Positions 1-64,000 of a stretch of DNA of 64,000 nt are shown one piece after another. Location of the stretch: contig NZ_JABTCG010000002.1 in the NCBI RefSeq assembly GCF_014610845.1, forward strand, positions 434,001-498,000, written 5' to 3'. Within the stretch, counting starts at the first letter, position 1; each line of letters begins with the position of its first letter. Below the pieces are notes generated by a model, which was not told the origin of the DNA, searched no databases, and was given only the letters and a program-made list of their open reading frames with translations. Source of the DNA: Maribacter arenosus. GTDB taxonomy: Bacteria; Bacteroidota; Bacteroidia; Flavobacteriales; Flavobacteriaceae. Both the position numbers and the translations under genes were made by a program.

Positions 1-34
1 AATAATCGATTTTTAAACTTTATCCAATCCTAAT

Positions 35-70
35 AAAAGCACCTTGACGGTAGTGTCAAGGTGCTTTTTT
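35..70. terminator. Bidirectional Rho-independent terminator
   Basis: A 14-bp perfect stem (35-48 with 55-68) closes a 6-nt loop and is flanked by A and T runs on either side, so it can terminate on both strands. The right arm also encodes the last codons (Lys-Lys-Ala-Pro-stop) of the minus-strand phosphate transporter. Confidence 0.85.
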
Positions 71-1834
71 AGGTAGTTTGCCGTTGCCTAAAAGGGTGTC
101 TTTTTCACCATATAATAATTCAGCGACTTCTATAAGTTTTTTGACAATGTCATTTACATGGTCATTATCATTTACCAATGAAGAAGCCATGTCTACAGTA
201 ATCAGATCTTTGCGTATTAACTTGTTAATTGATTTGGTGCTTAGATGCCTGCCTTTTTTAGCTTCTTCCTTAAGTATCATAAGCTTCGAATAATGTGATT
301 CCTTATCCTCCTCGGTCCTGAACAAATAGATAACCCTTAGTACTTTGACGATTTTCTTTCTAAACTTATCATATTCATTGCTAATGTATTTGTTATTGGA
401 ATTCAGATAAAAAGACACATTCCGACCTAGTTCACGAACACCCTCTATTATTTCCACCATCTTACGACTGGCGATCCTTATTTCCGAAAGTCGGGTGTTT
501 TGCAATTTGGTCATCTTCAAGGTGCTTTGGGCCGTTGTGGCGTACCTTATGATTTCACCATAGATGGTTTTCACTTTGTTATAATACAATTCCCTTATGT
601 TTGTTTTAAAATCCTCCTTAGAGCTCTTGACAATTTGTTTTACCCTGAGGTCAGACTTTATATCTTCCCGATGAATATTCAACCCATGGGCGACGATTTC
701 GAAAATAGCATTTTCATATAAATACTTGGCCTCCTTGATCAAGGATAATATGACACCCGACGGAAATTGCAGAACGGCTTCGTTCAAGAATTTGGGTTCA
801 TCAATATCCTTGTCGACCTTTTCCTTGAAGAACCTTATTAAATAGAGTTCCAACTTATTAATAAACGGAATCATCAAAAGCACTCCAAGTACATTGAAAA
901 TGGTATGGAAAAGCGCCAGTTTCAAAATAAAATCGGTTGCACCTATACCAACTAATTCGGATATAATGTTCACCAAATTTGCTAAAGGGTAAATAAAGGC
1001 CAATGCGACCACACCAGTTACAACATTGAATATCAGATGTGCTCCGGCCAATCGCCTACCGGCCACATTAGATCCCAAAGATCCAAGTACCGCGGTTATG
1101 GTAGTGCCCACATTCGCCCCAATGGCCAATGCCAAGGCATTTTCATATTCAATCTGCCCGGCGGATAAGGCGGTCAGGATCAAGGCCAAGGTTGCGCTGC
1201 TCGATTGAAGGATGGTCGTTATCACTATTCCCAGGCCAGTATACACAACAACGCCCCAAAAACCGGGAATGGCATAATTGGTCAAATCGATATGGGCTTT
1301 AAAAACATCAAAACCCTCTTTCATATAGTGTATCCCAAGAAAGAAGAAACCCAAGCCGGCCAATACATTACCCAGCCCTTTTAAAACGGTATTTTTCTGA
1401 AAAGAAAAAACAATGCCAAACACCAACATGGGCATAGCCAATGCCGATATTTGCAATTTCAAACCAAATCCAGCGACCAACCATGCTGTTGCCGTAGTTC
1501 CTATATTGGCTCCAAAAATCAGTCCTAGTCCCCCGGATAAACTGATCAACCCTGCACTGATGAATGAAATGGTAATTACTGAAACCAGTGAACTAGATTG
1601 TATTAAAGCAGTGACCAAAGCCGCTACCCCAATACTTTTGTACAATTTATCAGTCGCTTTCCTTAAGAGATTTTGAAGGGGTCCTTTTGTAAAGGCCCTA
1701 AAACCTTCTTCCAACATGATCATCCCAAATAGTAAGATGGCCACCCCTGCCCCTATGGTTTTGAAATTTGGGTTAAGAAACAGTAACACTGCCAATATTC
1801 CCAGAAAAATATAAAATAACGACTTTCTAAACAT
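56..1834 (-). CDS. Na+/phosphate cotransporter family protein with PhoU-like tail
   Basis: Predicted inner-membrane sodium-dependent phosphate transporter (NptA/YjbB type), 592 aa. Two inverted Na/Pi repeats are visible, each with the family's QSSS signature (TALIQSSSLV near residue 77; TTILQSSSAT near residue 210) followed by a GANIGTT or GANVGTT motif. After the last hydrophobic segment (about residue 340) comes a charged helical PhoU-like domain of about 240 residues, as in many bacterial members. It is transcribed divergently from a PiT phosphate transporter, so both probably serve phosphate uptake or efflux. The stop codon lies inside the terminator stem. Family assignment is firm; transport direction is inferred only. 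Confidence 0.9.
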   Translation of the reverse strand: MFRKSLFYIFLGILAVLLFLNPNFKTIGAGVAILLFGMIMLEEGFRAFTKGPLQNLLRKATDKLYKSIGVAALVTALIQSSSLVSVITISFISAGLISLSGGLGLIFGANIGTTATAWLVAGFGLKLQISALAMPMLVFGIVFSFQKNTVLKGLGNVLAGLGFFFLGIHYMKEGFDVFKAHIDLTNYAIPGFWGVVVYTGLGIVITTILQSSSATLALILTALSAGQIEYENALALAIGANVGTTITAVLGSLGSNVAGRRLAGAHLIFNVVTGVVALAFIYPLANLVNIISELVGIGATDFILKLALFHTIFNVLGVLLMIPFINKLELYLIRFFKEKVDKDIDEPKFLNEAVLQFPSGVILSLIKEAKYLYENAIFEIVAHGLNIHREDIKSDLRVKQIVKSSKEDFKTNIRELYYNKVKTIYGEIIRYATTAQSTLKMTKLQNTRLSEIRIASRKMVEIIEGVRELGRNVSFYLNSNNKYISNEYDKFRKKIVKVLRVIYLFRTEEDKESHYSKLMILKEEAKKGRHLSTKSINKLIRKDLITVDMASSLVNDNDHVNDIVKKLIEVAELLYGEKDTLLGNGKLPKKAP

Positions 1835-2212
1835 GCCTATCCACTATACTTAATCCATCTCTTTCCCCTTTACAAAAAAGGGAGGCGAAATCAATGGTCT
1901 AATATTAAATTCGTAACGATAAAGACAAATCTTGAATTCCCTGAATCCTCTTTATCCAATGTTAATTTAACGTAAATATAATGTAAATTAAAAGTAAGCG
2001 GAAAGCCTAGGTCATTTTAATTTAATATGGTTAAAACCCAATAATTGTTCTCTATTTCTTTGTCTAATGCACTAAAAACATAACTACTTTCAAAAAAAAT
2101 GGGAAAAAATTAAAAAGAACGAAATCGAATCATAAGTGTAATTCATAACATTAAGTTCACATTTATCTTTAAGATTTAAAGTAGGTTTGCATGTTACTTT
2201 CAACATAGGTAT
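1835..2212. promoter_or_regulatory. Divergent intergenic region between two phosphate transporters
   Basis: This 378-bp AT-rich region should hold promoters for both flanking transporters. A TATCTTTA box at 2164-2171, the same -7-like octamer seen before several genes here, lies about 45 nt before the plus-strand ATG, and a TAGGTTTG box sits at 2182-2189. Around 1960-1995 there are loosely repeated GTAAAT/TTAATTTAA stretches that could bind a regulator, but I cannot identify a bona fide Pho box. No ORF is convincing here. Confidence 0.4.
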
Positions 2213-4501
2213 ATGGACAATATTTATCTTCTAATGATTATCGCATTGGCTGTTCTTGCCATTGCCGATTTGGTTGTAGGTGTCAGCAATGACGCTGTGA
2301 ATTTTCTTAACTCTGCCATTGGCTCAAAGGCCATTTCTTTTAGAACGATTATGATCGTTGCCAGTGTGGGTATTGCATTAGGTGCCATATTCTCCAGTGG
2401 TATGATGGAGGTGGCCCGAAAAGGCATTTTCAATCCCAGTGAATTCATGTTCAATGAAATCATGTTCATATTCATGGCCGTGATGATTACCGATATTCTG
2501 CTCTTGGATTTCTTCAACACCTTGGGAATGCCCACCTCGACTACCGTTTCGATAGTATTCGAACTTTTGGGGGCGGCCGTTGCCATGGCGATGATCAAAA
2601 TATGGAGTGCCGGAGGCGATTTTACCGAGGTGGTGAATTACATAAATACTTCAAAAGCCTTGGAAATTATACTAGGCATACTTCTATCCGTTGTTTTTGC
2701 CTTCACCATTGGTGCAATTGTACAATGGATCTCCCGACTTTTATTGTCCCATAATTTTGAGAAAAAAGCAAAATGGGTAGGGGCCATATTTGGCGGTATC
2801 GCCCTTTCTGCGATTACGTATTTCATCTTAATGAAAGGTATTAAAGGAACCTCCTATGCCAGTCAGCCTTTTAATTTGATAGGGGGAATGACCATAAGTG
2901 ATTTTTTAGAGGTCAAGGTATGGTACCTAATACTAGTCAATTTCCTAATATGGTCCATTCTATCCTATGTTTTAATGGTTTTGGCAAAAGTCAATATTTA
3001 TAAATTGATCATAGGGGTAGGTACTTTTGCCTTGGCACTTGCATTTGCAGGCAATGATTTGGTGAACTTTATCGGGGTGCCTATCGCCGCTTACCAATCG
3101 TATGAAGCCTGGTCAGTATCCGGAATTCCGGCAACAGAATTCAGCATGTCCATTCTCGCCACTAAAGTACCCACTCCTACCTTACTTCTATTCCTTTCTG
3201 GAATGGTCATGGTGGCCACACTATGGTTATCGAAGAAGGCGCGACATGTTGCCGATACTGAAATAAACCTTTCTAGGGAAGGGGAATCGAAAGAGCGATT
3301 CCAGCCAAATGTTCTTTCTAGGGGAATTGTGCGATTGACCATTTTAATTTCCCAAATCTCATTGCTCTTTCCTAAATCCATCAGAAAGAAAGTGGATGCC
3401 CGATTTGAAAAACCGGTACTCCATCTTTCCAGGGAAAAGACCTACGCACTTCCCGCTTTTGACATGGTACGTGCCGCAGTGAACCTGATGGTCGCGGGGA
3501 TCCTTATATCGATAGCTACCTCATACAAACTTCCTTTATCTACTACCTATGTCACGTTTATGGTAGCTATGGGCACTTCATTGGCAGATCGGGCATGGGG
3601 GCCAGAGAGTGCTGTTTATCGCGTTGCAGGGGTGTTGAATGTCATAGGGGGATGGTTCGGTACCGCCATCATCGCTTTTATTGCTTCGGGTGCCATTTTA
3701 ACCATTATCAGCTTTGGCAAAGGAGCGGCCATTGCCGTTCTGCTGTTCTCAGCCCTTCTTTTACTGATTAAAAGTTATATTTCCTACAAAAAGAAATCTA
3801 AGGAAATCAAGGCTGTTGATAGTCTGCGCAAGGCCGAAAGCAGCTCTATACAGGGCGTAATCGAAGAAAGCACCCATAATATCGCGAAGGTGATCAAACG
3901 TGCCAATAAAATCTACACCAGCTCTATAAACGGCCTGGCAAGGCAAGATCTCGTTCAATTGAAGAAGAGCAAAAAACAGGTCTCAAAATTATCAAAGGAA
4001 ATAGATGAACTAAGGGATAATCTTTTTTACTTCATAAAAAATTTGGATGAAACCGGTGTAAGGGCAAGTAACTTTTACATCAATATTTTAGGGTATTTGA
4101 CCGATATAACCCAATCGCTGGATTATATCGCCAAAATATGTCATAAGCACGTGAACAACAATCATAATAAACTCAAATACAATCAGATAAAAGAGTTGAA
4201 ACAAATCGATCAGCAGTTGGAGGCATTGTTCAATAGTACAAAGGAAGCCTTTGAAAACCGTTCTTTTGAGGAGATAGGCAATCTTCTTGGGAATAAGCAA
4301 AACCTTTTCAATATGGTCGCTGAAAAAATACAAAAACAAGTGGCAAGAACCCGGACCGAAGAATCCAGTCCAAAGAATACCACCTTATATTTTTCACTGT
4401 TATTGGAAACCAAGGATCTATTAAAAAGTACTATGAACCTTATGGAATCCTATTATCATGAACATGATAGCAGTATAGAACCTGCAAGAATAGAGGAATA
4501 A
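2213..4501 (+). CDS. Inorganic phosphate transporter, PiT family, with C-terminal PhoU/DUF47-like domain
   Basis: Low-affinity phosphate/cation symporter of the PiT family, 762 aa, longer than a typical PiT (about 500 aa) because of a C-terminal extension. The two PiT signatures are visible: GVSNDAVNFLNSA near residue 23 and FAGNDLVNFIG near residue 280. About twelve hydrophobic segments are followed, from about residue 530, by a charged helical region resembling PhoU/DUF47 proteins, which are often separate partners of PiT. The start ATG follows promoter-like boxes at 2164 and 2182. Divergent from the Na/Pi cotransporter. Confidence 0.9.
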   Translation: MDNIYLLMIIALAVLAIADLVVGVSNDAVNFLNSAIGSKAISFRTIMIVASVGIALGAIFSSGMMEVARKGIFNPSEFMFNEIMFIFMAVMITDILLLDFFNTLGMPTSTTVSIVFELLGAAVAMAMIKIWSAGGDFTEVVNYINTSKALEIILGILLSVVFAFTIGAIVQWISRLLLSHNFEKKAKWVGAIFGGIALSAITYFILMKGIKGTSYASQPFNLIGGMTISDFLEVKVWYLILVNFLIWSILSYVLMVLAKVNIYKLIIGVGTFALALAFAGNDLVNFIGVPIAAYQSYEAWSVSGIPATEFSMSILATKVPTPTLLLFLSGMVMVATLWLSKKARHVADTEINLSREGESKERFQPNVLSRGIVRLTILISQISLLFPKSIRKKVDARFEKPVLHLSREKTYALPAFDMVRAAVNLMVAGILISIATSYKLPLSTTYVTFMVAMGTSLADRAWGPESAVYRVAGVLNVIGGWFGTAIIAFIASGAILTIISFGKGAAIAVLLFSALLLLIKSYISYKKKSKEIKAVDSLRKAESSSIQGVIEESTHNIAKVIKRANKIYTSSINGLARQDLVQLKKSKKQVSKLSKEIDELRDNLFYFIKNLDETGVRASNFYINILGYLTDITQSLDYIAKICHKHVNNNHNKLKYNQIKELKQIDQQLEALFNSTKEAFENRSFEEIGNLLGNKQNLFNMVAEKIQKQVARTRTEESSPKNTTLYFSLLLETKDLLKSTMNLMESYYHEHDSSIEPARIEE

Positions 4502-4553
4502 GTCCCATTAACCCAAAGTAAATTAACTATCTTAGGGAGAAATAGCTAAATAT

Positions 4554-5276
4554 ATGAAAGGGTACTTCTTCGCAATTATCATAATGGCTGGCACCCTGCC
4601 ATTGATGGCCCAAGAACTATCTTCCACCCAATTGTTGGACAAAGCCATTGCCTACCATGACCCCAATCAACTCTGGGATGTTTTTGAGGGGAAACTTTTT
4701 ATTACGCTGCAGTTTCCTGACGGTAAGGAACGGCGCAGTGAGGTTGAGATAAACCTGCCCAAGGAATATTTCAAATTAACCACCTTGGAAGATGATGTGG
4801 TTATTGAATATATCCTGGAGAAAGAAGATTGCACCCTAAAGTTGAATGGAAATACCTCCATATCCGATGAAGATCGGAATACCTATCGATTAACTTGTGA
4901 ACAAGCCCTAAAAACGAAAAATTACTACACCTACCTCTATGGTCTTCCCATGAAATTAAAAGACCCCGGCAGCAACCTGGATCCGCTGGTACAAACCAAA
5001 AACTTGAATGGTAAAAATTACTTAGTGCTTAAAGTTACCTATGACGAAGACATTGGCAACGACATTTGGTATTTCTATTTTGATCCTTCGACCTCTGCTA
5101 TGGAAGCCTATCAGTTTTTTCATGACGAAGCCAAAAATGATGGGGAATATATTCTCCTTAATGGCATTGAAAATGTCGCCAGTATAAAAATGCCCAAAAT
5201 CAGGACTTGGTATTACAATAGCAATAATCAACTCTTAGGGACGGACATATTGACCAAAGCTGAACCGCTGCAATAA
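4554..5276 (+). CDS. Exported protein of unknown function (DUF6503-like)
   Basis: 240 aa with an N-terminal signal peptide (hydrophobic residues 4-18, likely cleavage after LMAQ). The body is rich in beta-strand-like stretches and aromatic residues (WYFYFDPS, RTWYYNSN), reminiscent of LolA-like or DUF6503 periplasmic proteins common in Flavobacteriia; that link is a recollection of family appearance and is not tested. It follows the PiT gene by about 50 nt and may be co-transcribed. No catalytic motif recognised. Confidence 0.65.
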   Translation: MKGYFFAIIIMAGTLPLMAQELSSTQLLDKAIAYHDPNQLWDVFEGKLFITLQFPDGKERRSEVEINLPKEYFKLTTLEDDVVIEYILEKEDCTLKLNGNTSISDEDRNTYRLTCEQALKTKNYYTYLYGLPMKLKDPGSNLDPLVQTKNLNGKNYLVLKVTYDEDIGNDIWYFYFDPSTSAMEAYQFFHDEAKNDGEYILLNGIENVASIKMPKIRTWYYNSNNQLLGTDILTKAEPLQ

Positions 5277-5412
5277 AAATTTTGAGCCCCATGGCTTTCC
5301 CATGAAAGGGATCATGCTCCAAAAAATCATCAATATCCCATTTGAAAATAAATACCGCTGGGATGAATAGTCAATCTAGGAATTGCTCGTAAAAATTAAA
5401 AACAGTTCTCAG

Positions 5413-6582
5413 ATGTACAAAAAAAGCATTTTTTTCTTAGTCCTATTACTTCAAGTTATAGTAAGCTTTGGGCAATCTCAAGAACGGATCAACCTTTTAG
5501 CAGGCCCAAGTACGGTTTCAACTCCATTTTATTCCGGCCTAATGGGCTATTATGCGTATCGTATTCCAACTATTATCCAAACAAAAAAAGCACTAATTGC
5601 CTTTGCCGAGGGAAGAAAGAATTCCACCGGCGATTTCGGAAATATAGATTTAGTATACAGAAGGTCTACCAATCAGGGCAAATCCTGGGAACCCATACAA
5701 ATATTGATTGACAGGGACAGCATTGCCGTTCAAAATCCCGTTCCCATTTATGTAAAGGACCAGAACAAAATTGTGCTGTTGTTCAATATTACCCCACAAA
5801 ATGAACATGACATATTAAACAAGGACTATGGACCCAAAGATGGGCGTAAAGCCTATGTAATGCATTCCTCCGATGATGGCCGAACATGGTCTGCCCCAAA
5901 AGATATTACAGATCAGGTAAAACGACCACATTGGCGATGGCATGCTTTAGGACCTGTTCACGGAATCGAATTGAATTTTGGCATACATAAAGGTCGCTTG
6001 GTCGTACCCGTGGCCATAAGTGTTGAGAAAGGACAAAAGGCGTATTGTATGGCACTAGTTTATTCTGACGATCAAGGAAGTAGTTGGAAGATCGGTGCTG
6101 TGGATAATGACCTGTCCGATGTTGTGCAATGCAATGAGACCACTGTGGTTGAATTGACCAACGGTGACATTTATGTAAATACGAGGGACCATTTGGGAGG
6201 TTCACATGATAAAAATAGAGGGGAAACTTATAGTACAGATGGTGGGCTCACTTTTACCAAACCCATTATCGAGTCCGATAAATTTCCGAGTCCAATAGTC
6301 CAAGCCTCACTATTGCGGTGGGATACTAAAACAAAGGGGAGGGAAGATGTACTACTTTTTGCAACTCCCTCTAACACCCGTAAAAGGGAAAATCTTGTTA
6401 TTATGGCGAGCTACGATGAGTCTAAAAGTTGGACCACTATATATAACGTATACCATGGTTTCTCCGCCTATTCAGATATGGTGAAATTGAATAAAAGGAC
6501 ATTGGGCGTTCTTTTTGAAACCGATGATTATAAAAAAATATTGTTCAAAAGGGTAAAAATAAAGGGCAATAGTAACAACTAA
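5413..6582 (+). CDS. Exo-alpha-sialidase (GH33-like)
   Basis: Secreted sialidase-family beta-propeller of 389 aa, predicted to remove terminal sialic or related ulosonic acids from glycans. The start was placed at ATG 5413, which gives a clean signal peptide (MYKKSIFFLVLLLQVIVSFG); the frame is open to a TTG 30 nt upstream. Hallmarks are the YRIP motif near residue 49, at least four Asp-boxes (STNQGKSW, SSDDGRTW, SDDQGSSW, STDGGLTF) and a conserved Glu in CNETTVVEL. No SusC/D pair, sialate lyase or transporter lies next to it, so the substrate is uncertain. Confidence 0.85.
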   Translation: MYKKSIFFLVLLLQVIVSFGQSQERINLLAGPSTVSTPFYSGLMGYYAYRIPTIIQTKKALIAFAEGRKNSTGDFGNIDLVYRRSTNQGKSWEPIQILIDRDSIAVQNPVPIYVKDQNKIVLLFNITPQNEHDILNKDYGPKDGRKAYVMHSSDDGRTWSAPKDITDQVKRPHWRWHALGPVHGIELNFGIHKGRLVVPVAISVEKGQKAYCMALVYSDDQGSSWKIGAVDNDLSDVVQCNETTVVELTNGDIYVNTRDHLGGSHDKNRGETYSTDGGLTFTKPIIESDKFPSPIVQASLLRWDTKTKGREDVLLFATPSNTRKRENLVIMASYDESKSWTTIYNVYHGFSAYSDMVKLNKRTLGVLFETDDYKKILFKRVKIKGNSNN

Positions 6583-6776
6583 GACTACCCTAGCCTACAT
6601 TTACCGACAATCTACATAAAAATGTTCATGAACATATGTTGGGGTTGCCTAGTACCACTTCGATAGGACTGATTTAGGTCATTGTGGGCCAATGGTTTAG
6701 GATTTACTTTTAAAATACTGAATGGGGACATCCAAAGAGTGGATTATCCAATTCGTTAACCTTAAAATCATAAATC

Positions 6777-7283
6777 ATGAAAAAATTCATTATTGGTTTA
6801 TTAGCCCTAGGCCTAACCAGCCCATTACTTGCACAGGTTCCAAAAGTTGAAGAGTTATCCGAAGTAGTGGTAACCGCTGTCAATTACAAATACCTGAATG
6901 CAATTGATTCCAAAGAGGTAGCAATACCCGTACAAATGCTAGAACGAAAAGTAGCGGCCTTTAACCTAGAGGATGCTGAATTCTATCAAGATGATAACGA
7001 GTTTTACTATGTTTCATTCTATATTCCCGAAGGAAAGATAGTAGCCGCCTATAATCCAGAAGGTGAAGTCCTCAGAACCATTGAAAGATTTGAAGATGTT
7101 AAACTGCCCACTGCTGTTAGAAATGCCGTAGCAGAAAGATTTCCTAATTGGACCATAGTGAATGATGTTTATAGGGTTACCTATAACCAAAACAAAGGGG
7201 CCAATAAAAGCTACAAAATCAAACTTAAAAATGGTGATAAGGTCATGCGAGTAAAAATTGACGATACTGGCGAGTTTCTTTAG
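6777..7283 (+). CDS. Small exported PepSY-like protein of unknown function
   Basis: 168 aa with a signal peptide (cleavage probably after PLLAQ). The rest resembles the beta-lactamase-inhibitor/PepSY-like fold seen in many Bacteroidota periplasmic proteins: YYVSFYIPEGKIVAAYNPEG, then LPTAVRNAVAERFPNW, then a second short sheet (YKIKLKNGDKVMRVKIDD). The two-repeat pattern is visible but the function is unknown. Proteins of this kind are sometimes mislabelled as nadD because of their position; here it is convergent with the real nadD, across a terminator. Confidence 0.65.
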   Translation: MKKFIIGLLALGLTSPLLAQVPKVEELSEVVVTAVNYKYLNAIDSKEVAIPVQMLERKVAAFNLEDAEFYQDDNEFYYVSFYIPEGKIVAAYNPEGEVLRTIERFEDVKLPTAVRNAVAERFPNWTIVNDVYRVTYNQNKGANKSYKIKLKNGDKVMRVKIDDTGEFL

Positions 7284-7321
7284 TACAGCATCGTATCGTT
7301 TTAGTACATAGTTGTTAATTT

Positions 7322-7357
7322 AAAGCGCCCTGTTCCATTTGGAACAGGGCGCTTTTT
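7322..7357. terminator. Bidirectional Rho-independent terminator
   Basis: A 15-bp perfect stem (7322-7336 with 7341-7355), ATTT loop and T run sits between the convergent PepSY-like gene and nadD; it can serve both. Confidence 0.9.
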
Positions 7358-7363
7358 AAGTTG

Positions 7364-7948
7364 CTACCTGTAAAAATTCATTTCATCCATATAGCGCCAG
7401 ACTTCAAAAGGCAAAAGCGGTTTAATGTTCTTGCCTTTTCTATGATTATCCCTAATAAAGGTCGATGAAATCTCCATGATGGGTGCATCTACATGATGTA
7501 TTTTAGGGTTATCCTTAAACTGGTGGTCTATCTTTCCTGAAGAGATCCTAGGGTACACATATAGGGAATGATTCTCCAAAATAACCTCATAATTTTTCCA
7601 CTTATGAAAGCCTTTGAGGTTGTCCTCCCCCATAATCAAAGCGAATTCATGGTCATTGCCATATTGGTCCTCTAAATGCACCAAGGTATTGATGGTATAA
7701 TTGGGCTGGGGAAGATTAAATTCTATTTTACTGGGTTTCAGTTTGGGATACTCCTTTGTAGCCTCAAATACCATTTGATAGCGATGATGGTCATCGAGTA
7801 AGGTTTTTTTGGTCTTGAACGGACTCATAGGGGTAATGACGAACCAAACCTCATCCAGATCGGAGAACTCCACCATATGATTGGCAATGACCAAATGGCC
7901 AATATGAATGGGGTTGAAAGTACCAAAGTAAAGTCCAACCTTCTTCAT
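7364..7948 (-). CDS. nadD: Nicotinate-nucleotide adenylyltransferase
   Basis: Catalyses NaMN + ATP to deamido-NAD in NAD synthesis. 194 aa from ATG 7948; the frame is open to a TTG 6 nt upstream, but the ATG gives the family N-terminus MKKVGLYFGTFNPIHIGHL with the nucleotidyltransferase GxFxPxHxGH motif. The second signature, ISSTFIR, is present near residue 160. It starts 2 nt after the gmk stop and is the last gene of a yicC-gmk-nadD operon ending at a strong terminator. Confidence 0.95.
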   Translation of the reverse strand: MKKVGLYFGTFNPIHIGHLVIANHMVEFSDLDEVWFVITPMSPFKTKKTLLDDHHRYQMVFEATKEYPKLKPSKIEFNLPQPNYTINTLVHLEDQYGNDHEFALIMGEDNLKGFHKWKNYEVILENHSLYVYPRISSGKIDHQFKDNPKIHHVDAPIMEISSTFIRDNHRKGKNIKPLLPFEVWRYMDEMNFYR

Positions 7949-7950
7949 GA

Positions 7951-8544
7951 TCAATCTTTCTTTTTAACCACGGGGGCACCTACAAATTCGGCAACCAACT
8001 GGTGTGCTTCCTTAAGTGCGGTGTCCAAGTCGTAATTCTTTATAATTTTGTCGAACTGAGGGGCAGTAGCCAATTCTACCGATGCTTTTGCAATGCGCAT
8101 ATTGATCTTATTATCGCTCTCAGTACTTCGCTTCTTCAATCGTATCTTAAGTTCATCAACACTAGGGGGTTTCACGAAAACGGCCAAAGTCTCTTTTGGA
8201 TATTTCTTTTTTATACGTAACCCGCCTACCACATCAATATCAAAAATAACGTTCTTGCCTTCGGCCCATAACCGTTCTACCTCACTTTTTAAGGTGCCGT
8301 AAAAGTTGTCGCGATACACCTCTTCCCATTCCAGGAAATCGTCATTTTTAATATGTTTCTTGAATTCGGAGACATTCATAAAATAGTAATGTTCCCCTTG
8401 CTTCTCCTTGCCCCGTCTAGTTCTAGAGGTGGCAGAAACGGAAAAAGCGAGATTAAGTTCCGGTTGTTCCAATAAATAGCGAACAATTGTGGTCTTGCCA
8501 CTACCCGAGGGTGCTGAAAATATGATTAATTTACCTCCTTCCAT
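7951..8544 (-). CDS. gmk: Guanylate kinase
   Basis: Phosphorylates GMP to GDP. 197 aa, normal length. P-loop SAPSGSGKTT at residues 10-19, GMP-binding region SRTRRGKEKQGEHYYF and an Asp-rich IFDIDVVGG are all visible. The ATG overlaps the yicC stop (TAATG), implying translational coupling; nadD follows 2 nt downstream. Upstream yicC is the usual bacterial neighbour. Confidence 0.96.
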   Translation of the reverse strand: MEGGKLIIFSAPSGSGKTTIVRYLLEQPELNLAFSVSATSRTRRGKEKQGEHYYFMNVSEFKKHIKNDDFLEWEEVYRDNFYGTLKSEVERLWAEGKNVIFDIDVVGGLRIKKKYPKETLAVFVKPPSVDELKIRLKKRSTESDNKINMRIAKASVELATAPQFDKIIKNYDLDTALKEAHQLVAEFVGAPVVKKKD

Positions 8545-9401
8545 TATAAGACATTAAGCATTTGTTCTTTGATTTTCTCTAATTCATCCTTCATTTGCAC
8601 TACCAATTGTTGCATTGGGGCATAGTTGGCCTTAGAGCCGATAGTATTGATCTCCCTTCCTATTTCTTGACTTATAAAGCCCAATTTTTTACCATTGCTG
8701 TCAGCTGATTTCAAGGTCTTTGAAAAATAATCCAAATGATTGGCCAAACGCACTTTTTCCTCGGTAATATCGTACTTTTCCAAATAGTAGATAAGTTCTT
8801 GCTCGAAACGGTTTTCATCAACTTCGGCCTTCATATCCGCTACGGCTTTTTCGAGTCGCTCCCGAATTCCCTCCTGTCTTTCCGGGTCTATTTTGGCAAC
8901 CTTTTCTAATAAGGATTCCATATTCTTAATGCGTTGAACGAAATCTTCTTCCAATACAACCCCTTCTTGTAATCGGAATTTATTGATCTCTAACAAGGCC
9001 TCTTTCAAAACCTCTAGTATGGTATTATATTCTTCTTCATCAATATCTTCCCGTTCGGTTTTCAAGGCATCGGGCAAATTCAACGCCATTTCCAATAACT
9101 TAAAATCATCGCCTTGGGCAATGGATGCCAATTGTTTCATATACTGTCGAACCACAACCTCATTCACTTGGGTCGAGGTTTCATCACCGGTATTTTCAAT
9201 ATAGAGTCCAAAATCTATTTTACCCCTAACCAGGGAAGTGGCGATCAATTTTCGAAGCTCTAGCTCCTTTTCCCGATAGGCATTGGGCATTCTGGCATTT
9301 AAGTCAAGACTTTTACTATTGAGGGATTTTAGTTCAATAGTTACCTTCTTGGTAGGAAGCTGAATAACATGCTTCCCGAATCCGGTCATGGATTGGATCA
9401 T
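8544..9401 (-). CDS. yicC: YicC family endoribonuclease
   Basis: 285 aa. The N-terminus MIQSMTGFG and the C-terminal REINTIGSKANY followed by VVQMKDELEKIKEQMLN are diagnostic of the YicC/DUF1732 family, reported in E. coli to be an endoribonuclease. First gene of the yicC-gmk-nadD operon; about 130 bp upstream are non-coding and should hold the promoter. Confidence 0.93.
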   Translation of the reverse strand: MIQSMTGFGKHVIQLPTKKVTIELKSLNSKSLDLNARMPNAYREKELELRKLIATSLVRGKIDFGLYIENTGDETSTQVNEVVVRQYMKQLASIAQGDDFKLLEMALNLPDALKTEREDIDEEEYNTILEVLKEALLEINKFRLQEGVVLEEDFVQRIKNMESLLEKVAKIDPERQEGIRERLEKAVADMKAEVDENRFEQELIYYLEKYDITEEKVRLANHLDYFSKTLKSADSNGKKLGFISQEIGREINTIGSKANYAPMQQLVVQMKDELEKIKEQMLNVL

Positions 9402-9531
9402 AAGACAAATTTAAATTGATGCAAAGGTAAGCAATTGCAGATAGCAAAAAATGATGAATAGAATTCCTTGAACCTATCTATAGGGCCAAATACACCCTTT
9501 CTCGATACATAATATTCAGTAATTTCGATAT

Positions 9532-10584
9532 TCAAATCCCTAAAATCTTTTTTAGGACTTTTTTATCGATATCAGCTCCGGCAAAATCATCAAATGTTTT
9601 TTCGGTAGCTTCTATGATATGTTCCTGGATGAATTTCGCACCTTCCCTTGCCCCTTGTTCCGGACTTTTAATGCAGCATTCCCATTCCATCACGGCCCAA
9701 ACGTCACACCCATATTGCGTCAACTTCGAGAATATGCTCTTAAAATCTATTTGTCCATCGCCCAAAGAACGGTATCTGCCTGCCCGATCTCCCCAATCAT
9801 TATAACCCCCAAATGCGCCTTTTTTACCTGTAGGGTTAAATTCCGAATCCTTTACATGAAATGATTTAATAAACTCGTGATAATGGTCTATATAGGCTAT
9901 ATAATCCAATTGTTGTAGTACGAAATGGCTGGGGTCATATAGGATATTCACTCTTTTATGGTTTCCGGTGGCCTTTAGAAAACGTTCGAAAGTATCCCCA
10001 TCATGCAAATCCTCACCTGGATGTATTTCGTAACATACATCGACCCCCTCTTTGTCAAAATGATCCAATATAGGCTTCCAACGTTTTGCCAATTCCTTAA
10101 ATCCCATCTCGACTAAACCTGCAGGTCGCTGGGGCCAGGGATGCCAGGTATGCCATAATAAGGCGCCTGAAAAAGTGGCGTGGGCTGTAATTCCCAACCT
10201 ACGACTAGCCGTCCCTGCTTTTTTCATGACATCAACGGCCCATTCGGTCCTGGCCTTGGGATTGTTCTTAACCTTATCTGGTGCAAAACTATCGAACATT
10301 AGGTCATAAGCCGGATTTACGGCCACCAACTGCCCTTGTAAATGGGTAGAAAGCTCTGTAATCTCCAAACCATAAGAATTAACCTTGCCCTTGAGTTCGT
10401 CACAATAGGTTTGGCTTTCCGCTGCCTTGTCAACATCGATCAGGAAACTCTCCCATGTAGGTATTTGTATCCCCTTATAACCCAAATCCGATGCCCATTT
10501 GCACATGCCGTCAAGAGAATTGAAAGGTGCTTTACTGTCTACAAATTGCGCTAAAAATACGGCTGGTCCTTTAATTGTCTTCAT
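9532..10584 (-). CDS. Cytosolic sugar phosphate isomerase/epimerase (xylose isomerase-like TIM barrel)
   Basis: 350 aa from ATG 10584; an upstream in-frame TTG at 10617 is less likely. The AP endonuclease 2/xylose isomerase-like barrel shows CYEIHPGEDLHDGD (metal-binding Glu/His), YDPSHFVLQ and FHVKDSEF, the usual strand-end metal ligands. It has no signal peptide, unlike two relatives at 14.3 and 15.5 kb. It is the most distal of a run of minus-strand carbohydrate genes. The substrate cannot be read from sequence; inositol or keto-sugar catabolism is plausible. Confidence 0.85.
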   Translation of the reverse strand: MKTIKGPAVFLAQFVDSKAPFNSLDGMCKWASDLGYKGIQIPTWESFLIDVDKAAESQTYCDELKGKVNSYGLEITELSTHLQGQLVAVNPAYDLMFDSFAPDKVKNNPKARTEWAVDVMKKAGTASRRLGITAHATFSGALLWHTWHPWPQRPAGLVEMGFKELAKRWKPILDHFDKEGVDVCYEIHPGEDLHDGDTFERFLKATGNHKRVNILYDPSHFVLQQLDYIAYIDHYHEFIKSFHVKDSEFNPTGKKGAFGGYNDWGDRAGRYRSLGDGQIDFKSIFSKLTQYGCDVWAVMEWECCIKSPEQGAREGAKFIQEHIIEATEKTFDDFAGADIDKKVLKKILGI

Positions 10585-10883
10585 ATTATGATAATTGATA
10601 ATGTTATTGAATCCCAAGGGGCTTTCGTAGGGATTATTTTAAGAATAAACCCTATATTTAATCCTCATTACACCATGTAAGTAATACAGTTCCCTACTTT
10701 ATAAAGATAGGAAATACAGCATAATTAAAATAACATTATACCCTTTAAAGAAAGGGAAAGCAAACAAGTGTAGATGAACCGATTGTGGCTTTTAAAATAA
10801 TAAACACTAAATCAGGTGCTTTTTCGTTTAATAGCTAGATTGGTACGAAAACTACCTTTGAGGAAATAAATTAGAATTGTAAT

Positions 10884-11354
10884 ATGGATAACGCATCAGC
10901 ACGTAATATGTGGGGGGATTATTTAGATCACCACCTTGAGGATGCCTTCGCCGAGGCACCGAAAACAATTCATTTTTGTGATAACGAAAAAGATGCGAAC
11001 GAATGTGCCAAATTGGTTAAAAAAGGAATAAAACGCGCTACTTCCCATTCACTTTTGAGTTTGCAATGCCGTAATGAACCCTTGCCAAAAATCGGGAACT
11101 TTACCGTAGTTACCGATTGGGATGGTAATGCACAATGTATTATACAGACCACCGCAGTGAAATTTAAACCATATTTCAGTATAGACGAAGCCTATGCGGA
11201 AATGGAAGCAGAAGGGGACAAGAGCTTGGCCTATTGGAAAAAAGTGCATTGGGATTATTATAAACGTGAACTTGAACCTTTTAATAAGGTTCCAAAAGAA
11301 AGTATGATCATTGTCTGCGAGGAATTCGAAATGGTATTCGACAGGAAAAAATAG
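10884..11354 (+). CDS. ASCH domain protein
   Basis: 156 aa cytosolic protein. The region KKGIKRATSHSL followed by KIGNFTVVTDWDGNAQCII and the C-terminal MIIVCEEFEMVF match the ASCH fold, a PUA-like RNA/nucleotide-binding domain; bacterial relatives include N4-acetylcytidine amidohydrolases, but this exact activity is not demonstrated. A TACCTTTG promoter-like box lies at 10853-10860. A strong terminator follows. Confidence 0.85.
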   Translation: MDNASARNMWGDYLDHHLEDAFAEAPKTIHFCDNEKDANECAKLVKKGIKRATSHSLLSLQCRNEPLPKIGNFTVVTDWDGNAQCIIQTTAVKFKPYFSIDEAYAEMEAEGDKSLAYWKKVHWDYYKRELEPFNKVPKESMIIVCEEFEMVFDRKK

Positions 11355-11358
11355 ACTA

Positions 11359-11390
11359 AAAAACGCCTTGGTAACAGCCAAGGCGTTTTT
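11359..11390. terminator. Bidirectional Rho-independent terminator
   Basis: A 13-bp perfect stem (11359-11371 with 11378-11390) with a 6-nt loop and flanking A/T runs lies between the convergent ASCH and Gfo/Idh/MocA genes. Confidence 0.9.
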
Positions 11391-11410
11391 CATTACTTAT
11401 GTTTTGGGTG

Positions 11411-12547
11411 TCATTCTAAATCTACCCAGACATTTCCTCCCTTATGGGATTCAACCGTTGCTTCTATAAAATTCATCCCACGTACGCCATCCAACATAGT
11501 AGGAAATTCCCCGTCGTTATAGATCTGACCCCTAATGGCCCTGGCAGCCCCTTTATAAATATTGGCCATGGAATCGAAAATACCTTCAGGGTGACCTGCT
11601 GGCAATTTAGTGCCATCCAAGGAAAGCACTGAATTATAGCCATGTCCAGGTTTATAGATCTGCGTGGGTTGGGTATCGCTCAAGAGGTAAAGGAAATTAG
11701 GATTTTCTTGCTCCCATTTAAAGGCAGCCTTTTCCCCATAAATGGCAATCGCCAATCCATTTTCTTCCCCTGTTGCCACTTGACTGGCCCGTATTACCCC
11801 CTTTACATGATCCCCCATTCTAATCAGGACCGTACCGTCAATATCCATAGGGTTGCCATTATACAGATAATTGAAATCGCTCAAAATTGACTTGACTTTT
11901 AGCCCCGTCGTAAATTCAAGCATATTAAAGGCATGCACTCCTATATCACCCATACACGAACTTATACCAGCCTTTTTCGGGTCTAGACGCCAAACTGAGG
12001 CACGTTTCTTTTGGTCATGAATGACCGTATTGACCCAGCCTTGATAATAAACCGCATCGACTTTATGTATTTTACCCAAAGCTCCAGACTTTATCATTTC
12101 GCGCATTTGGCGTACCATGGGATAGCCTGTGTAGGTATGGGTCAGTGCAAATACGGTCCCGGCCTTTTTATGTGCCTCTTGTAGAACTTTGGCCTCTTCG
12201 AGGGAAGTGGTCATAGGTTTTTCACATATGACATGAAAACCATTCTCCAACAATTTCAAGGCCATTGGAAAATGCAGATAATTGGGCGTTAACACGGCAC
12301 ATACTTCAATCCGTTCGCTTTCGGGCAATTGCATTTCTTCCTCAATCAATGTGTCAAAATCTTGATAAACACGATTTAAAGGCATATCGATTTCTTGGGC
12401 AAAGGCCATGTTGCTATCAAAATCCGGAGTGAAAACCGCGGCCACCAATTCATAGTTATCATTGATTTGGGCAGCTACGCGATGTAAAATTCCGATCAAG
12501 GACTCACTCCCGCCCCCTAATATTCCAAGTCTAAGTTTTTTTGGCAT
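11411..12547 (-). CDS. Gfo/Idh/MocA family oxidoreductase
   Basis: 378 aa NAD(P)-dependent sugar oxidoreductase. The N-terminal Rossmann stretch LGILGGGSESLIG and the signature CEKPMTTSLEEA near residue 110 are visible; the C-terminal substrate domain contains IHVD-like DIGVHAFNMLEFTTG. No signal peptide, so it is cytosolic. It is immediately downstream of the symporter gene and in the same direction. In Bacteroidota such enzymes often oxidise sugars at C3 in concert with xylose-isomerase-like lyases or epimerases, several of which surround it. Confidence 0.9.
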   Translation of the reverse strand: MPKKLRLGILGGGSESLIGILHRVAAQINDNYELVAAVFTPDFDSNMAFAQEIDMPLNRVYQDFDTLIEEEMQLPESERIEVCAVLTPNYLHFPMALKLLENGFHVICEKPMTTSLEEAKVLQEAHKKAGTVFALTHTYTGYPMVRQMREMIKSGALGKIHKVDAVYYQGWVNTVIHDQKKRASVWRLDPKKAGISSCMGDIGVHAFNMLEFTTGLKVKSILSDFNYLYNGNPMDIDGTVLIRMGDHVKGVIRASQVATGEENGLAIAIYGEKAAFKWEQENPNFLYLLSDTQPTQIYKPGHGYNSVLSLDGTKLPAGHPEGIFDSMANIYKGAARAIRGQIYNDGEFPTMLDGVRGMNFIEATVESHKGGNVWVDLE

Positions 12548-12601
12548 GAATCATTTAATTTATGGATGCAATAAAATTGATTTTCAATTTATATAAAATT
12601 A

Positions 12602-13828
12602 CTAAGCTTTATAGGTTATCTTCTCATTTTTAAAAAATAGTGCAAAGAAAATGAGTACAAAGAATGCAAAGCCACTAGGAAACAGCCAGACACTTGCCCA
12701 ATCATGACCTGCATTTTCGATGACATAAAAATCGGTGATCTTGCCCGCAATCCAAAAACCGATTAACATCCCAATACCATACGTCGCCAAGGTTATCAAA
12801 CCCTGTGCGGCACTTTTATATTTTTCCCCTGCCTTACTATCGGTATAAATCTGCCCGCAAACAAAGAAAAAGTCATAACAGATTCCGTGCAGAAAAATAC
12901 CTAAAACCAAGAGCGGGAATAAGTTGTCATTATTGCCATATGAAAAAAGTAAATACCGAACAACCCAAGCCAACATCCCTACCAAAATGGTTTTCTTAAA
13001 CCCATATTTTTTCAAAAAAAATGGCAATAACAACAAGAACAAAATCTCTGAAAATTGACCAAATGACGACCATGCCGTTGAATTTTCGACCTTTGATTCC
13101 GTAAGGAATACACTTAAATTCTGAAAATAAAAGGCCAATGGAATACATATCAAAATAGACGAAATAAAGAAGTAAAGAAAGTTTCGGTCCCTCAATAAGC
13201 CCAAAGCATCCAATCCTAAAATATCTGAAATCGAGGCCTTTTCCGAACGAGTTTTCATAGGGGGCGTTTTGGGTAAGGTAAAACTGAAAACCCCGAGAAT
13301 TGCAGAACAAACTGAAGCCATTAGAAATGTATATTTAAGGGCTTCATTGGAAATTCCCTCGGCGGAATCCCAACTTAAATAGCTAATCAACAATCCCGCA
13401 GAGATCCATCCTAATGTGCCGAATACCCTAATAAAAGAAAACTCCTTTGCTGGATCTTCCATTTGATTGAACGCCACCGAATTGACCAATGCCAAGGTCG
13501 ACATGTACATGACCATATAAAACAATAGGTAGGGATAAAAAAGCGCAAAATCAGGGGCACTATACAAGAGGTACATCAGAAGCGCCCCTAAAAGATGTAA
13601 TATTCCCAAAACACGCTCGGCATTTATGTATTTATCGGCAATCAACCCGATTATAAAAGGGGCAAGAATAGCACCCCATGATTGCGTTGCATAGGCCATT
13701 GCCGTTTCAGGGTCGGTTGTATGCAATGTATTAGGCAGATAGGTTCCCATAGTGACATACCAGGCACCCCAAATAAAAAACTCCAGGAACATCATCAATG
13801 ATAATTGAACCCGGATTCTTGTTTTCAT
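12602..13828 (-). CDS. Nucleoside:H+ symporter-like MFS permease
   Basis: 408 aa with about 12 hydrophobic segments. The N-terminus (LSLMMFLEFFIWGAWYVTMG) and the GFKKTILVGMLAW loop are typical of the NHS/Nuc_H_symport branch of the major facilitator superfamily. In marine Bacteroidota these permeases often sit with Gfo/Idh/MocA and TIM-barrel genes and probably import sugar derivatives instead of nucleosides; that is inference. It lies between DinB and the oxidoreductase, all on the minus strand. Confidence 0.85.
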   Translation of the reverse strand: MKTRIRVQLSLMMFLEFFIWGAWYVTMGTYLPNTLHTTDPETAMAYATQSWGAILAPFIIGLIADKYINAERVLGILHLLGALLMYLLYSAPDFALFYPYLLFYMVMYMSTLALVNSVAFNQMEDPAKEFSFIRVFGTLGWISAGLLISYLSWDSAEGISNEALKYTFLMASVCSAILGVFSFTLPKTPPMKTRSEKASISDILGLDALGLLRDRNFLYFFISSILICIPLAFYFQNLSVFLTESKVENSTAWSSFGQFSEILFLLLLPFFLKKYGFKKTILVGMLAWVVRYLLFSYGNNDNLFPLLVLGIFLHGICYDFFFVCGQIYTDSKAGEKYKSAAQGLITLATYGIGMLIGFWIAGKITDFYVIENAGHDWASVWLFPSGFAFFVLIFFALFFKNEKITYKA

Positions 13829-13840
13829 TTCTTTTTGACT

Positions 13841-14293
13841 TTACCGCTTGTAAAAAGCATAATCCATGTTGATAGGCTCCAAACCATTGGCACGAAAATC
13901 CATGGCAATCTGGGCCCTATGATGCGTAGAATGGTTTATGATTTGAAAAAGCATTTCCTGGACGGTATTGGTAAATAACCTTCCTTCGGTATTCTCATAA
14001 TCGATCCTTTTTTCAAAATCATTGGTGTTGGTAACGATTTCGAAAGAATTTCGTTGATTTTCATAGTGTAAATCCCCCCAAGTTGAAATAGGATGCATCT
14101 GCCAAAATTCATAATCACTCGATTTGGAGAGAATCCTTGCGTTCCACAAATGATGTGAATTGAGGATATGGCTAAAAAGCTCACTACTCTTTTCTGACAA
14201 ATCATTCAACTTGCTGCATTCTTCAATCAGTTTTTTATTGCAATAAAAGTTGTAATCAAATAAATGATTAAAAAATACCTTCATAGAATCCAT
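13841..14293 (-). CDS. DinB family protein
   Basis: 150 aa four-helix DinB-like protein. Metal-binding histidines in the usual helices are visible: FSHILNSHHLWNARI and the C-terminal INHSTHHRAQIAMDFR. The family includes metal-dependent thiol transferases and damage-inducible proteins of unknown role. It starts 3 nt after the stop of the upstream lipoprotein gene and 12 nt before the permease, so it belongs to the catabolic operon. Confidence 0.85.
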   Translation of the reverse strand: MDSMKVFFNHLFDYNFYCNKKLIEECSKLNDLSEKSSELFSHILNSHHLWNARILSKSSDYEFWQMHPISTWGDLHYENQRNSFEIVTNTNDFEKRIDYENTEGRLFTNTVQEMLFQIINHSTHHRAQIAMDFRANGLEPINMDYAFYKR

Positions 14294-14296
14294 ATG

Positions 14297-15286
14297 CTAT
14301 TTGATCTTTTTGGCCGCATTTATCAATAAATCACGGGTTGCGATTATACCTTCTTCCTCACTAAGAACATTGCCTTCATACTCAACCCCGATAAAACCGG
14401 AATACCCAGCATCCTTTACAATTTGAAGAATTCTTGCATAATCTATTTCGGTCTCATTCCCTTTTTCATCAAAATCATGGGCTTTTGCACTTACCGCTTT
14501 GGCGTGAACCATTAATTCCTTAACCCCTTTGTACTTGTCATATTCCTGAGCACAACCCGTTTCGGAACGTTTGATACAAAAGTTGCCGAAATCAGGTAAT
14601 GTTCCACAATTATCCATATCTACCTTCGTCATTACCTCGGCAAGCATTGCGCCATTCGATGAGAATCCGCCGTGGTTCTCTACAATAATATTGATATTCT
14701 TGTCCTTTGCATAGGTGGCCAATTGGGTAAGTCCGTCTATTGAATTTGCCATCCATTCTTCGGGTACATCACTCCCTGCCAGATTAACCCTAATGGAATG
14801 ACAACCCATTTTAGCAGCGGCATCTACCCATTTAAAATGTCTTTCCACAGCTGCCTTTCTCTCAGCAGCATCACTCACGGCCAAATCACCTTGGCGATCG
14901 ATCATGATCAGCACGTTACGCATCCCGTACTTTTTGGCCTCGGCATTCGATTTTTCAACAAAAGCGTTTATGGCCTCATCGGAATACTCATTGTTCTCAA
15001 GATCCGCAGGATATAATTGACTTACATATTCCAATCCCGTAAAACCCCAACCTTTGGCTTTTTCCGCAAATGTATATGGGACAACATCATCATTACGTAT
15101 CATTTTATGAATGGACCATTGGGCCAAGGACAAATCAAAAAACGGTTCAGACGTCTCGGATTCCATTTCAGAAGCCTCTAATGTATCGGCATTCTCCTTT
15201 TTAACTTCCTTGCACGAGTTAATTGTAAAAATCGACAGTATCAGGGAAAATGTTATGCTTGTTCGGAATAATTCGGATTTTTTCAT
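14297..15286 (-). CDS. Lipoprotein TIM-barrel sugar isomerase/epimerase-like protein
   Basis: 329 aa. An N-terminal lipoprotein signal (TINSC lipobox, Cys near residue 25) is followed by an acidic linker and a xylose isomerase-like barrel (LAQWSIHKM, IIVENHGGFSSNG, LPDFGNFC, IGVEYEGNVLSEEEG). An isomerase fold anchored outside the cytoplasm is unexpected for phosphorylated sugars and fits a periplasmic role on free or keto sugars. First gene of the minus-strand catabolic run and divergent from another exported TIM barrel. Confidence 0.85.
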   Translation of the reverse strand: MKKSELFRTSITFSLILSIFTINSCKEVKKENADTLEASEMESETSEPFFDLSLAQWSIHKMIRNDDVVPYTFAEKAKGWGFTGLEYVSQLYPADLENNEYSDEAINAFVEKSNAEAKKYGMRNVLIMIDRQGDLAVSDAAERKAAVERHFKWVDAAAKMGCHSIRVNLAGSDVPEEWMANSIDGLTQLATYAKDKNINIIVENHGGFSSNGAMLAEVMTKVDMDNCGTLPDFGNFCIKRSETGCAQEYDKYKGVKELMVHAKAVSAKAHDFDEKGNETEIDYARILQIVKDAGYSGFIGVEYEGNVLSEEEGIIATRDLLINAAKKIK

Positions 15287-15480
15287 CTACTTGAATAAAG
15301 GTGGGTTATTAATTTGTCTTTTGTCTAAAACTAGGGATACTAAATGTAGAGAATTTATTTAATATTTATACTTTAAGAAGACAAACAATTTAATATCTTG
15401 ACTATGTTTTCAAATGAATACTTACAGGAACTACAAAAATAGTAGCTTTAAAAGAAAGGCCCATAACGAAAATTTCCATA

Positions 15481-16395
15481 ATGAAAAGAAGAAGCTTTAT
15501 TCAAAAGACCACGCTTACAAGTAGCGCCCTTATGATTGGGGGGCAATTGGCTTTCGGCAAAAACACCAATACGGATGTAGGACACAACTTCAATTTAAAA
15601 TATGCCCCACATTTAGGTATGTTCAGACACCATGCTGGTGAAGACCCAATTGACCAGATCAACTTTATGGCAGATCAGGGCTTCACCGCTTTCGAGGATA
15701 ACGGAATGATGAAACGCGATTTGGCACTCCAAACAAAGATGGGTGAGACACTTGCCAAGCGCAATATGACCATGGGCGTATTCGTGGTCGATAAAGGTGG
15801 CAATATGGCCAATACCTTGGCCGCAGGTAAGAAGGAATATATCGATATCTTTTTAGATGGATGTAAAAAAGCGGTCGAAGTGGCCAAACGTGTAAATGCT
15901 AAGTGGATGACCGTTGTCCCGGGTGGATTCGAAAGAAACCTTCCGATCGGAATTCAAAACGCCAATGTTATCGAGGCCTTAAGGCGAGGTGCCGACATTC
16001 TAGAACCCCACGGATTGGTTATGGTGCTTGAACCACTCTCCGATTCGCCCGACTTACATTTACGCACCTCCGAACAGACTTATTTGATCTGTAAAAGCGT
16101 AAATAGCCCATCCTGTAAAATATTGTATGACATCTATCACATGCAGAAGAATGAAGGGCATTTGATCCACAATATGGATCTTACTTGGGATGAAATCGCC
16201 TATATACAAATAGGTGACAACCCAGGGCGCAATGAGCCTACAACGGGTGAAATCAACTATCAAAACGTGTTTAAATGGATCTATGACAAAGGTTTTGAGG
16301 GTATCTTGGGCATGGAACACGGAAATTCTAAACCGGACAAATCCGGGGAACAAGCTGTAATAGACGCCTACCGTAAGGTTGATGCTTTTTTGTAG
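15481..16395 (+). CDS. Tat-exported hydroxypyruvate isomerase-like TIM-barrel protein
   Basis: 304 aa. The N-terminus MKRRSFIQKTTLTSSALMIG carries a twin-arginine motif, predicting folded export. The barrel shows VMVLEPLSDSPDLHL, LYDIYHMQKNEGHL, QIGDNPGRNEPTTGEINY and GMEHGNS, closely resembling hydroxypyruvate isomerase (Hyi) family active-site segments. Convergent with the fucosidase, with a 1-nt gap. Export suggests that it acts on a sugar derivative in the periplasm; hydroxypyruvate itself is not implied. Confidence 0.85.
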   Translation: MKRRSFIQKTTLTSSALMIGGQLAFGKNTNTDVGHNFNLKYAPHLGMFRHHAGEDPIDQINFMADQGFTAFEDNGMMKRDLALQTKMGETLAKRNMTMGVFVVDKGGNMANTLAAGKKEYIDIFLDGCKKAVEVAKRVNAKWMTVVPGGFERNLPIGIQNANVIEALRRGADILEPHGLVMVLEPLSDSPDLHLRTSEQTYLICKSVNSPSCKILYDIYHMQKNEGHLIHNMDLTWDEIAYIQIGDNPGRNEPTTGEINYQNVFKWIYDKGFEGILGMEHGNSKPDKSGEQAVIDAYRKVDAFL

Positions 16396-16396
16396 T

Positions 16397-17722
16397 TTAT
16401 TTTAAGGTAATCTCCAAAATCGTATCTACCTCATCTTTTTTGTTTTTTGGAATTTCCAGAATAAGACCATAGTCGTCCAAGCGATACTTTACTTTGCTTT
16501 TGTCGGCAAAGAAAACAACGGATTGTACTTTTTCCCGAAAGGGTTGAACCAACAAAACATCCTTATCCCAATCCAAAATATGGAGGTACAACTTTTTTCC
16601 CTTCTGGGTAGAGACGCCCCAATCCTCGGCGGCCACGATTCCTTTGCGCGTACCATAAATGGTTTCCCCATGCTTGTCCATCCAATCGCCCATAGCCTTT
16701 AATGAGGCTTTGTGTTCAGGTTGGATCTCCCCATTCGGCATAGGACCAACGTTCAATAAGAGGTTTGCATTTCGGCCTGCGGCCTTCACCAGCAACTGTA
16801 CCAACTCTTTGGGCGATTTATGATTTTGGTCCTTTATATTAAAACCCCATGAACCATTGATGGTCAAACACATTTCCAAAGGCAATTCACTAATATGTGA
16901 CCCCTGCCACCCCGTAGTATTTTCACCAGGCAAATCTTGTTCGAACATTTGAAAATCCTCTCCGGGATATGGTTTTACATGATGGTTACTACCAATTAAT
17001 GCCCCAGGTTGTAAGTTATGTATCAGTTGATAGGTCTTTCCTTCTTGCCAGTCTGCATCTTTTTTATCCCACATACCATCGAACCAAATGCCCCCTATTG
17101 GCCCATAATTCGTCAGCAATTCGGTCAATTGGGTGTTCATATACTCCAGATAGTCCTCCCAGTTTCCAGATTCATCCCTTCCGGTAAACTCCTGACCGGT
17201 TCTTCCCCTAGGATAATAATCGGGATGATGCCAGTCTAACTGCGAATAATAAAAGAAGAGTTTGATATTTTGCTTGCGGCATTCCTCGGCCAGCATTTTT
17301 ATCACATCCTTACCATAAGGGGATTTATCGACGATATTATAATCCGATATCTTTGAATCATACATGGCGAATCCATCATGGTGCTTGCTGGTAATAGTGA
17401 TGTATTTCATCCCTGCATCCTTGACCATTCGAACCCATTCTGCGGCATCGAAATTTATGGGATTGAAGAAGGAAGGCAACTTTTCATACTGTTTTATGGG
17501 AATCCTTTTATTATTCATGATCCACTCGGCAATACCCTCATCACCTCCACCGCCCAAAACGCTATAAACACCCCAATGTACGAACATCCCGAACTTCGCA
17601 TCTTGGAACCATGTTCGATTGTCCAAATTTTCCTGGGTGGGTACATAACCCTCTTGGGCGTTTAAATCATTGGTCAGTGCGGAAACAGCTACTAAGAGGA
17701 ACAAAAGTCTACAGATCTTCAT
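16397..17722 (-). CDS. Alpha-L-fucosidase (GH29)
   Basis: 441 aa with a signal peptide (MKICRLLFLLVAVSA...NAQ). Family hallmarks are WFQDAKFGMFVHWGVYS near residue 38, TSKHHDGFAMYDS and the nucleophile motif GGIWFDGMWD; LLLNVGPMPNGE is typical near the end of the barrel. It hydrolyses alpha-L-fucosyl linkages of algal or host glycans. Gene ends 1 nt from the convergent Tat-exported TIM barrel. A palindrome lies about 150 bp upstream of the start. Confidence 0.93.
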   Translation of the reverse strand: MKICRLLFLLVAVSALTNDLNAQEGYVPTQENLDNRTWFQDAKFGMFVHWGVYSVLGGGGDEGIAEWIMNNKRIPIKQYEKLPSFFNPINFDAAEWVRMVKDAGMKYITITSKHHDGFAMYDSKISDYNIVDKSPYGKDVIKMLAEECRKQNIKLFFYYSQLDWHHPDYYPRGRTGQEFTGRDESGNWEDYLEYMNTQLTELLTNYGPIGGIWFDGMWDKKDADWQEGKTYQLIHNLQPGALIGSNHHVKPYPGEDFQMFEQDLPGENTTGWQGSHISELPLEMCLTINGSWGFNIKDQNHKSPKELVQLLVKAAGRNANLLLNVGPMPNGEIQPEHKASLKAMGDWMDKHGETIYGTRKGIVAAEDWGVSTQKGKKLYLHILDWDKDVLLVQPFREKVQSVVFFADKSKVKYRLDDYGLILEIPKNKKDEVDTILEITLK

Positions 17723-17870
17723 TTTTGAATTGGATTTAGTGGATTATAAACGAATATGGATATTAAATATATAAAAGCTTTTGTTAGTTCCGGTATTAAA
17801 AAGGGATGGATCTTGAATTAAAACAACCTGTATTTAACTTTCTGTTTAGAAAGATAAAACAAAAATGGTC

Positions 17871-17896
17871 GTCTAAGCGTATAGACGTACATGTAG
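17871..17896. promoter_or_regulatory. Palindromes upstream of the fucosidase
   Basis: An inverted repeat CGTCTA-N6-TAGACG (17871-17888) is followed at once by the 8-bp palindrome TACATGTA (17889-17896). It lies about 150 bp upstream of the fucosidase start and could be a regulator site; no regulator can be assigned. Confidence 0.3.
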
Positions 17897-18061
17897 GCCT
17901 GGAAATTCAGCTATCTAAACCTGGAATTTAATACGTATTATAGCGGTTTAATTTTTAGTTGGGATGTATAGGGTTTTTTAACATATTTTTTACTGTATTA
18001 TCGTTTTTAGCGACAACTTTTTACGAATTTGATTCGTATATATCATAACATTTTGTGACCT

Positions 18062-18151
18062 ATGGATAAATACACTATCATATTACTAATCTATATTGCA
18101 GCCTATGTGCTTTCTGTAGCAATAAGCCCATATTACTTTAAAAAGCAGTAA
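18062..18151 (+). CDS. Possible 29-aa single-pass membrane peptide
   Basis: ATG at 18062 opens a 29-codon frame with a charged N-terminus (MDKY), a 17-residue hydrophobic centre (TIILLIYIAAYVLSVAI) and a basic tail (YYFKKQ), the usual shape of a bacterial single-transmembrane small protein. No ribosome binding site is evident. A TAACATTTTG stretch just upstream resembles a -7 box. Short length means chance occurrence is possible. Confidence 0.3.
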   Translation: MDKYTIILLIYIAAYVLSVAISPYYFKKQ

Positions 18152-18245
18152 AGTAGGACATAGCGCTATGAGTCCATTTCCAATCATAGTCTTGATGATG
18201 GCTATACCTTTGAGTAGTTTTAGATAGATAACGATATACAAAAAT

Positions 18246-18276
18246 AAAAGCCCTGACAGTCAAATCAGGGCTTTTT
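18246..18276. terminator. Rho-independent terminator of unit C
   Basis: An 11-bp stem (18246-18256 with 18265-18275), 8-nt loop and A/T tails. As in the two other units, on the minus strand it is preceded by ACCTACTT (complement of 18281-18288). Confidence 0.75.
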
Positions 18277-18417
18277 AATTAAGTAGGTTCTTATAAATCG
18301 AATCAAACAGTCAAAAACAGTATTCTTTTGTCAATTTTGGACTGGTCAATCCCAAATACTTATTCATAGGTCAATTCATGATCTCTTTGGGTTTCAATAT
18401 GTAATCATAAATACATG
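18246..18417 (-). ncRNA. Diverged third member (unit C) of predicted tandem sRNA family
   Basis: Sequence homologous to units A and B but degraded. Shared blocks, read on the plus strand, are AAGTAGGT next to the terminator, a hairpin ATTTTGG-N10-CCCAAAT (18334-18357) with the same central mismatch, AATTCATG...TTTGGG, AATGTAA (18421) and CCTAAAT-TTGTTGTGAA upstream. The -7 box is not conserved, so it may be inactive. Ends at the terminator at 18246. Start is set by homology only. Confidence 0.3.
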
Positions 18418-18561
18418 GCGAATGTAATTCCAAGAGTCCATACACCTAAATATTTGTTGTGAATGGCATAAATAATGTAGTATAATCAGTTAAATTGTAT
18501 GGTTTGTTCGATAAAATACCAAAATTTCGATATATCCGGAGATAGCATTTTAAGAATGATG

Positions 18562-18716
18562 TAAAAAAAAACCCTTTTAACAAAGGGCTTTTTTTAGAAA
18601 AGTAGGTGAGTAAAATTTGGTACTAGCTTTTTATAGGTTTGTGTCGGTTTGGGGAAACCCACACTTTTTTTAGGTTAAGTTCATGGATTGATTTGGGGTC
18701 AACACTATCACTTAAT
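18562..18716 (-). ncRNA. Predicted small RNA, unit B
   Basis: About 155-nt transcript inferred on the minus strand: a TATCTTTA -7-like box (complement of 18724-18731), then a hairpin formed by 18641-18650 and 18655-18664, then a Rho-independent terminator (18563-18595). No ORF of useful length. Sequence is about 85% identical to unit A by eye, and one stem pair differs by a compensatory change (G-C here, A-T in A), supporting a structured RNA. Direction and ends are inferred. Confidence 0.4.
18563..18595 (-). terminator. Rho-independent terminator of unit B
   Basis: CCCTTT (18572-18577) pairs with AAAGGG (18582-18587) around TAAC, extended by long A and T runs on both sides. Confidence 0.7.
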
Positions 18717-18824
18717 TACAATGTAAAGATATGTCTCGAGGTCGATAAGCCCTAAATTATGTTGTGAACACGACCATAAATGTGGTGAAAAAATTAACGG
18801 TACGATTTCCTCGATGAATGGCAC
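18600..18824. repeat. Direct repeat copy 1 (225 bp)
   Basis: Aligns nearly gap-free with 18906-19131, from AAGTAGGT to GGCAC; only one 1-nt length difference, near the left end. Blocks such as ATTTGGGGTCAACACTATCA are identical. Covers unit B plus its upstream control region. Confidence 0.9.
18761..18774. promoter_or_regulatory. Conserved palindrome upstream of sRNA unit B
   Basis: GTTGTG-AA-CACGAC lies about 30 bp upstream of the minus-strand -7 box of unit B. It is conserved in position with a perfect version in unit A and could be an operator. Confidence 0.35.
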
Positions 18825-18865
18825 TTTTATTACGAGATGACAAACGCTAAAAAATACATTCAAAC

Positions 18866-19023
18866 TAAAAAACGCCCTTTTTTCAAAGAGCGTTTTTTTT
18901 TAGTTAAGTAGGTTTTGTAAAATTTGGTATTAGCTTTTTATAGGTTTGTGTTAGTTTGGGGAAACTCACACTTTTTTTCGGTTAAGTTCAGGCGATGATT
19001 TGGGGTCAACACTATCACTTAAT
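18866..19023 (-). ncRNA. Predicted small RNA, unit A (hflX-proximal)
   Basis: About 158-nt transcript inferred on the minus strand. TATCTTTA (complement of 19031-19038) serves as the -7 box; TTTA 21 nt further upstream could be a weak -33 element. The RNA would contain a 9-pair hairpin with one mismatch (18948-18957 with 18962-18971, GGGG/CCCC loop) and end at a strong terminator (18867-18901). No ORF. It lies downstream of hflX on the same strand but has its own promoter-like box. Could alternatively be a processed hflX 3' UTR. Confidence 0.42.
18867..18901 (-). terminator. Rho-independent terminator of unit A
   Basis: AAAAAACGC-C-CTTT pairs with AAAG-A-GCGTTTTTT with one internal mismatch and a TTTC loop; runs of six As and nine Ts flank it. 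Confidence 0.75.
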
Positions 19024-19131
19024 TACAATGTAAAGATAGCTTTCAAGGCCCAATGGCCCTAAATTATGTTGTGAACACAACCATAAATGTGGTGAAAAAA
19101 TTAACGGTACGATTTCATCGATGAACGGCAC
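18906..19131. repeat. Direct repeat copy 2 (226 bp)
   Basis: Second copy of the 18600-18824 element, offset by 307 bp. Starts with AAGTAGGT right after a terminator, as does copy 1, and ends 24 bp before the hflX stop. Confidence 0.9.
19068..19081. promoter_or_regulatory. Conserved palindrome upstream of sRNA unit A
   Basis: GTTGTG-AA-CACAAC, perfect arms, about 30 bp upstream of the minus-strand -7 box of unit A; possible operator. Confidence 0.35.
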
Positions 19132-19154
19132 TGTTCATCAACATTTTAGGCCAA

Positions 19155-20366
19155 CTAATATTGGTCCAAATGTTCTGGATAGAGAAAGTTATTGTACGGA
19201 AAACGCGTGATATGGATATCCCTGACCACATTATAGACCCTTTTACGGAATTCATCGAGGTTTTCTTTGTTTAAGGCTGAAATAAACAAAGCGTTCTCGC
19301 CTATGCGTTGCATCCAAGTACGTTTCCAATCCTCGATGGTAAAATGTTTGTTGGTTCTTTCCGTAATCAGATCATCTTCATCTATGGTTTGGTGATGGTA
19401 TTGGTCTATTTTGTTGAATACCATAATGGTCTTTTTGTCGGCACTGTCGATTTCTGCCAAAATTTTATTCACAGATTCGATGTGTTCCTCAAAATTGGGG
19501 TGTGAAATGTCGACAACATGCAGTAAAAGATCAGCTTCCCGAACTTCATCCAATGTGCTTTTGAAACTTTCGACCAACTGCGTTGGTAGTTTTCGTATAA
19601 ATCCAACGGTATCACTTAGTAAAAAGGGAAGATTGCCAATAACAACTTTTCGTACCGTGGTATCCAAAGTGGCAAAAAGTTTGTTTTCCGCAAACACATC
19701 GCTTTTGCTAATAACGTTCATTAAGGTAGATTTACCCACATTGGTATATCCAACAAGGGCGACCCTAACCAATGAGCCCCTATTGCCCCTTTGGGTTTCC
19801 ATTTGCCTATCGATTTTAGAGAGCTTTTTCTTAAGCACGGAAATTCGATCCCGTACGATACGTCTATCCGTTTCAATTTCGGTTTCCCCAGGTCCGCGCA
19901 TTCCTATCCCCCCTTTTTGTCGTTCCAAGTGGGTCCATAAACCGGTAAGTCTTGGCAATAGATATTCATATTGTGCCAACTCTACTTGGGTTCGGGAATA
20001 GCTGGTCTGGGCACGTTGTGCAAAAATGTCCAGGATAAGACTCGTGCGATCCAATATTTTACACCGCAATTGCTTTTCTATATTGCGTTGTTGTCCCGGG
20101 GATAATTCGTCATCGAAAATAACCGAACCGATCTCATGTTCATCGACAAACGCTTCGACCTCTTTCATCTTGCCACTACCGATCATCGTCTTTGGATTGG
20201 GAACGTCAATACGTTGGACAAATCGTTTAACAACTTCCCCTCCTGCCGTATAAGTAAGAAACTCCAACTCATCAAGGTATTCCTTCACCTTATCTTGGTC
20301 TTGATCTTTATGCATAACCCCAATGAGGACAACTTTTTCGTATTCTATGGATTTCTTTTCTAACAT
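19155..20366 (-). CDS. hflX: GTPase HflX
   Basis: 403 aa ribosome-associated GTPase that splits or rescues stalled ribosomes. Visible are the N-terminal HflX domain (TMIGSGKMKEVEAFV, ILDRTSLILDIFAQRA), the glycine-rich RQKGGIGMRGPGETEIETDR segment, and the G domain with GYTNVGKSTLMN (G1), DTVGFIRKLP (G3) and NKID (G4). Length is normal. Divergent from an endonuclease/phosphatase gene; followed on the same strand by the predicted sRNA units. Confidence 0.96.
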   Translation of the reverse strand: MLEKKSIEYEKVVLIGVMHKDQDQDKVKEYLDELEFLTYTAGGEVVKRFVQRIDVPNPKTMIGSGKMKEVEAFVDEHEIGSVIFDDELSPGQQRNIEKQLRCKILDRTSLILDIFAQRAQTSYSRTQVELAQYEYLLPRLTGLWTHLERQKGGIGMRGPGETEIETDRRIVRDRISVLKKKLSKIDRQMETQRGNRGSLVRVALVGYTNVGKSTLMNVISKSDVFAENKLFATLDTTVRKVVIGNLPFLLSDTVGFIRKLPTQLVESFKSTLDEVREADLLLHVVDISHPNFEEHIESVNKILAEIDSADKKTIMVFNKIDQYHHQTIDEDDLITERTNKHFTIEDWKRTWMQRIGENALFISALNKENLDEFRKRVYNVVRDIHITRFPYNNFLYPEHLDQY

Positions 20367-20443
20367 AGTTATATTTAATGTGCAAATTTACACAATACTG
20401 ACCTAGCTATTTTTGTAAATTTGATTCCTCTTAATTCAAAGGC

Positions 20444-21418
20444 ATGATATTCTTCCCCTTCAAGAAAAAAAAGAAACATAGTTTGCATACGGTGGCCTTC
20501 TACAATCTTGAGAATCTTTTCGATACCATCGATGATCCCGATACCTTGGATGACGATTTTACTCCAAAAGGATACAAGAAATGGACCCCTAAGCGCTACA
20601 GGAAAAAAGTACATAAATTGGCAAAGACGATTTCAGAAATTGGCCTGGAATCTACACAACGACCTCCAGCTTTGGTAGGGATTGCCGAAGTCGAGAATGA
20701 AATGGTCGTCCAGGATTTGATCAATGCGGATCCCCTGAGAAACATCGCTTATAGTTATGTGCATTACGATTCCCCTGATGAACGAGGCATAGATACCGGT
20801 TTATTATACCATAAGGATCATTTTGAGGTTCTTTTTTCCGAACCCATTCCCTTATTGGTTTATAATCTGGAGGGGGAAAGAGATACCACAAGGGATATAT
20901 TGTATGTTCATGGAAAACTTAATGGAGAGCAAGTACATGTCTTCGTAAACCATTGGCCTTCCCGTAGGGACGGCGATATTGCCACCGAGTATAAAAGATT
21001 GGAGGCCGCTAAGACCATTAAGTCGAAAATGGCCCAAATCGATGAACAATATCAAAATCCCAATTATATCATTATGGGAGACTTTAATGATAATCCCGAT
21101 TCTAAAAGTATTCAATGGTTGATAAAAGACACAGATCTTTATAATCCCATGGAGAAATTAGGTTCCCCTCAAAGAGGTAGTGCCAATTATAGAAGGAGTT
21201 GGAGTTTATTCGATCAGATTATCGTTTCCCATAATTTCTTTAATTATAGCAAAGGCACCCATAGTTTTGCCCATGCCAATATTTTTGATGAGCATTTATT
21301 GACCGAATGGAAGGGTAAATTCAAGGGCACTCCATATCGCACTTATGCTGGGCGTAAGTACTTAGGAGGTTATAGTGATCATTTTCCGGTTTATATCCAA
21401 TTAAAGTACAATGCTTAA
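20444..21418 (+). CDS. Endonuclease/exonuclease/phosphatase family protein
   Basis: 324 aa. Shows the fold's motifs in order: YNLENLFDTIDD (Asn/Glu metal ligand), VGIAEVEN (catalytic Glu), NHWPSRRDG, IMGDFNDNP (DxN) and GGYSDHFPV (SDH). No clear cleavable signal; the N-terminus FPFKKKKK is basic. Substrate could be nucleic acid or phosphoester. The stop overlaps the convergent hypothetical gene by 4 bp. A TATTTTTG box (20408-20415) lies just upstream. Confidence 0.88.
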   Translation: MIFFPFKKKKKHSLHTVAFYNLENLFDTIDDPDTLDDDFTPKGYKKWTPKRYRKKVHKLAKTISEIGLESTQRPPALVGIAEVENEMVVQDLINADPLRNIAYSYVHYDSPDERGIDTGLLYHKDHFEVLFSEPIPLLVYNLEGERDTTRDILYVHGKLNGEQVHVFVNHWPSRRDGDIATEYKRLEAAKTIKSKMAQIDEQYQNPNYIIMGDFNDNPDSKSIQWLIKDTDLYNPMEKLGSPQRGSANYRRSWSLFDQIIVSHNFFNYSKGTHSFAHANIFDEHLLTEWKGKFKGTPYRTYAGRKYLGGYSDHFPVYIQLKYNA

Positions 21419-21825
21419 GCATTGCTTTTAAACTCCGGTTTTATACTCTTTCCCATAAAGAGGGTGCTTAACTTGTTACAATGATCTTCAAGAAACTCTT
21501 CGACTTCTTCAATAAATTCCAAGGGTTTTTCCTTCCTGTTGATGGTTAAATGAACGACCAACGCATCAACTGCGGGGGGATAACCCGTGGTAATGGTCCA
21601 CGCCAAGGCATTAGGACATTCCTTCAGGACAAAACGCAGTCCACCTTTAATGATACTGCGCTCTAAGGTGAACTCGCCCCAAATTCCTCCTATGAATGCG
21701 GTTTTATCATCTAACTGATCCAACAATATTAGTTCATCGGACATTTTTTCAAGATTTTCCAAGGTTAGGGTCTCTGTAATTGAATCCTCAGAAGTTTCGA
21801 CATCTACAATTCTAAAAAATTCCAT
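21415..21825 (-). CDS. Conserved-looking hypothetical protein
   Basis: 136 aa, acidic, no signal peptide or membrane segment. Alternating strands and helices (TAFIGGIWGEFTLERS, ALAWTITTGYPPAVDALVVH, EEVEEFLEDHCNKL). I do not recognise a family. Convergent 4-bp overlap with the EEP nuclease gene; not obviously in an operon with the exonuclease upstream, 55 bp away on the same strand. Confidence 0.6.
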   Translation of the reverse strand: MEFFRIVDVETSEDSITETLTLENLEKMSDELILLDQLDDKTAFIGGIWGEFTLERSIIKGGLRFVLKECPNALAWTITTGYPPAVDALVVHLTINRKEKPLEFIEEVEEFLEDHCNKLSTLFMGKSIKPEFKSNA

Positions 21826-21880
21826 AGTGCTTTTTTTTTGGGTAATCCATCATTATACTGATCAGTATTTTTTATTTTAT

Positions 21881-22594
21881 TCAGATTTTTTTGATTTCAG
21901 CATCTACCAATAATTCCTCATTGCGCAATCGTAAGAAAACTTGGGCGGTTGTGACCACATCAAGTTCACAGTAGGTAATGATCCTCTCCAAATCCTTTTC
22001 CCCATAGTACACATCACGAACCATACTGCCATCGATATCTTCTTTAGGTGAGGGGATTCCTAGGATATTGGCCATCAGTTTTAAGGAGGTATAATGTTTG
22101 TAATCCCCGAACTTCCATAGTTCCATGGTATCCAAATGGGGAACCTCCCATGGTTTTTTCCCGAATAGATCCAATTTATAAGGTAGGTTTATACGATGGA
22201 TGATCATACGCCTTGCGATGTAGGGAAAATCGAATTCCTTCCCGTTATGTGCACAAAGTAGGTTTTTGGGATATTTAAAATGGGTATTCAAAAGGTTTTT
22301 GAAATCCTTGAGCAATTTTGATTCTTCCCCATGAAAAGTGGTGACCCTAAACTCCCTTTTATCCCCTTTGATATGGAAATACCCAACGGAAATACAAATG
22401 ATCTTTCCAAATTCGGCCCAAATCCCGGCACGGTCATAAAACTCTTCCGCCGTAAATTCCTCCTTGCGTTGGTACTGTGATTTGTGTTCCCATAATTCCT
22501 TTTTGACATCATCCAACTCATCGTAATCCGCTACTTCAGGAACGGTTTCGATATCTAAGAACAGGATATTTTCAAGTAGAAGTTTCTGTAACAT
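21881..22594 (-). CDS. PolB-like 3'-5' exonuclease (DEDD)
   Basis: 237 aa from ATG 22594 (TTG 22612 is the other option). RNase H-like DEDD exonuclease of the DNA_pol_B_exo2 type: FLDIETVPE (Exo I), CAHNGKEFDFPYIARR (Exo II) and YCELDVVTTAQVFLRL (Exo III). It lacks a polymerase domain. The 250-bp upstream gap contains two TetR-type palindromes. Confidence 0.87.
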   Translation of the reverse strand: MLQKLLLENILFLDIETVPEVADYDELDDVKKELWEHKSQYQRKEEFTAEEFYDRAGIWAEFGKIICISVGYFHIKGDKREFRVTTFHGEESKLLKDFKNLLNTHFKYPKNLLCAHNGKEFDFPYIARRMIIHRINLPYKLDLFGKKPWEVPHLDTMELWKFGDYKHYTSLKLMANILGIPSPKEDIDGSMVRDVYYGEKDLERIITYCELDVVTTAQVFLRLRNEELLVDAEIKKI

Positions 22595-22696
22595 ACTTAA
22601 ATATACAAACAAAATCGGACATGGTACACAGGCTTTATTTAGGTAATAAATCGATACTTATAAATGAAAATGGAGGGATTTCCATAAGGGGTCAAA

Positions 22697-22714
22697 ACCG
22701 ACCGAGCGGTCTGT
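22697..22714. promoter_or_regulatory. TetR-type palindrome, site 1
   Basis: ACCGACC-GAGC-GGTCTGT, arms matching at six of seven positions. Resembles operators of TetR-family repressors. Lies about 100 bp upstream of the exonuclease start. Confidence 0.45.
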
Positions 22715-22822
22715 GACCTATGGCTTATTTAGGCCGTCTAAGACCTTAATGACATATTTAGAGCCAAAATTGTTCGGTGAAATACACGATTTGACAATAA
22801 TTCGGGTTCTTATTTTGTAAAA

Positions 22823-22838
22823 CAGACCATACGGTCGG
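22823..22838. promoter_or_regulatory. TetR-type palindrome, site 2
   Basis: CAGACC-ATAC-GGTCGG, the same half-sites as site 1 in swapped order, 125 bp away in the same intergenic region, just after the ogt stop. Confidence 0.45.
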
Positions 22839-22844
22839 AAAATC

Positions 22845-23318
22845 TTAAAATAAGGATTGCTGCTTTGCCGGGCTTTCGTGGTTCAACAACCATTTTTTAC
22901 GATGTAGACCCCCTGCATACCCAATCAAGGATCCATCACTGCCAATAACACGATGGCACGGAATGACGATCCATAAAGGATTTTTTCCGTTTGCAGATGC
23001 AACGGCCCTAATGGCTTTTACATCGCCAAGCGTTTTGGATAATTGTAAATACGAAACCGTTTTTCCATATGGAATTTCTTGTAATGCGACCCAAACCCTT
23101 TTTTGAAATTCGGTACCAGTAGGGTTTAGGTTTAAACTAAAGGTTTGCCGTCGCCCATCAAAATATTCCCCCAACTGGTAAACGGCATCCTCCAGGACCT
23201 CGGGTATTACATCACTCACCGGGAGTTTATCATCCAAAACCGTAATGGAAGCCAATCCATCTTCATCACCTTCCAATTTGGCGATACCCAAGGGCGTATG
23301 TATGAAAGCTGTTTCCAT
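22845..23318 (-). CDS. ogt: Methylated-DNA--protein-cysteine methyltransferase
   Basis: 157 aa DNA repair suicide methyltransferase. The active-site IPCHRVIGSDGSLIGYAGGL follows the DNA-binding FQKRVWVALQEIPYGKTVSY; the acceptor Cys is in PCHRV. Short N-terminal domain, as in Ogt. Its ATG overlaps the stop of the upstream CBS-domain gene (TAATG). Confidence 0.94.
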   Translation of the reverse strand: METAFIHTPLGIAKLEGDEDGLASITVLDDKLPVSDVIPEVLEDAVYQLGEYFDGRRQTFSLNLNPTGTEFQKRVWVALQEIPYGKTVSYLQLSKTLGDVKAIRAVASANGKNPLWIVIPCHRVIGSDGSLIGYAGGLHRKKWLLNHESPAKQQSLF

Positions 23319-24439
23319 TAGTCAATGTTGGCATCCTCATCTATCAATCCAAGGCGTTTTGCCCGTACTTTCCAATTTTCCCGGGCCAGGTGTTGTAAAT
23401 CGTCCACATTATCGCTTTCGTCAACGATTTCGAGCCCAAGGAGTGTTTCTATGACATCTTCCATAGACACCAACCCGCTTACCGAGCCATATTGGTCGAC
23501 GACCAATGCGATGTGTTGTTTTTGTGAGATGAAGGTTTCAAATAAGTCTGGAATGGGTTTATTGCGGTCTACCACAAGAATGTCCCTTTTTATGCTCGAT
23601 AAAGGTAGGTCGCCATTTTCATTGATCATTTCCTCCAAGACGGTATCCTTTAACACAAATCCGACGATATTATCAACCTTTTCCTTGTAGATTGGGATTC
23701 GGGAAAACCTAAGTTTTGGGTTCTCATCAAAAAATGCCTTGATGGTTTTATTTTCTGGAGCGATTTTCATTACCGTTCTAGGGGTCATGACATCCTTGGC
23801 CAAAATTTCATCGAACTTCAACAAGTTTTTTATGACGATGGATTCAGATTCCTGAAACACGCCTTCCTCATGGGCGATGTCGGCCATAGCCGTAAAATCT
23901 TCCCTACTCAGGACACTACCGTGATGTTCTTTACCCCCGACAAGTTTGGTAAAGAGCTGTAAGAGCCATAAAAGCCCTGTCCATTTCAAGATTAAAACCA
24001 TTATTTTAAGCGATTTCGCCGTGAAATTCGATAATTTCTTCCAATAGGTAGCGCCAATGGTTTTGGGAATGATCTCGGAAGCTACCAATATTAATACGGT
24101 CATTACGGTTGAAACAACACCAACCATAAGATCTTCGGTAAATTCGATTCCTAAAATGGTCCGTTGGGTACTGCCATATAAGTTTAAATAGGCCACTTTA
24201 GCCTGAACACCGACTAAAATAGCGCCGACCGTATGGGCAATGGTATTCAAGGTAAGAATGGCAATCAAAGGTTTGTCCACATCTTTCTTAAGGGCTTCCA
24301 ATGTATTGGCATACGCCTTTCCCTCCTTTTTCTTTAGGTTGATAAAAGTCGGTGTTATACTCAACAATACCGCCTCTAATATGGAGCATAGAAAGGAGAA
24401 AAAGATGGAAATAAATGCGTAAAAAAACAGTAATCCCAT
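23318..24439 (-). CDS. CNNM/CBS-domain membrane protein (hemolysin/CorC-like)
   Basis: 373 aa. The N-terminal DUF21/CNNM membrane domain (about residues 1-170, four hydrophobic segments) is followed by a CBS pair: VMTPRTVMKIAP and IALVVDQYGSVSGLVSMEDVIETLLG are typical. The usual C-terminal CorC/HlyC domain is missing, so this is a short form. Probably divalent-cation homeostasis. Translationally coupled to ogt. Confidence 0.88.
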   Translation of the reverse strand: MGLLFFYAFISIFFSFLCSILEAVLLSITPTFINLKKKEGKAYANTLEALKKDVDKPLIAILTLNTIAHTVGAILVGVQAKVAYLNLYGSTQRTILGIEFTEDLMVGVVSTVMTVLILVASEIIPKTIGATYWKKLSNFTAKSLKIMVLILKWTGLLWLLQLFTKLVGGKEHHGSVLSREDFTAMADIAHEEGVFQESESIVIKNLLKFDEILAKDVMTPRTVMKIAPENKTIKAFFDENPKLRFSRIPIYKEKVDNIVGFVLKDTVLEEMINENGDLPLSSIKRDILVVDRNKPIPDLFETFISQKQHIALVVDQYGSVSGLVSMEDVIETLLGLEIVDESDNVDDLQHLARENWKVRAKRLGLIDEDANID

Positions 24440-24479
24440 AAGTTTGGTTTGCGCGGACTAAATTAGTAATATTTGAAGT

Positions 24480-25808
24480 TTAATCCGGTATAATCGATTG
24501 ATAAAACACTTGTTGCAATGCGCCCCTTATATTAAGGTCATACAGATTTCGATGCTCCCGTGTCGGATAAACCCGATTGGATAGAAAAATAAATACCAAT
24601 TGGTTTTCGGGGTCGGCCCATACGAAAGTCCCTGTAAAACCACTATGTCCAAAACTTTCTGGACTGGCCTCTGGGGCGGGATAGGCATTTTCCAACATCA
24701 GGGTATCATTCCCCAACAAGGGTTTGTCAAAACCTAATCCCCTTCGATTTTCATTGTCGGGATATTGTACCCGGGTAAAATCTTTCAAGGTCGCTTCTGA
24801 AATAAACCGATGCCCGTTGAACGTTCCGAAATTCTGATACATCTGCATGAGTTTGGCCAAATCGGTGGCTGAAGCGAACAGACCGGCATTACCTGATATG
24901 CCGCCCAAAAGGGCGGCGTTTTCATCATGAACCCAACCCTCGGTAAGGGAATGCCTAAACAGGGTGTCCATTTCGGTCGGTACTATTTTGTTCGGGAAAT
25001 TCTTGGTTTTAGGCCTAAACCCTAGAGTAGGTGTTCCCAAGGGTACATAAAAGTTTTGGGTAAGATAGGCATCATAGGTCATACCCGTTAACCGTTCAAT
25101 GAGCTCAGGGAATATCAAAAAGGTGAGTCCCGAATAGAGGTATTTTTTTTCCTGGTTGACCTTCGACCGCTTGATGATGCGATACATTTTATGGTTAAAG
25201 CGGTTTTTTACGAATAAATGATCATAGGCCTGATTGCTAAATCTGGAATTCGGTCGTGTTCGAACGAACCGTCTTTTTAACTTCCCATTTTTTCGGATAA
25301 CTTCGTTCAGAAATACAATATAGGGTGTAAGCCCCGCCTGGTGCGCCAATATTTCCCGTAAGCTAAGGTCTTTTTTGTCCTTACTGTTTTTCCAATCTGT
25401 CCAATAGGTACTAAAAGGTACATCCAGATTCAGTTTCCCCTGATCTACTAATTTCATGATAGCAAGCAAAGGTGCAGCAATTTTGGTCACGGAGGCCAGA
25501 TCATAATGGTCTTCATTTGATACCGGTTGTATACTATCGTAGGTATGATACCCGTAACTTTGATGGAATACCACCGTACTATTCTTGGCTACCAAAACCT
25601 GGGCGCCCGGGAAGGCCTTATTTTTTATACCGTTCGTTATAATGGAATCGGCTTTCCGATAGACGAAAGTGGAATCCATTCCCATAGCAGTAAGTGTTCC
25701 GTAAGCCAACCCTTCATGGTTAATGATCTTGAGCGAAACCTTCGTATCCTCCTGTGAATAGGCATTAGCAATAAATAAACCAATAAGTATAAACAATAGT
25801 TTTTTCAT
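24480..25808 (-). CDS. Exported beta-lactamase-family serine hydrolase
   Basis: 442 aa from ATG 25808, which gives signal peptide MKKLLFILIGLFIANAYSQ; the frame is open a further 39 codons into hemB, an unlikely start. SxxK catalytic motif in LASVTKIAAP, the Tyr of KYLYSGLTF, and a C-terminal HSGFTGT consistent with the third motif. Resembles the serine-hydrolase half found fused to GH3 N-acetylglucosaminidases in Bacteroidota, here without the GH3 part. Likely peptidoglycan-peptide or ester hydrolase. Confidence 0.86.
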   Translation of the reverse strand: MKKLLFILIGLFIANAYSQEDTKVSLKIINHEGLAYGTLTAMGMDSTFVYRKADSIITNGIKNKAFPGAQVLVAKNSTVVFHQSYGYHTYDSIQPVSNEDHYDLASVTKIAAPLLAIMKLVDQGKLNLDVPFSTYWTDWKNSKDKKDLSLREILAHQAGLTPYIVFLNEVIRKNGKLKRRFVRTRPNSRFSNQAYDHLFVKNRFNHKMYRIIKRSKVNQEKKYLYSGLTFLIFPELIERLTGMTYDAYLTQNFYVPLGTPTLGFRPKTKNFPNKIVPTEMDTLFRHSLTEGWVHDENAALLGGISGNAGLFASATDLAKLMQMYQNFGTFNGHRFISEATLKDFTRVQYPDNENRRGLGFDKPLLGNDTLMLENAYPAPEASPESFGHSGFTGTFVWADPENQLVFIFLSNRVYPTREHRNLYDLNIRGALQQVFYQSIIPD

Positions 25809-25881
25809 ATGTAAAGCATAAAATCCATATATTGGAAAATAAATGCCAACAGGCTTAGGAATATCAAGAGTCTTTAAATTA

Positions 25882-26871
25882 CTAACCAAGTAGTCGTACC
25901 ACGTCTTTTGCAAAATAACTGGCAATAATATTGGCCCCGGCCCTTTTTATGGCCAAAAGTTGTTCCATCATCACCGCATCATGATCCAACCATCCTTTTT
26001 CAGCAGCCGCTTTCAACATCGCATATTCACCGGACACTTGATAAACGGCAATTGGCACATCGACCTCGTTTCGTATCTCACGAACAATGTCCAAATAAGC
26101 GATTCCAGGTTTTATCATAACGATATCCGCACCTTCATCAATATCCATCTGGGTTTCGCGTATCGCCTCGAATCTATTGGCAAAATCCATTTGATAGGTT
26201 TTTTTATCCTTGGGTACATTTTTAATGTCCACTGGGGCCGAATCTAGGGCATCACGAAAAGGGCCATAAAATGAACTTGCGTATTTTGCACTGTAACTCA
26301 TGATTCCCGTATTCGTAAACCCTTCATCTTCCAAGGCTTCACGAATCGTTAGGATTCGACCGTCCATCATATCGCTTGGGGCCACAAAATCAGCTCCAGC
26401 TTCGGCATGGGAGACACTCATCTCGGCCAAAACTTCTACGGTTTCATCATTTAAGATCTGTCCGTTACCCACAATACCGTCATGGCCATAGGACGAATAA
26501 GGATCAAGGGCTACATCGGTCATGACCAACATTCCTGGGCAGGCGTCTTTGACCTTTTTAATCGCCAACTGCATCAATCCGTTGGGGTTCAGGGCTTCTG
26601 AGCCTTTATTGTCCTTAAGGTTTTCCGGCACTTTTACGAAGAGTAAAACAGCGCAAAGGCCCATTTTCCAAAGTTCCTTGACCTCATTTTCCAGTTGGTC
26701 CAAACTTAAACGGTAATAGTTGGGCATGGAAGCGATTTCCTCTTTTATGCCTTTGCCTTCTACGACGAATAAGGGAACCAAAAAGTCATCTGGGCCAATA
26801 CTCGTTTCCCGTACCAATCTTCTGATCGATTCTGAGGCACGTAATCTTCTGTTTCTTATGATTGGATACAT
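25882..26871 (-). CDS. hemB: Delta-aminolevulinic acid dehydratase (porphobilinogen synthase)
   Basis: 329 aa, condenses two ALA to porphobilinogen. Catalytic lysines appear in MSYSAKYASSFYGPFRDA and DIVMIKPGIAYLD. The metal-site region VMTDVALDPYSSYGHDGIV lacks the Cys-rich zinc triad (DVCLCxYxxHGHCG), so this is the Asp-type, Mg-dependent class. Part of the minus-strand heme run; a lipoprotein gene separates it from hemF. Confidence 0.96.
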   Translation of the reverse strand: MYPIIRNRRLRASESIRRLVRETSIGPDDFLVPLFVVEGKGIKEEIASMPNYYRLSLDQLENEVKELWKMGLCAVLLFVKVPENLKDNKGSEALNPNGLMQLAIKKVKDACPGMLVMTDVALDPYSSYGHDGIVGNGQILNDETVEVLAEMSVSHAEAGADFVAPSDMMDGRILTIREALEDEGFTNTGIMSYSAKYASSFYGPFRDALDSAPVDIKNVPKDKKTYQMDFANRFEAIRETQMDIDEGADIVMIKPGIAYLDIVREIRNEVDVPIAVYQVSGEYAMLKAAAEKGWLDHDAVMMEQLLAIKRAGANIIASYFAKDVVRLLG

Positions 26872-26915
26872 ACTATTGTTTAAGCTTTAAAGTTAATTAT
26901 AATTAGGCTAAACTA

Positions 26916-27515
26916 CTATTCTGATTCCGCACACGCCAAAATCTTATGCAAGGCATCATCAAGACCGTGTTTCTCCCATAATTCCATATCCTTTTTAATT
27001 TTGGTCGCATTTTGGTCTGCATCGATATATTTTTTTATCGATGTGATCAAGGGGTCATCCAGGGTATTGATCTTTAAAATTGATTTTCCTCCCGGGATAC
27101 AAAGATCATTTTCATAATCAAAGCAGAAAACCAATACCTTATCGTCCTTTTTTAAATCAAGGCCATCAAAACAATCGGAGACAAAAAACTGCTGGTTGGC
27201 ATAGGTTTTTGGACCTAAATCCTTTATTTTAAATACCCGGTCGATCTTAATGAATCCTTTTTGTGATTTGTATAAGGGACCGGCTTCATCAGTAGGTTCA
27301 AGGATATCGATAATAGTACCACTGAACACCAAAGAAAGCTCATCCCCGCATTGTCCTAAAAATGGTCCTGATTCTGGCCACCAATAGGTGTATCCTACGT
27401 CTAAAGTATCCTGGTTAAATCCTATTTCGATATCACTTTTGTTTGGTTTTGACCTCTTGCAAGAGGTAAAACCGAAACTTATAAATAAGACCATTAGAAA
27501 TAGTTGTTTTCGCAT
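26916..27515 (-). CDS. Lipoprotein of unknown function (NTR/TIMP-like appearance)
   Basis: 199 aa. Lipobox FTSC at about residue 19. The body (LVFSGTIIDI...GFIKIDRVFKI...VSDCFDGLDLKKDDKVLVFC...ENDLCIPGGK) has the strand pattern and paired cysteines of NTR/TIMP-like domains; a weak resemblance only. Placed between hemF and hemB, 10 nt after hemF, so probably co-transcribed with heme genes without an obvious biochemical link. Confidence 0.6.
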   Translation of the reverse strand: MRKQLFLMVLFISFGFTSCKRSKPNKSDIEIGFNQDTLDVGYTYWWPESGPFLGQCGDELSLVFSGTIIDILEPTDEAGPLYKSQKGFIKIDRVFKIKDLGPKTYANQQFFVSDCFDGLDLKKDDKVLVFCFDYENDLCIPGGKSILKINTLDDPLITSIKKYIDADQNATKIKKDMELWEKHGLDDALHKILACAESE

Positions 27516-27525
27516 AGCTAAAATA

Positions 27526-28431
27526 CTATAAAATCCAGTTTTTAGGCTGCTTTAAAACCTGAAGGAGTCTTTCTTCCTCACTGCCTACTTCGGCATGATG
27601 GTCATAGCGCCATTGAACATGGGGTGGTAGACTCATAAGTATACTTTCAATACGACCATTGGTTTTTAAACCGAATAGGGTTCCCTTGTCATGCACCAGA
27701 TTGAATTCCACATAGCGCCCACGTCTAATTTCTTGCCAATCGCGTTGTTCTTTTGAATAGGTAAGCTTTTTCCTTTTTTCGACAATCGGGACATAGGCTT
27801 CCAGAAAACTATCCCCTACCGTAGTTACAAAATTATACCAATCGTTCATATTCATGGTCTCGTTTGCTTTGCAATAATCGAAAAAGAGTCCGCCTACACC
27901 ACGAGCCTCATTTCTATGGGCATTCCAGAAATAATCATCGCATTTTTTTTTGAAAGCCGGGTAGAATTCTGGATTATGGGCATCACATGCCTTTTTACAA
28001 ACGGTATGAAAATGTACAGCGTCCTCATCGAACAGATAATAAGGGGTCAGGTCTTGTCCCCCGCCAAACCACTGGTCAACGATTTTTCCTTGGTTATCAT
28101 ACATTTCAAAGTATCGCCAATTGGCGTGAACCGTAGGAATCATTGGACTTTTAGGATGCAGTACCAAGCTGAGTCCGCAAGCAAAGAAATCGGCGTCCCC
28201 CACACCAAAATAGGTTTGCATACTTTCCGGGAGCGCCCCATGCACGGCTGAAATATTGACCCCTCCTTTTTCAAAAACAATCCCGTTTTCAATAACCCGA
28301 GTTCGACCACCGCCTCCCTCGGGCCGTTCCCAAAGATCTTCGCGAAATTTTGCGCTACCATCAACAGCTTCCACTGCGGTCGTAATGGTATCCTGTAGTT
28401 TTTGGATGTATTCGAAGAATTTATCTTTCAT
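27526..28431 (-). CDS. hemF: Oxygen-dependent coproporphyrinogen III oxidase
   Basis: 301 aa, converts coproporphyrinogen III to protoporphyrinogen IX using O2. Signature WFGGGQDLTPYYLFDEDAVHFH is intact, as are FFDYCKANE and RYVEFNLVHDKGTLFGL. Oxygen dependence implies an aerobic lifestyle. ATGA overlap with the upstream membrane-protein gene indicates coupling. Confidence 0.96.
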   Translation of the reverse strand: MKDKFFEYIQKLQDTITTAVEAVDGSAKFREDLWERPEGGGGRTRVIENGIVFEKGGVNISAVHGALPESMQTYFGVGDADFFACGLSLVLHPKSPMIPTVHANWRYFEMYDNQGKIVDQWFGGGQDLTPYYLFDEDAVHFHTVCKKACDAHNPEFYPAFKKKCDDYFWNAHRNEARGVGGLFFDYCKANETMNMNDWYNFVTTVGDSFLEAYVPIVEKRKKLTYSKEQRDWQEIRRGRYVEFNLVHDKGTLFGLKTNGRIESILMSLPPHVQWRYDHHAEVGSEEERLLQVLKQPKNWIL

Positions 28432-29063
28432 TTTTGAGGATGCTTTATAAAGGGGGCGCCAAATCGTGGGTTTAGAGCAAGTACTTCAATAATTGCAAGT
28501 AGGCAATAGTAAGTAAAACCAAAAGCAATTACAACATGAGGCATTTCATTAAATAGCCTGACCGCATCTGAATCCCCGGGATACCCTATTTCTTGCAATG
28601 TGTCCATGGTCATTCCCCATTTTGGTACATGTTCACTTCCAAAAATAAAAGGAAATATTAGCACAAAATATGCCAGAGCCGCCAGAATTGACTTTAGAAT
28701 AGTTTGCTGCTTTAATACCTTTGGGACATCTGAAAAGGCAAAACGCATTCTATTAAATACGACCAACAAATAAATTAATAAGACAATTGGATCTTGAGCA
28801 GCTGCACTAAAAGCCAATGCGAATAAACCATAAAATGGTAAAAGGCCATAAAGTGAGATCTTTTTTGGCATTGTGGACATGAGTACTCCCGAGTGTATCA
28901 TTATAAATTCAAAGATTACCAAAATGCCCATTGTAATGATTTTGGGAGTATCACCAATAATTGGATTATGCCAAAGACGATAAAATTGAAATGCAATGAT
29001 CAGCGTCATCAATAGACCGGCATATTCAAACTGACGATTGTATCTTTCTATGATATTCATCAT
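28428..29063 (-). CDS. Integral membrane protein of unknown function in heme operon
   Basis: 211 aa with about six hydrophobic segments (for example LLMTLIIAFQFYRLW, ITMGILVIFEFIMIHSGVLM, LLIYLLVVFN, VVIAFGFTYYCLLAIIEVLA). Starts with Met-Met. I recognise no family. Stop overlaps the hemF start by 4 bp, suggesting co-expression; a porphyrin- or cytochrome-related role is possible but unsupported. Confidence 0.6.
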   Translation of the reverse strand: MMNIIERYNRQFEYAGLLMTLIIAFQFYRLWHNPIIGDTPKIITMGILVIFEFIMIHSGVLMSTMPKKISLYGLLPFYGLFALAFSAAAQDPIVLLIYLLVVFNRMRFAFSDVPKVLKQQTILKSILAALAYFVLIFPFIFGSEHVPKWGMTMDTLQEIGYPGDSDAVRLFNEMPHVVIAFGFTYYCLLAIIEVLALNPRFGAPFIKHPQK

Positions 29064-29085
29064 TTATTATCAATAGGAGCAAGAT

Positions 29086-29619
29086 TCATGCGTACAATTC
29101 ATAAAGTTCCATATCCAGGGCATCCTCACCAGGGGGTGTATGTTCTTTCAATAAGGTTCGTTGCCAGATGTACCCACATTTTTTCGCAATCTTTACGCTT
29201 GCCAGATTTGTTTTATGGGTGATAATTCGAAGATCGGTAAGTCCTAAGGTGTCAAAAGCGTAATTCGTAAGTGCCTGTACAGATTGTGTTGCCCAACCCC
29301 TTCCTTCAAATTGATAGCCGATACAATAAGCCAATTCTGCCTGTTTCTTGTCCCAATTAAGTTCTTTAATATACACAAGCCCAATAATCGTTCGGCCCTC
29401 CTTTTCCTTGAGTTTAAAAAGAAACTCTTCCTTTTCCTGAAATTGTTTTACTTTCTTCGAAACAAAAATCCTCGATAGGTCAGGGGTAAGGTTCTGTTCT
29501 AGTGTTTTTGGGAAAAAACGTTTTAACCGTTCCGTATTTGCAATACTGAAATCGCAGAGTTTCCAAGCATCCTCCTCGGCAATGGGTTCTATAAAATAGG
29601 CATCGAAGTCAAATAGCAT
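29086..29619 (-). CDS. GNAT family N-acetyltransferase (RimJ/RimL type)
   Basis: 177 aa. GNAT core elements: LAYCIGYQFEGRGWATQSVQ (acetyl-CoA binding, Q/RxxGxG/A-like), LTDLRIITHKTNLASVKIAKKCGY typical of the RimJ/RimL/ElaA-like branch. Substrate unknown. It begins 18 nt after the hemE stop, inside the heme run. Confidence 0.85.
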   Translation of the reverse strand: MLFDFDAYFIEPIAEEDAWKLCDFSIANTERLKRFFPKTLEQNLTPDLSRIFVSKKVKQFQEKEEFLFKLKEKEGRTIIGLVYIKELNWDKKQAELAYCIGYQFEGRGWATQSVQALTNYAFDTLGLTDLRIITHKTNLASVKIAKKCGYIWQRTLLKEHTPPGEDALDMELYELYA

Positions 29620-29637
29620 TAAACCAAACGGTATTTT

Positions 29638-30669
29638 TTATTGTGTGGGACTTTTATATTCTTTTACGGCATCTACGAAGGCTTTGGCATTCTCTAATGG
29701 AATGTTCGGAAGAATTCCGTGACCTAGATTCGCAATGTATTTGTCTTTCCCGAATTCATCGATCATCCGGGTTACCATTTTTTTGATTTCCGAAGGAGGG
29801 GACAACAATCTGGCCGGATCGAAATTACCCTGTAAGGTAATATTTCCACCCGTTAAATATCGGGCGTTTTTTGGGGAGCATGTCCAGTCAACACCCAAGG
29901 CAGCCGCACCGGATTTGGCCATCCCACCCAGAGCGAACCAGCAGCCCTTACCAAAGACGATGACCGGGGCCTCATCTTTCAAGGCATCTATAATCTGCTG
30001 AATGTATGTAAATGAAAATTCTTGATAATCGTCAGGGGAAAGCATTCCGCCCCAAGAATCGAATACCTGTACCGCATTGACACCCGCCCTTACTTTGGCT
30101 TTGAGATAGGCAATGGTCGTATCGGTTATTTTCTGCAATAATTCATGGGCGGCAATGGGTTGTGTAAAACAGAATTCCTTCGCCTTGTCGAACGTCTTGC
30201 TCCCCTGCCCTTGCACACAATAGCAAAGGATCGTCCATGGTGATCCAGCGAAACCGATCAAAGGAATCCCATCGTTCAACTTCTCTTTGGTCATTGTAAT
30301 GGCCTTCATTACATAATCCAATGTTTCATTGACATCAGGGACGATAACATTGTCAACGGCTTTTTGGGTTTGTATGGGATTAGGTAAATAAGGCCCAAAA
30401 TTAGGCTTCATCTGCACTTCTATGTTCATGGCTTGTGGGATAACCAAGATATCACTGAAAAGGATAGCGGCATCCATTCCGTACCTGCGAATGGGTTGCA
30501 CCGTAATTTCGGAAGCCAACTCAGGGGTTTGGCAACGGGTAAAGAAATCGTATTTTTTTCGTATTTCTATAAACTCAGGCAAATAACGCCCTGCCTGCCG
30601 CATCATCCAAACTGGTGGTCTATCGACAATTTCGCCTTTTAGGGCTCTTAAGAATAAGTCGTTTTTCAT
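29638..30669 (-). CDS. hemE: Uroporphyrinogen decarboxylase
   Basis: 343 aa from ATG 30669; an in-frame TTG 36 nt upstream is disfavoured. Decarboxylates uroporphyrinogen III to coproporphyrinogen III. Motif [16 protein letters not shown] near the N-terminus and [12 protein letters not shown] are family signatures; the catalytic Asp is in [12 protein letters not shown]. Follows hemC-hemD by about 100 bp. Confidence 0.96.
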
Positions 30670-30771
30670 CTGCTTAAGTTTATTTTTATTATCGGTCAGA
30701 TACAATTCACCAATGAATATCCAGATTTATCAAGTATTGTTATGGCCCATTTCATATCTTATTCTTCTCTC

Positions 30772-32364
30772 TTAGCCTTTGCCCTTTAGGTATTTGGCAT
30801 TAACCAAATCAATTACACTTTCCATATCGGGAATTTTGGCAACATATACCTCTGAAAAATGCTCCCGGGCCACCTTAGCCGTGCTTTCGCCAATACAATA
30901 GGCAATTATATCCGTTCTGTTCAATTTTAAATAGCTTTTGATGGTTGACGGACTGAAAAAGAGTACCCCCTTTACATTCGGAGGAACTTTGACAGGGGTG
31001 TGCTTGGTTTTATAGGCTTCAATCTCGTTCACCGTAATACCACTATTGGTCAATATATTGGGAAGATCGTCCATACGTAGATTACTACAGAAATAGGTAA
31101 CTTCGGTCCCTTCCAAATAGTCCACCAAGTATTCCGCCAATTTCTTTGCGTTTTTTTCGAAATGCCGCACTAAGCCAATTCGGGCTTCGATCAACCGTTT
31201 GGTGCGTCGACCTACACAATAGATATTTTTGAATTGCAATTGGGAAGCGCTCACATTGGTCAATAAAGCTTCGACCGCATTCTTGCTTGTAATGATGACA
31301 TTTTGCATTTTTGCCGTCAACACCTTCCTGGGGATACGGGTTGGACTGGTTTTTATAAAATCCTCTGAATCTACCTGAAGGCCACCCTTGAATAATGAGC
31401 GTTGGTCTTGGGTCAATTTTTTAGTACAAAATATTTCTATGCTTTTGGTATCACGTTGTACTTCCCCTACTAGGTTTTTGCCCCCGCGGCTTAAAATACT
31501 ATTGGCACAATCACGGCCTAGGCTTTTATGCTCCCCAAAAGGCGCCGTAAATTCAGCCTCCAATTTTTTGGTTCCGTCAACAGATAGCAACACCCCTTTG
31601 AAGGTAACCTCCTCCGTTTTGCTATTGATATAGGCTAGGGCCCCAATAGGGGCACTACAGCCGCCCTCCAACAATCTGAGGAACTCCCGCTCAAGTTGGG
31701 TACAAATTTCAGTGGCTTCATGGTTCAATTCTGCACAAGCCTCGAGAACAAAGTCGTCTTTTTCCAAAGCAACCACCATAATCGCCCCTTGGGCCGGGGC
31801 AGGCAACATCCAAGTGAGTCCAATGGTATGTTCGTGTTCGAGGCCGATTCGATCTAAACCGGCCGCAGCAAAAATGGCCCCGTTCCAATCGTTGTCTTTA
31901 AGCTTTTGCATGCGACTGTTCACATTGCCACGCAAGTCGACCACGGTATGGGTCGGATACCGGTTCAACCATTGCGCTTTCCTTCTCAGACTTCCCGTGG
32001 CAATAATGGCATCCCGGCTGGCAAGAAATTCCTCATTGTCCTTATAAGCCAGGATATCGAGATAATTGGCACGTTCCAATACGGCAGCCTGCACAATTCC
32101 CTTTGGCAAAGCTGTGGGCACATCTTTCATAGAATGTACCGCAATATCTATATCCCCATTGAGCATAGCCACATCGAGGGTTTTGGTAAAAATACCCGTA
32201 ATCCCCATTTCGTAAAGAGGCTTGTCCAGCACCAAATCCCCTGTGGACTTAACAGGGACAAGTGTGGTTTGGTAACCTAAGGCTTCAAGCTTGTTTTTAA
32301 CGGTATTTGCCTGCCATAGTGCCAATTCACTATCGCGTGTGCCAATTCTTATGCTTTTGCTCAT
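30772..32364 (-). CDS. hemCD: Fused hydroxymethylbilane synthase / uroporphyrinogen-III synthase
   Basis: 530 aa bifunctional protein. Residues 1 to about 305 are porphobilinogen deaminase: IRIGTRDSELALWQAN, HSMKDVPTALP, ATGSLRRKAQ and the dipyrromethane cofactor Cys in LLEGGCSAPIGA. Residues about 325-530 are a HemD domain (VIITSKNAVEALL, GVLFFSPSTIKSYLK, YCIGESTAKVA). The single frame joins two consecutive heme steps. Start overlaps the hemA stop by 4 bp (ATGA). HemD diverges quickly, but the position and motifs are convincing. Confidence 0.93.
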   Translation of the reverse strand: MSKSIRIGTRDSELALWQANTVKNKLEALGYQTTLVPVKSTGDLVLDKPLYEMGITGIFTKTLDVAMLNGDIDIAVHSMKDVPTALPKGIVQAAVLERANYLDILAYKDNEEFLASRDAIIATGSLRRKAQWLNRYPTHTVVDLRGNVNSRMQKLKDNDWNGAIFAAAGLDRIGLEHEHTIGLTWMLPAPAQGAIMVVALEKDDFVLEACAELNHEATEICTQLEREFLRLLEGGCSAPIGALAYINSKTEEVTFKGVLLSVDGTKKLEAEFTAPFGEHKSLGRDCANSILSRGGKNLVGEVQRDTKSIEIFCTKKLTQDQRSLFKGGLQVDSEDFIKTSPTRIPRKVLTAKMQNVIITSKNAVEALLTNVSASQLQFKNIYCVGRRTKRLIEARIGLVRHFEKNAKKLAEYLVDYLEGTEVTYFCSNLRMDDLPNILTNSGITVNEIEAYKTKHTPVKVPPNVKGVLFFSPSTIKSYLKLNRTDIIAYCIGESTAKVAREHFSEVYVAKIPDMESVIDLVNAKYLKGKG

Positions 32365-33617
32365 TGGGATTTTATTTCTAGCTGAAAAACTTTTTGAATG
32401 AGCTCAAGACTGTCCTCGGCATCCCCATTGGCATCCTTTAGATGATTTGCAAACTGCTTTGTTATTTTTTGAATGATACGGTCTGAAATAACATCGGCTT
32501 GTTCCGTATTGAAATCGGTAAGTTTTCTGGATTGATAATCCAACTCCTCTTCCTTCATGGTATTCAATTTCTTTTTCAAAGCTTTGATTACAGGAGCGAA
32601 TTTTCGGGTTTCCAACCATTGGATAAATTCCCGTTTTATATCCTCGATGATACGTTCTGCTTGCGGTATAAACTGTTTTCGACGCTCTAAAGTCTCATCT
32701 GTCATTTGTGATAAATGGTCTAAATGGATAACCGTGACGTTATCAAGATCGGAAACATCATCGGCCACATTCTTTGGAATCGAGAGGTCCAATATCAGCA
32801 AGGGTTTCTTGGTATAGATCAATTCCTTTGAAATCGTCGGGGAATGGGCCCCTGTAGCAACCACCAATACATCGGTATTTCGAATCTCGGTTTGCAGATC
32901 ACCATAGTCCTTGACCACTAGATTAAATTTGCCTGCAATTTTTTCCGCTTTGGTCTTAGTTCGATTGATCAGGGTAATTTGTGAGTTCTGGGTATGCTTG
33001 ATAAGGTTTTCACACGTATTCCGCCCAATTTTCCCGGTACCAAAAAGCAAAACACTCTTGTTGGAAATATTCTCAACATTCTGAAGAATGTATTGTACCG
33101 AGGCAAAAGCAACCGAAGTGGCCCCGGAAGAGAGGTCGGTCTCATTCTTGATGCGTTTACTCGCCTGGATCACCGAATTGGTAAGCCGTTCCATAAACGG
33201 ATTGGCAATATCATGCTTTTTAGAACGGTTGAAGCTATGGCGTAATTGACTTATGATCTCAAAATCCCCTAAAATCTGACTGTCCAAACCTGTGCCCACA
33301 CGGAATAAATGGGAGATGGCATCGTTGTTTTTATACACATAGGCCACTTCCTGGAAATCTTCAAGGGTACCTTGAGTGTTATCGCAAAGTAGCTTTATCA
33401 ATTGAAAAGGATGTTGGGCAAACCCATGCAATTCGGTACGGTTACAGGTAGAAGTAACCAGTAAACCATCTATATCCTGGGCTTTGGCCTGCTTTAAAAG
33501 ATTATCTATGGAGGATTCATCCAAGCTGAATTTACCCCGAATGTGCGCATCAGCTTTTTTATAACTTAGACCAATGGTATAAAATGAATTATGCTTGGAA
33601 ATGTGGTACGCTTTCAT
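32361..33617 (-). CDS. hemA: Glutamyl-tRNA reductase
   Basis: 418 aa; first committed step of the C5 heme pathway. Catalytic Cys in LLVTSTCNRTELHG, then VGTGLDSQILGDFEI, NADPH-binding LLFGTGKIGRNTCENL and VVATGAHSPTI. Head of the minus-strand hem operon and divergent from an AraC regulator with a 200-bp shared control region. hemL, the next step, is not in the window. Confidence 0.95.
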   Translation of the reverse strand: MKAYHISKHNSFYTIGLSYKKADAHIRGKFSLDESSIDNLLKQAKAQDIDGLLVTSTCNRTELHGFAQHPFQLIKLLCDNTQGTLEDFQEVAYVYKNNDAISHLFRVGTGLDSQILGDFEIISQLRHSFNRSKKHDIANPFMERLTNSVIQASKRIKNETDLSSGATSVAFASVQYILQNVENISNKSVLLFGTGKIGRNTCENLIKHTQNSQITLINRTKTKAEKIAGKFNLVVKDYGDLQTEIRNTDVLVVATGAHSPTISKELIYTKKPLLILDLSIPKNVADDVSDLDNVTVIHLDHLSQMTDETLERRKQFIPQAERIIEDIKREFIQWLETRKFAPVIKALKKKLNTMKEEELDYQSRKLTDFNTEQADVISDRIIQKITKQFANHLKDANGDAEDSLELIQKVFQLEIKSQ

Positions 33618-33817
33618 AAATTTGTTCGAACGGTCACAAAAATAGGAGCATCATTCGAATAAAAATAACGCTTGAGGAACAATTAGTATCGAAATTCGGG
33701 ATTTTAATCCCAATTCGTTGTAACTTCCCGCTAAACGATGATTTAATGGCTGTTCAAAAGAATTTAAATTAACCTTATTTAGAATACATCTAAATAATAT
33801 TTCTATTTTTACGCGCT

Positions 33818-34708
33818 ATGGAAAAAGAAAATGTCGCTCAAGGATCCTACACGGAGGTGTTGATCGAAAACGGCTTTTACGTATTGAAGCTACAGAATGA
33901 TACGCTGGCAAAGCAAAGGGTCACCCGTGAGATAGATAGTACTTTCATTCAATTTCATTTCTGTTTAAAGGGTAATGCTAAATTTATCTTCAATGAGGGC
34001 ATGTATGCCCTTGAAGTTTCCGAGGAAAACTCCCTTTTATTATACAATACACAGGTAGATTTACCCATGAATATGGAAATGGCCCCCAATTCTTGGATGG
34101 TTTCCATAGTCATGACCATTCAAAAATTTCATTCCCTGTTTTCAAAAGAGGCTGATTATATTCCGTTTCTAAGTGCTGGGAACAAGGAGAAAAAGTATTA
34201 TGCCCAAGAAATGGTTACGCCTGCCATTGCCGTGGTTTTAAGCCAAATAATGAATTATAACCTACATCCTTCGATAAAGGAATTGTATATCAAGGGTAAG
34301 GTCTATGAGCTTATTTCACTTTATTTTAATAAAAGTACGGATGCCGATCTGGAACAATGTCCGTTTTTAGTCGATGAGGATAATGTAAAACGAATTAGAC
34401 AGGCCAAGGAGATTATGATCAGCCATATGGCCGAACCCCCATCATTACCTGAATTGGCGAAACAGGTCGGACTGAGTTTAAAGAAACTGAAGGAAGGTTT
34501 TAAACAGATATACGGGGACTCGGTCTATAGTTTCTTATTCGATTATAAAATGGAACATGCACGCCGATTATTGGAGACTGGCCAGAACAATGTGAATGAG
34601 GTGGGATTAAAGGTGGGATATAGCACATCGAGTCATTTTATAGCTGCCTTTAAAAAGAAATATGGCACCACCCCCAAGAAATACGTGATGTCATTGGCGA
34701 AATCATGA
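33818..34708 (+). CDS. AraC family transcriptional regulator
   Basis: 296 aa. A C-terminal double helix-turn-helix (about residues 195-290: LPELAKQVGLSLKKLKEGFK, then VNEVGLKVGYSTSSHFIAAF, KKYGTTPKKY) and an N-terminal cupin-like sensor region. In this position, divergent from hemA, it is a candidate regulator of heme or iron genes; many relatives in this group respond to iron chelates. Functional assignment is by context. Confidence 0.88.
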   Translation: MEKENVAQGSYTEVLIENGFYVLKLQNDTLAKQRVTREIDSTFIQFHFCLKGNAKFIFNEGMYALEVSEENSLLLYNTQVDLPMNMEMAPNSWMVSIVMTIQKFHSLFSKEADYIPFLSAGNKEKKYYAQEMVTPAIAVVLSQIMNYNLHPSIKELYIKGKVYELISLYFNKSTDADLEQCPFLVDEDNVKRIRQAKEIMISHMAEPPSLPELAKQVGLSLKKLKEGFKQIYGDSVYSFLFDYKMEHARRLLETGQNNVNEVGLKVGYSTSSHFIAAFKKKYGTTPKKYVMSLAKS

Positions 34709-34752
34709 TGAAAAATGCTAAATGTGCCATGCTTTAGCGGATTTTTACATTT

Positions 34753-34768
34753 CCGACCGATCAGTCTG
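34753..34768. promoter_or_regulatory. TetR-type palindrome, site 3
   Basis: CCGACC-GATC-AGTCTG, the same pattern as the sites at 22697 and 22823, here between convergent genes. Confidence 0.35.
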
Positions 34769-34776
34769 TACCAATG

Positions 34777-34887
34777 CTAGGCGTGAATCATCGTAATCCC
34801 AACCAAAGGGACGAAAATCGCTAAAACATCGGGGTAGTGCATCGATTTTTCCTTTAAACCTTCTTTGGAGTACCCAAACAGACCCAT
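34777..34887 (-). CDS. Possible 36-aa small membrane protein
   Basis: A frame starting MGLFGYSKEGLKEKS and ending with a hydrophobic stretch VLAIFVPLVGITMIHA. An A-rich leader (GGAAAACAAACCG) precedes the ATG. The longer overlapping frame reaching back into the DUF1460 gene is ignored. Shape fits a single-pass small protein; no homologue recognised. Confidence 0.3.
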   Translation of the reverse strand: MGLFGYSKEGLKEKSMHYPDVLAIFVPLVGITMIHA

Positions 34888-34918
34888 CGGTTTGTTTTCC
34901 AATGCAAAAGATGCGCCT

Positions 34919-35764
34919 TCAGTTGATGCGGGCCACCATAATCCCCGTGTTTTTATTGACTTTTTTGAGATAATCGACCAGTGGTAGTTCAGAAACCTCA
35001 ACCTCTCCCGAAGATGAGGCATGCAAAAGGTGGATCCTTCCATCCTTTTCCCTTGATGCGATACCGGTATGGGTAATATCCAACCCTTCAATAGAGGTAG
35101 TGAGTGCGATGATATCCCCCGAACGGATCAAATGTTCATTGGCTTCAATCTGATCTTGGGGCAAGTAGCAAATGGCTTCATTGTTCAGAAAGTTTTCGGA
35201 AGCCTTTATCTTTTCAAAATTCATGTCATCGACCAAAAAGGGATATAAATCCCTATGGGTGCTCATAAAATTGATTTCCTTGGTAATCTCCTTTCCCCCT
35301 ATCTCAGAGGTCATGTCCGTTATCAATCCTTTTTGTTCATTATTGGCGATCCACTCCGAAAAATAATGGAGTCGAGAGGCGTATCCATCGAGCTTGCCGT
35401 TTTTATACCGAATGGTTTCTAAAACCTTGGCAAAAGAATCAAAATCTGTCTTTTCTTTCTGTAATAGTAGGGTGAAAGCCAGGACATTTTCAACGAAGGT
35501 GGTACAATCCAGCCCTTGAAGATTGACCACTAATGTTTCGGTCTCCCCTATTTCCAAGGTTTTTGCCACATAAGGGGTCTGTAGAAAGGTTTTGCCTACC
35601 GATACCATAGTTTTTCCCAAATCCTTTTCCAATAAACCATCAATCGCGATGATCTTATCCTCAAAAGCCTGTTTGTCCTGGGCGGAACAGGTAATTTGTT
35701 GGGTATAGCCCAGGGCTACCGCAAAGAAGCATAGTAATATAACATAGGGGGCTGCTTTTTTCAT
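34919..35764 (-). CDS. DUF1460 (N-acetylmuramoyl-L-alanine amidase-like) exported protein
   Basis: 281 aa from ATG 35764, giving signal peptide MKKAAPYVILLCFFAVALGY; the frame extends 20 codons upstream. NlpC/P60-like catalytic Cys in LQGLDCTTFVENVLAF and His in ITHTGIASREKDG. The family includes bacterial cell-wall amidases. Follows the MscS gene on the same strand by 43 bp. Confidence 0.85.
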   Translation of the reverse strand: MKKAAPYVILLCFFAVALGYTQQITCSAQDKQAFEDKIIAIDGLLEKDLGKTMVSVGKTFLQTPYVAKTLEIGETETLVVNLQGLDCTTFVENVLAFTLLLQKEKTDFDSFAKVLETIRYKNGKLDGYASRLHYFSEWIANNEQKGLITDMTSEIGGKEITKEINFMSTHRDLYPFLVDDMNFEKIKASENFLNNEAICYLPQDQIEANEHLIRSGDIIALTTSIEGLDITHTGIASREKDGRIHLLHASSSGEVEVSELPLVDYLKKVNKNTGIMVARIN

Positions 35765-35807
35765 TTTCTTAGGATTATAGAGACAAAAATAGCAAATAGG
35801 ATGCCAT

Positions 35808-36881
35808 TTATTCCACTTTTTCATTTGCTTCCGCTTTATTCAGGTAAATACGGGTATGGGCCAAGCTTTCCGGATAGTTCTTTTGTAGAAAAACAATCAA
35901 TTTTTCACGCACCATGACCCGGAGATCCCAGGCCGACGATGAATCCTTGGCACTCATCAAGGCACGGACCTCAACGTAATTGGCCTTTGAATCGGTTACC
36001 TGGATGTTATTGACTTCCCCATCCCAAAGATCGGTGGATTTCAAGATTCGGGTCAATTCCTTGCGAAGCGCATCAAAAGGAACCTTATAATCGGTATACA
36101 AAAAAACAGTACCCAAAATATCGGCAGAGGTCTTTGTCCAGTTTTGAAAGGAATTTTCAATAAAAAAGGTGGAAGGGACGACCAATCTTCTTTTGTCCCA
36201 TATTTTAACAACAACATAAGTTAGGGTAATCTCTTCGATCCGGCCCCATTCCCCTTCAACGATTACGACGTCGTCGATTTTAATGGGTTGTGTAATGGCA
36301 ATTTGAATGCCGGCCAAAATGGTACCTATCATTTTTTGGGCCGATAAACCAATGATGATTCCCGCAACCCCGGCCGAGGCAAAAATACTCACCCCTATTT
36401 CGCGTATGCTTTCAAAGCTCATAAGGGCAATGCCTAAGGCAAGAATAATAACCACGAATATGATAATCCTCTCCAATATATTGAACTGGGTCGTGACTTT
36501 CCTAGCCTTAAGATTGTCTGAGGTGTGAATGTCATATTTTTCGATAATCCCTTTTTTAACGATCTTTATGATATTCAAGATCAGCCAGGTTGCTCCAAAA
36601 ATAAACATCAAAGTACTGGCCTTTTTAAACGTATAGGCATAGTCTTCAAGGCCCAGAACATCACGAAGTGATTCCATACGTACTAGAAAGGACAGAAGAA
36701 TCACGAAAAAGGGAAAGGTTACCTTTTTAAATGCATGTTTGGGGATGACATAATTGGGGTCTTTCCCAAACCTACGTAGTAGTTGTACCATAATGAAATA
36801 CACTAGGAGAATCAGTAAAAAAGCAACTATCACATAGATGAGCGACTGATTGTCTGTATTTTTGAAAAAAGTATCGATCAT
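35808..36881 (-). CDS. Mechanosensitive ion channel (MscS family)
   Basis: 357 aa. Four to five N-terminal hydrophobic segments, then the pore helix and beta domain signature (ASAGVAGIIIGLSAQKMIGT, ITQPIKIDDVVIVEGEWGRIEEITLTYVVVK... pattern) and C-terminal alpha/beta region. Releases solutes on hypo-osmotic shock. Divergent from hemH across a 256-bp gap. Confidence 0.92.
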   Translation of the reverse strand: MIDTFFKNTDNQSLIYVIVAFLLILLVYFIMVQLLRRFGKDPNYVIPKHAFKKVTFPFFVILLSFLVRMESLRDVLGLEDYAYTFKKASTLMFIFGATWLILNIIKIVKKGIIEKYDIHTSDNLKARKVTTQFNILERIIIFVVIILALGIALMSFESIREIGVSIFASAGVAGIIIGLSAQKMIGTILAGIQIAITQPIKIDDVVIVEGEWGRIEEITLTYVVVKIWDKRRLVVPSTFFIENSFQNWTKTSADILGTVFLYTDYKVPFDALRKELTRILKSTDLWDGEVNNIQVTDSKANYVEVRALMSAKDSSSAWDLRVMVREKLIVFLQKNYPESLAHTRIYLNKAEANEKVE

Positions 36882-37023
36882 TACCTTGTATTTATTTCAT
36901 TTAGTGAGGGAACATAAATAAAATACCATCAAAACATGTTAAATCCATGTAAAAAATAGATTTTTCCCATAGTGGCATAAGAAACTTATGAAAATAGATC
37001 AAGATTTGTTTTAACACAAAACC

Positions 37024-37031
37024 TATTTTTG
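37024..37031 (+). promoter_or_regulatory. -7-like box upstream of hemH
   Basis: TATTTTTG fits the Bacteroidota TAnnTTTG -7 element; TTTG lies 15 nt upstream (37005). The leader to the hemH ATG would be about 100 nt. Confidence 0.35.
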
Positions 37032-37137
37032 TTGCCGACATACATTTGAGCCTTTTGGATAATCAATGGAAGATGATATAATCTTTTTATTAAAAGGAAT
37101 GCCCGACAAGTTCAAGTGATATAAAACCGTTTAAAAA

Positions 37138-38169
37138 ATGAAAGGAGTCTTATTGGTAAATCTCGGTTCCCCGGATAGCCCCACAGCAAAGGATGTAAAA
37201 CCCTATTTGGATGAATTCTTGATGGATCCTCGTGTAATCGACGTTCCCAAATGGCTGCGTAATATTATCGTCCGGGGGATTATCTTGCAGACGCGTCCTA
37301 AAAAATCGGCCGAAGCCTATCAAAAAATCTGGTGGGAAGAAGGTTCGCCATTGATCGTCATTTCTGAACGCTTTTCTGAAAAAGTGAGTAAGCACGTTGA
37401 AATTCCCGTTGCCTTGGGCATGCGTTATGGTAGCATGACCATTAAAAATGCAATCCAATCCTTAATAGATAAGGGCGTGGATGAGGTATTGTTGGTGCCC
37501 CTATATCCACAGTACGCCATGTCTTCCTTTGAAACTGTCGTGGTAAAGGCTATGGAGGTCCAACAGCAGTATTTTCCAAATATACAGATCACCACCTTGC
37601 CCGCTTTTTATAAGAATGAAGCCTATATTAAAGTATTGTCCGAAAGCATAGCCGAAGGATTGAAGGGTTTTGAATACGACCATATCCTCTTTTCATATCA
37701 TGGCATTCCCGAAAGGCATATTCGAAAATCAGATCCGACCAAATTCCATTGTAAGATCGATCAATCGTGCTGTACTACCAATTCCGTGGCACATCACACT
37801 TGTTACCGCCATCAATGCTTTGATACCACAAGGCGGGTGATCGAGTATTTAGGAATTGATGCCGACAAATTCAGCATTTCATTCCAATCGAGATTGCCCA
37901 ATGACCCTTGGTTGAAACCGTTTACCGATTTTGAATTTGTACGACTTGCGAAAGAAGGAAAGAAAAGACTTGCGGTAATTACTCCGGCCTTTGTCGCCGA
38001 TTGTCTGGAAACCTTGGAAGAAATTGCCATGGAGGGGAAACATCAGTTTGAAGAAGCTGGTGGGGAAGCCTATAAGCATATAGCCTGTCTAAATGATAGC
38101 GATGCTTGGGTAAAAGTAATGGCAGATTGGATAAAAAGTTGGCATGCTACAGAAGCTTTACCAGCATAG
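37138..38169 (+). CDS. hemH: Ferrochelatase
   Basis: 343 aa; inserts Fe2+ into the porphyrin. N-terminus GVLLVNLGSPDSP and LFSYHGIPERHIRKSDPT are class signatures (His is the metal-binding residue). A Cys-rich insertion follows (KFHCKIDQSCC, then HTCYRHQC: five cysteines in about 25 residues), which could hold an Fe-S or zinc site. Separated from the minus-strand hem run by the AraC, DUF1460 and MscS genes. Confidence 0.95.
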   Translation: MKGVLLVNLGSPDSPTAKDVKPYLDEFLMDPRVIDVPKWLRNIIVRGIILQTRPKKSAEAYQKIWWEEGSPLIVISERFSEKVSKHVEIPVALGMRYGSMTIKNAIQSLIDKGVDEVLLVPLYPQYAMSSFETVVVKAMEVQQQYFPNIQITTLPAFYKNEAYIKVLSESIAEGLKGFEYDHILFSYHGIPERHIRKSDPTKFHCKIDQSCCTTNSVAHHTCYRHQCFDTTRRVIEYLGIDADKFSISFQSRLPNDPWLKPFTDFEFVRLAKEGKKRLAVITPAFVADCLETLEEIAMEGKHQFEEAGGEAYKHIACLNDSDAWVKVMADWIKSWHATEALPA

Positions 38170-38223
38170 GGGTTAGAAAGTGGGTGAATGAACGGGAGGT
38201 AAGTGGGAAATTACCCATAAACT

Positions 38224-38362
38224 GACCTGCAAGGTGTTCCCCCACGGCGGTGGGGCTCCGTGTGGGTCCGATGACAAGTTCGCCCCATAGGCTTAATTGG
38301 ACCTAACTTTCGTGGTTTAGACCTACAAGGATTGCTTGTGCCTCTATGATGCCTAGCAGGTC
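38224..38362. repeat. Degenerate GACCTRCAAGG elements
   Basis: GACCTGCAAGG at 38224, GACCTACAAGG at 38320 and GCAGGTC at 38356 look like partial arms of the GACCT(G/A)CAAGG...AGGTC palindromes scattered in many Bacteroidota genomes. A CCCCAC-GGCG-GTGGGG hairpin (38240-38255) lies between them. Occupies the hemH-MATE gap. Confidence 0.4.
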
Positions 38363-38377
38363 TTAATATTAATTCAA

Positions 38378-39757
38378 ATGGCTAAAGTCACATCAGATCA
38401 GCTCGGCACCGAACCCATTGGCCAATTATTGGTGAAACAGGCCGTACCGGCATCTATCGGTATCTTGGTCATGTCTTTGAACATTTTGGTCGATTCCATT
38501 TTTGTGGGGAATTGGATCGGTTCCATCGCCATAGCTGCTATAAACGTGGTGTTACCGATTTCCTTCTTTATCGGCGCTCTGGGTATGGCCATCGGTATTG
38601 GGGGTTCCAGTATAATCTCTAGAGCCTTAGGGGCCGAAAATAAGCCAAAAGCCTTACAAACTTTTGGGAACCAGATTACCCTGACCCTTTTGGTGACCAT
38701 TTCTATGGTCATTCTTGGTTTAACGTTTGTCGATGACCTGATTCCCGCCTTTGGCGGTAAAGGGGCCATCTTTGATCCCGCTAAAATCTATTATATCATC
38801 GTGGTTTGTGGCGTACCTTTCCTAGCCCTCTGCATGATGGGTAACACGGTAATCCGTGCCGAAGGCAAGCCTAAATTCGCCATGATCGCCATGATCATCC
38901 CATCCGTTGGGAACCTGTTCATGGACTATCTTTTTATCTATGTTTTTGACTGGGGTATGGCGGGTGCCGCATGGGCCACGACGATCGGGTATGTCCTTTG
39001 TTTTGCCTATGTGCTGTATTTTTTTCTTTCCAAGCATTCGGAACTTAAGGTTACATGGCCCCATTTTAGATTAAAAGCCGATATACTGAAAGAAATCGGT
39101 TCCTTGGGTTTTGTTACCCTGGCCCGACAGGCCGTGGTGAGTATCATCTACCTGTTGTTGAACAATATTCTGTTCGATTTGGGAGGCGAGGCCATGGTCG
39201 CCGTGTACGCCATCATCGGTCGAATGTTGATGTTCGCCCTTTTTCCGGTCTTTGGAGTAACCCAAGGCTTCTTGCCCATTGCCGGATATAACTATGGTGC
39301 CCATAAATATGAACGGGTCAGGGAATCGATCAATACCGCCATTAAATATGCCGCCCTATTGGCAACATTGGTATTTATCGGACTCATGGTTTTTCCTGCC
39401 GAAATCGCCTCCTTGTTTTTAAGCAATAAGTCCGACATGTCCGATTTTGAACTCGCCACCAATGCCTTTGTTTTGGAGCACACCCCTTCGGCCATGCGAT
39501 GGGTTTTTGCGGCGACTCCCATCATTGCCCTGCAATTGATAGGGGCCGCATACTTCCAGGCGGTAGGTAAGGCCGTTCCGGCTTTGTTATTGACCTTGAC
39601 GCGTCAAGGGTTCTTTTTTATTCCCTTGATCTTGATCTTGCCTCATTTTATGGGAGAACTTGGGGTATGGATATCCTTCCCTATCGCCGATGTGCTTGCC
39701 ACAGTGGTCACCGGGTATTATTTACGGCGGGAAGTCAAAAGCACTTTGATCGCGTAA
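38378..39757 (+). CDS. MATE family multidrug efflux transporter
   Basis: 459 aa with about 12 hydrophobic segments. The N-terminal LLVKQAVPASIGILVMSLN, GNWIGSIAIAAINVVLPI and GIGGSSIISRALGAENK are typical MatE segments, repeated in the second half (GVTQGFLPIAGYNYGAHKYE). Cation-coupled efflux; substrate unknown. Confidence 0.92.
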   Translation: MAKVTSDQLGTEPIGQLLVKQAVPASIGILVMSLNILVDSIFVGNWIGSIAIAAINVVLPISFFIGALGMAIGIGGSSIISRALGAENKPKALQTFGNQITLTLLVTISMVILGLTFVDDLIPAFGGKGAIFDPAKIYYIIVVCGVPFLALCMMGNTVIRAEGKPKFAMIAMIIPSVGNLFMDYLFIYVFDWGMAGAAWATTIGYVLCFAYVLYFFLSKHSELKVTWPHFRLKADILKEIGSLGFVTLARQAVVSIIYLLLNNILFDLGGEAMVAVYAIIGRMLMFALFPVFGVTQGFLPIAGYNYGAHKYERVRESINTAIKYAALLATLVFIGLMVFPAEIASLFLSNKSDMSDFELATNAFVLEHTPSAMRWVFAATPIIALQLIGAAYFQAVGKAVPALLLTLTRQGFFFIPLILILPHFMGELGVWISFPIADVLATVVTGYYLRREVKSTLIA

Positions 39758-39806
39758 CCACTGAACAATTTGACGTATTTTTGAAATATTGACTTATTAC
39801 GATCCT

Positions 39807-40910
39807 ATGAATAAATATCACGCCTTTCTTTTAATTACCATCCTATTGGGCACAGATTGCCAGACCCATGAACCCTCGACGTCCACCACGCTTTTTGTGG
39901 GCACCTATACCGAAAACGGTAGTGAGGGCATTTATAGCTATCATTTCGATTCCAATTCAGGGGAACTAACCCAAAAGCAACTGGCGGCCAAAATCGGAAA
40001 TCCGTCTTTTGTAAAGGTTTCACCAGATAAGCAGTTTTTATATGCCGTCGAAGAAACCGATACCTATGAAAATTCAAGCGGGGGAGTCGTCGCTTTTCGT
40101 ATCGATGGCGATAGCCTTGTAAAAATCAATGCAAACGCCACCGTAGGGGCACATCCCTGCCATATTGGACTATCTGAAGACGGTAAATTTCTAGCCGCAT
40201 CCAGTTATACGGGCGGGAGTGTTTCAATTTTTAGGATTGGGACCAAGGGGGAGCTTTTACCAAATCCCCAATTTATCGACCACAGAGTTCTTGATACGAC
40301 CAGTATATCACATGCCCATGCTGCTAAATTCACCCAAGATGGACTTTTTGTGGCCGATTTAGGATTGGATGCCGTATTGCGATATATGTTGAGGAATAAC
40401 AAATGGGTGCCTTACGAACAACCCCCTTTGGCTATGGCCCCAAAAGCCGGACCCCGGCATTTTACCTTTGGGCAAGAGGGCGAATACCTCTATGTCATCA
40501 ATGAATTGAATGCGACGATTACCGTATTGCAAAGAAATACGGATCGTTCCTATACCGAAGTTGAGACCCTATCAACCTTAGCCGAGGATTTTACAGGGGA
40601 GAGTTTTTGTGCGGACATCCATCTTTCGGGTGATGGACAATTTCTTTATGGCTCCAATCGAGGGGAGAATACCATCGTGATTTTCAGAGTGGATCAAAAC
40701 ACGGGTAAACTGAGTTTGGTGGGGAGGGAACCTGTAAAGGGCGATTGGCCCCGTAATTTTGCATTGGACCCCAGTGATAATTTTCTTTTGGTGGCCAACC
40801 AACGCAGCAACAATATCGTTGTGTTTAAACGGGACAAAACCGCAGGTACGCTACGTTTTCTTCATGAAGTGGCACTTCCAAGCCCAGTGTGTTTGGAGTT
40901 TTTGGAGTAG
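39807..40910 (+). CDS. Lactonase family (seven-bladed beta-propeller) lipoprotein
   Basis: 367 aa from ATG 39807 (an upstream TTG is disfavoured). Lipobox LGTDC near residue 13. Blades with repeated FLYAVEE, KFLAASSYTGGSVSIF, YLYVINELNATITVL, FLYGSNRGENTIVIF and NFLLVANQRSNNIVVF match the PF10282/YbhE-like 6-phosphogluconolactonase propeller. As a lipoprotein it is extracytoplasmic, so a free-sugar lactone may be the substrate. Confidence 0.88.
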   Translation: MNKYHAFLLITILLGTDCQTHEPSTSTTLFVGTYTENGSEGIYSYHFDSNSGELTQKQLAAKIGNPSFVKVSPDKQFLYAVEETDTYENSSGGVVAFRIDGDSLVKINANATVGAHPCHIGLSEDGKFLAASSYTGGSVSIFRIGTKGELLPNPQFIDHRVLDTTSISHAHAAKFTQDGLFVADLGLDAVLRYMLRNNKWVPYEQPPLAMAPKAGPRHFTFGQEGEYLYVINELNATITVLQRNTDRSYTEVETLSTLAEDFTGESFCADIHLSGDGQFLYGSNRGENTIVIFRVDQNTGKLSLVGREPVKGDWPRNFALDPSDNFLLVANQRSNNIVVFKRDKTAGTLRFLHEVALPSPVCLEFLE

Positions 40911-40982
40911 GGTATTGCATCTGGTTTCTATGTTGTAAACAAGCAACTTTTCGTCGAAAAAAAGAAAAACCTTGGTTTTTAT

Positions 40983-41822
40983 ATGGTATTCCTATATCGG
41001 TTTTTAAATAAAATCCTTGAAATTGAAAGGGCATTGTTAATTATTAAAAACCCGACCGTTATAAAAAACCGTATCCCTTTTAAGATTTTGACCCTAACGA
41101 TGACCTTTTTACTGTTTACAATGGGTTGTCAAGAAGAAGAACTTCGCGACCTGATGTTAGAGACCGAACAGGTCGAAACCGTAGCCCAGGAAGAAGGACC
41201 TAAGGTAGATACTGTAATGGGAGAGGACATTCCCGACATCGTTGAAAGTATCGCCTCAAAAACCGCTACAACTTATAGTAAGGTCGCAGACCTTGAGGGA
41301 AAGATCCGGTTTAACAAGGCGATGATCAATATGCGCCATGCGCGGCGGGTAAAGAACAAGGACGGGGTAATCAACTATACCTTCGACCTCTACCCCGATG
41401 ATGCCCCCGAGAATGCCTTTTATACCCTGATCGTCAGCAGGGCCAAGAACGGAACCTTGGACGAGCCCTATGTCATCGGTTATGAAATGACCGATGCCGA
41501 TTTCGAGAATTTTATGGCCCATGATATGGATTTCCGGTATTTCAGGGCCGAACAACGATTCTACAATTTCGATAGTTTCTTTACCGACAGTAAGAACAAC
41601 AGAGTGGGCAAATCGGGCGATTGTGGTGGTAGCACCATTGGCTCGGATGGTAGTGGCGGTGGAGGTCATATAGCCCCTGGGGAGACCTTCTCGTTCACTT
41701 ATAACAGCACAATAGTGAATACTACCTTTGGTACCCGGCAAAATGCACATTTGTATAATTACCATATACTCATAGGAAATAGTGGGGCATCCGGTAGTAC
41801 CCTCGCTGGCGCTCGTCTGTGA
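40983..41822 (+). pseudogene. Lipoprotein gene truncated by a REP element
   Basis: 279-codon frame with a lipoprotein-like signal (TMTFLLFTMGC). Start uncertain: ATG 40983 gives a long leader; TTG 41034 gives a better signal. The mature part is charged, then Gly/Ser-rich (GSDGSGGGGH). The last five codons and the stop come from the REP hairpin at 41808, so the native C-terminus is lost. Function unknown. Confidence 0.6.
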
Positions 41823-41830
41823 CGAGTGCC
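41808..41830. repeat. Left-end REP hairpin, RAYT copy A
   Basis: GGCGCTCGTC-TGT-GACGAGTGCC, an imperfect palindrome. Same sequence precedes copy B at 43071. Its reverse-orientation partner (CACCCGTC-N3-GACGGGCGC) flanks the right side of the element. Confidence 0.8.
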
Positions 41831-41893
41831 GTACCAGATAAGAATATATAGGGTCATTACCAAAACCGAGGCTTTTAGTATTTTTAATATACC

Positions 41894-42451
41894 ATGAGTA
41901 GAAAATACAAGTTCCATAATCCAACAGCGGCTTATTTTGTTTCGTTCGCTACCGTTTACTGGATCGATGTTTTTACACGGGAGATGTATCTCAAGGCTTT
42001 GGTAGATAGTATAAGGTATTGTAGAGCCCATAAGGGAATGGAACTCTTTGCCTAATGTTTTATGCCGAGCCACGTTCATTTTATCTTTCGGGATTCCAAT
42101 GAAGACCCGTCAAGTTTATTGCGTGATTTCAAGGAACATACCGCTAAGAAAATATTGGAAGCCATTCAAAGTAATCCACAAGAAAGTAGAAAAGAATGGC
42201 TACTATTTATGTTTGAACGGGCAGGCAAGAAAAAAGGCAATATTTCAAAATATCAATTTTGGCAACATAACAACAAACCCATAGAGCTTTGGAGTGCTGG
42301 GGTAATAAAACAAAAATTGGATTATATCCATAATAATCCTGTGACCGCAGGTTTTGTTACCGAACCAACACAATGGAAATATAGTAGTGCAAGAAATATC
42401 GCTGGGCAAGATCCTGCCTTTGAAATCGATGACATTGGATTTTTGGGATGA
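41894..42451 (+). pseudogene. REP-associated tyrosine transposase (RAYT), interrupted by TAA, copy A
   Basis: IS200/TnpA-REP-like single-strand transposase. The first part (41894-42055, 53 aa, MSRKYKFHNPTAAYFVSFA) ends at TAA; the same frame continues TGT TTT ATG into 42062-42451 (129 aa) carrying the HUH motif PSHVHFIF and KLDYIHNNPVTAGFV with the expected Tyr region. Relatives read FAYCxMPSHVH, so TAA replaces a Tyr codon. Either inactive or expressed as two chains by reinitiation at ATG 42062. Confidence 0.8.
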
Positions 42452-42513
42452 TGATTGTGTTTCCTACTCCTACTCCTAGCGTTGTGAGAGAAGCAACTAA
42501 TTGTAAATAGATT

Positions 42514-43029
42514 ATGAGTAGAATTTTAGTTATTTTTATTTTTCTTACTATTCAGAATCTTTCTATGGAAGAAATGCTAGGCAAAAATATCACTCAATTT
42601 AGTGATTCATTTGTTTTATTAGAAAATGATGATAAAGGAAACACGTATTTGTTAAAAGATATTGAGTGTGGTTTCTTGTCAAAGTCCATTGATATGATTA
42701 TAGTTAAAACAGATACTAAAAATGTTATACTATCTGTATTGACAGATTTTAACAGAGTAATAGATAAGGAATTTTACGACGAAATGGTTGATAAATTTGG
42801 AGATCCAACCTATATCTATAGAGTAGCAGATAGTGAGCAAAAAGAGATAATTAACCATGAAAATGGCACTCAAATTACATCACAAAAGGGAAAATTGGAA
42901 AAGTGCAGGTTTGAGGACAAGCCATTATTTATTAGATGGCAAGAGAAGGATTATCAGATTGACCTCACTCTTTATCATAAGAAAGACGAGACACAATTGA
43001 ACATTAGAAAAAAATCTAATGATTTCTAA
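42514..43029 (+). CDS. AT-rich hypothetical protein between RAYT copies
   Basis: 171 aa. Starts with a possible signal or membrane segment (ILVIFIFLTIQNLS), then an acidic/lysine-rich globular part (DKGNTYLLKDIECGF, VDKFGDPTYIYRVADSE). Base composition is visibly more AT-rich than neighbours, suggesting transfer. Flanked by imperfect repeats GTTGTGAGAGAAG (42481) and GTTGTAAGAGAAG (43032). No family recognised. Confidence 0.55.
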   Translation: MSRILVIFIFLTIQNLSMEEMLGKNITQFSDSFVLLENDDKGNTYLLKDIECGFLSKSIDMIIVKTDTKNVILSVLTDFNRVIDKEFYDEMVDKFGDPTYIYRVADSEQKEIINHENGTQITSQKGKLEKCRFEDKPLFIRWQEKDYQIDLTLYHKKDETQLNIRKKSNDF

Positions 43030-43155
43030 TTGTTGTAAGAGAAGAATTAATATTACTTCCCCACACACTAGCGCTCGTCTGTGACGAGTGCCGTACCAGA
43101 TAAGAATATATAGGGTCATTACCAAAACCATGGCTTTTTGTATTTTTAATAAACC

Positions 43156-43713
43156 ATGAGTAGAAAATACAAGTTCCATAATCCAACAGCGGCTTATTTT
43201 GTTTCGTTCGCTACCGTTTACTGGATCGATGTTTTTACACGGGAGATGTATCTCAAGGCTTTGGTAGATAGTATAAGGTATTGTAGAGCCCATAAGGGAA
43301 TGGAACTCTTTGCCTAATGTTTTATGCCGAGCCACGTTCATTTTATCTTTCGGGATTCCAATGAAGACCCGTCAAGTTTATTGCGTGATTTCAAGGAACA
43401 TACCGCTAAGAAAATATTGGAAGCCATTCAAAGTAATCCACAAGAAAGTAGAAAAGAATGGCTACTATTTATGTTTGAACGGGCAGGCAAGAAAAAAGGC
43501 AATATTTCAAAATATCAATTTTGGCAACATAACAACAAACCCATAGAGCTTTGGAGTGCTGGGGTAATAAAACAAAAATTGGATTATATCCATAATAATC
43601 CTGTGACCGCAGGTTTTGTTACCGAACCAACACAATGGAAATATAGTAGTGCAAGAAATATCGCTGGGCAAGATCCTGCCTTTGAAATCGATGCGATTGG
43701 ATTTTTGGGATGA
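43156..43713 (+). pseudogene. RAYT transposase interrupted by TAA, copy B
   Basis: Same organisation as copy A: 53-aa N-terminal ORF ending at TAA 43315-43317, then in-frame ATG 43324 opening the 129-aa HUH part. Only a Asp-to-Ala change near the C-terminus (EIDDIG to EIDAIG) separates the proteins. The shared stop shows it predates the duplication. Confidence 0.8.
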
Positions 43714-43738
43714 TGATTGTGTTTCCTACTCCTAGCGT

Positions 43739-43773
43739 CATGGGCACCCGTCACAGACGTGCGCTAGCGGGGG
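43739..43773. repeat. Right-type REP 1
   Basis: CATGGGCACCCGTC-ACA-GACGTGCGCTAGCGGGGG; hairpin with one extra mismatch compared with the other copies. Right end of RAYT copy B. Confidence 0.8.
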
Positions 43774-43800
43774 AAATTGCTTTGCAGGACCAACTCGTCT

Positions 43801-43835
43801 CATGGGCACCCGTCTCAGACGGGCGCTAGCGGGGG
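43801..43835. repeat. Right-type REP 2
   Basis: CATGGGCACCCGTC-TCA-GACGGGCGCTAGCGGGGG pattern; starts the first 125-bp tandem unit. Confidence 0.85.
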
Positions 43836-43925
43836 AGAAATATAGTAGTGCAAGAAATATCGCTGGGCAAGATCCTGCCTTTGAAATCGATGACATTGGA
43901 TTTTTGGGATGATGATTGTGTTTCT

Positions 43926-43960
43926 CATGGGCACCCGTCTCAGACGGGCGCTAGCGGGGG
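43926..43960. repeat. Right-type REP 3
   Basis: Identical to REP 2; begins the second 125-bp unit. Confidence 0.85.
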
Positions 43961-44062
43961 AGAAATATAGTAGTGCAAGAAATATCGCTGGGCAAGATCC
44001 TGCCTTTGAAATCGATGACATTGGATTTTTGGGATGATGATTGTGTTTCCTACTCCTAGCGT

Positions 44063-44097
44063 CATGGGCACCCGTCACAGACGGGCGCTAGCGGGGG
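44063..44097. repeat. Right-type REP 4
   Basis: CACCCGTC-ACA-GACGGGCGC core after the CCTACTCCTAGCGT spacer; followed by 58 bp of unrelated sequence. Confidence 0.85.
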
Positions 44098-44155
44098 AGT
44101 TTTTGGAGTAATATTATTGCTGGCATCTCGTTGAATTTTGGTAATAGTACTTTCT

Positions 44156-44190
44156 CATGGGCACCCGTCACAGACGGGCGCTAGCGGGGG
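44156..44190. repeat. Right-type REP 5
   Basis: Last REP of the island; abuts the truncated glutaredoxin-like frame. Confidence 0.85.
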
Positions 44191-44421
44191 GGCAATTATG
44201 TTACAACCTATATGCTGAACAATGATATTGGTTTTAAGTTATTGGATACCACCAGCGATGAAAAAAACCAGATTCTTATGTGGGATTTATTAAGATTGGA
44301 GAAACCTGAACTTAAGAATGTTACCATGCCCGTTGTTTTGGTCAACGGACAAATATCATACGACATTGAAAATCTTAAGAGATTTTCCCGTGATTTTTTA
44401 AAGCCATTTTCCGGTATTTGA
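44191..44421 (+). pseudogene. C-terminal fragment of a glutaredoxin-like protein
   Basis: Frame is open from the REP 5 border; ATG 44212 gives 69 aa. The sequence YMLNNDIGFKLLDTTSDE...MPVVLVNGQISYDIENL resembles the second half of glutaredoxin domains (cis-Pro in TMPVVLVNG). The N-terminal CxxC half is absent, consistent with removal by REP insertion. Could be a stand-alone small protein, but the missing motif argues against function. Confidence 0.5.
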
Positions 44422-44490
44422 CCGTTTCATTTTTTTAAGGGAATGGTTTTATGGTTACTTTTAACCTTGACGAATCAGAACCTTTAAAAA

Positions 44491-44586
44491 ATGAAAGACC
44501 TCTACGCTTGGGAGAGCTCAATACTGCTGGCCTTTTTCCTTTTTCTTACATCATCCTTGGCCCAAAGAAATAAAATTCGACCATGA
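44491..44586 (+). CDS. Orphan 31-aa signal-peptide ORF coupled to sulfatase
   Basis: ATG 44491 opens a frame shaped like a complete Sec signal (hydrophobic SILLAFFLFLTSS, cleavage-like SLAQ) and then six residues to a TGA that overlaps the sulfatase ATG (ATGA). It has an A-rich leader (CTTTAAAAA). Either a leftover signal peptide of a deleted gene or a leader peptide coupling translation to the sulfatase. Confidence 0.4.
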   Translation: MKDLYAWESSILLAFFLFLTSSLAQRNKIRP

Positions 44587-46367
44587 AGGGCATGATACGA
44601 AGAAAAAGCATTTTGTCATTCTTGATAGTTTTGTGTTATCAATCTGCGGTTATCAATGCCCAAGTACCGGAACGACCTAATGTTATCATCATCATCACCG
44701 ATGATCAAGGGTATGGCGATTTGGGGTATACCGGCAATCCGCATGTAAAAACCCCGAATATTGACAATTTTGCCAAGGAAAGCGTTCGTTTCACAAACTT
44801 TTATGTTTCCCCGGTCTGCGCCCCAACAAGGGCCAGTCTTATGACGGGGCGCTATTCGCTAAGAACCGGAATCCGGGATACCTACAACGGGGGCGCTATC
44901 ATGGCCGCGAGTGAGGTGACCATTGCCGAAATGTTAAAACAGGCCGATTATAAAACAGGGATTTTTGGCAAATGGCATTTGGGCGATAATTATCCGTCCA
45001 GACCTATGGACCAAGGTTTTGATGAATCGCTCATTCATCTTTCCGGAGGTATGGGCCAAGTCGGGGACTTTACCACCTATTTTAAGGGAGACCGCAGTTA
45101 TTTTGACCCTGTATTATGGCATAATGGTACACAAGAGGCCTACGAAGGCTACTGTAGTGATATTTTTGCCGACAAAGCCATTGAATTTATTGAAGAGAAC
45201 CATCAACGGCCATTTTTCTGCTATTTGTCTTTCAACGCGCCCCATACGCCCCTACAGGTGCCTGACAGTTATTATCAGCGTTACAAAGCCATTGACCCTT
45301 CTTCAGGTTTTGATGGCGATTCAAGACCCTTTGTTGAAATGAATGAACAGGATAAGGAAGATGCACGAAAAGTGTATGCCATGGTATCGAATATTGATGA
45401 CCATATTGGGAAATTGATGCTAAAGCTCGATGAGTTGAATATTTCCGATAATACGCTAGTCGTTTTTATGACCGACAATGGCCCGCAACAAGTCCGTTAT
45501 ATTGCCGGTATGCGAGGCAGAAAGGGTAGTGTCTATCGCGGGGGTGTTCGGGTGCCATTTTATTTGAGATATCCATCGAAATATAAAGGCAATAGGGATA
45601 TTGAAACCACAACGGCCCATATAGACCTATTACCAACCCTTTCGGAGATTTGCAATGTAAAACCCCCGGCGAATAGAAACATAGATGGGAAGAATTTGGT
45701 TCCCCTTCTGAATGCTAAAAAAGTGGATTGGGAAAACAGGCCCCTGTTTTTTTATTGGACACGCCGCTATCCTGAATTATATCATAATATGGCCATACAA
45801 AAAGGACCCTTTAAATTGGTGGGCCAAACGGACTATAATGCGGCTATCTCGGAATTTGAACTGTTCAACATCGAAGAAGATCCTTATGAGGAGCATAATA
45901 TGGTACACCAAAAAATAGATCAAGCCGTCTCCCTTAAAGTTGAATTGGACGAGTGGTACGACCAATTGATATCCGCCCCTAATATTTTGCATCCACCCCG
46001 AATCCAGATAGGTCATGAAAATGAAAATCCGATTTTCCTCAATAGAAATGATGCAGGTGGGGAAAGAGGAATATGGGCACAGGAAGAAATCTTTGGGAAA
46101 TGGAGGGTCTCCATTGCAGAAGGAACATATCGCATTACATTTAGATTTGTTGAACCGATTCCCAAAGGGGGAATAATGTACCTTGAAACAGGGCCTAGAA
46201 TTCATAAGGCCGGCAATAGCCTGGAAAATAGTGAAATTCTGGAAATGAAAAACATCCACCTTCCAGCCATGCATTGTGACTTGATTCCATTTTATGCCGT
46301 CGATGACAAGAAAATATTTCCCTTTTGGGTGAAGATGGAACGGATGGATGTCAGTAATAAATCCTAA
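44583..46367 (+). CDS. Secreted type I sulfatase
   Basis: 594 aa, signal peptide to about residue 27. Metal-binding ITDDQGYGDLGYTGNP (Asp40, Asp41), formylglycine motif VCAPTRASLMTGR with Cys79, GKWHLGD and FMTDNGPQ are intact. The C-x-P-x-R core predicts Cys-to-formylglycine maturation, whose enzyme is not in the window. Residues beyond about 450 form an extra C-terminal domain of unclear role. Likely desulfates algal or host glycans. Confidence 0.93.
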   Translation: MKGMIRRKSILSFLIVLCYQSAVINAQVPERPNVIIIITDDQGYGDLGYTGNPHVKTPNIDNFAKESVRFTNFYVSPVCAPTRASLMTGRYSLRTGIRDTYNGGAIMAASEVTIAEMLKQADYKTGIFGKWHLGDNYPSRPMDQGFDESLIHLSGGMGQVGDFTTYFKGDRSYFDPVLWHNGTQEAYEGYCSDIFADKAIEFIEENHQRPFFCYLSFNAPHTPLQVPDSYYQRYKAIDPSSGFDGDSRPFVEMNEQDKEDARKVYAMVSNIDDHIGKLMLKLDELNISDNTLVVFMTDNGPQQVRYIAGMRGRKGSVYRGGVRVPFYLRYPSKYKGNRDIETTTAHIDLLPTLSEICNVKPPANRNIDGKNLVPLLNAKKVDWENRPLFFYWTRRYPELYHNMAIQKGPFKLVGQTDYNAAISEFELFNIEEDPYEEHNMVHQKIDQAVSLKVELDEWYDQLISAPNILHPPRIQIGHENENPIFLNRNDAGGERGIWAQEEIFGKWRVSIAEGTYRITFRFVEPIPKGGIMYLETGPRIHKAGNSLENSEILEMKNIHLPAMHCDLIPFYAVDDKKIFPFWVKMERMDVSNKS

Positions 46368-46406
46368 ATTTATCCCATGGACCAACTTTAAAAACTAGTT
46401 TAAGAA

Positions 46407-46955
46407 ATGGAATACTACAATTACATAAAGGCATTACACCTGATTTTTATAGTTACATGGTTTGCTGGCCTATTTTATATTCCCCGCTTGTTCATTTATC
46501 ATATTGAAGCCTCTGAAAAACCCTCTCCCGATAAGGAAATCCTAACTACCCAATTAAAATTAATGACCAAGCGCTTATGGAATATCATTACATGGCCTTC
46601 GGCTATTTTATCGACGATTTTTGCCATTTGGTTGGTGGTACTACAACCGATTTGGTTAACGGAAACCTGGATGCTCGTTAAATTGGGGTTTGTTGTGCTA
46701 CTGATTATATACCATATGAAGAGCCATCAGATCTTTAAGCAATTGCAGCGCGATGAGATTAAATATACCTCTCGGTTTATGCGTATATGGAACGAGGGGG
46801 CCACCTTGATCTTATTTGCCGTGGTGTTTTTGGTCATTCTCAAAAGTACCTTTACCTGGATTTTCGGGGTGGTCGGCATCATCGTCTTGGGAATCCTACT
46901 CATGTTGGGCATCCGATTGTATAGACGTATTCAACAAAAAAATCCAAATGCATAG
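46407..46955 (+). CDS. hemJ: Protoporphyrinogen IX oxidase HemJ (UPF0093/CopD-like)
   Basis: 182 aa with about four to five hydrophobic segments. The N-terminus KALHLIFIVTWFAGLFYIPR and FIYHIEA are characteristic of HemJ (conserved His), as is VKLGFVVLLIIYHM. Oxidises protoporphyrinogen IX to protoporphyrin IX, the only step missing between hemF and hemH here. CopD-domain annotation is the alternative label. Confidence 0.87.
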   Translation: MEYYNYIKALHLIFIVTWFAGLFYIPRLFIYHIEASEKPSPDKEILTTQLKLMTKRLWNIITWPSAILSTIFAIWLVVLQPIWLTETWMLVKLGFVVLLIIYHMKSHQIFKQLQRDEIKYTSRFMRIWNEGATLILFAVVFLVILKSTFTWIFGVVGIIVLGILLMLGIRLYRRIQQKNPNA

Positions 46956-47061
46956 GTAGTTGACGCGCAAAGTGGGCCTTGGCTCATTCGACGTATGTAG
47001 ATATTGCCATGTCAGCTGGATCGGACTGCCTTAGACTCCCTTAAAATGGCCTGATATTTGC

Positions 47062-47069
47062 TATCTTTA
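47062..47069 (+). promoter_or_regulatory. -7-like box of the histidine kinase gene
   Basis: TATCTTTA lies 19 nt before TTG 47088. A transcript starting about 7 nt downstream would exclude the TTG at 47058, supporting the 47088 start. Confidence 0.4.
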
Positions 47070-47087
47070 ACCACAAATTCCAGGAAC

Positions 47088-48563
47088 TTGTTCAAAAATC
47101 TATCACTCCGATCAAGAATTTTCTCAGCAATGATATTGTTGGTTCTCATTGCATCTATTTTGATTGCAGCTATTACGGTATATCAATATCGCGAACAGAC
47201 TAGGGATTACCACGAAGATCGCTTGGAGCGTAAGGAAGAACAAATTAAACAGAGTATCAGATATACGCTTCAAAAAACCACTTATCCTGTAACTACTGAA
47301 AATTTGGGTTCGATATTTTTTGAAGAAATATATCATATTGCCGACGTTCAAAATGTAAATTTCAATATCTATGATCTTGAAGGTGAGTTGATCAAAAGCT
47401 CTAGGCCGAAATTTGAAGAAGATTCCATATCTAACTGTTTAGACGTGGAGGTTCTCAATAGGCTTGAAGCCAGTGCCGAAAAACGATATGTTGAAGAGAA
47501 CTCCGCGGCAGGCGACAAATACCAAGCTTCATATACGTATATTAATGACAATAAGTTTAAACCTATTGGTATATTAAATTTGCCATATTACGAAGATCCT
47601 ACCTTTAATGATATGGAACTTAAGGAATTCCTGGGACGATTAGCAGGGGTTTATTTGTTGATGCTACTCATCGCGATTGGTCTTGCCTACTTCATTTCAA
47701 AATATATAACGAGATCACTCGATGAAGTAACCGAGATGATGGGCAAAACCGATTTAACCAAACGCAACAAAAAAATATTTGTAAAGGAAACCAGTTCCGA
47801 AATCGGGAAATTGGTAAATGCCTATAACGCTATGATCGACGAACTGGAGCAAAGTGCGGTGAAATTGGCCCGTAGTGAGCGGGAACAGGCCTGGCGTGAA
47901 ATGGCAAAACAAGTGGCACATGAGATCAAGAACCCTTTAACACCCATGCGATTGAGTGTCCAGAGTTTTCAACGCAAGTTCGATCCGACAGACCCGGACA
48001 TAAAAAAGAAAGTAGAGGAGTATTCCAATACGCTGATCCAACAAATAGATACTATGAGCAGTATTGCCTCTGCATTCTCCAATTTTGCCAAAATGCCGGC
48101 CCAGCAGAATGAAACCCTGGATGTGGTAAAAATTGTTCGCTTGGCATTGGATATTTTTAACGAGCCTTACATTCACTTTATATGTGATGAAGAAGAGATT
48201 ATCGCAAAATGGGATCGGACCCAATTGATCCGGGTGGTGACCAATTTGGTCAAGAACGCTACCCAGTCCATGATCGACCAGCCGAACCCTAGGGTATCGG
48301 TGACTGTGGCTTCTCAGGGTGAAAACGTGAAGATTTCGGTTGCCGATAATGGCATAGGTATTGCCGAGGATTTTACCGAAAAAATCTTCGAGCCAAAGTT
48401 TACTACCAAGTCCAGCGGTATGGGCCTCGGATTGGGGATGGTAAAGAATATTGTGGAAACCTTCAACGGAAGTATCGATTTTACCTCCCAACCAGGAAAA
48501 GGAACCGTATTTACCGTAATTTTCCCAAGAAATCAATCTACAGAGAACCAAAAGAAAAAATAA
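47088..48563 (+). CDS. NtrY-like sensor histidine kinase
   Basis: 491 aa from TTG 47088 (no ATG is available near; TTG 47058 is the alternative). TM1 about residues 15-35, periplasmic region, TM2 about 190-210, HAMP with TRSLDEVTEMMGKTDL, HisKA with VAHEIKNPLTPMRLSV (phospho-His), and HATPase motifs NLVKNA (N box), VADNGIGI, GMGLGLGMV. No response regulator is adjacent. Starts the operon with an enoyl-CoA hydratase 3 nt downstream. Confidence 0.9.
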   Translation: MFKNLSLRSRIFSAMILLVLIASILIAAITVYQYREQTRDYHEDRLERKEEQIKQSIRYTLQKTTYPVTTENLGSIFFEEIYHIADVQNVNFNIYDLEGELIKSSRPKFEEDSISNCLDVEVLNRLEASAEKRYVEENSAAGDKYQASYTYINDNKFKPIGILNLPYYEDPTFNDMELKEFLGRLAGVYLLMLLIAIGLAYFISKYITRSLDEVTEMMGKTDLTKRNKKIFVKETSSEIGKLVNAYNAMIDELEQSAVKLARSEREQAWREMAKQVAHEIKNPLTPMRLSVQSFQRKFDPTDPDIKKKVEEYSNTLIQQIDTMSSIASAFSNFAKMPAQQNETLDVVKIVRLALDIFNEPYIHFICDEEEIIAKWDRTQLIRVVTNLVKNATQSMIDQPNPRVSVTVASQGENVKISVADNGIGIAEDFTEKIFEPKFTTKSSGMGLGLGMVKNIVETFNGSIDFTSQPGKGTVFTVIFPRNQSTENQKKK

Positions 48564-48566
48564 CAT

Positions 48567-49349
48567 ATGGAATATGAGAACATATTGGTGACTTTTGAGG
48601 GTCCTTTGGCCCTGATCACCATAAATCGTCCCAACAAACTGAATGCCCTCAACAAGGATACCATCAAGGAATTACATAAGGCCCTTTCAGGTCTGGAAAA
48701 AGATAAAAAGGTAAACGTTATCATCATCACGGGCAGTGGGGAAAAAGCCTTTGTTGCAGGTGCCGATATTGCCGAATTCGCGAATTTTTCAGTAAAACAA
48801 GGAACGAAATTGGCGGCCAAAGGTCAGGAACTGCTTTTTGACTTTATCGAGAACCTGTCCAAACCGGTAATCGCGGCCATCAATGGCTTTGCATTGGGTG
48901 GAGGACTCGAATTGGCCATGGCCTGTCATTTTAGGGTGGCCAGTGAAAATGCCAAAATGGGCCTTCCCGAAGTGTCCTTGGGGGTCATACCAGGGTATGG
49001 GGGAACCCAACGCTTGCCTCTATTAGTGGGTAAAGGCAGGGCCATGGAAATGATTATGACCGCTGGAATGATCGATGCCCCCAGGGCATTGGACTATGGG
49101 TTGGTCAACTATGTAGTGCCACAAGAGGAATTGTTGGCGCTTTGTACCCAATTGGCAAACAAAATATCGAATAATTCTCCCGTTGCCATCCGTTACGCAA
49201 TAAAAGCAATAAATGATTGTTTTAACAGTAGTGAAAATGGATATGACACGGAGATCAAGGGTTTTGGCAAGTGCTTTGGAACTGCTGATTTCAAGGAAGG
49301 TACCAATGCATTTTTAGAAAAGCGAAAAGCCCGATTCCCCGGTGAATGA
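48567..49349 (+). CDS. Enoyl-CoA hydratase/isomerase family protein
   Basis: 260 aa crotonase-fold enzyme. Oxyanion-hole segments [11 protein letters not shown] and [19 protein letters not shown] are visible, and the two catalytic glutamates expected of hydratases sit in [20 protein letters not shown] and upstream. Likely fatty-acid or amino-acid degradation. Follows the kinase gene by 3 nt. Confidence 0.92.
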
Positions 49350-49371
49350 ATATCCCTAAAAAATCTTACCA

Positions 49372-50928
49372 ATGAATTTTCGAAAATATACCCCCTTGTT
49401 TTGCTTCCTTATGGTTTCCTGTATGGTGTTGGCACAGGATATTCCTCTTGATTTTTCAATAGGGGAAAAATATAACGACAGGTATAAATATTCGAATCTT
49501 TTGACCATTTCCAACGATGGTACAGGGGGTACTTTTCTGGTCCGCTCTTATTATACCGGGGTAATCCTAAGGCCTAAGGGCTATTTGATAGAGCATTATG
49601 ACGCTAATATGCAATTGATCAATGAGTATAATTATAAGCTCAAAAATTCGAATTTGGTCGACGGCTATGTAGCCAACGGGCAGATTTATCTTATATTTTT
49701 GGATTATGACTATGATGCCTTTGCGTATGAATATTCAGTGCATCGCAGTCCTCTTTCGGGGATGAACTTCACTAGGGAATCCTTGTTGACCATCCCATCA
49801 CAAGAGGTGTCCGAACCCTTGGATAAAAACTATTACAACCGTAATTTTTCTTCCGGCTTTACCACTTCTGTTTTATTCAACGACAAGAAGAATGCCTTTG
49901 TGATCAGCACCCATTTTAAAAAGGGAAAGACCAATAAGCATTTTATCTACCTATTCAACGCAGGTTTGCAAAAAGTTGTGGAACATGATTTCTCCGCCGA
50001 GGTAGAAGAAAAGAACTATGCCTTTGAGAACGTTGCCTTTTCTACCGATTTACAAGAGGCCTATATTGTGGGTAAGGCCTATTTTAAGAAAAAAAGATTT
50101 CAGGTATCAGAACGAAAATTCCAATATGAATTGATCAAAGTATCCCAAAATGGTGCTTGGACACAGACTTTTGATGGACCAGGAAAATTCTCGGAGGCCC
50201 TGACCCCCATTATCAATAAAAACGAATTGTTATGCGTGGGGTTCTATTCGAATAGAAAGGACAATAGATATAATGGGTTGGCCTATTTCAATATAAACCC
50301 TACTACCTTAGCCATAAACTCGAGAAAATACAGTCCTTTTTCCGAGCAGTTTATGATGGATAAGTTTGGGCGGGATGAGGATAAGGTGATCAAGGATCTG
50401 GTGTTCAAAAATGTGAATGTGGCCCATGATGGTTCGATCCATTTTAATGCCGAAGAGTATTTTGTAACCTCAAGTGTACAAGCAAATTCAAGTGGTGGTC
50501 GCCTTAAGGTAACCAGATACCACCATAACGATATCGTCAGTGCCAAACTTAGTGCGGATGGCGACATGTTATGGACTAGGAACATAAACAAGGCCGAGGT
50601 AACCCAAGGCGATGGCGCCTATGCTTCCTATAGTTCGTATACCAAAGACGGCAATACGTACTTCTTTATAAGTACAGCCGCCGAAAATCCTCAAGTATTG
50701 CCAGGTGACCGATTATTGTTCAGACAAGGGTTGAGTCGAAACAGAAATGTTTTTGTCATCAAATTGGATGCCGATGGTCACTTAAGTTATAAAAAGTTGA
50801 TCGACGACAAGGATGCCCGCCTTCCCTTAATGGTCTCCACGCCCTTACTAAATAAAAGGGAAAACCAAATTGTGTTCTACGCCAAAAGGGGAAGTAAAAA
50901 GCAACTGGTTAAAGTTTCCCTTAATTAA
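49372..50928 (+). CDS. Large exported protein of unknown function
   Basis: 518 aa with signal peptide (YTPLFCFLMVSCMVLAQ). Repeated beta-rich units with patterns such as AFVISTHFKKGKTNKHF, YFKKKRFQVSERKF, NTYFFISTAAEN suggest a beta-propeller-like fold seen in Bacteroidota exported proteins. No catalytic motif. 22 nt after the hydratase gene, so possibly co-transcribed. Confidence 0.65.
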   Translation: MNFRKYTPLFCFLMVSCMVLAQDIPLDFSIGEKYNDRYKYSNLLTISNDGTGGTFLVRSYYTGVILRPKGYLIEHYDANMQLINEYNYKLKNSNLVDGYVANGQIYLIFLDYDYDAFAYEYSVHRSPLSGMNFTRESLLTIPSQEVSEPLDKNYYNRNFSSGFTTSVLFNDKKNAFVISTHFKKGKTNKHFIYLFNAGLQKVVEHDFSAEVEEKNYAFENVAFSTDLQEAYIVGKAYFKKKRFQVSERKFQYELIKVSQNGAWTQTFDGPGKFSEALTPIINKNELLCVGFYSNRKDNRYNGLAYFNINPTTLAINSRKYSPFSEQFMMDKFGRDEDKVIKDLVFKNVNVAHDGSIHFNAEEYFVTSSVQANSSGGRLKVTRYHHNDIVSAKLSADGDMLWTRNINKAEVTQGDGAYASYSSYTKDGNTYFFISTAAENPQVLPGDRLLFRQGLSRNRNVFVIKLDADGHLSYKKLIDDKDARLPLMVSTPLLNKRENQIVFYAKRGSKKQLVKVSLN

Positions 50929-51031
50929 CCCAAAGGTCATTGCTGCAATACGCAGAAATCACATCCTTCTTTTTAACATTGAAAACATACGAGATTAGGA
51001 TATATTCCATATTTTTGGAATAAATCCTATA

Positions 51032-52105
51032 TTGAAAAATTCAGAATATCGTAAAGGAAGAGGGGCACAAAAATATGTTGCCAATAAATTTATGCAATAT
51101 ATGCATGAATCCCGGGACGATTTCCTTGAATTTTGCAGGGTGGAAGGGGAAGAGGCCCATAGGAGCAGAACCAACTACATTCCGATTTTTCCAAAGACCA
51201 TAGTCAATAAAGTGACCAGCCCTGACGTGGGCATGAAATATTCGTTAAACCCCTATCAAGGTTGTGAACACGGATGCATTTATTGCTATGCTAGAAATAC
51301 CCATGAGTATTGGGGCTATGGGGCAGGATTGGATTTTGAACAGATTATTCTGGTCAAAAAAGAGGCCCCCAACCTTTTGGAGGAGAAATTGAAATCCAAA
51401 AATTGGCAAGCCGAAACCATCGTGCTTTCCGGAAATACGGATTGTTATCAACCTGCGGAAAAGAAATTCGGAATCACTAGGGAGTGTTTAAAGGTGTTCT
51501 TAAACTACAGACATCCCGTAGGGATTATCACTAAAAATGCTTTGGTGCTGCGCGATTTGGACATTCTTAAAGAACTGGCCAAAGACCACTTGATAGCGGT
51601 GAATGTATCTATCACCTCGCTTTCAGAGGAAACCCGAAGGATTTTGGAACCACGGACTGCGTCCATTAAGAAACGGCTGGAAACTATTAGGCTACTGGCA
51701 GACAATGGTATTCCGGTCAATGCGATGTTGGCACCGATCATCCCAGGTATCAACAGTCATGAAATCATGGATATGGCCAAGGCCGTGGCTGATCATGGAG
51801 CCTTGTCTTTCGGGTATACCGTAGTACGTCTCAATGGGGCCATAGGTGCTATTTTTACTGATTGGATATATAAGTCGTTACCCCATAAGGCAGATAAGGT
51901 CCTCTCCCAGATCAGGTCCTGTCATGGGGGAACTTTGAACGATAGTCGTTTTGGCATCCGCAGTAAGGGGGAAGGTAAGATTGCCCAGCACATTCACGAT
52001 TTGTTACGATTGGCCAGACATACCTATTTTAAGGATAAGGAACTGCCCAAATTGAACAAATCGCTCCATGCAACCTATAAAAATGGTCAAATGAAATTGT
52101 TTTAA
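51032..52105 (+). CDS. PA0069-family radical SAM protein
   Basis: 357 aa, TTG start giving MKNSEYRKGRGAQ, the usual family N-terminus. Radical SAM cluster motif CEHGCIYCYARNTHEYWGY (CxxxCxxC), then VLSGNTDCYQPAEKKFGITR and VVRLNGAIG. Related to spore photoproduct lyase-like proteins; the biological reaction is unknown. A TTTTTGG stretch lies about 20 nt upstream. Confidence 0.88.
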   Translation: MKNSEYRKGRGAQKYVANKFMQYMHESRDDFLEFCRVEGEEAHRSRTNYIPIFPKTIVNKVTSPDVGMKYSLNPYQGCEHGCIYCYARNTHEYWGYGAGLDFEQIILVKKEAPNLLEEKLKSKNWQAETIVLSGNTDCYQPAEKKFGITRECLKVFLNYRHPVGIITKNALVLRDLDILKELAKDHLIAVNVSITSLSEETRRILEPRTASIKKRLETIRLLADNGIPVNAMLAPIIPGINSHEIMDMAKAVADHGALSFGYTVVRLNGAIGAIFTDWIYKSLPHKADKVLSQIRSCHGGTLNDSRFGIRSKGEGKIAQHIHDLLRLARHTYFKDKELPKLNKSLHATYKNGQMKLF

Positions 52106-52158
52106 GAGAATAGACCTAATTCGCACTAGGGTTGGATGGCGGAAAAGTTGCTGATTTC

Positions 52159-52821
52159 TTAAGATTGTCCGTTCCATTCCTTGTAAAACTGCTTTAAAAA
52201 ACCGAGCATATAGGCATGTCGTTCCTCGGCCATTTTCTTACCGGTGGGTGTATTCATTTGGTCTTTGAGCAATAGCAGTTTTTCGTAGAAGTGATTAATA
52301 GTGGGTGCTTTCGATGTTTTATATTCCTCCTTGGTCAAATTTAAATTAGGGGCAATGTCCGGATTGTACATTTCCCGATTTTTAAACCCCCCATAATTAA
52401 AGGCACGCGCAATTCCGATGGCCCCCATGGCATCGAGCCGGTCTGCATCCTGGACGATTTGCAGTTCCTTGGAATCGAACTTGGGTTGCCCATTATTAGA
52501 CAGGCTATTTTTAAATGAAATATTGTTGATGATATGTACCACATGCGCAATGACGTCCTGACCAACGCCAAGCGAGTCTAAAAACCGTTTCGCAATCCTG
52601 GGCCCTACGGATTCATCCCCGTTATGGAATTTGGCATCGGCAATGTCGTGCAATAAGGCACCTAATGAGACTACGAGAAGATCTACATCCTCCCCTCGGG
52701 CAATCTGTTCCGCATTCGAATACACCCTTTGAATATGGAACCAATCATGCCCTCCCTCGGCTTCTTTTAAAGTCTCCTTTACAAAAGCAATGGTCTCTAC
52801 TACGATTTCGGAGTCTTTCAT
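52159..52821 (-). CDS. HD domain phosphohydrolase
   Basis: 220 aa. HD superfamily metal ligands: HDWFHIQRV, SLGALLHDIADAKFHNGDE and a distal DADRLDAMGAIGIARA. This set matches the YedJ-like subgroup of uncharacterised metal-dependent phosphohydrolases. The start overlaps the acyltransferase stop by 4 bp. Confidence 0.88.
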   Translation of the reverse strand: MKDSEIVVETIAFVKETLKEAEGGHDWFHIQRVYSNAEQIARGEDVDLLVVSLGALLHDIADAKFHNGDESVGPRIAKRFLDSLGVGQDVIAHVVHIINNISFKNSLSNNGQPKFDSKELQIVQDADRLDAMGAIGIARAFNYGGFKNREMYNPDIAPNLNLTKEEYKTSKAPTINHFYEKLLLLKDQMNTPTGKKMAEERHAYMLGFLKQFYKEWNGQS

Positions 52822-53555
52822 TGGGGAGGATGTATACCGGATTTTACCCTTGCTTCGACAAGGGCAAACACCTCATCAAAATTACCATTGTTTTCAATAG
52901 GTTCTTGTACATCAAAGGTAATATGATTCCCTATGCCATAAGGGAATTTGCCATAACGAAGCAATTTCCATGAATTATTTATACTGAGCGGTACAATTAA
53001 TGCCGAAGGGGCATGTTTTATTAAAACTTTGAGTCCTGTGGGTTGAAACCTTTTAGGGTGCCCATCCCTACTGCGGGTACCTTCCGGGAAAATTACCGCA
53101 CTACGTTTATGTTTTTCAATATACTTGCCTAGTTTGGCAATTTGGACCAAGGCTTGTTTACTATCCTTTCGATTGATCAATACAGAACCCCCATGCCTTA
53201 GGTTATAGGAAACACTGGGAATGCCTTTTCCCAACTCGATCTTACTAACGAATTTTGGATGATGTGCCCGCATAAACCATATGATAGGGGGAATATCGTT
53301 CATACTCTGATGGTTCGATACAATAATCAAAGGACGGTCGGTCGGTAATCGATGTGGATTATTGAACTTGTAAGTAGTTCCTAAAAAGTGCGTACAGCGT
53401 ATTAAACATAAATTAAGCAGACTTACACTTGCCTTATGCGCGTTATACCCGAAAAGGGTAAAGCAAATCCATTGAATGGGGTGAAACACGACCAGGGCGA
53501 TTCCAAAAAAGAGGAAGTAAATTACGGTAAGCGGATATGCCAAGATTTTTTGCAT
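52818..53555 (-). CDS. 1-acyl-sn-glycerol-3-phosphate acyltransferase (PlsC-like)
   Basis: 245 aa from ATG 53555. N-terminal membrane segment, catalytic HxxxxD in VSNHQSMNDIP, VLINRKDSKQAL, and FPEGTRSRDGHPKRF. Makes phosphatidic acid in phospholipid synthesis, or a related lyso-lipid acylation. Downstream of bacilliredoxin but separated by a terminator. Confidence 0.9.
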   Translation of the reverse strand: MQKILAYPLTVIYFLFFGIALVVFHPIQWICFTLFGYNAHKASVSLLNLCLIRCTHFLGTTYKFNNPHRLPTDRPLIIVSNHQSMNDIPPIIWFMRAHHPKFVSKIELGKGIPSVSYNLRHGGSVLINRKDSKQALVQIAKLGKYIEKHKRSAVIFPEGTRSRDGHPKRFQPTGLKVLIKHAPSALIVPLSINNSWKLLRYGKFPYGIGNHITFDVQEPIENNGNFDEVFALVEARVKSGIHPPQ

Positions 53556-53566
53556 GTCACAAAAAT

Positions 53567-53595
53567 AAAAAACCGCTCTTTTCAAAGCGGTTTTT
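53567..53595 (-). terminator. Rho-independent terminator after bacilliredoxin
   Basis: AAAACCGCT (53569-53577) pairs with AGCGGTTTT (53586-53594), flanked by A and T runs. It ends the bacilliredoxin transcript just upstream of the acyltransferase start. Confidence 0.75.
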
Positions 53596-53617
53596 TAGTG
53601 GTCTTTTTTATGAAGGA

Positions 53618-54028
53618 CTAACAGAACTCATTATAGGCTTCGGTCAAATTCTCCGCGATGATTTCTGCAGGGCGACCTTCGATATGATGCCTTTCTATCA
53701 TGTGAACCAATTCCCCATCCTTGAACAAGCCTATACTTGGCGATGAAGGAGGAAATGGAATCATAAGATTACGCGCCGCATTCACGGCTTCGGTATCAAC
53801 ACCCGCAAAAACCGTAACAAGATGATCGGGCTTCTTATCGTTCATTAAACTCATTTTGGCAGCAGGTCTTGCATTTGCAGCCGCACAACCACAAACTGAA
53901 TTTACAACCACCAATGTCGTACCTTCTTTCTTAAGGGCGTTTTCGACCGCATCGGCCGTAAACAATTCTTCGAACCCGGCCTTCGCCAAGTCATCTCTCA
54001 TAGGTTTTACCAATTCTGCTGGATACAT
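53618..54028 (-). CDS. BrxA/BrxB family bacilliredoxin
   Basis: 136 aa thioredoxin-fold protein that removes bacillithiol from proteins or controls thiol redox state. Active-site CGC is in VVVNSVCGCAAANARPA, and the N-terminus MYPAELVKPMRDDLAKAGF matches YphP/YqiW proteins. Bacillithiol synthesis is known in several Bacteroidota, but its genes are not in the window. Confidence 0.93.
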   Translation of the reverse strand: MYPAELVKPMRDDLAKAGFEELFTADAVENALKKEGTTLVVVNSVCGCAAANARPAAKMSLMNDKKPDHLVTVFAGVDTEAVNAARNLMIPFPPSSPSIGLFKDGELVHMIERHHIEGRPAEIIAENLTEAYNEFC

Positions 54029-54113
54029 ATTTTGTTTTTTATCGATTTATAAAAGTCGTCAAAGATAACCAATTTGTCGTACTACACATGATTACTTAAC
54101 TTTTCATTACCAC

Positions 54114-54142
54114 TTGTTTTGCTATGTAATATCCTATCTTTG
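54114..54142 (+). promoter_or_regulatory. Bacteroidota-type promoter
   Basis: TTG (54114-54116), 18-nt spacer, TATCTTTG (54135-54142). The closest match to the TTG-N19-TAnnTTTG consensus in the window. It excludes the upstream start and fixes ATG 54162. Confidence 0.6.
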
Positions 54143-54161
54143 GCAAAAATTAAGTTGTACT

Positions 54162-54896
54162 ATGATTAAATGGTTAGCGGCCATAGTCGGTTTTGCCATT
54201 AGGGGTTTTGCTGGAGCGATTATAGGATTTTTATTCGGCAGTTTTATCGATAGTCTTAGTGGTGGTGGTCGGTCTAGTACGGTTTTTAGGGACATGACCC
54301 GGTCCCAGGTTTCCCCGGCCGATTTTGAATTGAACCTACTCTCGCTCTGTTCCATTGTTATAAAATCGGATGGTTCTGTAAGCCAACGGGAATTGGATTA
54401 TGTACGCCAATATTTTGTTGCTACTTATGGCAAGGAAAAGGCCAATGCCATTTTTAGGACCTTTAACGAGATCAATAAAAAACATGAAATCTCCGCAGAA
54501 CGTATTTGTACGTATCTAAACCAAAGAACCCGTTATGAAGTGAGGTTGCAATTATTGCATTTCTTGTTTGGTATTGCCCAAGCCGATGGGGCGATACGAC
54601 CTCCCGAAATCAACAAAATAAGAGAGATAGCCCGATATTTAAGGGTGGCCCTACGTGATTTTGAAAGTATCATGGCCATGTTCATAAAGTCTGGCGACAA
54701 TGCCTATAAAATTTTGGAAATCGATAAAACGGCAACCGAAGATGAGATTAAGAAGGCCTATAGGACCATGGCAAAAAAATATCATCCGGATCGGGTGAAT
54801 ACAGAGAATGAAGCCATAAAAAAAGGGGCCGAAGAGAAGTTCAAGGAGGTTCAAAAGGCCTATGAACAAATACAACAGGAAAGGGGAATGGTATAG
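54162..54896 (+). CDS. TerB/DnaJ-domain protein (DjlA-like)
   Basis: 244 aa. An N-terminal glycine-rich membrane segment ([21 protein letters not shown]) is followed by a TerB-like helical domain (about residues 55-165) and a C-terminal J domain with the HPD motif in [10 protein letters not shown]. The order matches DjlA-type membrane co-chaperones that stimulate DnaK. The start follows a well-matched promoter. Confidence 0.88.
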
Positions 54897-54941
54897 TATG
54901 CCGCTATATGTTGTCAAAGTTAAATCATCCTCTCTATAGTT

Positions 54942-54983
54942 ATGGAACATACCAAAGACAAAGAAACCAATAGCAAGGACTAA
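54942..54983 (+). CDS. Possible 13-aa leader peptide
   Basis: MEHTKDKETNSKD, whose TAA abuts the ATG of the HupE gene (TAAATG). May couple translation to HupE or be chance. No other support. Confidence 0.2.
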   Translation: MEHTKDKETNSKD

Positions 54984-55589
54984 ATGGAAAATATCTGGTT
55001 TTATATCAAATTGGGGCTTAATCATGTGTTGGACCTTTCGGCCTATGACCATATTCTGTTTTTGGTCGCATTGAGTGTGCCATTTACTTTTAGAAGCTGG
55101 AAGAAATTACTGGTGTTGGTCTCAATATTCACCTTTACACATTGTCTTTCCTTGGGGTTGTCGGTTTATGGGATAGCGGTTGTGGACACTGCATTGATAG
55201 AATTTTTCATCCCGATTACTATCCTATTTACGGCACTTCTCAATTTGGTCTTTGTTTTATTCAAACCCGAAAGCACTACCGATGAAAGTGCCATCTTTGG
55301 ATTTGTACTTTCTATTTTATTTACCTCTTTCTTTGGTCTGATCCATGGTTTTGGGTTCAGCAATTATTTTAAGATGCTCATGTCGGGGGAAGAAGAAAAA
55401 TTGTCCCCCTTGTTAGGTTTTGCCACGGGTATTGAATTATCACAACTTATTATTGTATTGGCCGTACTTGCCCTTGCTTATGTCTTGCTGTCGAAATTTA
55501 ACGTAAAACAGGACCATTTTATCAAAATTGCCTCAATATTGATCATACTCATCACAATACCCTTGCTCATTGCTACGTTTCCTTGGTAG
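54984..55589 (+). CDS. HupE/UreJ family membrane protein
   Basis: 201 aa with about six transmembrane segments. LNHVLDLSAYDHILFLVAL, FTFTHCLSLGLSVYG and FGLIHGFGFSNYF contain the conserved histidines of HupE/UreJ-type nickel- or metal-permease-like proteins. No hydrogenase or urease genes are nearby, so the substrate is unknown. Confidence 0.85.
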   Translation: MENIWFYIKLGLNHVLDLSAYDHILFLVALSVPFTFRSWKKLLVLVSIFTFTHCLSLGLSVYGIAVVDTALIEFFIPITILFTALLNLVFVLFKPESTTDESAIFGFVLSILFTSFFGLIHGFGFSNYFKMLMSGEEEKLSPLLGFATGIELSQLIIVLAVLALAYVLLSKFNVKQDHFIKIASILIILITIPLLIATFPW

Positions 55590-55679
55590 GTTAATGTTAA
55601 TTTTGTCCTATAGTATTGTCAGGCTTTTATAAAGCGGGTATCTTAGTCCCCCTATAAAGAATGGGTTGTTATAGTTGAT

Positions 55680-56120
55680 ATGAAGAAATCCAAACAAGAA
55701 AAATATGATAGGGCCTATTTGAGAATGGCCCAGGAATGGGGTAAATTATCATATTGCCAACGCAAACAGGTGGGGGCGATAGTGGTAAAAGATCGTATGA
55801 TCATCTCTGATGGCTATAATGGTACCCCAACGGGTTTTGAGAATATTTGTGAAGACGAGGAAGGATATACAAAATGGTATGTGCTTCATGCAGAGGCCAA
55901 TGCCATTTCCAAAGTAGCTTCCTCCACCCAGTCCTGTGAAGGGGCTACCCTTTACATTACCCTCTCCCCTTGTAGGGAATGCAGTAAGTTGATCCATCAA
56001 TCTGGCATAAAACGTGTAGTATATAAAATTGGATACAAAGACACCTCGGGATTGGAATTTTTGGAAAAAGCGGGGGTTGAATTGGTTCATATGCCTATCA
56101 TCGAGGAATCGATGGTATAA
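55680..56120 (+). CDS. dCMP deaminase family protein
   Basis: 146 aa zinc-dependent cytidine/deoxycytidylate deaminase. HAEANAISK supplies the zinc His and catalytic Glu; SPCRECSKLIHQSGI supplies the two Cys ligands. Converts dCMP to dUMP for thymidylate synthesis. Followed by an S41 protease 12 nt downstream, a common Flavobacteriia pairing. Confidence 0.92.
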   Translation: MKKSKQEKYDRAYLRMAQEWGKLSYCQRKQVGAIVVKDRMIISDGYNGTPTGFENICEDEEGYTKWYVLHAEANAISKVASSTQSCEGATLYITLSPCRECSKLIHQSGIKRVVYKIGYKDTSGLEFLEKAGVELVHMPIIEESMV

Positions 56121-56132
56121 ATATTATAAATT

Positions 56133-57758
56133 TTGAAAAAAAATTACGGTTACATATTACCCACGATTATTGCAGCAGCCTTGGCGATAGGTGTTTTCGT
56201 TGGTGGAAAACTTCATTTTAATGATTCGCCCGAAAGACTGTTCACTACAAATTCGAAAAAGGACAAGCTCAACCGGTTGATAGACTATATCGATTATGAA
56301 TATGTTGATGATATCGACACGGACAGTATCGTCGATGTTACGGTGAACAATATTCTTGAGAAATTGGACCCCCATTCCGTTTACATCCCCAAACGTGAAA
56401 TGAATCAGGTTTCAGAGAACATGAAGGGGGATTTTGTAGGCATCGGGATAAATTTTTACCCCTATAGGGATACCATATCCGTTATACGCACAATAGCCAA
56501 TGGCCCGAGTTTTTTAAAAGGCATTTTACCCGGTGACCGTATTCTGATGGCAGACAATGACACCTTGTTCGGCAAGAACATGGCCAACGATAATATCGTT
56601 AAAAAGTTAAAGGGGGAAAAAGGATCCTATGTTGAGCTTACCGTGTATCGTAAAAGTGAGAACAAGACCTTCAAGGTCATGGTCAGAAGGGATATAGTTC
56701 CTATCAAAAGCGTCGAGTCTTATTATATGATGACCCCAAAAATGGGATATATAAAAGTGAATCGATTTGCGGAATCCACATTTCGTGAATTCAAGGAAGC
56801 CCTGAAAGAGCTAAGGAAACAAGGAGCAGAAAAACTTACCTTGGATTTAAGGGATAACCCCGGGGGCTATCTAGGTATAGCGGAGCAGATGGCCGATGAG
56901 TTTTTGGAAGACGGTAAATTAATCCTCTATACCAAGAACAAAAAAGGAAGAATAGACAAGATTTTTGCCACCGATAAAGGCAGTTTTGAAGATAAGCCCA
57001 TCTATGTATTGATCAATGAACGTTCCGCATCGGCCAGTGAGATAATCGCTGGCGCCCTACAGGATAACGATATCGGAACCATTGTGGGTCGCCGTTCTTT
57101 TGGGAAAGGCCTTGTGCAGCGCGAAATGGATTTAGGGGATGGTTCTGCCGTTCGCTTAACGGTTTCAAGATATTATACCCCAACCGGACGAAGCATACAG
57201 CGCACCTATGAAAATGGCAATAAGGATTATTATAAGAGATTTACCGATAGATATCATAATGGTGAGTTGGTCTCTGTAGATAGTATTAAAGTGGCAGACT
57301 CCCTAAAGTTTACCACGCCTAAAGGCCGTGTTGTGTATGGTGGCGGAGGTATTATCCCGGACGTATTCGTGCCCATAGGTTCCAATGAGGAAGAGGCGGT
57401 CGAAAGTATGGATAGTCTAGGTTTTCTATCGTTCTTTGTTTTCGAATATTTAGATGAAGATCGCAACCGATTTGCCGATATTTCCGAAGAGGAATTTATA
57501 AACGACTATAGGGTAGATGACATTCTCTTTGAGCGGTTTGTTGATTATTCGGTCAACCGGGGTCTGAAAATGGATTTCTACGATTTTGAGGATCCGCTTA
57601 AACGCTATATAAAAGCGGCCTTGGCCGAACAATTGTTCGGGGCAAACACCCATGCCAAAATAAAAGGTTCGGTAGATGCCATGCTCAAAAAGGTTTTGGA
57701 ATTGAACCAACCCACAATAAGGCAAGCTGAAGCCGATGAAATCGAGGCCACCAATTAA
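56133..57758 (+). CDS. S41 family C-terminal processing peptidase
   Basis: 541 aa; TTG start giving MKKNYGYILPTIIAAALAIG, a membrane anchor or signal. A PDZ domain (about residues 85-170, MKGDFVGIGINFYP, GILPGDRIL) precedes the peptidase core with the catalytic Ser in NERSASASEIIAGAL and Lys in RRSFGKGLVQ. Periplasmic Ctp-type serine protease. Ends in a 4-bp convergent overlap with a small membrane-protein gene. Confidence 0.92.
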   Translation: MKKNYGYILPTIIAAALAIGVFVGGKLHFNDSPERLFTTNSKKDKLNRLIDYIDYEYVDDIDTDSIVDVTVNNILEKLDPHSVYIPKREMNQVSENMKGDFVGIGINFYPYRDTISVIRTIANGPSFLKGILPGDRILMADNDTLFGKNMANDNIVKKLKGEKGSYVELTVYRKSENKTFKVMVRRDIVPIKSVESYYMMTPKMGYIKVNRFAESTFREFKEALKELRKQGAEKLTLDLRDNPGGYLGIAEQMADEFLEDGKLILYTKNKKGRIDKIFATDKGSFEDKPIYVLINERSASASEIIAGALQDNDIGTIVGRRSFGKGLVQREMDLGDGSAVRLTVSRYYTPTGRSIQRTYENGNKDYYKRFTDRYHNGELVSVDSIKVADSLKFTTPKGRVVYGGGGIIPDVFVPIGSNEEEAVESMDSLGFLSFFVFEYLDEDRNRFADISEEEFINDYRVDDILFERFVDYSVNRGLKMDFYDFEDPLKRYIKAALAEQLFGANTHAKIKGSVDAMLKKVLELNQPTIRQAEADEIEATN

Positions 57759-57958
57759 TCCTCGTCGATCTTCTTTTGTATTTTTTTGGAGGTCAGGAAA
57801 ATCAACAACAATATTATAGCACAGAGTGCGGCCAAAATGCCAATAAGCGCTATGACACTATTCCCTTTAAAAGGGTTATTGAAATCTATAAAGGTTACAT
57901 TGTAACCTATAAGCACGATAGCCAAAACAATTAATATGACGGTAATATTTTTGCCCAT
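57755..57958 (-). CDS. Small two-TM membrane protein
   Basis: 67 aa with two hydrophobic helices (ITVILIVLAIVLIGYNVTF and VIALIGILAALCAIILLLIFL) and a charged tail KKIQKKIDED. Starts 3 nt after the marC stop, so it is probably the second gene of a marC operon. Family unknown. Confidence 0.65.
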   Translation of the reverse strand: MGKNITVILIVLAIVLIGYNVTFIDFNNPFKGNSVIALIGILAALCAIILLLIFLTSKKIQKKIDED

Positions 57959-57961
57959 TTT

Positions 57962-58540
57962 TTAAAATAATGCATAAATGTTGGCAGTGAAAAGCTTTAC
58001 CGCAATGGCCAATAAGACTACCCCGAATACTTTTCGAATAACACTGATCCCGTTTTTGCCAAGAAATCTTTCAATACGCTTCGATGATTTTAAAACGAGA
58101 TAAACAAAGATAATGTTTATGACTATGGCCACAATAATATTTTCAACCTCAAATTCCGCCCTGAGCGATAACAATGAGGTCATAGTTCCCGCACCGGCTA
58201 TTAAGGGGAAGGCAATGGGCACGATAGAGGCGCTTTCGGGGGCATCATCCCGGTACAAGGTAATACCCAAGATCATTTCTATGGCGAGGAAAAAGATAAT
58301 AAAAGAACCCGCAACGGCAAATGAATACACATCGATACCGATCAAATTCAGGATTTCCTTGCCCACAAAAAGAAAGGCGATCATGATCAAGCCTGCCACA
58401 ACCGAGGCTTTGCCCGATTGAATATGGCCAACCTTATTGCGGAGGCCAATGATAATAGGGATGCTACCTATAATATCGATTACTGCAAAAAGCACCATGC
58501 CCGAGGTGGCGATTTCCTTTATGTTTAAATGCAATTCCAT
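57962..58540 (-). CDS. MarC family membrane protein
   Basis: 192 aa with six hydrophobic segments. VIDIIGSIPIIIGLRNK and VPIAFPLIAGAGTMTSLL are MarC (UPF0056) signatures. The role is unknown; earlier claims about antibiotic resistance were not confirmed. Divergent from the DUF3109 gene. Confidence 0.9.
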   Translation of the reverse strand: MELHLNIKEIATSGMVLFAVIDIIGSIPIIIGLRNKVGHIQSGKASVVAGLIMIAFLFVGKEILNLIGIDVYSFAVAGSFIIFFLAIEMILGITLYRDDAPESASIVPIAFPLIAGAGTMTSLLSLRAEFEVENIIVAIVINIIFVYLVLKSSKRIERFLGKNGISVIRKVFGVVLLAIAVKLFTANIYALF

Positions 58541-58640
58541 AATGCCCGTTTTTTAAACAATTGGCAAATCTACGTTAAGTAGTTAGAAATTAAGGATTCT
58601 TTGGTGGATTTTTATGGATTTTAATCTAAGGGCAAAACCC

Positions 58641-58648
58641 TATCTTTG
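58641..58648 (+). promoter_or_regulatory. TATCTTTG -7 box of the DUF3109 gene
   Basis: Exact TAnnTTTG match, 18 nt before ATG 58667. It overlaps the TTG at 58646, arguing that this TTG is not the start. Confidence 0.55.
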
Positions 58649-58666
58649 AACGCAAAAATAAAGGGT

Positions 58667-59239
58667 ATGTTCCAACTGGGTAAAACCATAGTGTCCGAGG
58701 AAATTATAGAGAACGATTTTGTCTGCAATCTTACGGCTTGCAAAGGGGGCTGTTGCGTAGACGGCAATGCCGGGGCTCCCATTGAGGATGGGGAAACGGA
58801 AATCCTCGTTGATATTTACAACGATGTAAAACCTTTTCTTCGCCCAGAGGGTATTGCGGCCATTGAAGAACAAGGTGCTTTTGTAAAAGGTGAAGATGGC
58901 GAATGGGAAACGACCTTAGTGAACAACAGTGAATGCGCATATGTCATTTTTACCGATAACCAAATCGCCAAATGTGGTATCGAAGAAGCGTATAACCAAG
59001 GCGCCATCTCCTGGAAAAAGCCGATATCATGCCATTTGTACCCTGTACGTGTCAAGGAATATACCAAGTTTACCGGCGTTAATTACCACAAATGGCACAT
59101 TTGCAATCCGGCATGTGAACTAGGGGAAAGCTTGAAAGTGCCCGTATATAAGTTTGTGAAAGAAGCCTTGATACGAAAATTCGGGGAAGACTGGTATGCC
59201 GAATTGGAACAAATCGCCGCCCAACATACTGGGGCTTGA
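58667..59239 (+). CDS. DUF3109 family protein
   Basis: 190 aa from ATG 58667. Cys-rich N-terminal segment (DFVCNLTACKGGCCVDGNAG) and later SCHLYPVRV, KWHICNPACELGESL are typical of DUF3109, a YkgJ-like Cys cluster protein that may bind zinc or an Fe-S cluster. Function unknown. Convergent with the LytS-type kinase. Confidence 0.88.
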   Translation: MFQLGKTIVSEEIIENDFVCNLTACKGGCCVDGNAGAPIEDGETEILVDIYNDVKPFLRPEGIAAIEEQGAFVKGEDGEWETTLVNNSECAYVIFTDNQIAKCGIEEAYNQGAISWKKPISCHLYPVRVKEYTKFTGVNYHKWHICNPACELGESLKVPVYKFVKEALIRKFGEDWYAELEQIAAQHTGA

Positions 59240-59248
59240 AAACAGGCT

Positions 59249-61174
59249 CTAAATCGTAGGTAGGTGTAAAACTACCCTGGTCCCCGTCGCATTTTTATCC
59301 TCGTCGAACAAATCAATAATGGTGACATCAAAAGTATTCTGATAATCCCTGGCAAAATTGGCGAGTCGCTCTTTGGTAATCTCCAAACCAACGGATTTCC
59401 GTTTTAACACCTTGCTCTCTTTTATGATTTCCGCGGCATCCCTGCCAACGCCATTGTCGGTGATACTGATGTCTATAAAATTTTTATTCCCTTTGCTAAT
59501 ATGTAGATCGATGTTTTTTTCGCCCTCTTTTGAGGAGAGTCCATGCCAAATGGCATTTTCCAAAAAAGGTTGAAGGATCAATGATGGAATTTTTATGGTA
59601 TGGATATCGATATCGTCGTCAATGGAGATCTTGAAGTTAATCTCATTAGAAAAACGGATGTTTTCGATATTCATGTACAGCTCAACGGTTTCGAGTTCTT
59701 CGGCCAATGAAATCTCTTTCAAAGAAGAGGCCTCTAGGATTTTTCGAACCAATTTGGAAAACTTATTCAAGTAATGTACCGCATTCTTTTTGTCGTTATT
59801 AATAATGTACAACTTAATGCTATTCAATGAGTTGAACAAAAAATGGGGGTTCATTTGACTACGAAGCATCGCCTGCTCTAAAGTCAACAGCTTCTTATCG
59901 TTCTTAAGTTGGTATTGCCTATAAAGAATGTAAAAAACACCTGTTAAAAATATCAGGGCCAAACCACCGATCAACAACCTCGTTTGGTTTTTTCGAAGTT
60001 TTAATTTTACGATTTCGTAATCTTTATTGATTATCGCTATTTCATTGTTCTTCTTTTCAATATTGTAACGACTTATCATATCGCCAACATATCGCAAGTT
60101 GCGTTCGTTAACCGTTTTCTCTTCAAATTCCTGGGCCAGTTTGTAACGGGCCAATGCTTCCTTATGATCGCCTTGTTTTTCGGCCAGCGATGACAAATAG
60201 GAATTTGCAAGTGATATATTGGTGGGAAGATTGTACTCTTCTGCGATGGCAAGGCCTTTCTCAAGATTCTCTTTTGCCTTTGCCGGGTTCTCCTTCAGCA
60301 TGTATGCCCGTCCAAGATTCAAATAAATTCCTGAGGTAAGGTATTTGTCCCCTAACTCTTGGGAAGCGTGCAGGGCAGGTTCCAATATATCCAAGGCATC
60401 GTCCAATTTCCGCTGTAGAATATAAACATGTGCGATACTGTTTTTGCAGATTACCTTCCCCATATCGCTGTTGATCTCTTCGTTATAGGCCAATGACGTT
60501 CTATAGCTATTGAGCGCATCTTCCAATTTGCCCTGCATTTCCTGGCATTCACCAATGTTTTGGTGGTTGATGGCAAGGCCTAACGTATTGCCCAATTCCG
60601 CTTCGAGTTCCAAAGATCTTCGAAATTGTTCTATGGCCAAATCATATTGTTCAAGGGTTTGGTAAATATTCCCTATACCATTCAAGGAAACATTGATGCT
60701 CCTTTTTAGTCCCTCCGAAGGATTTTTCACGGTTTCGGCAAGGGCAAGGGCTTCTTGATTATAATCCAAGGCCGATTTTATGGCATCCCTTCTTCGATGT
60801 ACCACACTGAGCATATTCAAACTATAGACCTTGAATTCCAAATTATCACCTTTGTTGGCAGCCTCCAAAGCCTCCTGATGTAGTCGAATGGCCTGTGAAA
60901 ATCGTGAAAAGCCCCTATACCTTCTGCCTAATTGATTAAGGGCGTACGCTTGTCCGCTATAATAATTTTGGGCAACAGCTTCTTTGGCAAAGTATCGCAT
61001 CAAGGTAGTGTCCTTTCTCGAAGGTCGTACAGCCGCATCGATCTCTGCATAGGTCCTTGGGCGGACTTTAATAAGGCTGTCAATGGTTGCTTTAAAGGAA
61101 TCTGTTATGTTTTGGGCAATCCCTAGTTGGGAGCAAAGGAAAAAACAGAAAAATACGTATTTCCATTTACCCAT
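59249..61174 (-). CDS. TPR-containing LytS-type sensor histidine kinase
   Basis: 641 aa from ATG 61174, which gives signal MGKWKYVFFCFFLCSQLG; ATG 61219 is possible but yields an odd leader. Tetratricopeptide repeats span about residues 70-370, followed by a coiled region, a TM segment (LLIGGLALIFLTGVFYILY) and the His_kinase domain with QMNPHFLFNSLNS (phospho-His) and a HATPase with ITDNGVGRDAAEI. Pairs with the LytTR regulator directly upstream (spacing 8 nt to the alternative start). Confidence 0.9.
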   Translation of the reverse strand: MGKWKYVFFCFFLCSQLGIAQNITDSFKATIDSLIKVRPRTYAEIDAAVRPSRKDTTLMRYFAKEAVAQNYYSGQAYALNQLGRRYRGFSRFSQAIRLHQEALEAANKGDNLEFKVYSLNMLSVVHRRRDAIKSALDYNQEALALAETVKNPSEGLKRSINVSLNGIGNIYQTLEQYDLAIEQFRRSLELEAELGNTLGLAINHQNIGECQEMQGKLEDALNSYRTSLAYNEEINSDMGKVICKNSIAHVYILQRKLDDALDILEPALHASQELGDKYLTSGIYLNLGRAYMLKENPAKAKENLEKGLAIAEEYNLPTNISLANSYLSSLAEKQGDHKEALARYKLAQEFEEKTVNERNLRYVGDMISRYNIEKKNNEIAIINKDYEIVKLKLRKNQTRLLIGGLALIFLTGVFYILYRQYQLKNDKKLLTLEQAMLRSQMNPHFLFNSLNSIKLYIINNDKKNAVHYLNKFSKLVRKILEASSLKEISLAEELETVELYMNIENIRFSNEINFKISIDDDIDIHTIKIPSLILQPFLENAIWHGLSSKEGEKNIDLHISKGNKNFIDISITDNGVGRDAAEIIKESKVLKRKSVGLEITKERLANFARDYQNTFDVTIIDLFDEDKNATGTRVVLHLPTI

Positions 61175-61227
61175 AGAAATTGGTCCGAGATTCGTAAAAA
61201 AGAAGTTTTGGAAGAACATTAAAGCTT

Positions 61228-61962
61228 TTATATCATATCCAGAAAATCTGATTTTTTTTGTCTGGAGACCGGAATTTTATGGTTTGAGCTTAGAATCACA
61301 TACCCATCTGTCTTTAAGAACTCCTTTATTTTATGGAGATTAATGATGTATGAATTGTGGATCCTGAAAAAAGAATCGTCTGGTAATAGCTCGTTCACCT
61401 CCTTTAATTTTTTGGTCAACAATATTTTTTGGCCATCCGCAAGAAATATCGTGCTATAATTCCCGTCAGATTCGGCGTAAAGGATTTCATCACTTTCCAA
61501 AAAGAGCAATTTGCCATCGGTATTGAACGTGATTTTTTTATGATGCGTATTGGCATTGAAATTCAGGAGTATACGCTCCAAGCGTTCGGACGTATAATTT
61601 TTTGCATTGAATTTTTTGATTTTCACGATCGTCTCCTTAAGATCGTCGGTGTCAATGGGTTTTAGGAGATAATCAATAGCCTCATTTTTAAGCGCTTTTA
61701 TCGCATATTGGTTGTATGCCGTTGTAATTACGACCGGAAAATTCTTGTTGGTCAACTTTTGTATAAATTGAAAACCATCCATTGTGGGCATTTCTATGTC
61801 CAGGAAAAGACAATCGGGGGTGTTTTTATTCAGATACTCCAAAGCTTCAAAAGGGTCTGTAAAGGAGGCACTTACTTTAATTTCCTTGCTAAAGTTAGTT
61901 AGCTCCCAAGAAAGACTCTGGAGCGCTTTTATTTCGTCATCAACAATAATAGCTTCTAGCAT
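61228..61962 (-). CDS. LytTR family response regulator
   Basis: 244 aa. Receiver domain with acidic pocket AIIVDDE, phospho-Asp in CLFLDIEMPTMDGF, and Lys in YLLKPID. C-terminal LytTR DNA-binding domain (about residues 140-240; DEILYAESDGNYSTIFL, FFRIHNSYIINLHKI). Cognate of the TPR kinase that follows in the same operon. Confidence 0.93.
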   Translation of the reverse strand: MLEAIIVDDEIKALQSLSWELTNFSKEIKVSASFTDPFEALEYLNKNTPDCLFLDIEMPTMDGFQFIQKLTNKNFPVVITTAYNQYAIKALKNEAIDYLLKPIDTDDLKETIVKIKKFNAKNYTSERLERILLNFNANTHHKKITFNTDGKLLFLESDEILYAESDGNYSTIFLADGQKILLTKKLKEVNELLPDDSFFRIHNSYIINLHKIKEFLKTDGYVILSSNHKIPVSRQKKSDFLDMI

Positions 61963-62302
61963 AATGAAAAGTCGTATAGTAATATACTCAAATTTAAAAT
62001 TAAGTTGGGAGTATTCAACCGTTTTTGTGTCAATGGAAGTGATTTAAGTGTGATTGGTGGTTATTCAATTAAATACAGCATGGCAGCGTTTCAAGCTTAA
62101 TAGGTGTTGTATTTTCCTACAAATACCCTTGTGACGGGGCTGGTGAATTTTCTGATTGCCAATTATACATATTTTAACACCATTTATACATAATGTTATT
62201 AGCGAGTTAAATGCATCCAATAAATTAGTGCCATTAATTTTTGTTTTTGTTTCCCCCACATATCAATGTTTCAATGAACTGATAGGAATAAAAAACAGAC
62301 CC
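61963..62302. other. Intergenic region upstream of the LytTR operon
   Basis: 340 bp between divergent genes. No RNA gene or credible ORF other than the start of the small protein at 62303. Should contain promoters for both sides; I see no clear operator. Confidence 0.3.
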
Positions 62303-62461
62303 ATGAAAAAATGTATACTAATGTTCGCCTTATTGATAGCGGCGCTCATTGTTGCCGTATGGATGGAAAAAGACAGGAAAATTACGACCAATCCCGATGT
62401 GCTCATTAGCGAGAACCATGTTAAGAGTCCGTCTTTCGATTTACATGCAACTTCGGAGTAA
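62303..62461 (+). CDS. 52-aa single-pass membrane or exported protein
   Basis: ATG 62303 gives MKKCILMFALLIAALIVAVW, a signal anchor with an early Cys, then a charged tail (EKDRKITTNPDVLISENHV). The open frame extends upstream without a better start. Possible partner of the 187-aa protein 30 nt downstream. Function unknown. Confidence 0.5.
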   Translation: MKKCILMFALLIAALIVAVWMEKDRKITTNPDVLISENHVKSPSFDLHATSE

Positions 62462-62491
62462 ACCGGTTATTCAAATAGATAAAAAGCCCTA

Positions 62492-63055
62492 ATGATGAAT
62501 CACGACATCCTCAAATCTTACAAAATCGGATTTTGGTTCCTGATTCCGTTGTTTTTTATTACAAACTCGGATTTAGAACCAATAGCCAAGGCCAAGAAGA
62601 CCCAAGATGTTTTAGCAATGCGCGCCAATGGGGCATTTCAGGAACTGTTGGATGGCAGGGTTACCTTTGAAACCAGCAAGGGTATTGCGGACGAAGGCAC
62701 GCCTTATGCTTCTATATCCTTGAAATTTGAGTCAGAAGAGCAAAACCAGGAACAGCTTATGGGGTTTTATATTAAAAAACAGGACAATGCCAAGGAATTC
62801 ACTATAGGTGAGTACGAGTTATCAAAACACATCAAGGGGTTTCTGAACAATTTTGATGGGGTCTTTGGGTATGCCGATATCGAGTCATTGGGCGATAAAC
62901 CGTTGTTCGCCAAAAAGGGCAAATTGGTCATTACCCAAATAGATGCCGATAACATAAGAGGATATTTGAATGTACGTTTCAATGATAATGACAATAACGG
63001 TAATGCATTATTTGTCAAGGGTAATTTTCACGCCGTGAGCTATAGCGGGAAATGA
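62492..63055 (+). CDS. Exported hypothetical protein
   Basis: 187 aa. A weak signal or anchor (GFWFLIPLFFITNSDLEP) precedes a beta-rich domain with repeated strand-turn units (GRVTFETSKGIADEGTPY, GKLVITQIDADNIRGYLNVRF, GNALFVKGNFHAVSYSG). Strand pattern resembles small Bacteroidota calycin-like or DUF6252-like proteins; not confirmed. Follows the 52-aa ORF. Confidence 0.6.
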   Translation: MMNHDILKSYKIGFWFLIPLFFITNSDLEPIAKAKKTQDVLAMRANGAFQELLDGRVTFETSKGIADEGTPYASISLKFESEEQNQEQLMGFYIKKQDNAKEFTIGEYELSKHIKGFLNNFDGVFGYADIESLGDKPLFAKKGKLVITQIDADNIRGYLNVRFNDNDNNGNALFVKGNFHAVSYSGK

Positions 63056-63509
63056 TACAAAGTATCGATGTATAGAATTTATCGTATAAATTATGTATTT
63101 TTAAACATAACTATGATTAAAACACTAGACCAAATAGTAGAAAGTATATGATTAAATAAAATAACTGCCAATCAAAAAGGTACGGCTCAATAGGGTATGT
63201 CGATTACAAACATACGACTGTTATAGCAACAGCCTAACTGATGAGAACTGCATTTTGACCTTATGTCAATTACTTGATTTAAGCGTTGCTTGATTATGGG
63301 TTTCGGGGGAACTACCTAGATCAGCGCAAGATGTAGTCAAATTGATTTTGATTTATCAGAGGGCCGTACGGTTTGGCAGTATTTTAAAACACTACACTTA
63401 TTTAACACTTGCCAGATTTTTAATAATCTGGCTTTTTCATTTATTTCCTATAATAAATAGTTATTCAAATATCTTAACTTATACTTGTATAATGGTCTTT
63501 TAGATTTAT
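63056..63509. other. Non-coding stretch before the propeller sensor
   Basis: 454 bp without a credible ORF. It contains two small stem-loops (GTATGT...ACATAC near 63198 and CTGTT...AACAG near 63218) and, at the right, a clear terminator. The distance from the upstream stop (about 350 bp) is long for a simple 3' UTR, so an RNA element is possible. Confidence 0.35.
63411..63437 (+). terminator. Rho-independent terminator
   Basis: GCCAGATT (63411-63418) pairs with AATCTGGC (63425-63432), TTTAAT loop, then five Ts. Confidence 0.8.
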
Positions 63510-64000
63510 ATGGGAACAAATCGGTTCATAACAGGGAAAACAAAATTTTTGGTCTGGGCCACTTATTTGCTAGGGTTACACATGGTTACCTCCCAAAACC
63601 AAATAACTTTCCGACAATTATCCGTCAAAGATGGCCTCTCACAAAATAGCGCCATTTCCATAGCCCAAGATAGTACAGGCTATCTATGGATAGCCACCCA
63701 AGATGGCCTTAACAAATATGATGGTCGGGAATTCAACATCCACCCATTCAAATTCGTGGATATCACGAAAACCGATTATAGCCATTTGGGTAAAATATAT
63801 CGCGATAAAGAGGGCGGTCTCTGGGTAATCCCTTTAGATAAGAAACTTTATAAGCTAAATCCCCAAAAAAATATTTTTGAAATTTTCCCCGGCCTTGAGG
63901 ATGTTAGTGTACTATTTCAGGACGAGGCCCTAACGTATTGGGTGGGCACCTATTCAAAGGGCGTATATCAATTTGACCCTAGAAATGAGGGTTCGAAAAA
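63510..64000 (+). CDS. Two-component regulator propeller sensor, N-terminal part (cut by window)
   Basis: Open frame from ATG 63510 to the window edge (163 codons). Signal sequence (TKFLVWATYLLGLHMVTSQ), then Reg_prop repeats: FRQLSVKDGLSQNSAISIAQDSTGYLWIATQDGLNKYDG-like pattern (about residues 34-72) and YRDKEGGLWV. This matches the periplasmic propeller of hybrid two-component or LytTR/LuxR-type sensors used for glycan sensing; the output domain lies beyond the window. Confidence 0.85.
   Translation, partial: MGTNRFITGKTKFLVWATYLLGLHMVTSQNQITFRQLSVKDGLSQNSAISIAQDSTGYLWIATQDGLNKYDGREFNIHPFKFVDITKTDYSHLGKIYRDKEGGLWVIPLDKKLYKLNPQKNIFEIFPGLEDVSVLFQDEALTYWVGTYSKGVYQFDPRNEGSK

Follow-up and report, generated by a model that had tools for sequence, protein, structure and literature searches.

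The stretch of DNA analysed here, referred to as the window, comprises 64,000 nt (G000:C12:434001-498000) of a 4.17-Mb source genome. Downstream of hflX, the analysis revealed three predicted transcription units on the minus strand (18241-19135, in the order B, A, C), each with an upstream site, which is degenerate in C, followed by a -10-like box and a structured RNA with ACCTACTT and a terminator. For the classification of the RNAs we used R1, a covariance model that covers the 5' domain of the RNA, was derived from 26 A/B-type units and does not include promoter sequence. The features and the evidence for them are as follows:

19155-20366, minus strand: hflX, 403 aa (open reading frame), the upstream same-strand neighbour of the RNA units, with relatives in named flavobacteria.
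19119-19126, minus strand: far-upstream conserved element GTTCATCG of unit B (same-genus unit alignment; within the conserved stretch).
19067-19096, minus strand: putative activator site of unit B, TTCACCACA-N12-TTCACAACA (exact pattern match), ending 40 nt before the RNA start.
19031-19038, minus strand: -10-like box TATCTTTA of unit B (alignment).
18867-19026, minus strand: predicted RNA of unit B, 160 nt (R1 model 102.8 bits, fold z -4.11, alignment).
18982-19022, minus strand: hairpin 1 of unit B with a CCCCAAA loop at 18999-19005 (fold, alignment).
18948-18971, minus strand: hairpin 2 of unit B with CCCCAAA at 18955-18961 (fold, arm-swap analysis).
18906-18913, minus strand: ACCTACTT of unit B (motif count; kept in the alignment).
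18867-18902, minus strand: intrinsic terminator of unit B (hairpin and T-run).
18760-18789, minus strand: putative activator site of unit A, TTCACCACA-N12-TTCACAACA (exact pattern match).
18724-18731, minus strand: -10-like box TATCTTTA of unit A (same-genus alignment).
18563-18719, minus strand: predicted RNA of unit A, 157 nt (R1 model 104.6 bits, fold z -3.43, alignment).
18675-18715, minus strand: hairpin 1 of unit A with a CCCCAAA loop at 18692-18698 (fold, alignment).
18641-18664, minus strand: hairpin 2 of unit A with CCCCAAA at 18648-18654 (fold, arm-swap analysis).
18600-18607, minus strand: ACCTACTT of unit A (motif count).
18563-18597, minus strand: intrinsic terminator of unit A (hairpin and T-run, fold).
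18455-18484, minus strand: degenerate activator site of unit C, TATACTACA-N12-TTCACAACA, with three mismatches (mismatch-tolerant pattern search).
18419-18426, minus strand: -10-like box TACATTCG of unit C (alignment with homologues; position as in A and B).
18241-18414, minus strand: predicted RNA of unit C, 174 nt, a distinct paralogue (fold z -4.38; R1 16.3 bits).
18281-18288, minus strand: ACCTACTT of unit C (motif count).

Units A and B form repeats of 219 nt (18610-18828 and 18917-19135; 90% identity, period 307), in agreement with an earlier note on this DNA that had described two copies of about 225 bp. Read on the minus strand, the conserved upstream stretch of both opens with GTTCATCG or ATTCATCG and continues into the 9-bp repeats of the putative activator site, while the RNAs themselves begin with GTAATTAAGTGATAG. 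Alignment with relatives placed the RNA starts at 18719 (A), 19026 (B) and 18414 (C), and the predicted start nucleotide is the G in GTAATTAAG, which lies 40 nt beyond the repeats. These starts lie three bases upstream of those previously proposed for A and B, and the lengths of 155-160 nt given for both transcripts hold with the predicted 157 and 160 nt. The bounds recognized earlier were likewise recovered, as ACCTACTT is followed by a hairpin and a T-run in all three units. The window contains five copies of ACCTACTT versus 1.21 expected, two of which are located elsewhere, outside the units.

Unit C folds unlike A and B, yet shares their 3' end composed of ACCTACTT and the terminator. It was aligned with homologues from two genomes of the same genus and from two species of Zobellia, and its upstream site is better preserved in the homologues of G005 (L134) and G008 (L130). 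As unit C has homologues of its own, it is an old paralogue that did not arise by decay of A or B, and its weak R1 match of 16.3 bits led us to class it as a paralogue instead of a member of R1, whose scores for A and B come from training members. Beyond unit C, the minus strand at 18058-18240 holds short open reading frames of 41 and 51 aa.

Comparison of the predicted folds with 200 shuffles each showed that A, B and C are all more stable than every shuffled sequence. The RNAs of the family form two or three hairpins with CCCAAA loops and carry ACCUACUU ahead of the terminator at the 3' end. In hairpin 2, both sequence and register vary between species while pairing is kept. To quantify this, the arms of hairpin 2 were swapped among RNAs, using the 30 aligned units minus five that were near-identical or carried insertions (G001b, G001d, G004, G010b and L041). 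The mean duplex energy amounted to -6.84 kcal/mol for the RNAs' own arms versus -4.22 kcal/mol after swapping (sd 0.35), corresponding to z = -7.56 for the 25 RNAs and z = -6.13 for 15 RNAs, one per type, with none of 2000 swaps as low in either case. For the linker control, run on 13 units, z was -1.17, and hairpin 1, which is too conserved to inform, yielded z = -2.53 and also -1.64, the latter being equalled by 110 of the 2000 swaps. Scoring of the named structure on the MAFFT alignment resulted in a covariation score of 0.168 versus 0.107 for shuffled alignments (0/500), although two of the five measures, double-sided pair changes (42/500) and further pair types (193/500), were not clearly above the shuffles, and helix 3 was paired in just 66.1% of the alignment cells. 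We ascribe these weaker values to MAFFT missing the shifting register. The register shifts of hairpin 2 also account for the outcome of RNAalifold, which, applied to the MAFFT alignment of the 30 units, returned only four pairs, all of them in the terminator, and did not detect hairpins 1 and 2.

The compensatory change between A and B that the earlier note had reported for the internal hairpin is real, with arms reading GGUUU/AAACC in 18562-18716 and AGUUU/AAACU in 18866-19023. The pair is G-C in the former and A-U in the latter, and the note possibly assigned the unit letters in reverse. The neighbouring mismatch assigned to all three units was found in A and B, where the RNA reads G.G / G.A and the plus strand C/C and T/C; for C, which folds differently and matches R1 only weakly, it was not confirmed.

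The R1 search yielded 72 matches, distributed over 34 of the 397 genomes of the family and covering 23 of 237 genera with one to five matches per genome, while in a sample of 296 genomes from the order the five genomes with a match all belong to the same family, Flavobacteriaceae. Within the genus, 10 of 12 genomes carry matches (9/9 of the good genomes), often in tandem, as exemplified by four tandem units in G001; the source genome has one locus only. Among 80 named hflX loci, nine R1 matches were obtained at E up to 0.1, of which seven had E values no higher than 2.5e-4 (Zobellia uliginosa, Zobellia barbeyronii, a Maribacter, Muriicola jejuensis and three other Flavobacteriaceae). Six of these seven loci match by construction because they had trained the model; L045 had not. 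In the 30 loci examined, namely those of the 72 matches that were fetched with sequence, hflX is located within the 1.5-kb flank in 16 cases, and R1 copies without a flanking hflX may be dispersed.

None of the known families in Rfam 15 matched the 64-kb window at gathering score, and the window contains no tRNA. When matches with E up to 10 were considered for 17700-19300, 36 were obtained, the best being BSnc120 (E 0.00057, 28.2 bits versus a gathering score of 114), along with psRNA14 (E 0.0074, 31.1 bits versus 60); as these lie over terminators and far below gathering, they were rejected as chance matches. The 6S-Flavo RNA (RF01685) was discarded as a candidate, as it gave no gathering-level match in the window and the genome's copy is found at G000:C1:1125589-1125698 (105.2 bits). 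A plasmid origin was dismissed as well, with no match of 18560-19135 in the plasmid collection searched. Rfam and a full-text search covering main texts, mostly of open journals, returned no prior description of the RNA family, and the passages covered from two papers on flavobacterial RNAs (PMC9723704, PMC2864571) do not describe R1-type RNAs. The family thus appears to be one for which no earlier description was found, although of a kind already known. The Rfp RNAs of Flavobacterium psychrophilum, e.g. Rfp18, resemble it as intergenic small RNAs of which some are conserved and structured, a likeness by their description in PMC9723704; the main text of that paper contains no mention of a LytTR link.

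In the same-genus alignment, the region upstream of the RNA is as conserved as the RNA itself and contains TTCACMACA-N12-TTCACAACA, two 9-bp direct repeats placed 21 bp apart that end about 40 nt before the RNA. Allowing spacers of 9 to 13 bp (TTCACMACA-N{9,13}-TTCACAACA), we obtained 37 matches in the 12 genus genomes, all with a 12-bp spacer, and none in the reversed control; a 13-bp spacer was not matched in the window. Exact repeats were present upstream of 27 of the 30 loci that had been found by the RNA-only model, including 24/27 outside the genus, and the remaining three have repeats with one, two and three mismatches. In all 30 loci the repeats end 36-41 nt before the RNA. By comparison, 600 other 110-nt windows from the same loci gave one exact match and four with 1-2 mismatches, some of which may represent neighbouring units.

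LytTR regulators are described as binding 9-bp direct repeats that are mostly 12 bp apart (PMC6193735), and the exact repeats of A and B share this geometry, including the position upstream of the promoter. By the same description, LytTR systems are also similar in having sites beside the regulator gene, but differ in their ACCnCTTAn-like repeats, compared with TTCACMACA here, and in their targets, which are protein operons. The octamer TATCTTTA, which the earlier note had also placed before several protein genes here, does stand before A and B; with five occurrences in the window versus 3.79 expected it is not enriched, so that an ordinary -10 box is the best interpretation. The copy in unit B fits, except for its last base, the sigma-A box TAnnTTTG quoted in PMC9723704. 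A conserved -33 element is absent from the promoters in the same-genus alignment, as would be expected if an activator were needed. On G000:C19, at 50017-50067 and 575381-575431, three repeats follow one another in 21-bp steps (overlapping matches), which suggests sites for more than one dimer.

Two sites in the source genome, with one and two mismatches, lie within about 700 bp of non-coding DNA between the genes of a LytTR response regulator and a TPR-HisKA_2 kinase (L161:1106-3073:- and 3788-4546:-). The regulator is composed of Response_reg (4.7e-20) and LytTR (1.6e-17) domains, and the adjacent histidine kinase of TPR, HisKA_2 and HATPase_c domains. An orthologue of the regulator with 87-94% identity was detected in 29/29 R1-positive genomes tested (of 34), while the next paralogue among the matches listed reached at most 37% identity. 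It looks as if the RNA family were switched on by one conserved two-component system.

The first site after the regulator gene precedes TTTTCATTTTCATATAGTGTTCTCGTAAA, a 29-nt core with a terminator behind it, an arrangement that looks like a second small RNA and is treated here as a candidate. With up to three mismatches, the core was found in 71/397 family genomes and 42/237 genera; most of the rows listed show no mismatch, and the reversed control gave zero in the listed genomes. Copies in the source genome are located at G000:C1:598046-598074 (L135), C1:857570-857598 (L144, L161) and C12:226131-226159, and the second RNA has no gathering-level Rfam match in L161 or L135. All 33 distinct core copies examined have upstream repeats with zero, one, two, three or four mismatches (3, 10, 14, 4 and 2 copies, respectively), whereas 85/87 control windows had six or more. 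In a sample of 149 family genomes, the regulator was present in 22/22 core-bearing genomes and the core in 11/11 R1-bearing genomes; likewise, all 34 R1-positive genomes among the 397 carry the core (lists compared by eye). Its conservation across 42 genera raises the question of which partner fixes an RNA sequence so tightly.

Short-protein genes are found behind the same type of site. In the source genome, exact repeats precede a 35-aa open reading frame (L132), which belongs to a 35-36-aa protein without Pfam match, M[ED]AQxNH...VYKNDF..GVVLL.KKLFM[LI], encoded in L132, L015, L022, L023, L112, L117, L119 and L121. One-mismatch sites precede a DUF6747 protein (3.7e-26; L137), short open reading frames (L138, L139) and a leucine-rich-repeat protein (L140). 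Two-mismatch repeats were found at tiny open reading frames of 32 and 33 aa (L142, G000:C1:482205) and at a gene for a sigma-70 family factor (region 2, 4.3e-14; L143, G000:C1:798797) that adjoins its own paralogue. At up to three mismatches the source genome has 35 sites versus 14 in the reversed control, and the weaker regulon members, those with two or more mismatches, are therefore uncertain. In L106, L105, L110, L120 and L128, a conserved protein of about 125 aa that lacks a Pfam match and a weak TPR protein are encoded behind the repeats, and TTATCGATGAAAT lies between these and the start codon.

The earlier note had interpreted the locus as three minus-strand small RNA genes, a view favoured by the promoter modules, the covariation of hairpin 2, the terminators, the lack of a conserved open reading frame and the homologues; the direct repeats, the LytTR system and the wider regulon go beyond its observations. 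With a probability of roughly 0.7, we propose from the sequence data that these three genes are switched by the LytTR regulator together with the second RNA and the short-protein genes, and that their RNAs act in trans through the CCCAAA loops. The TPR-HisKA_2 kinase would perceive a signal and relay it to the adjacent LytTR response regulator, which, upon stimulation of the kinase, would bind the repeats and cause transcription of A, B and C. The same regulator would also activate the second small RNA family and mainly short-protein genes. More tentatively, the RNAs may act in trans as several copies of one regulator and recognize UUUGGG-type sequences of target mRNAs by base pairing through their CCCAAA loops and ACCUACUU. 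On precedent, pairing with mRNA is preferred over protein binding, at odds that we consider about even.

Similar RNAs controlled by one response regulator are known from streptococci, where the regulator, CiaR, is of the OmpR type. In these csRNAs, too, each promoter of a set of similar small RNAs contains a direct repeat for the response regulator, although sequences, loops and hosts differ and csRNA targets are known, according to the published descriptions (PMC3091779, PMC4507080, PMC8186281). The present locus likewise has several similar RNAs, each behind a putative site of the same regulator (A, B and the degenerate C), with up to five R1 copies per genome. The FopS / GibS small RNAs of Bacteroides, described together with RbpB in PMC11697453, are comparable as multicopy, paralogous and family-limited RNAs of the same phylum with a shared segment. 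By that description they are set apart by a seed and structure that differ from R1 and by canonical sigma-ABfr promoters, for which the passages covered describe no activator repeat. The full-text search returned no paper on LytTR-controlled small RNAs in this group among the main texts covered, and no earlier description was found of what appears to be a LytTR switch over several RNA families. Regulatory RNA in Flavobacteriaceae is thinly mapped, and here sequence alone connects a new RNA family with both a defined switch and a candidate regulator that can be named; if true, LytTR control over sets of small RNAs, which is rare, would be seen here.

A possible, though clearly less probable, alternative is that the RNAs serve as decoys whose CCCAAA loops titrate an RNA-binding protein. 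Response regulators of the GacA type control multiple small RNAs in whose hairpin loops one short motif recurs. The decoys would place translation under two-component control, as GacA does via RsmX/Y/Z; GacA-controlled RsmX/Y/Z and CsrB-type RNAs are treated in PMC7911923. YCCAA, which forms the core of the loop motif, was counted 61 times in 26 RNAs (terminators removed, four of the 30 aligned units left out), far above the shuffles (mean 19.8, sd 3.9, largest 30). Each RNA has two to four such motifs (three or more YCCAA-type motifs in Zobellia and Maribacter-type units), and CCCAAA stays in loops while the stems are replaced across relatives. Co-regulated leaders carry the motif in sense orientation as well: the gene for the 35-36-aa protein has CCCAAA and AACCTA in its leader, as in the RNAs (ACCCCAAACC..AACCTA before the 35-aa open reading frame in L132), and two CCCAAAT stretches precede the small open reading frames of L142, whose leader holds CCCAAAT within a CCCG..CGGG hairpin. 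One motif in both RNAs and leaders is what would be expected if both bound one protein. However, the leader motif was seen in few cases and without a control count, and a common ancestry of leader and RNA would give the same picture. RsmX/Y/Z and CsrB differ in relying on repeated GGA motifs, whereas the loops here read CCCAAA and no CsrA-type partner is shown; we know of no CCCAAA-binding protein here. It is similarly doubtful, but conceivable, that the output of the LytTR system runs mostly via RNA, through two unrelated multicopy families, one with CCCAAA loops that titrate an RNA-binding protein and one with the nearly invariant 29-nt core, along with very short proteins; such protein titration would be a Gac/Rsm-like design built from different parts.

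Returning to the proposed activation by the LytTR regulator, the repeats could instead be bound by another factor, either a further LytTR protein or an unrelated activator with a shared phylogenetic range, which we regard as unlikely. A search of the source genome with the regulator gave 25 matches at E <= 0.001, so that paralogues do exist, and the co-occurrence of site and regulator is confounded by common descent. In the 149-genome sample, with an orthologue cut-off of E <= 1e-100, the exact site was present in 24 genomes and the orthologue in 25; 22 had both, two the site only (G070, G156), three the regulator only (G060, G066, G118) and 122 neither (Fisher p 5e-21, relatedness ignored). 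Against another factor stands that the site-bearing and regulator-bearing genomes form nearly identical sets and that the sites adjoin the regulator's own gene: a site with at most two mismatches lies downstream of it on the same strand in 27/29 loci, the regulator loci have 41 sites in all versus one reversed-control match, and in G087 and G106 the sites also adjoin forms of the regulator that are 69-77% identical.

That the units produce no transcript themselves and are remnants or non-functional repeats, as of a small mobile element or one duplicated in tandem, appears highly improbable: although tandem duplication with 90% identity and the decayed upstream repeat of unit C (three mismatches) would fit, the source genome has a single locus, promoter, loops and terminator are kept across 23 genera while spacers and stems change, and neither inverted-repeat ends nor a transposase were found beside the units in the region read. 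Equally improbable is that the units encode a short peptide in place of a regulatory RNA, an idea to which a sister gene with a conserved 35-aa protein behind the same type of site, and a GTG frame of at least eight codons at nt 9 in 16/26 relatives, lend some substance, but this frame ranges from 9 to 45 codons and is absent in 10/26, which does not indicate a conserved peptide, and we take it to arise incidentally from the conservation of hairpin 1. The previous observation that there is no open reading frame stands accordingly, with no ATG frame common to the units, and the homologues show a conserved stem and no coding pattern: alignment indels do not come in threes, and the conserved blocks ignore codon positions.
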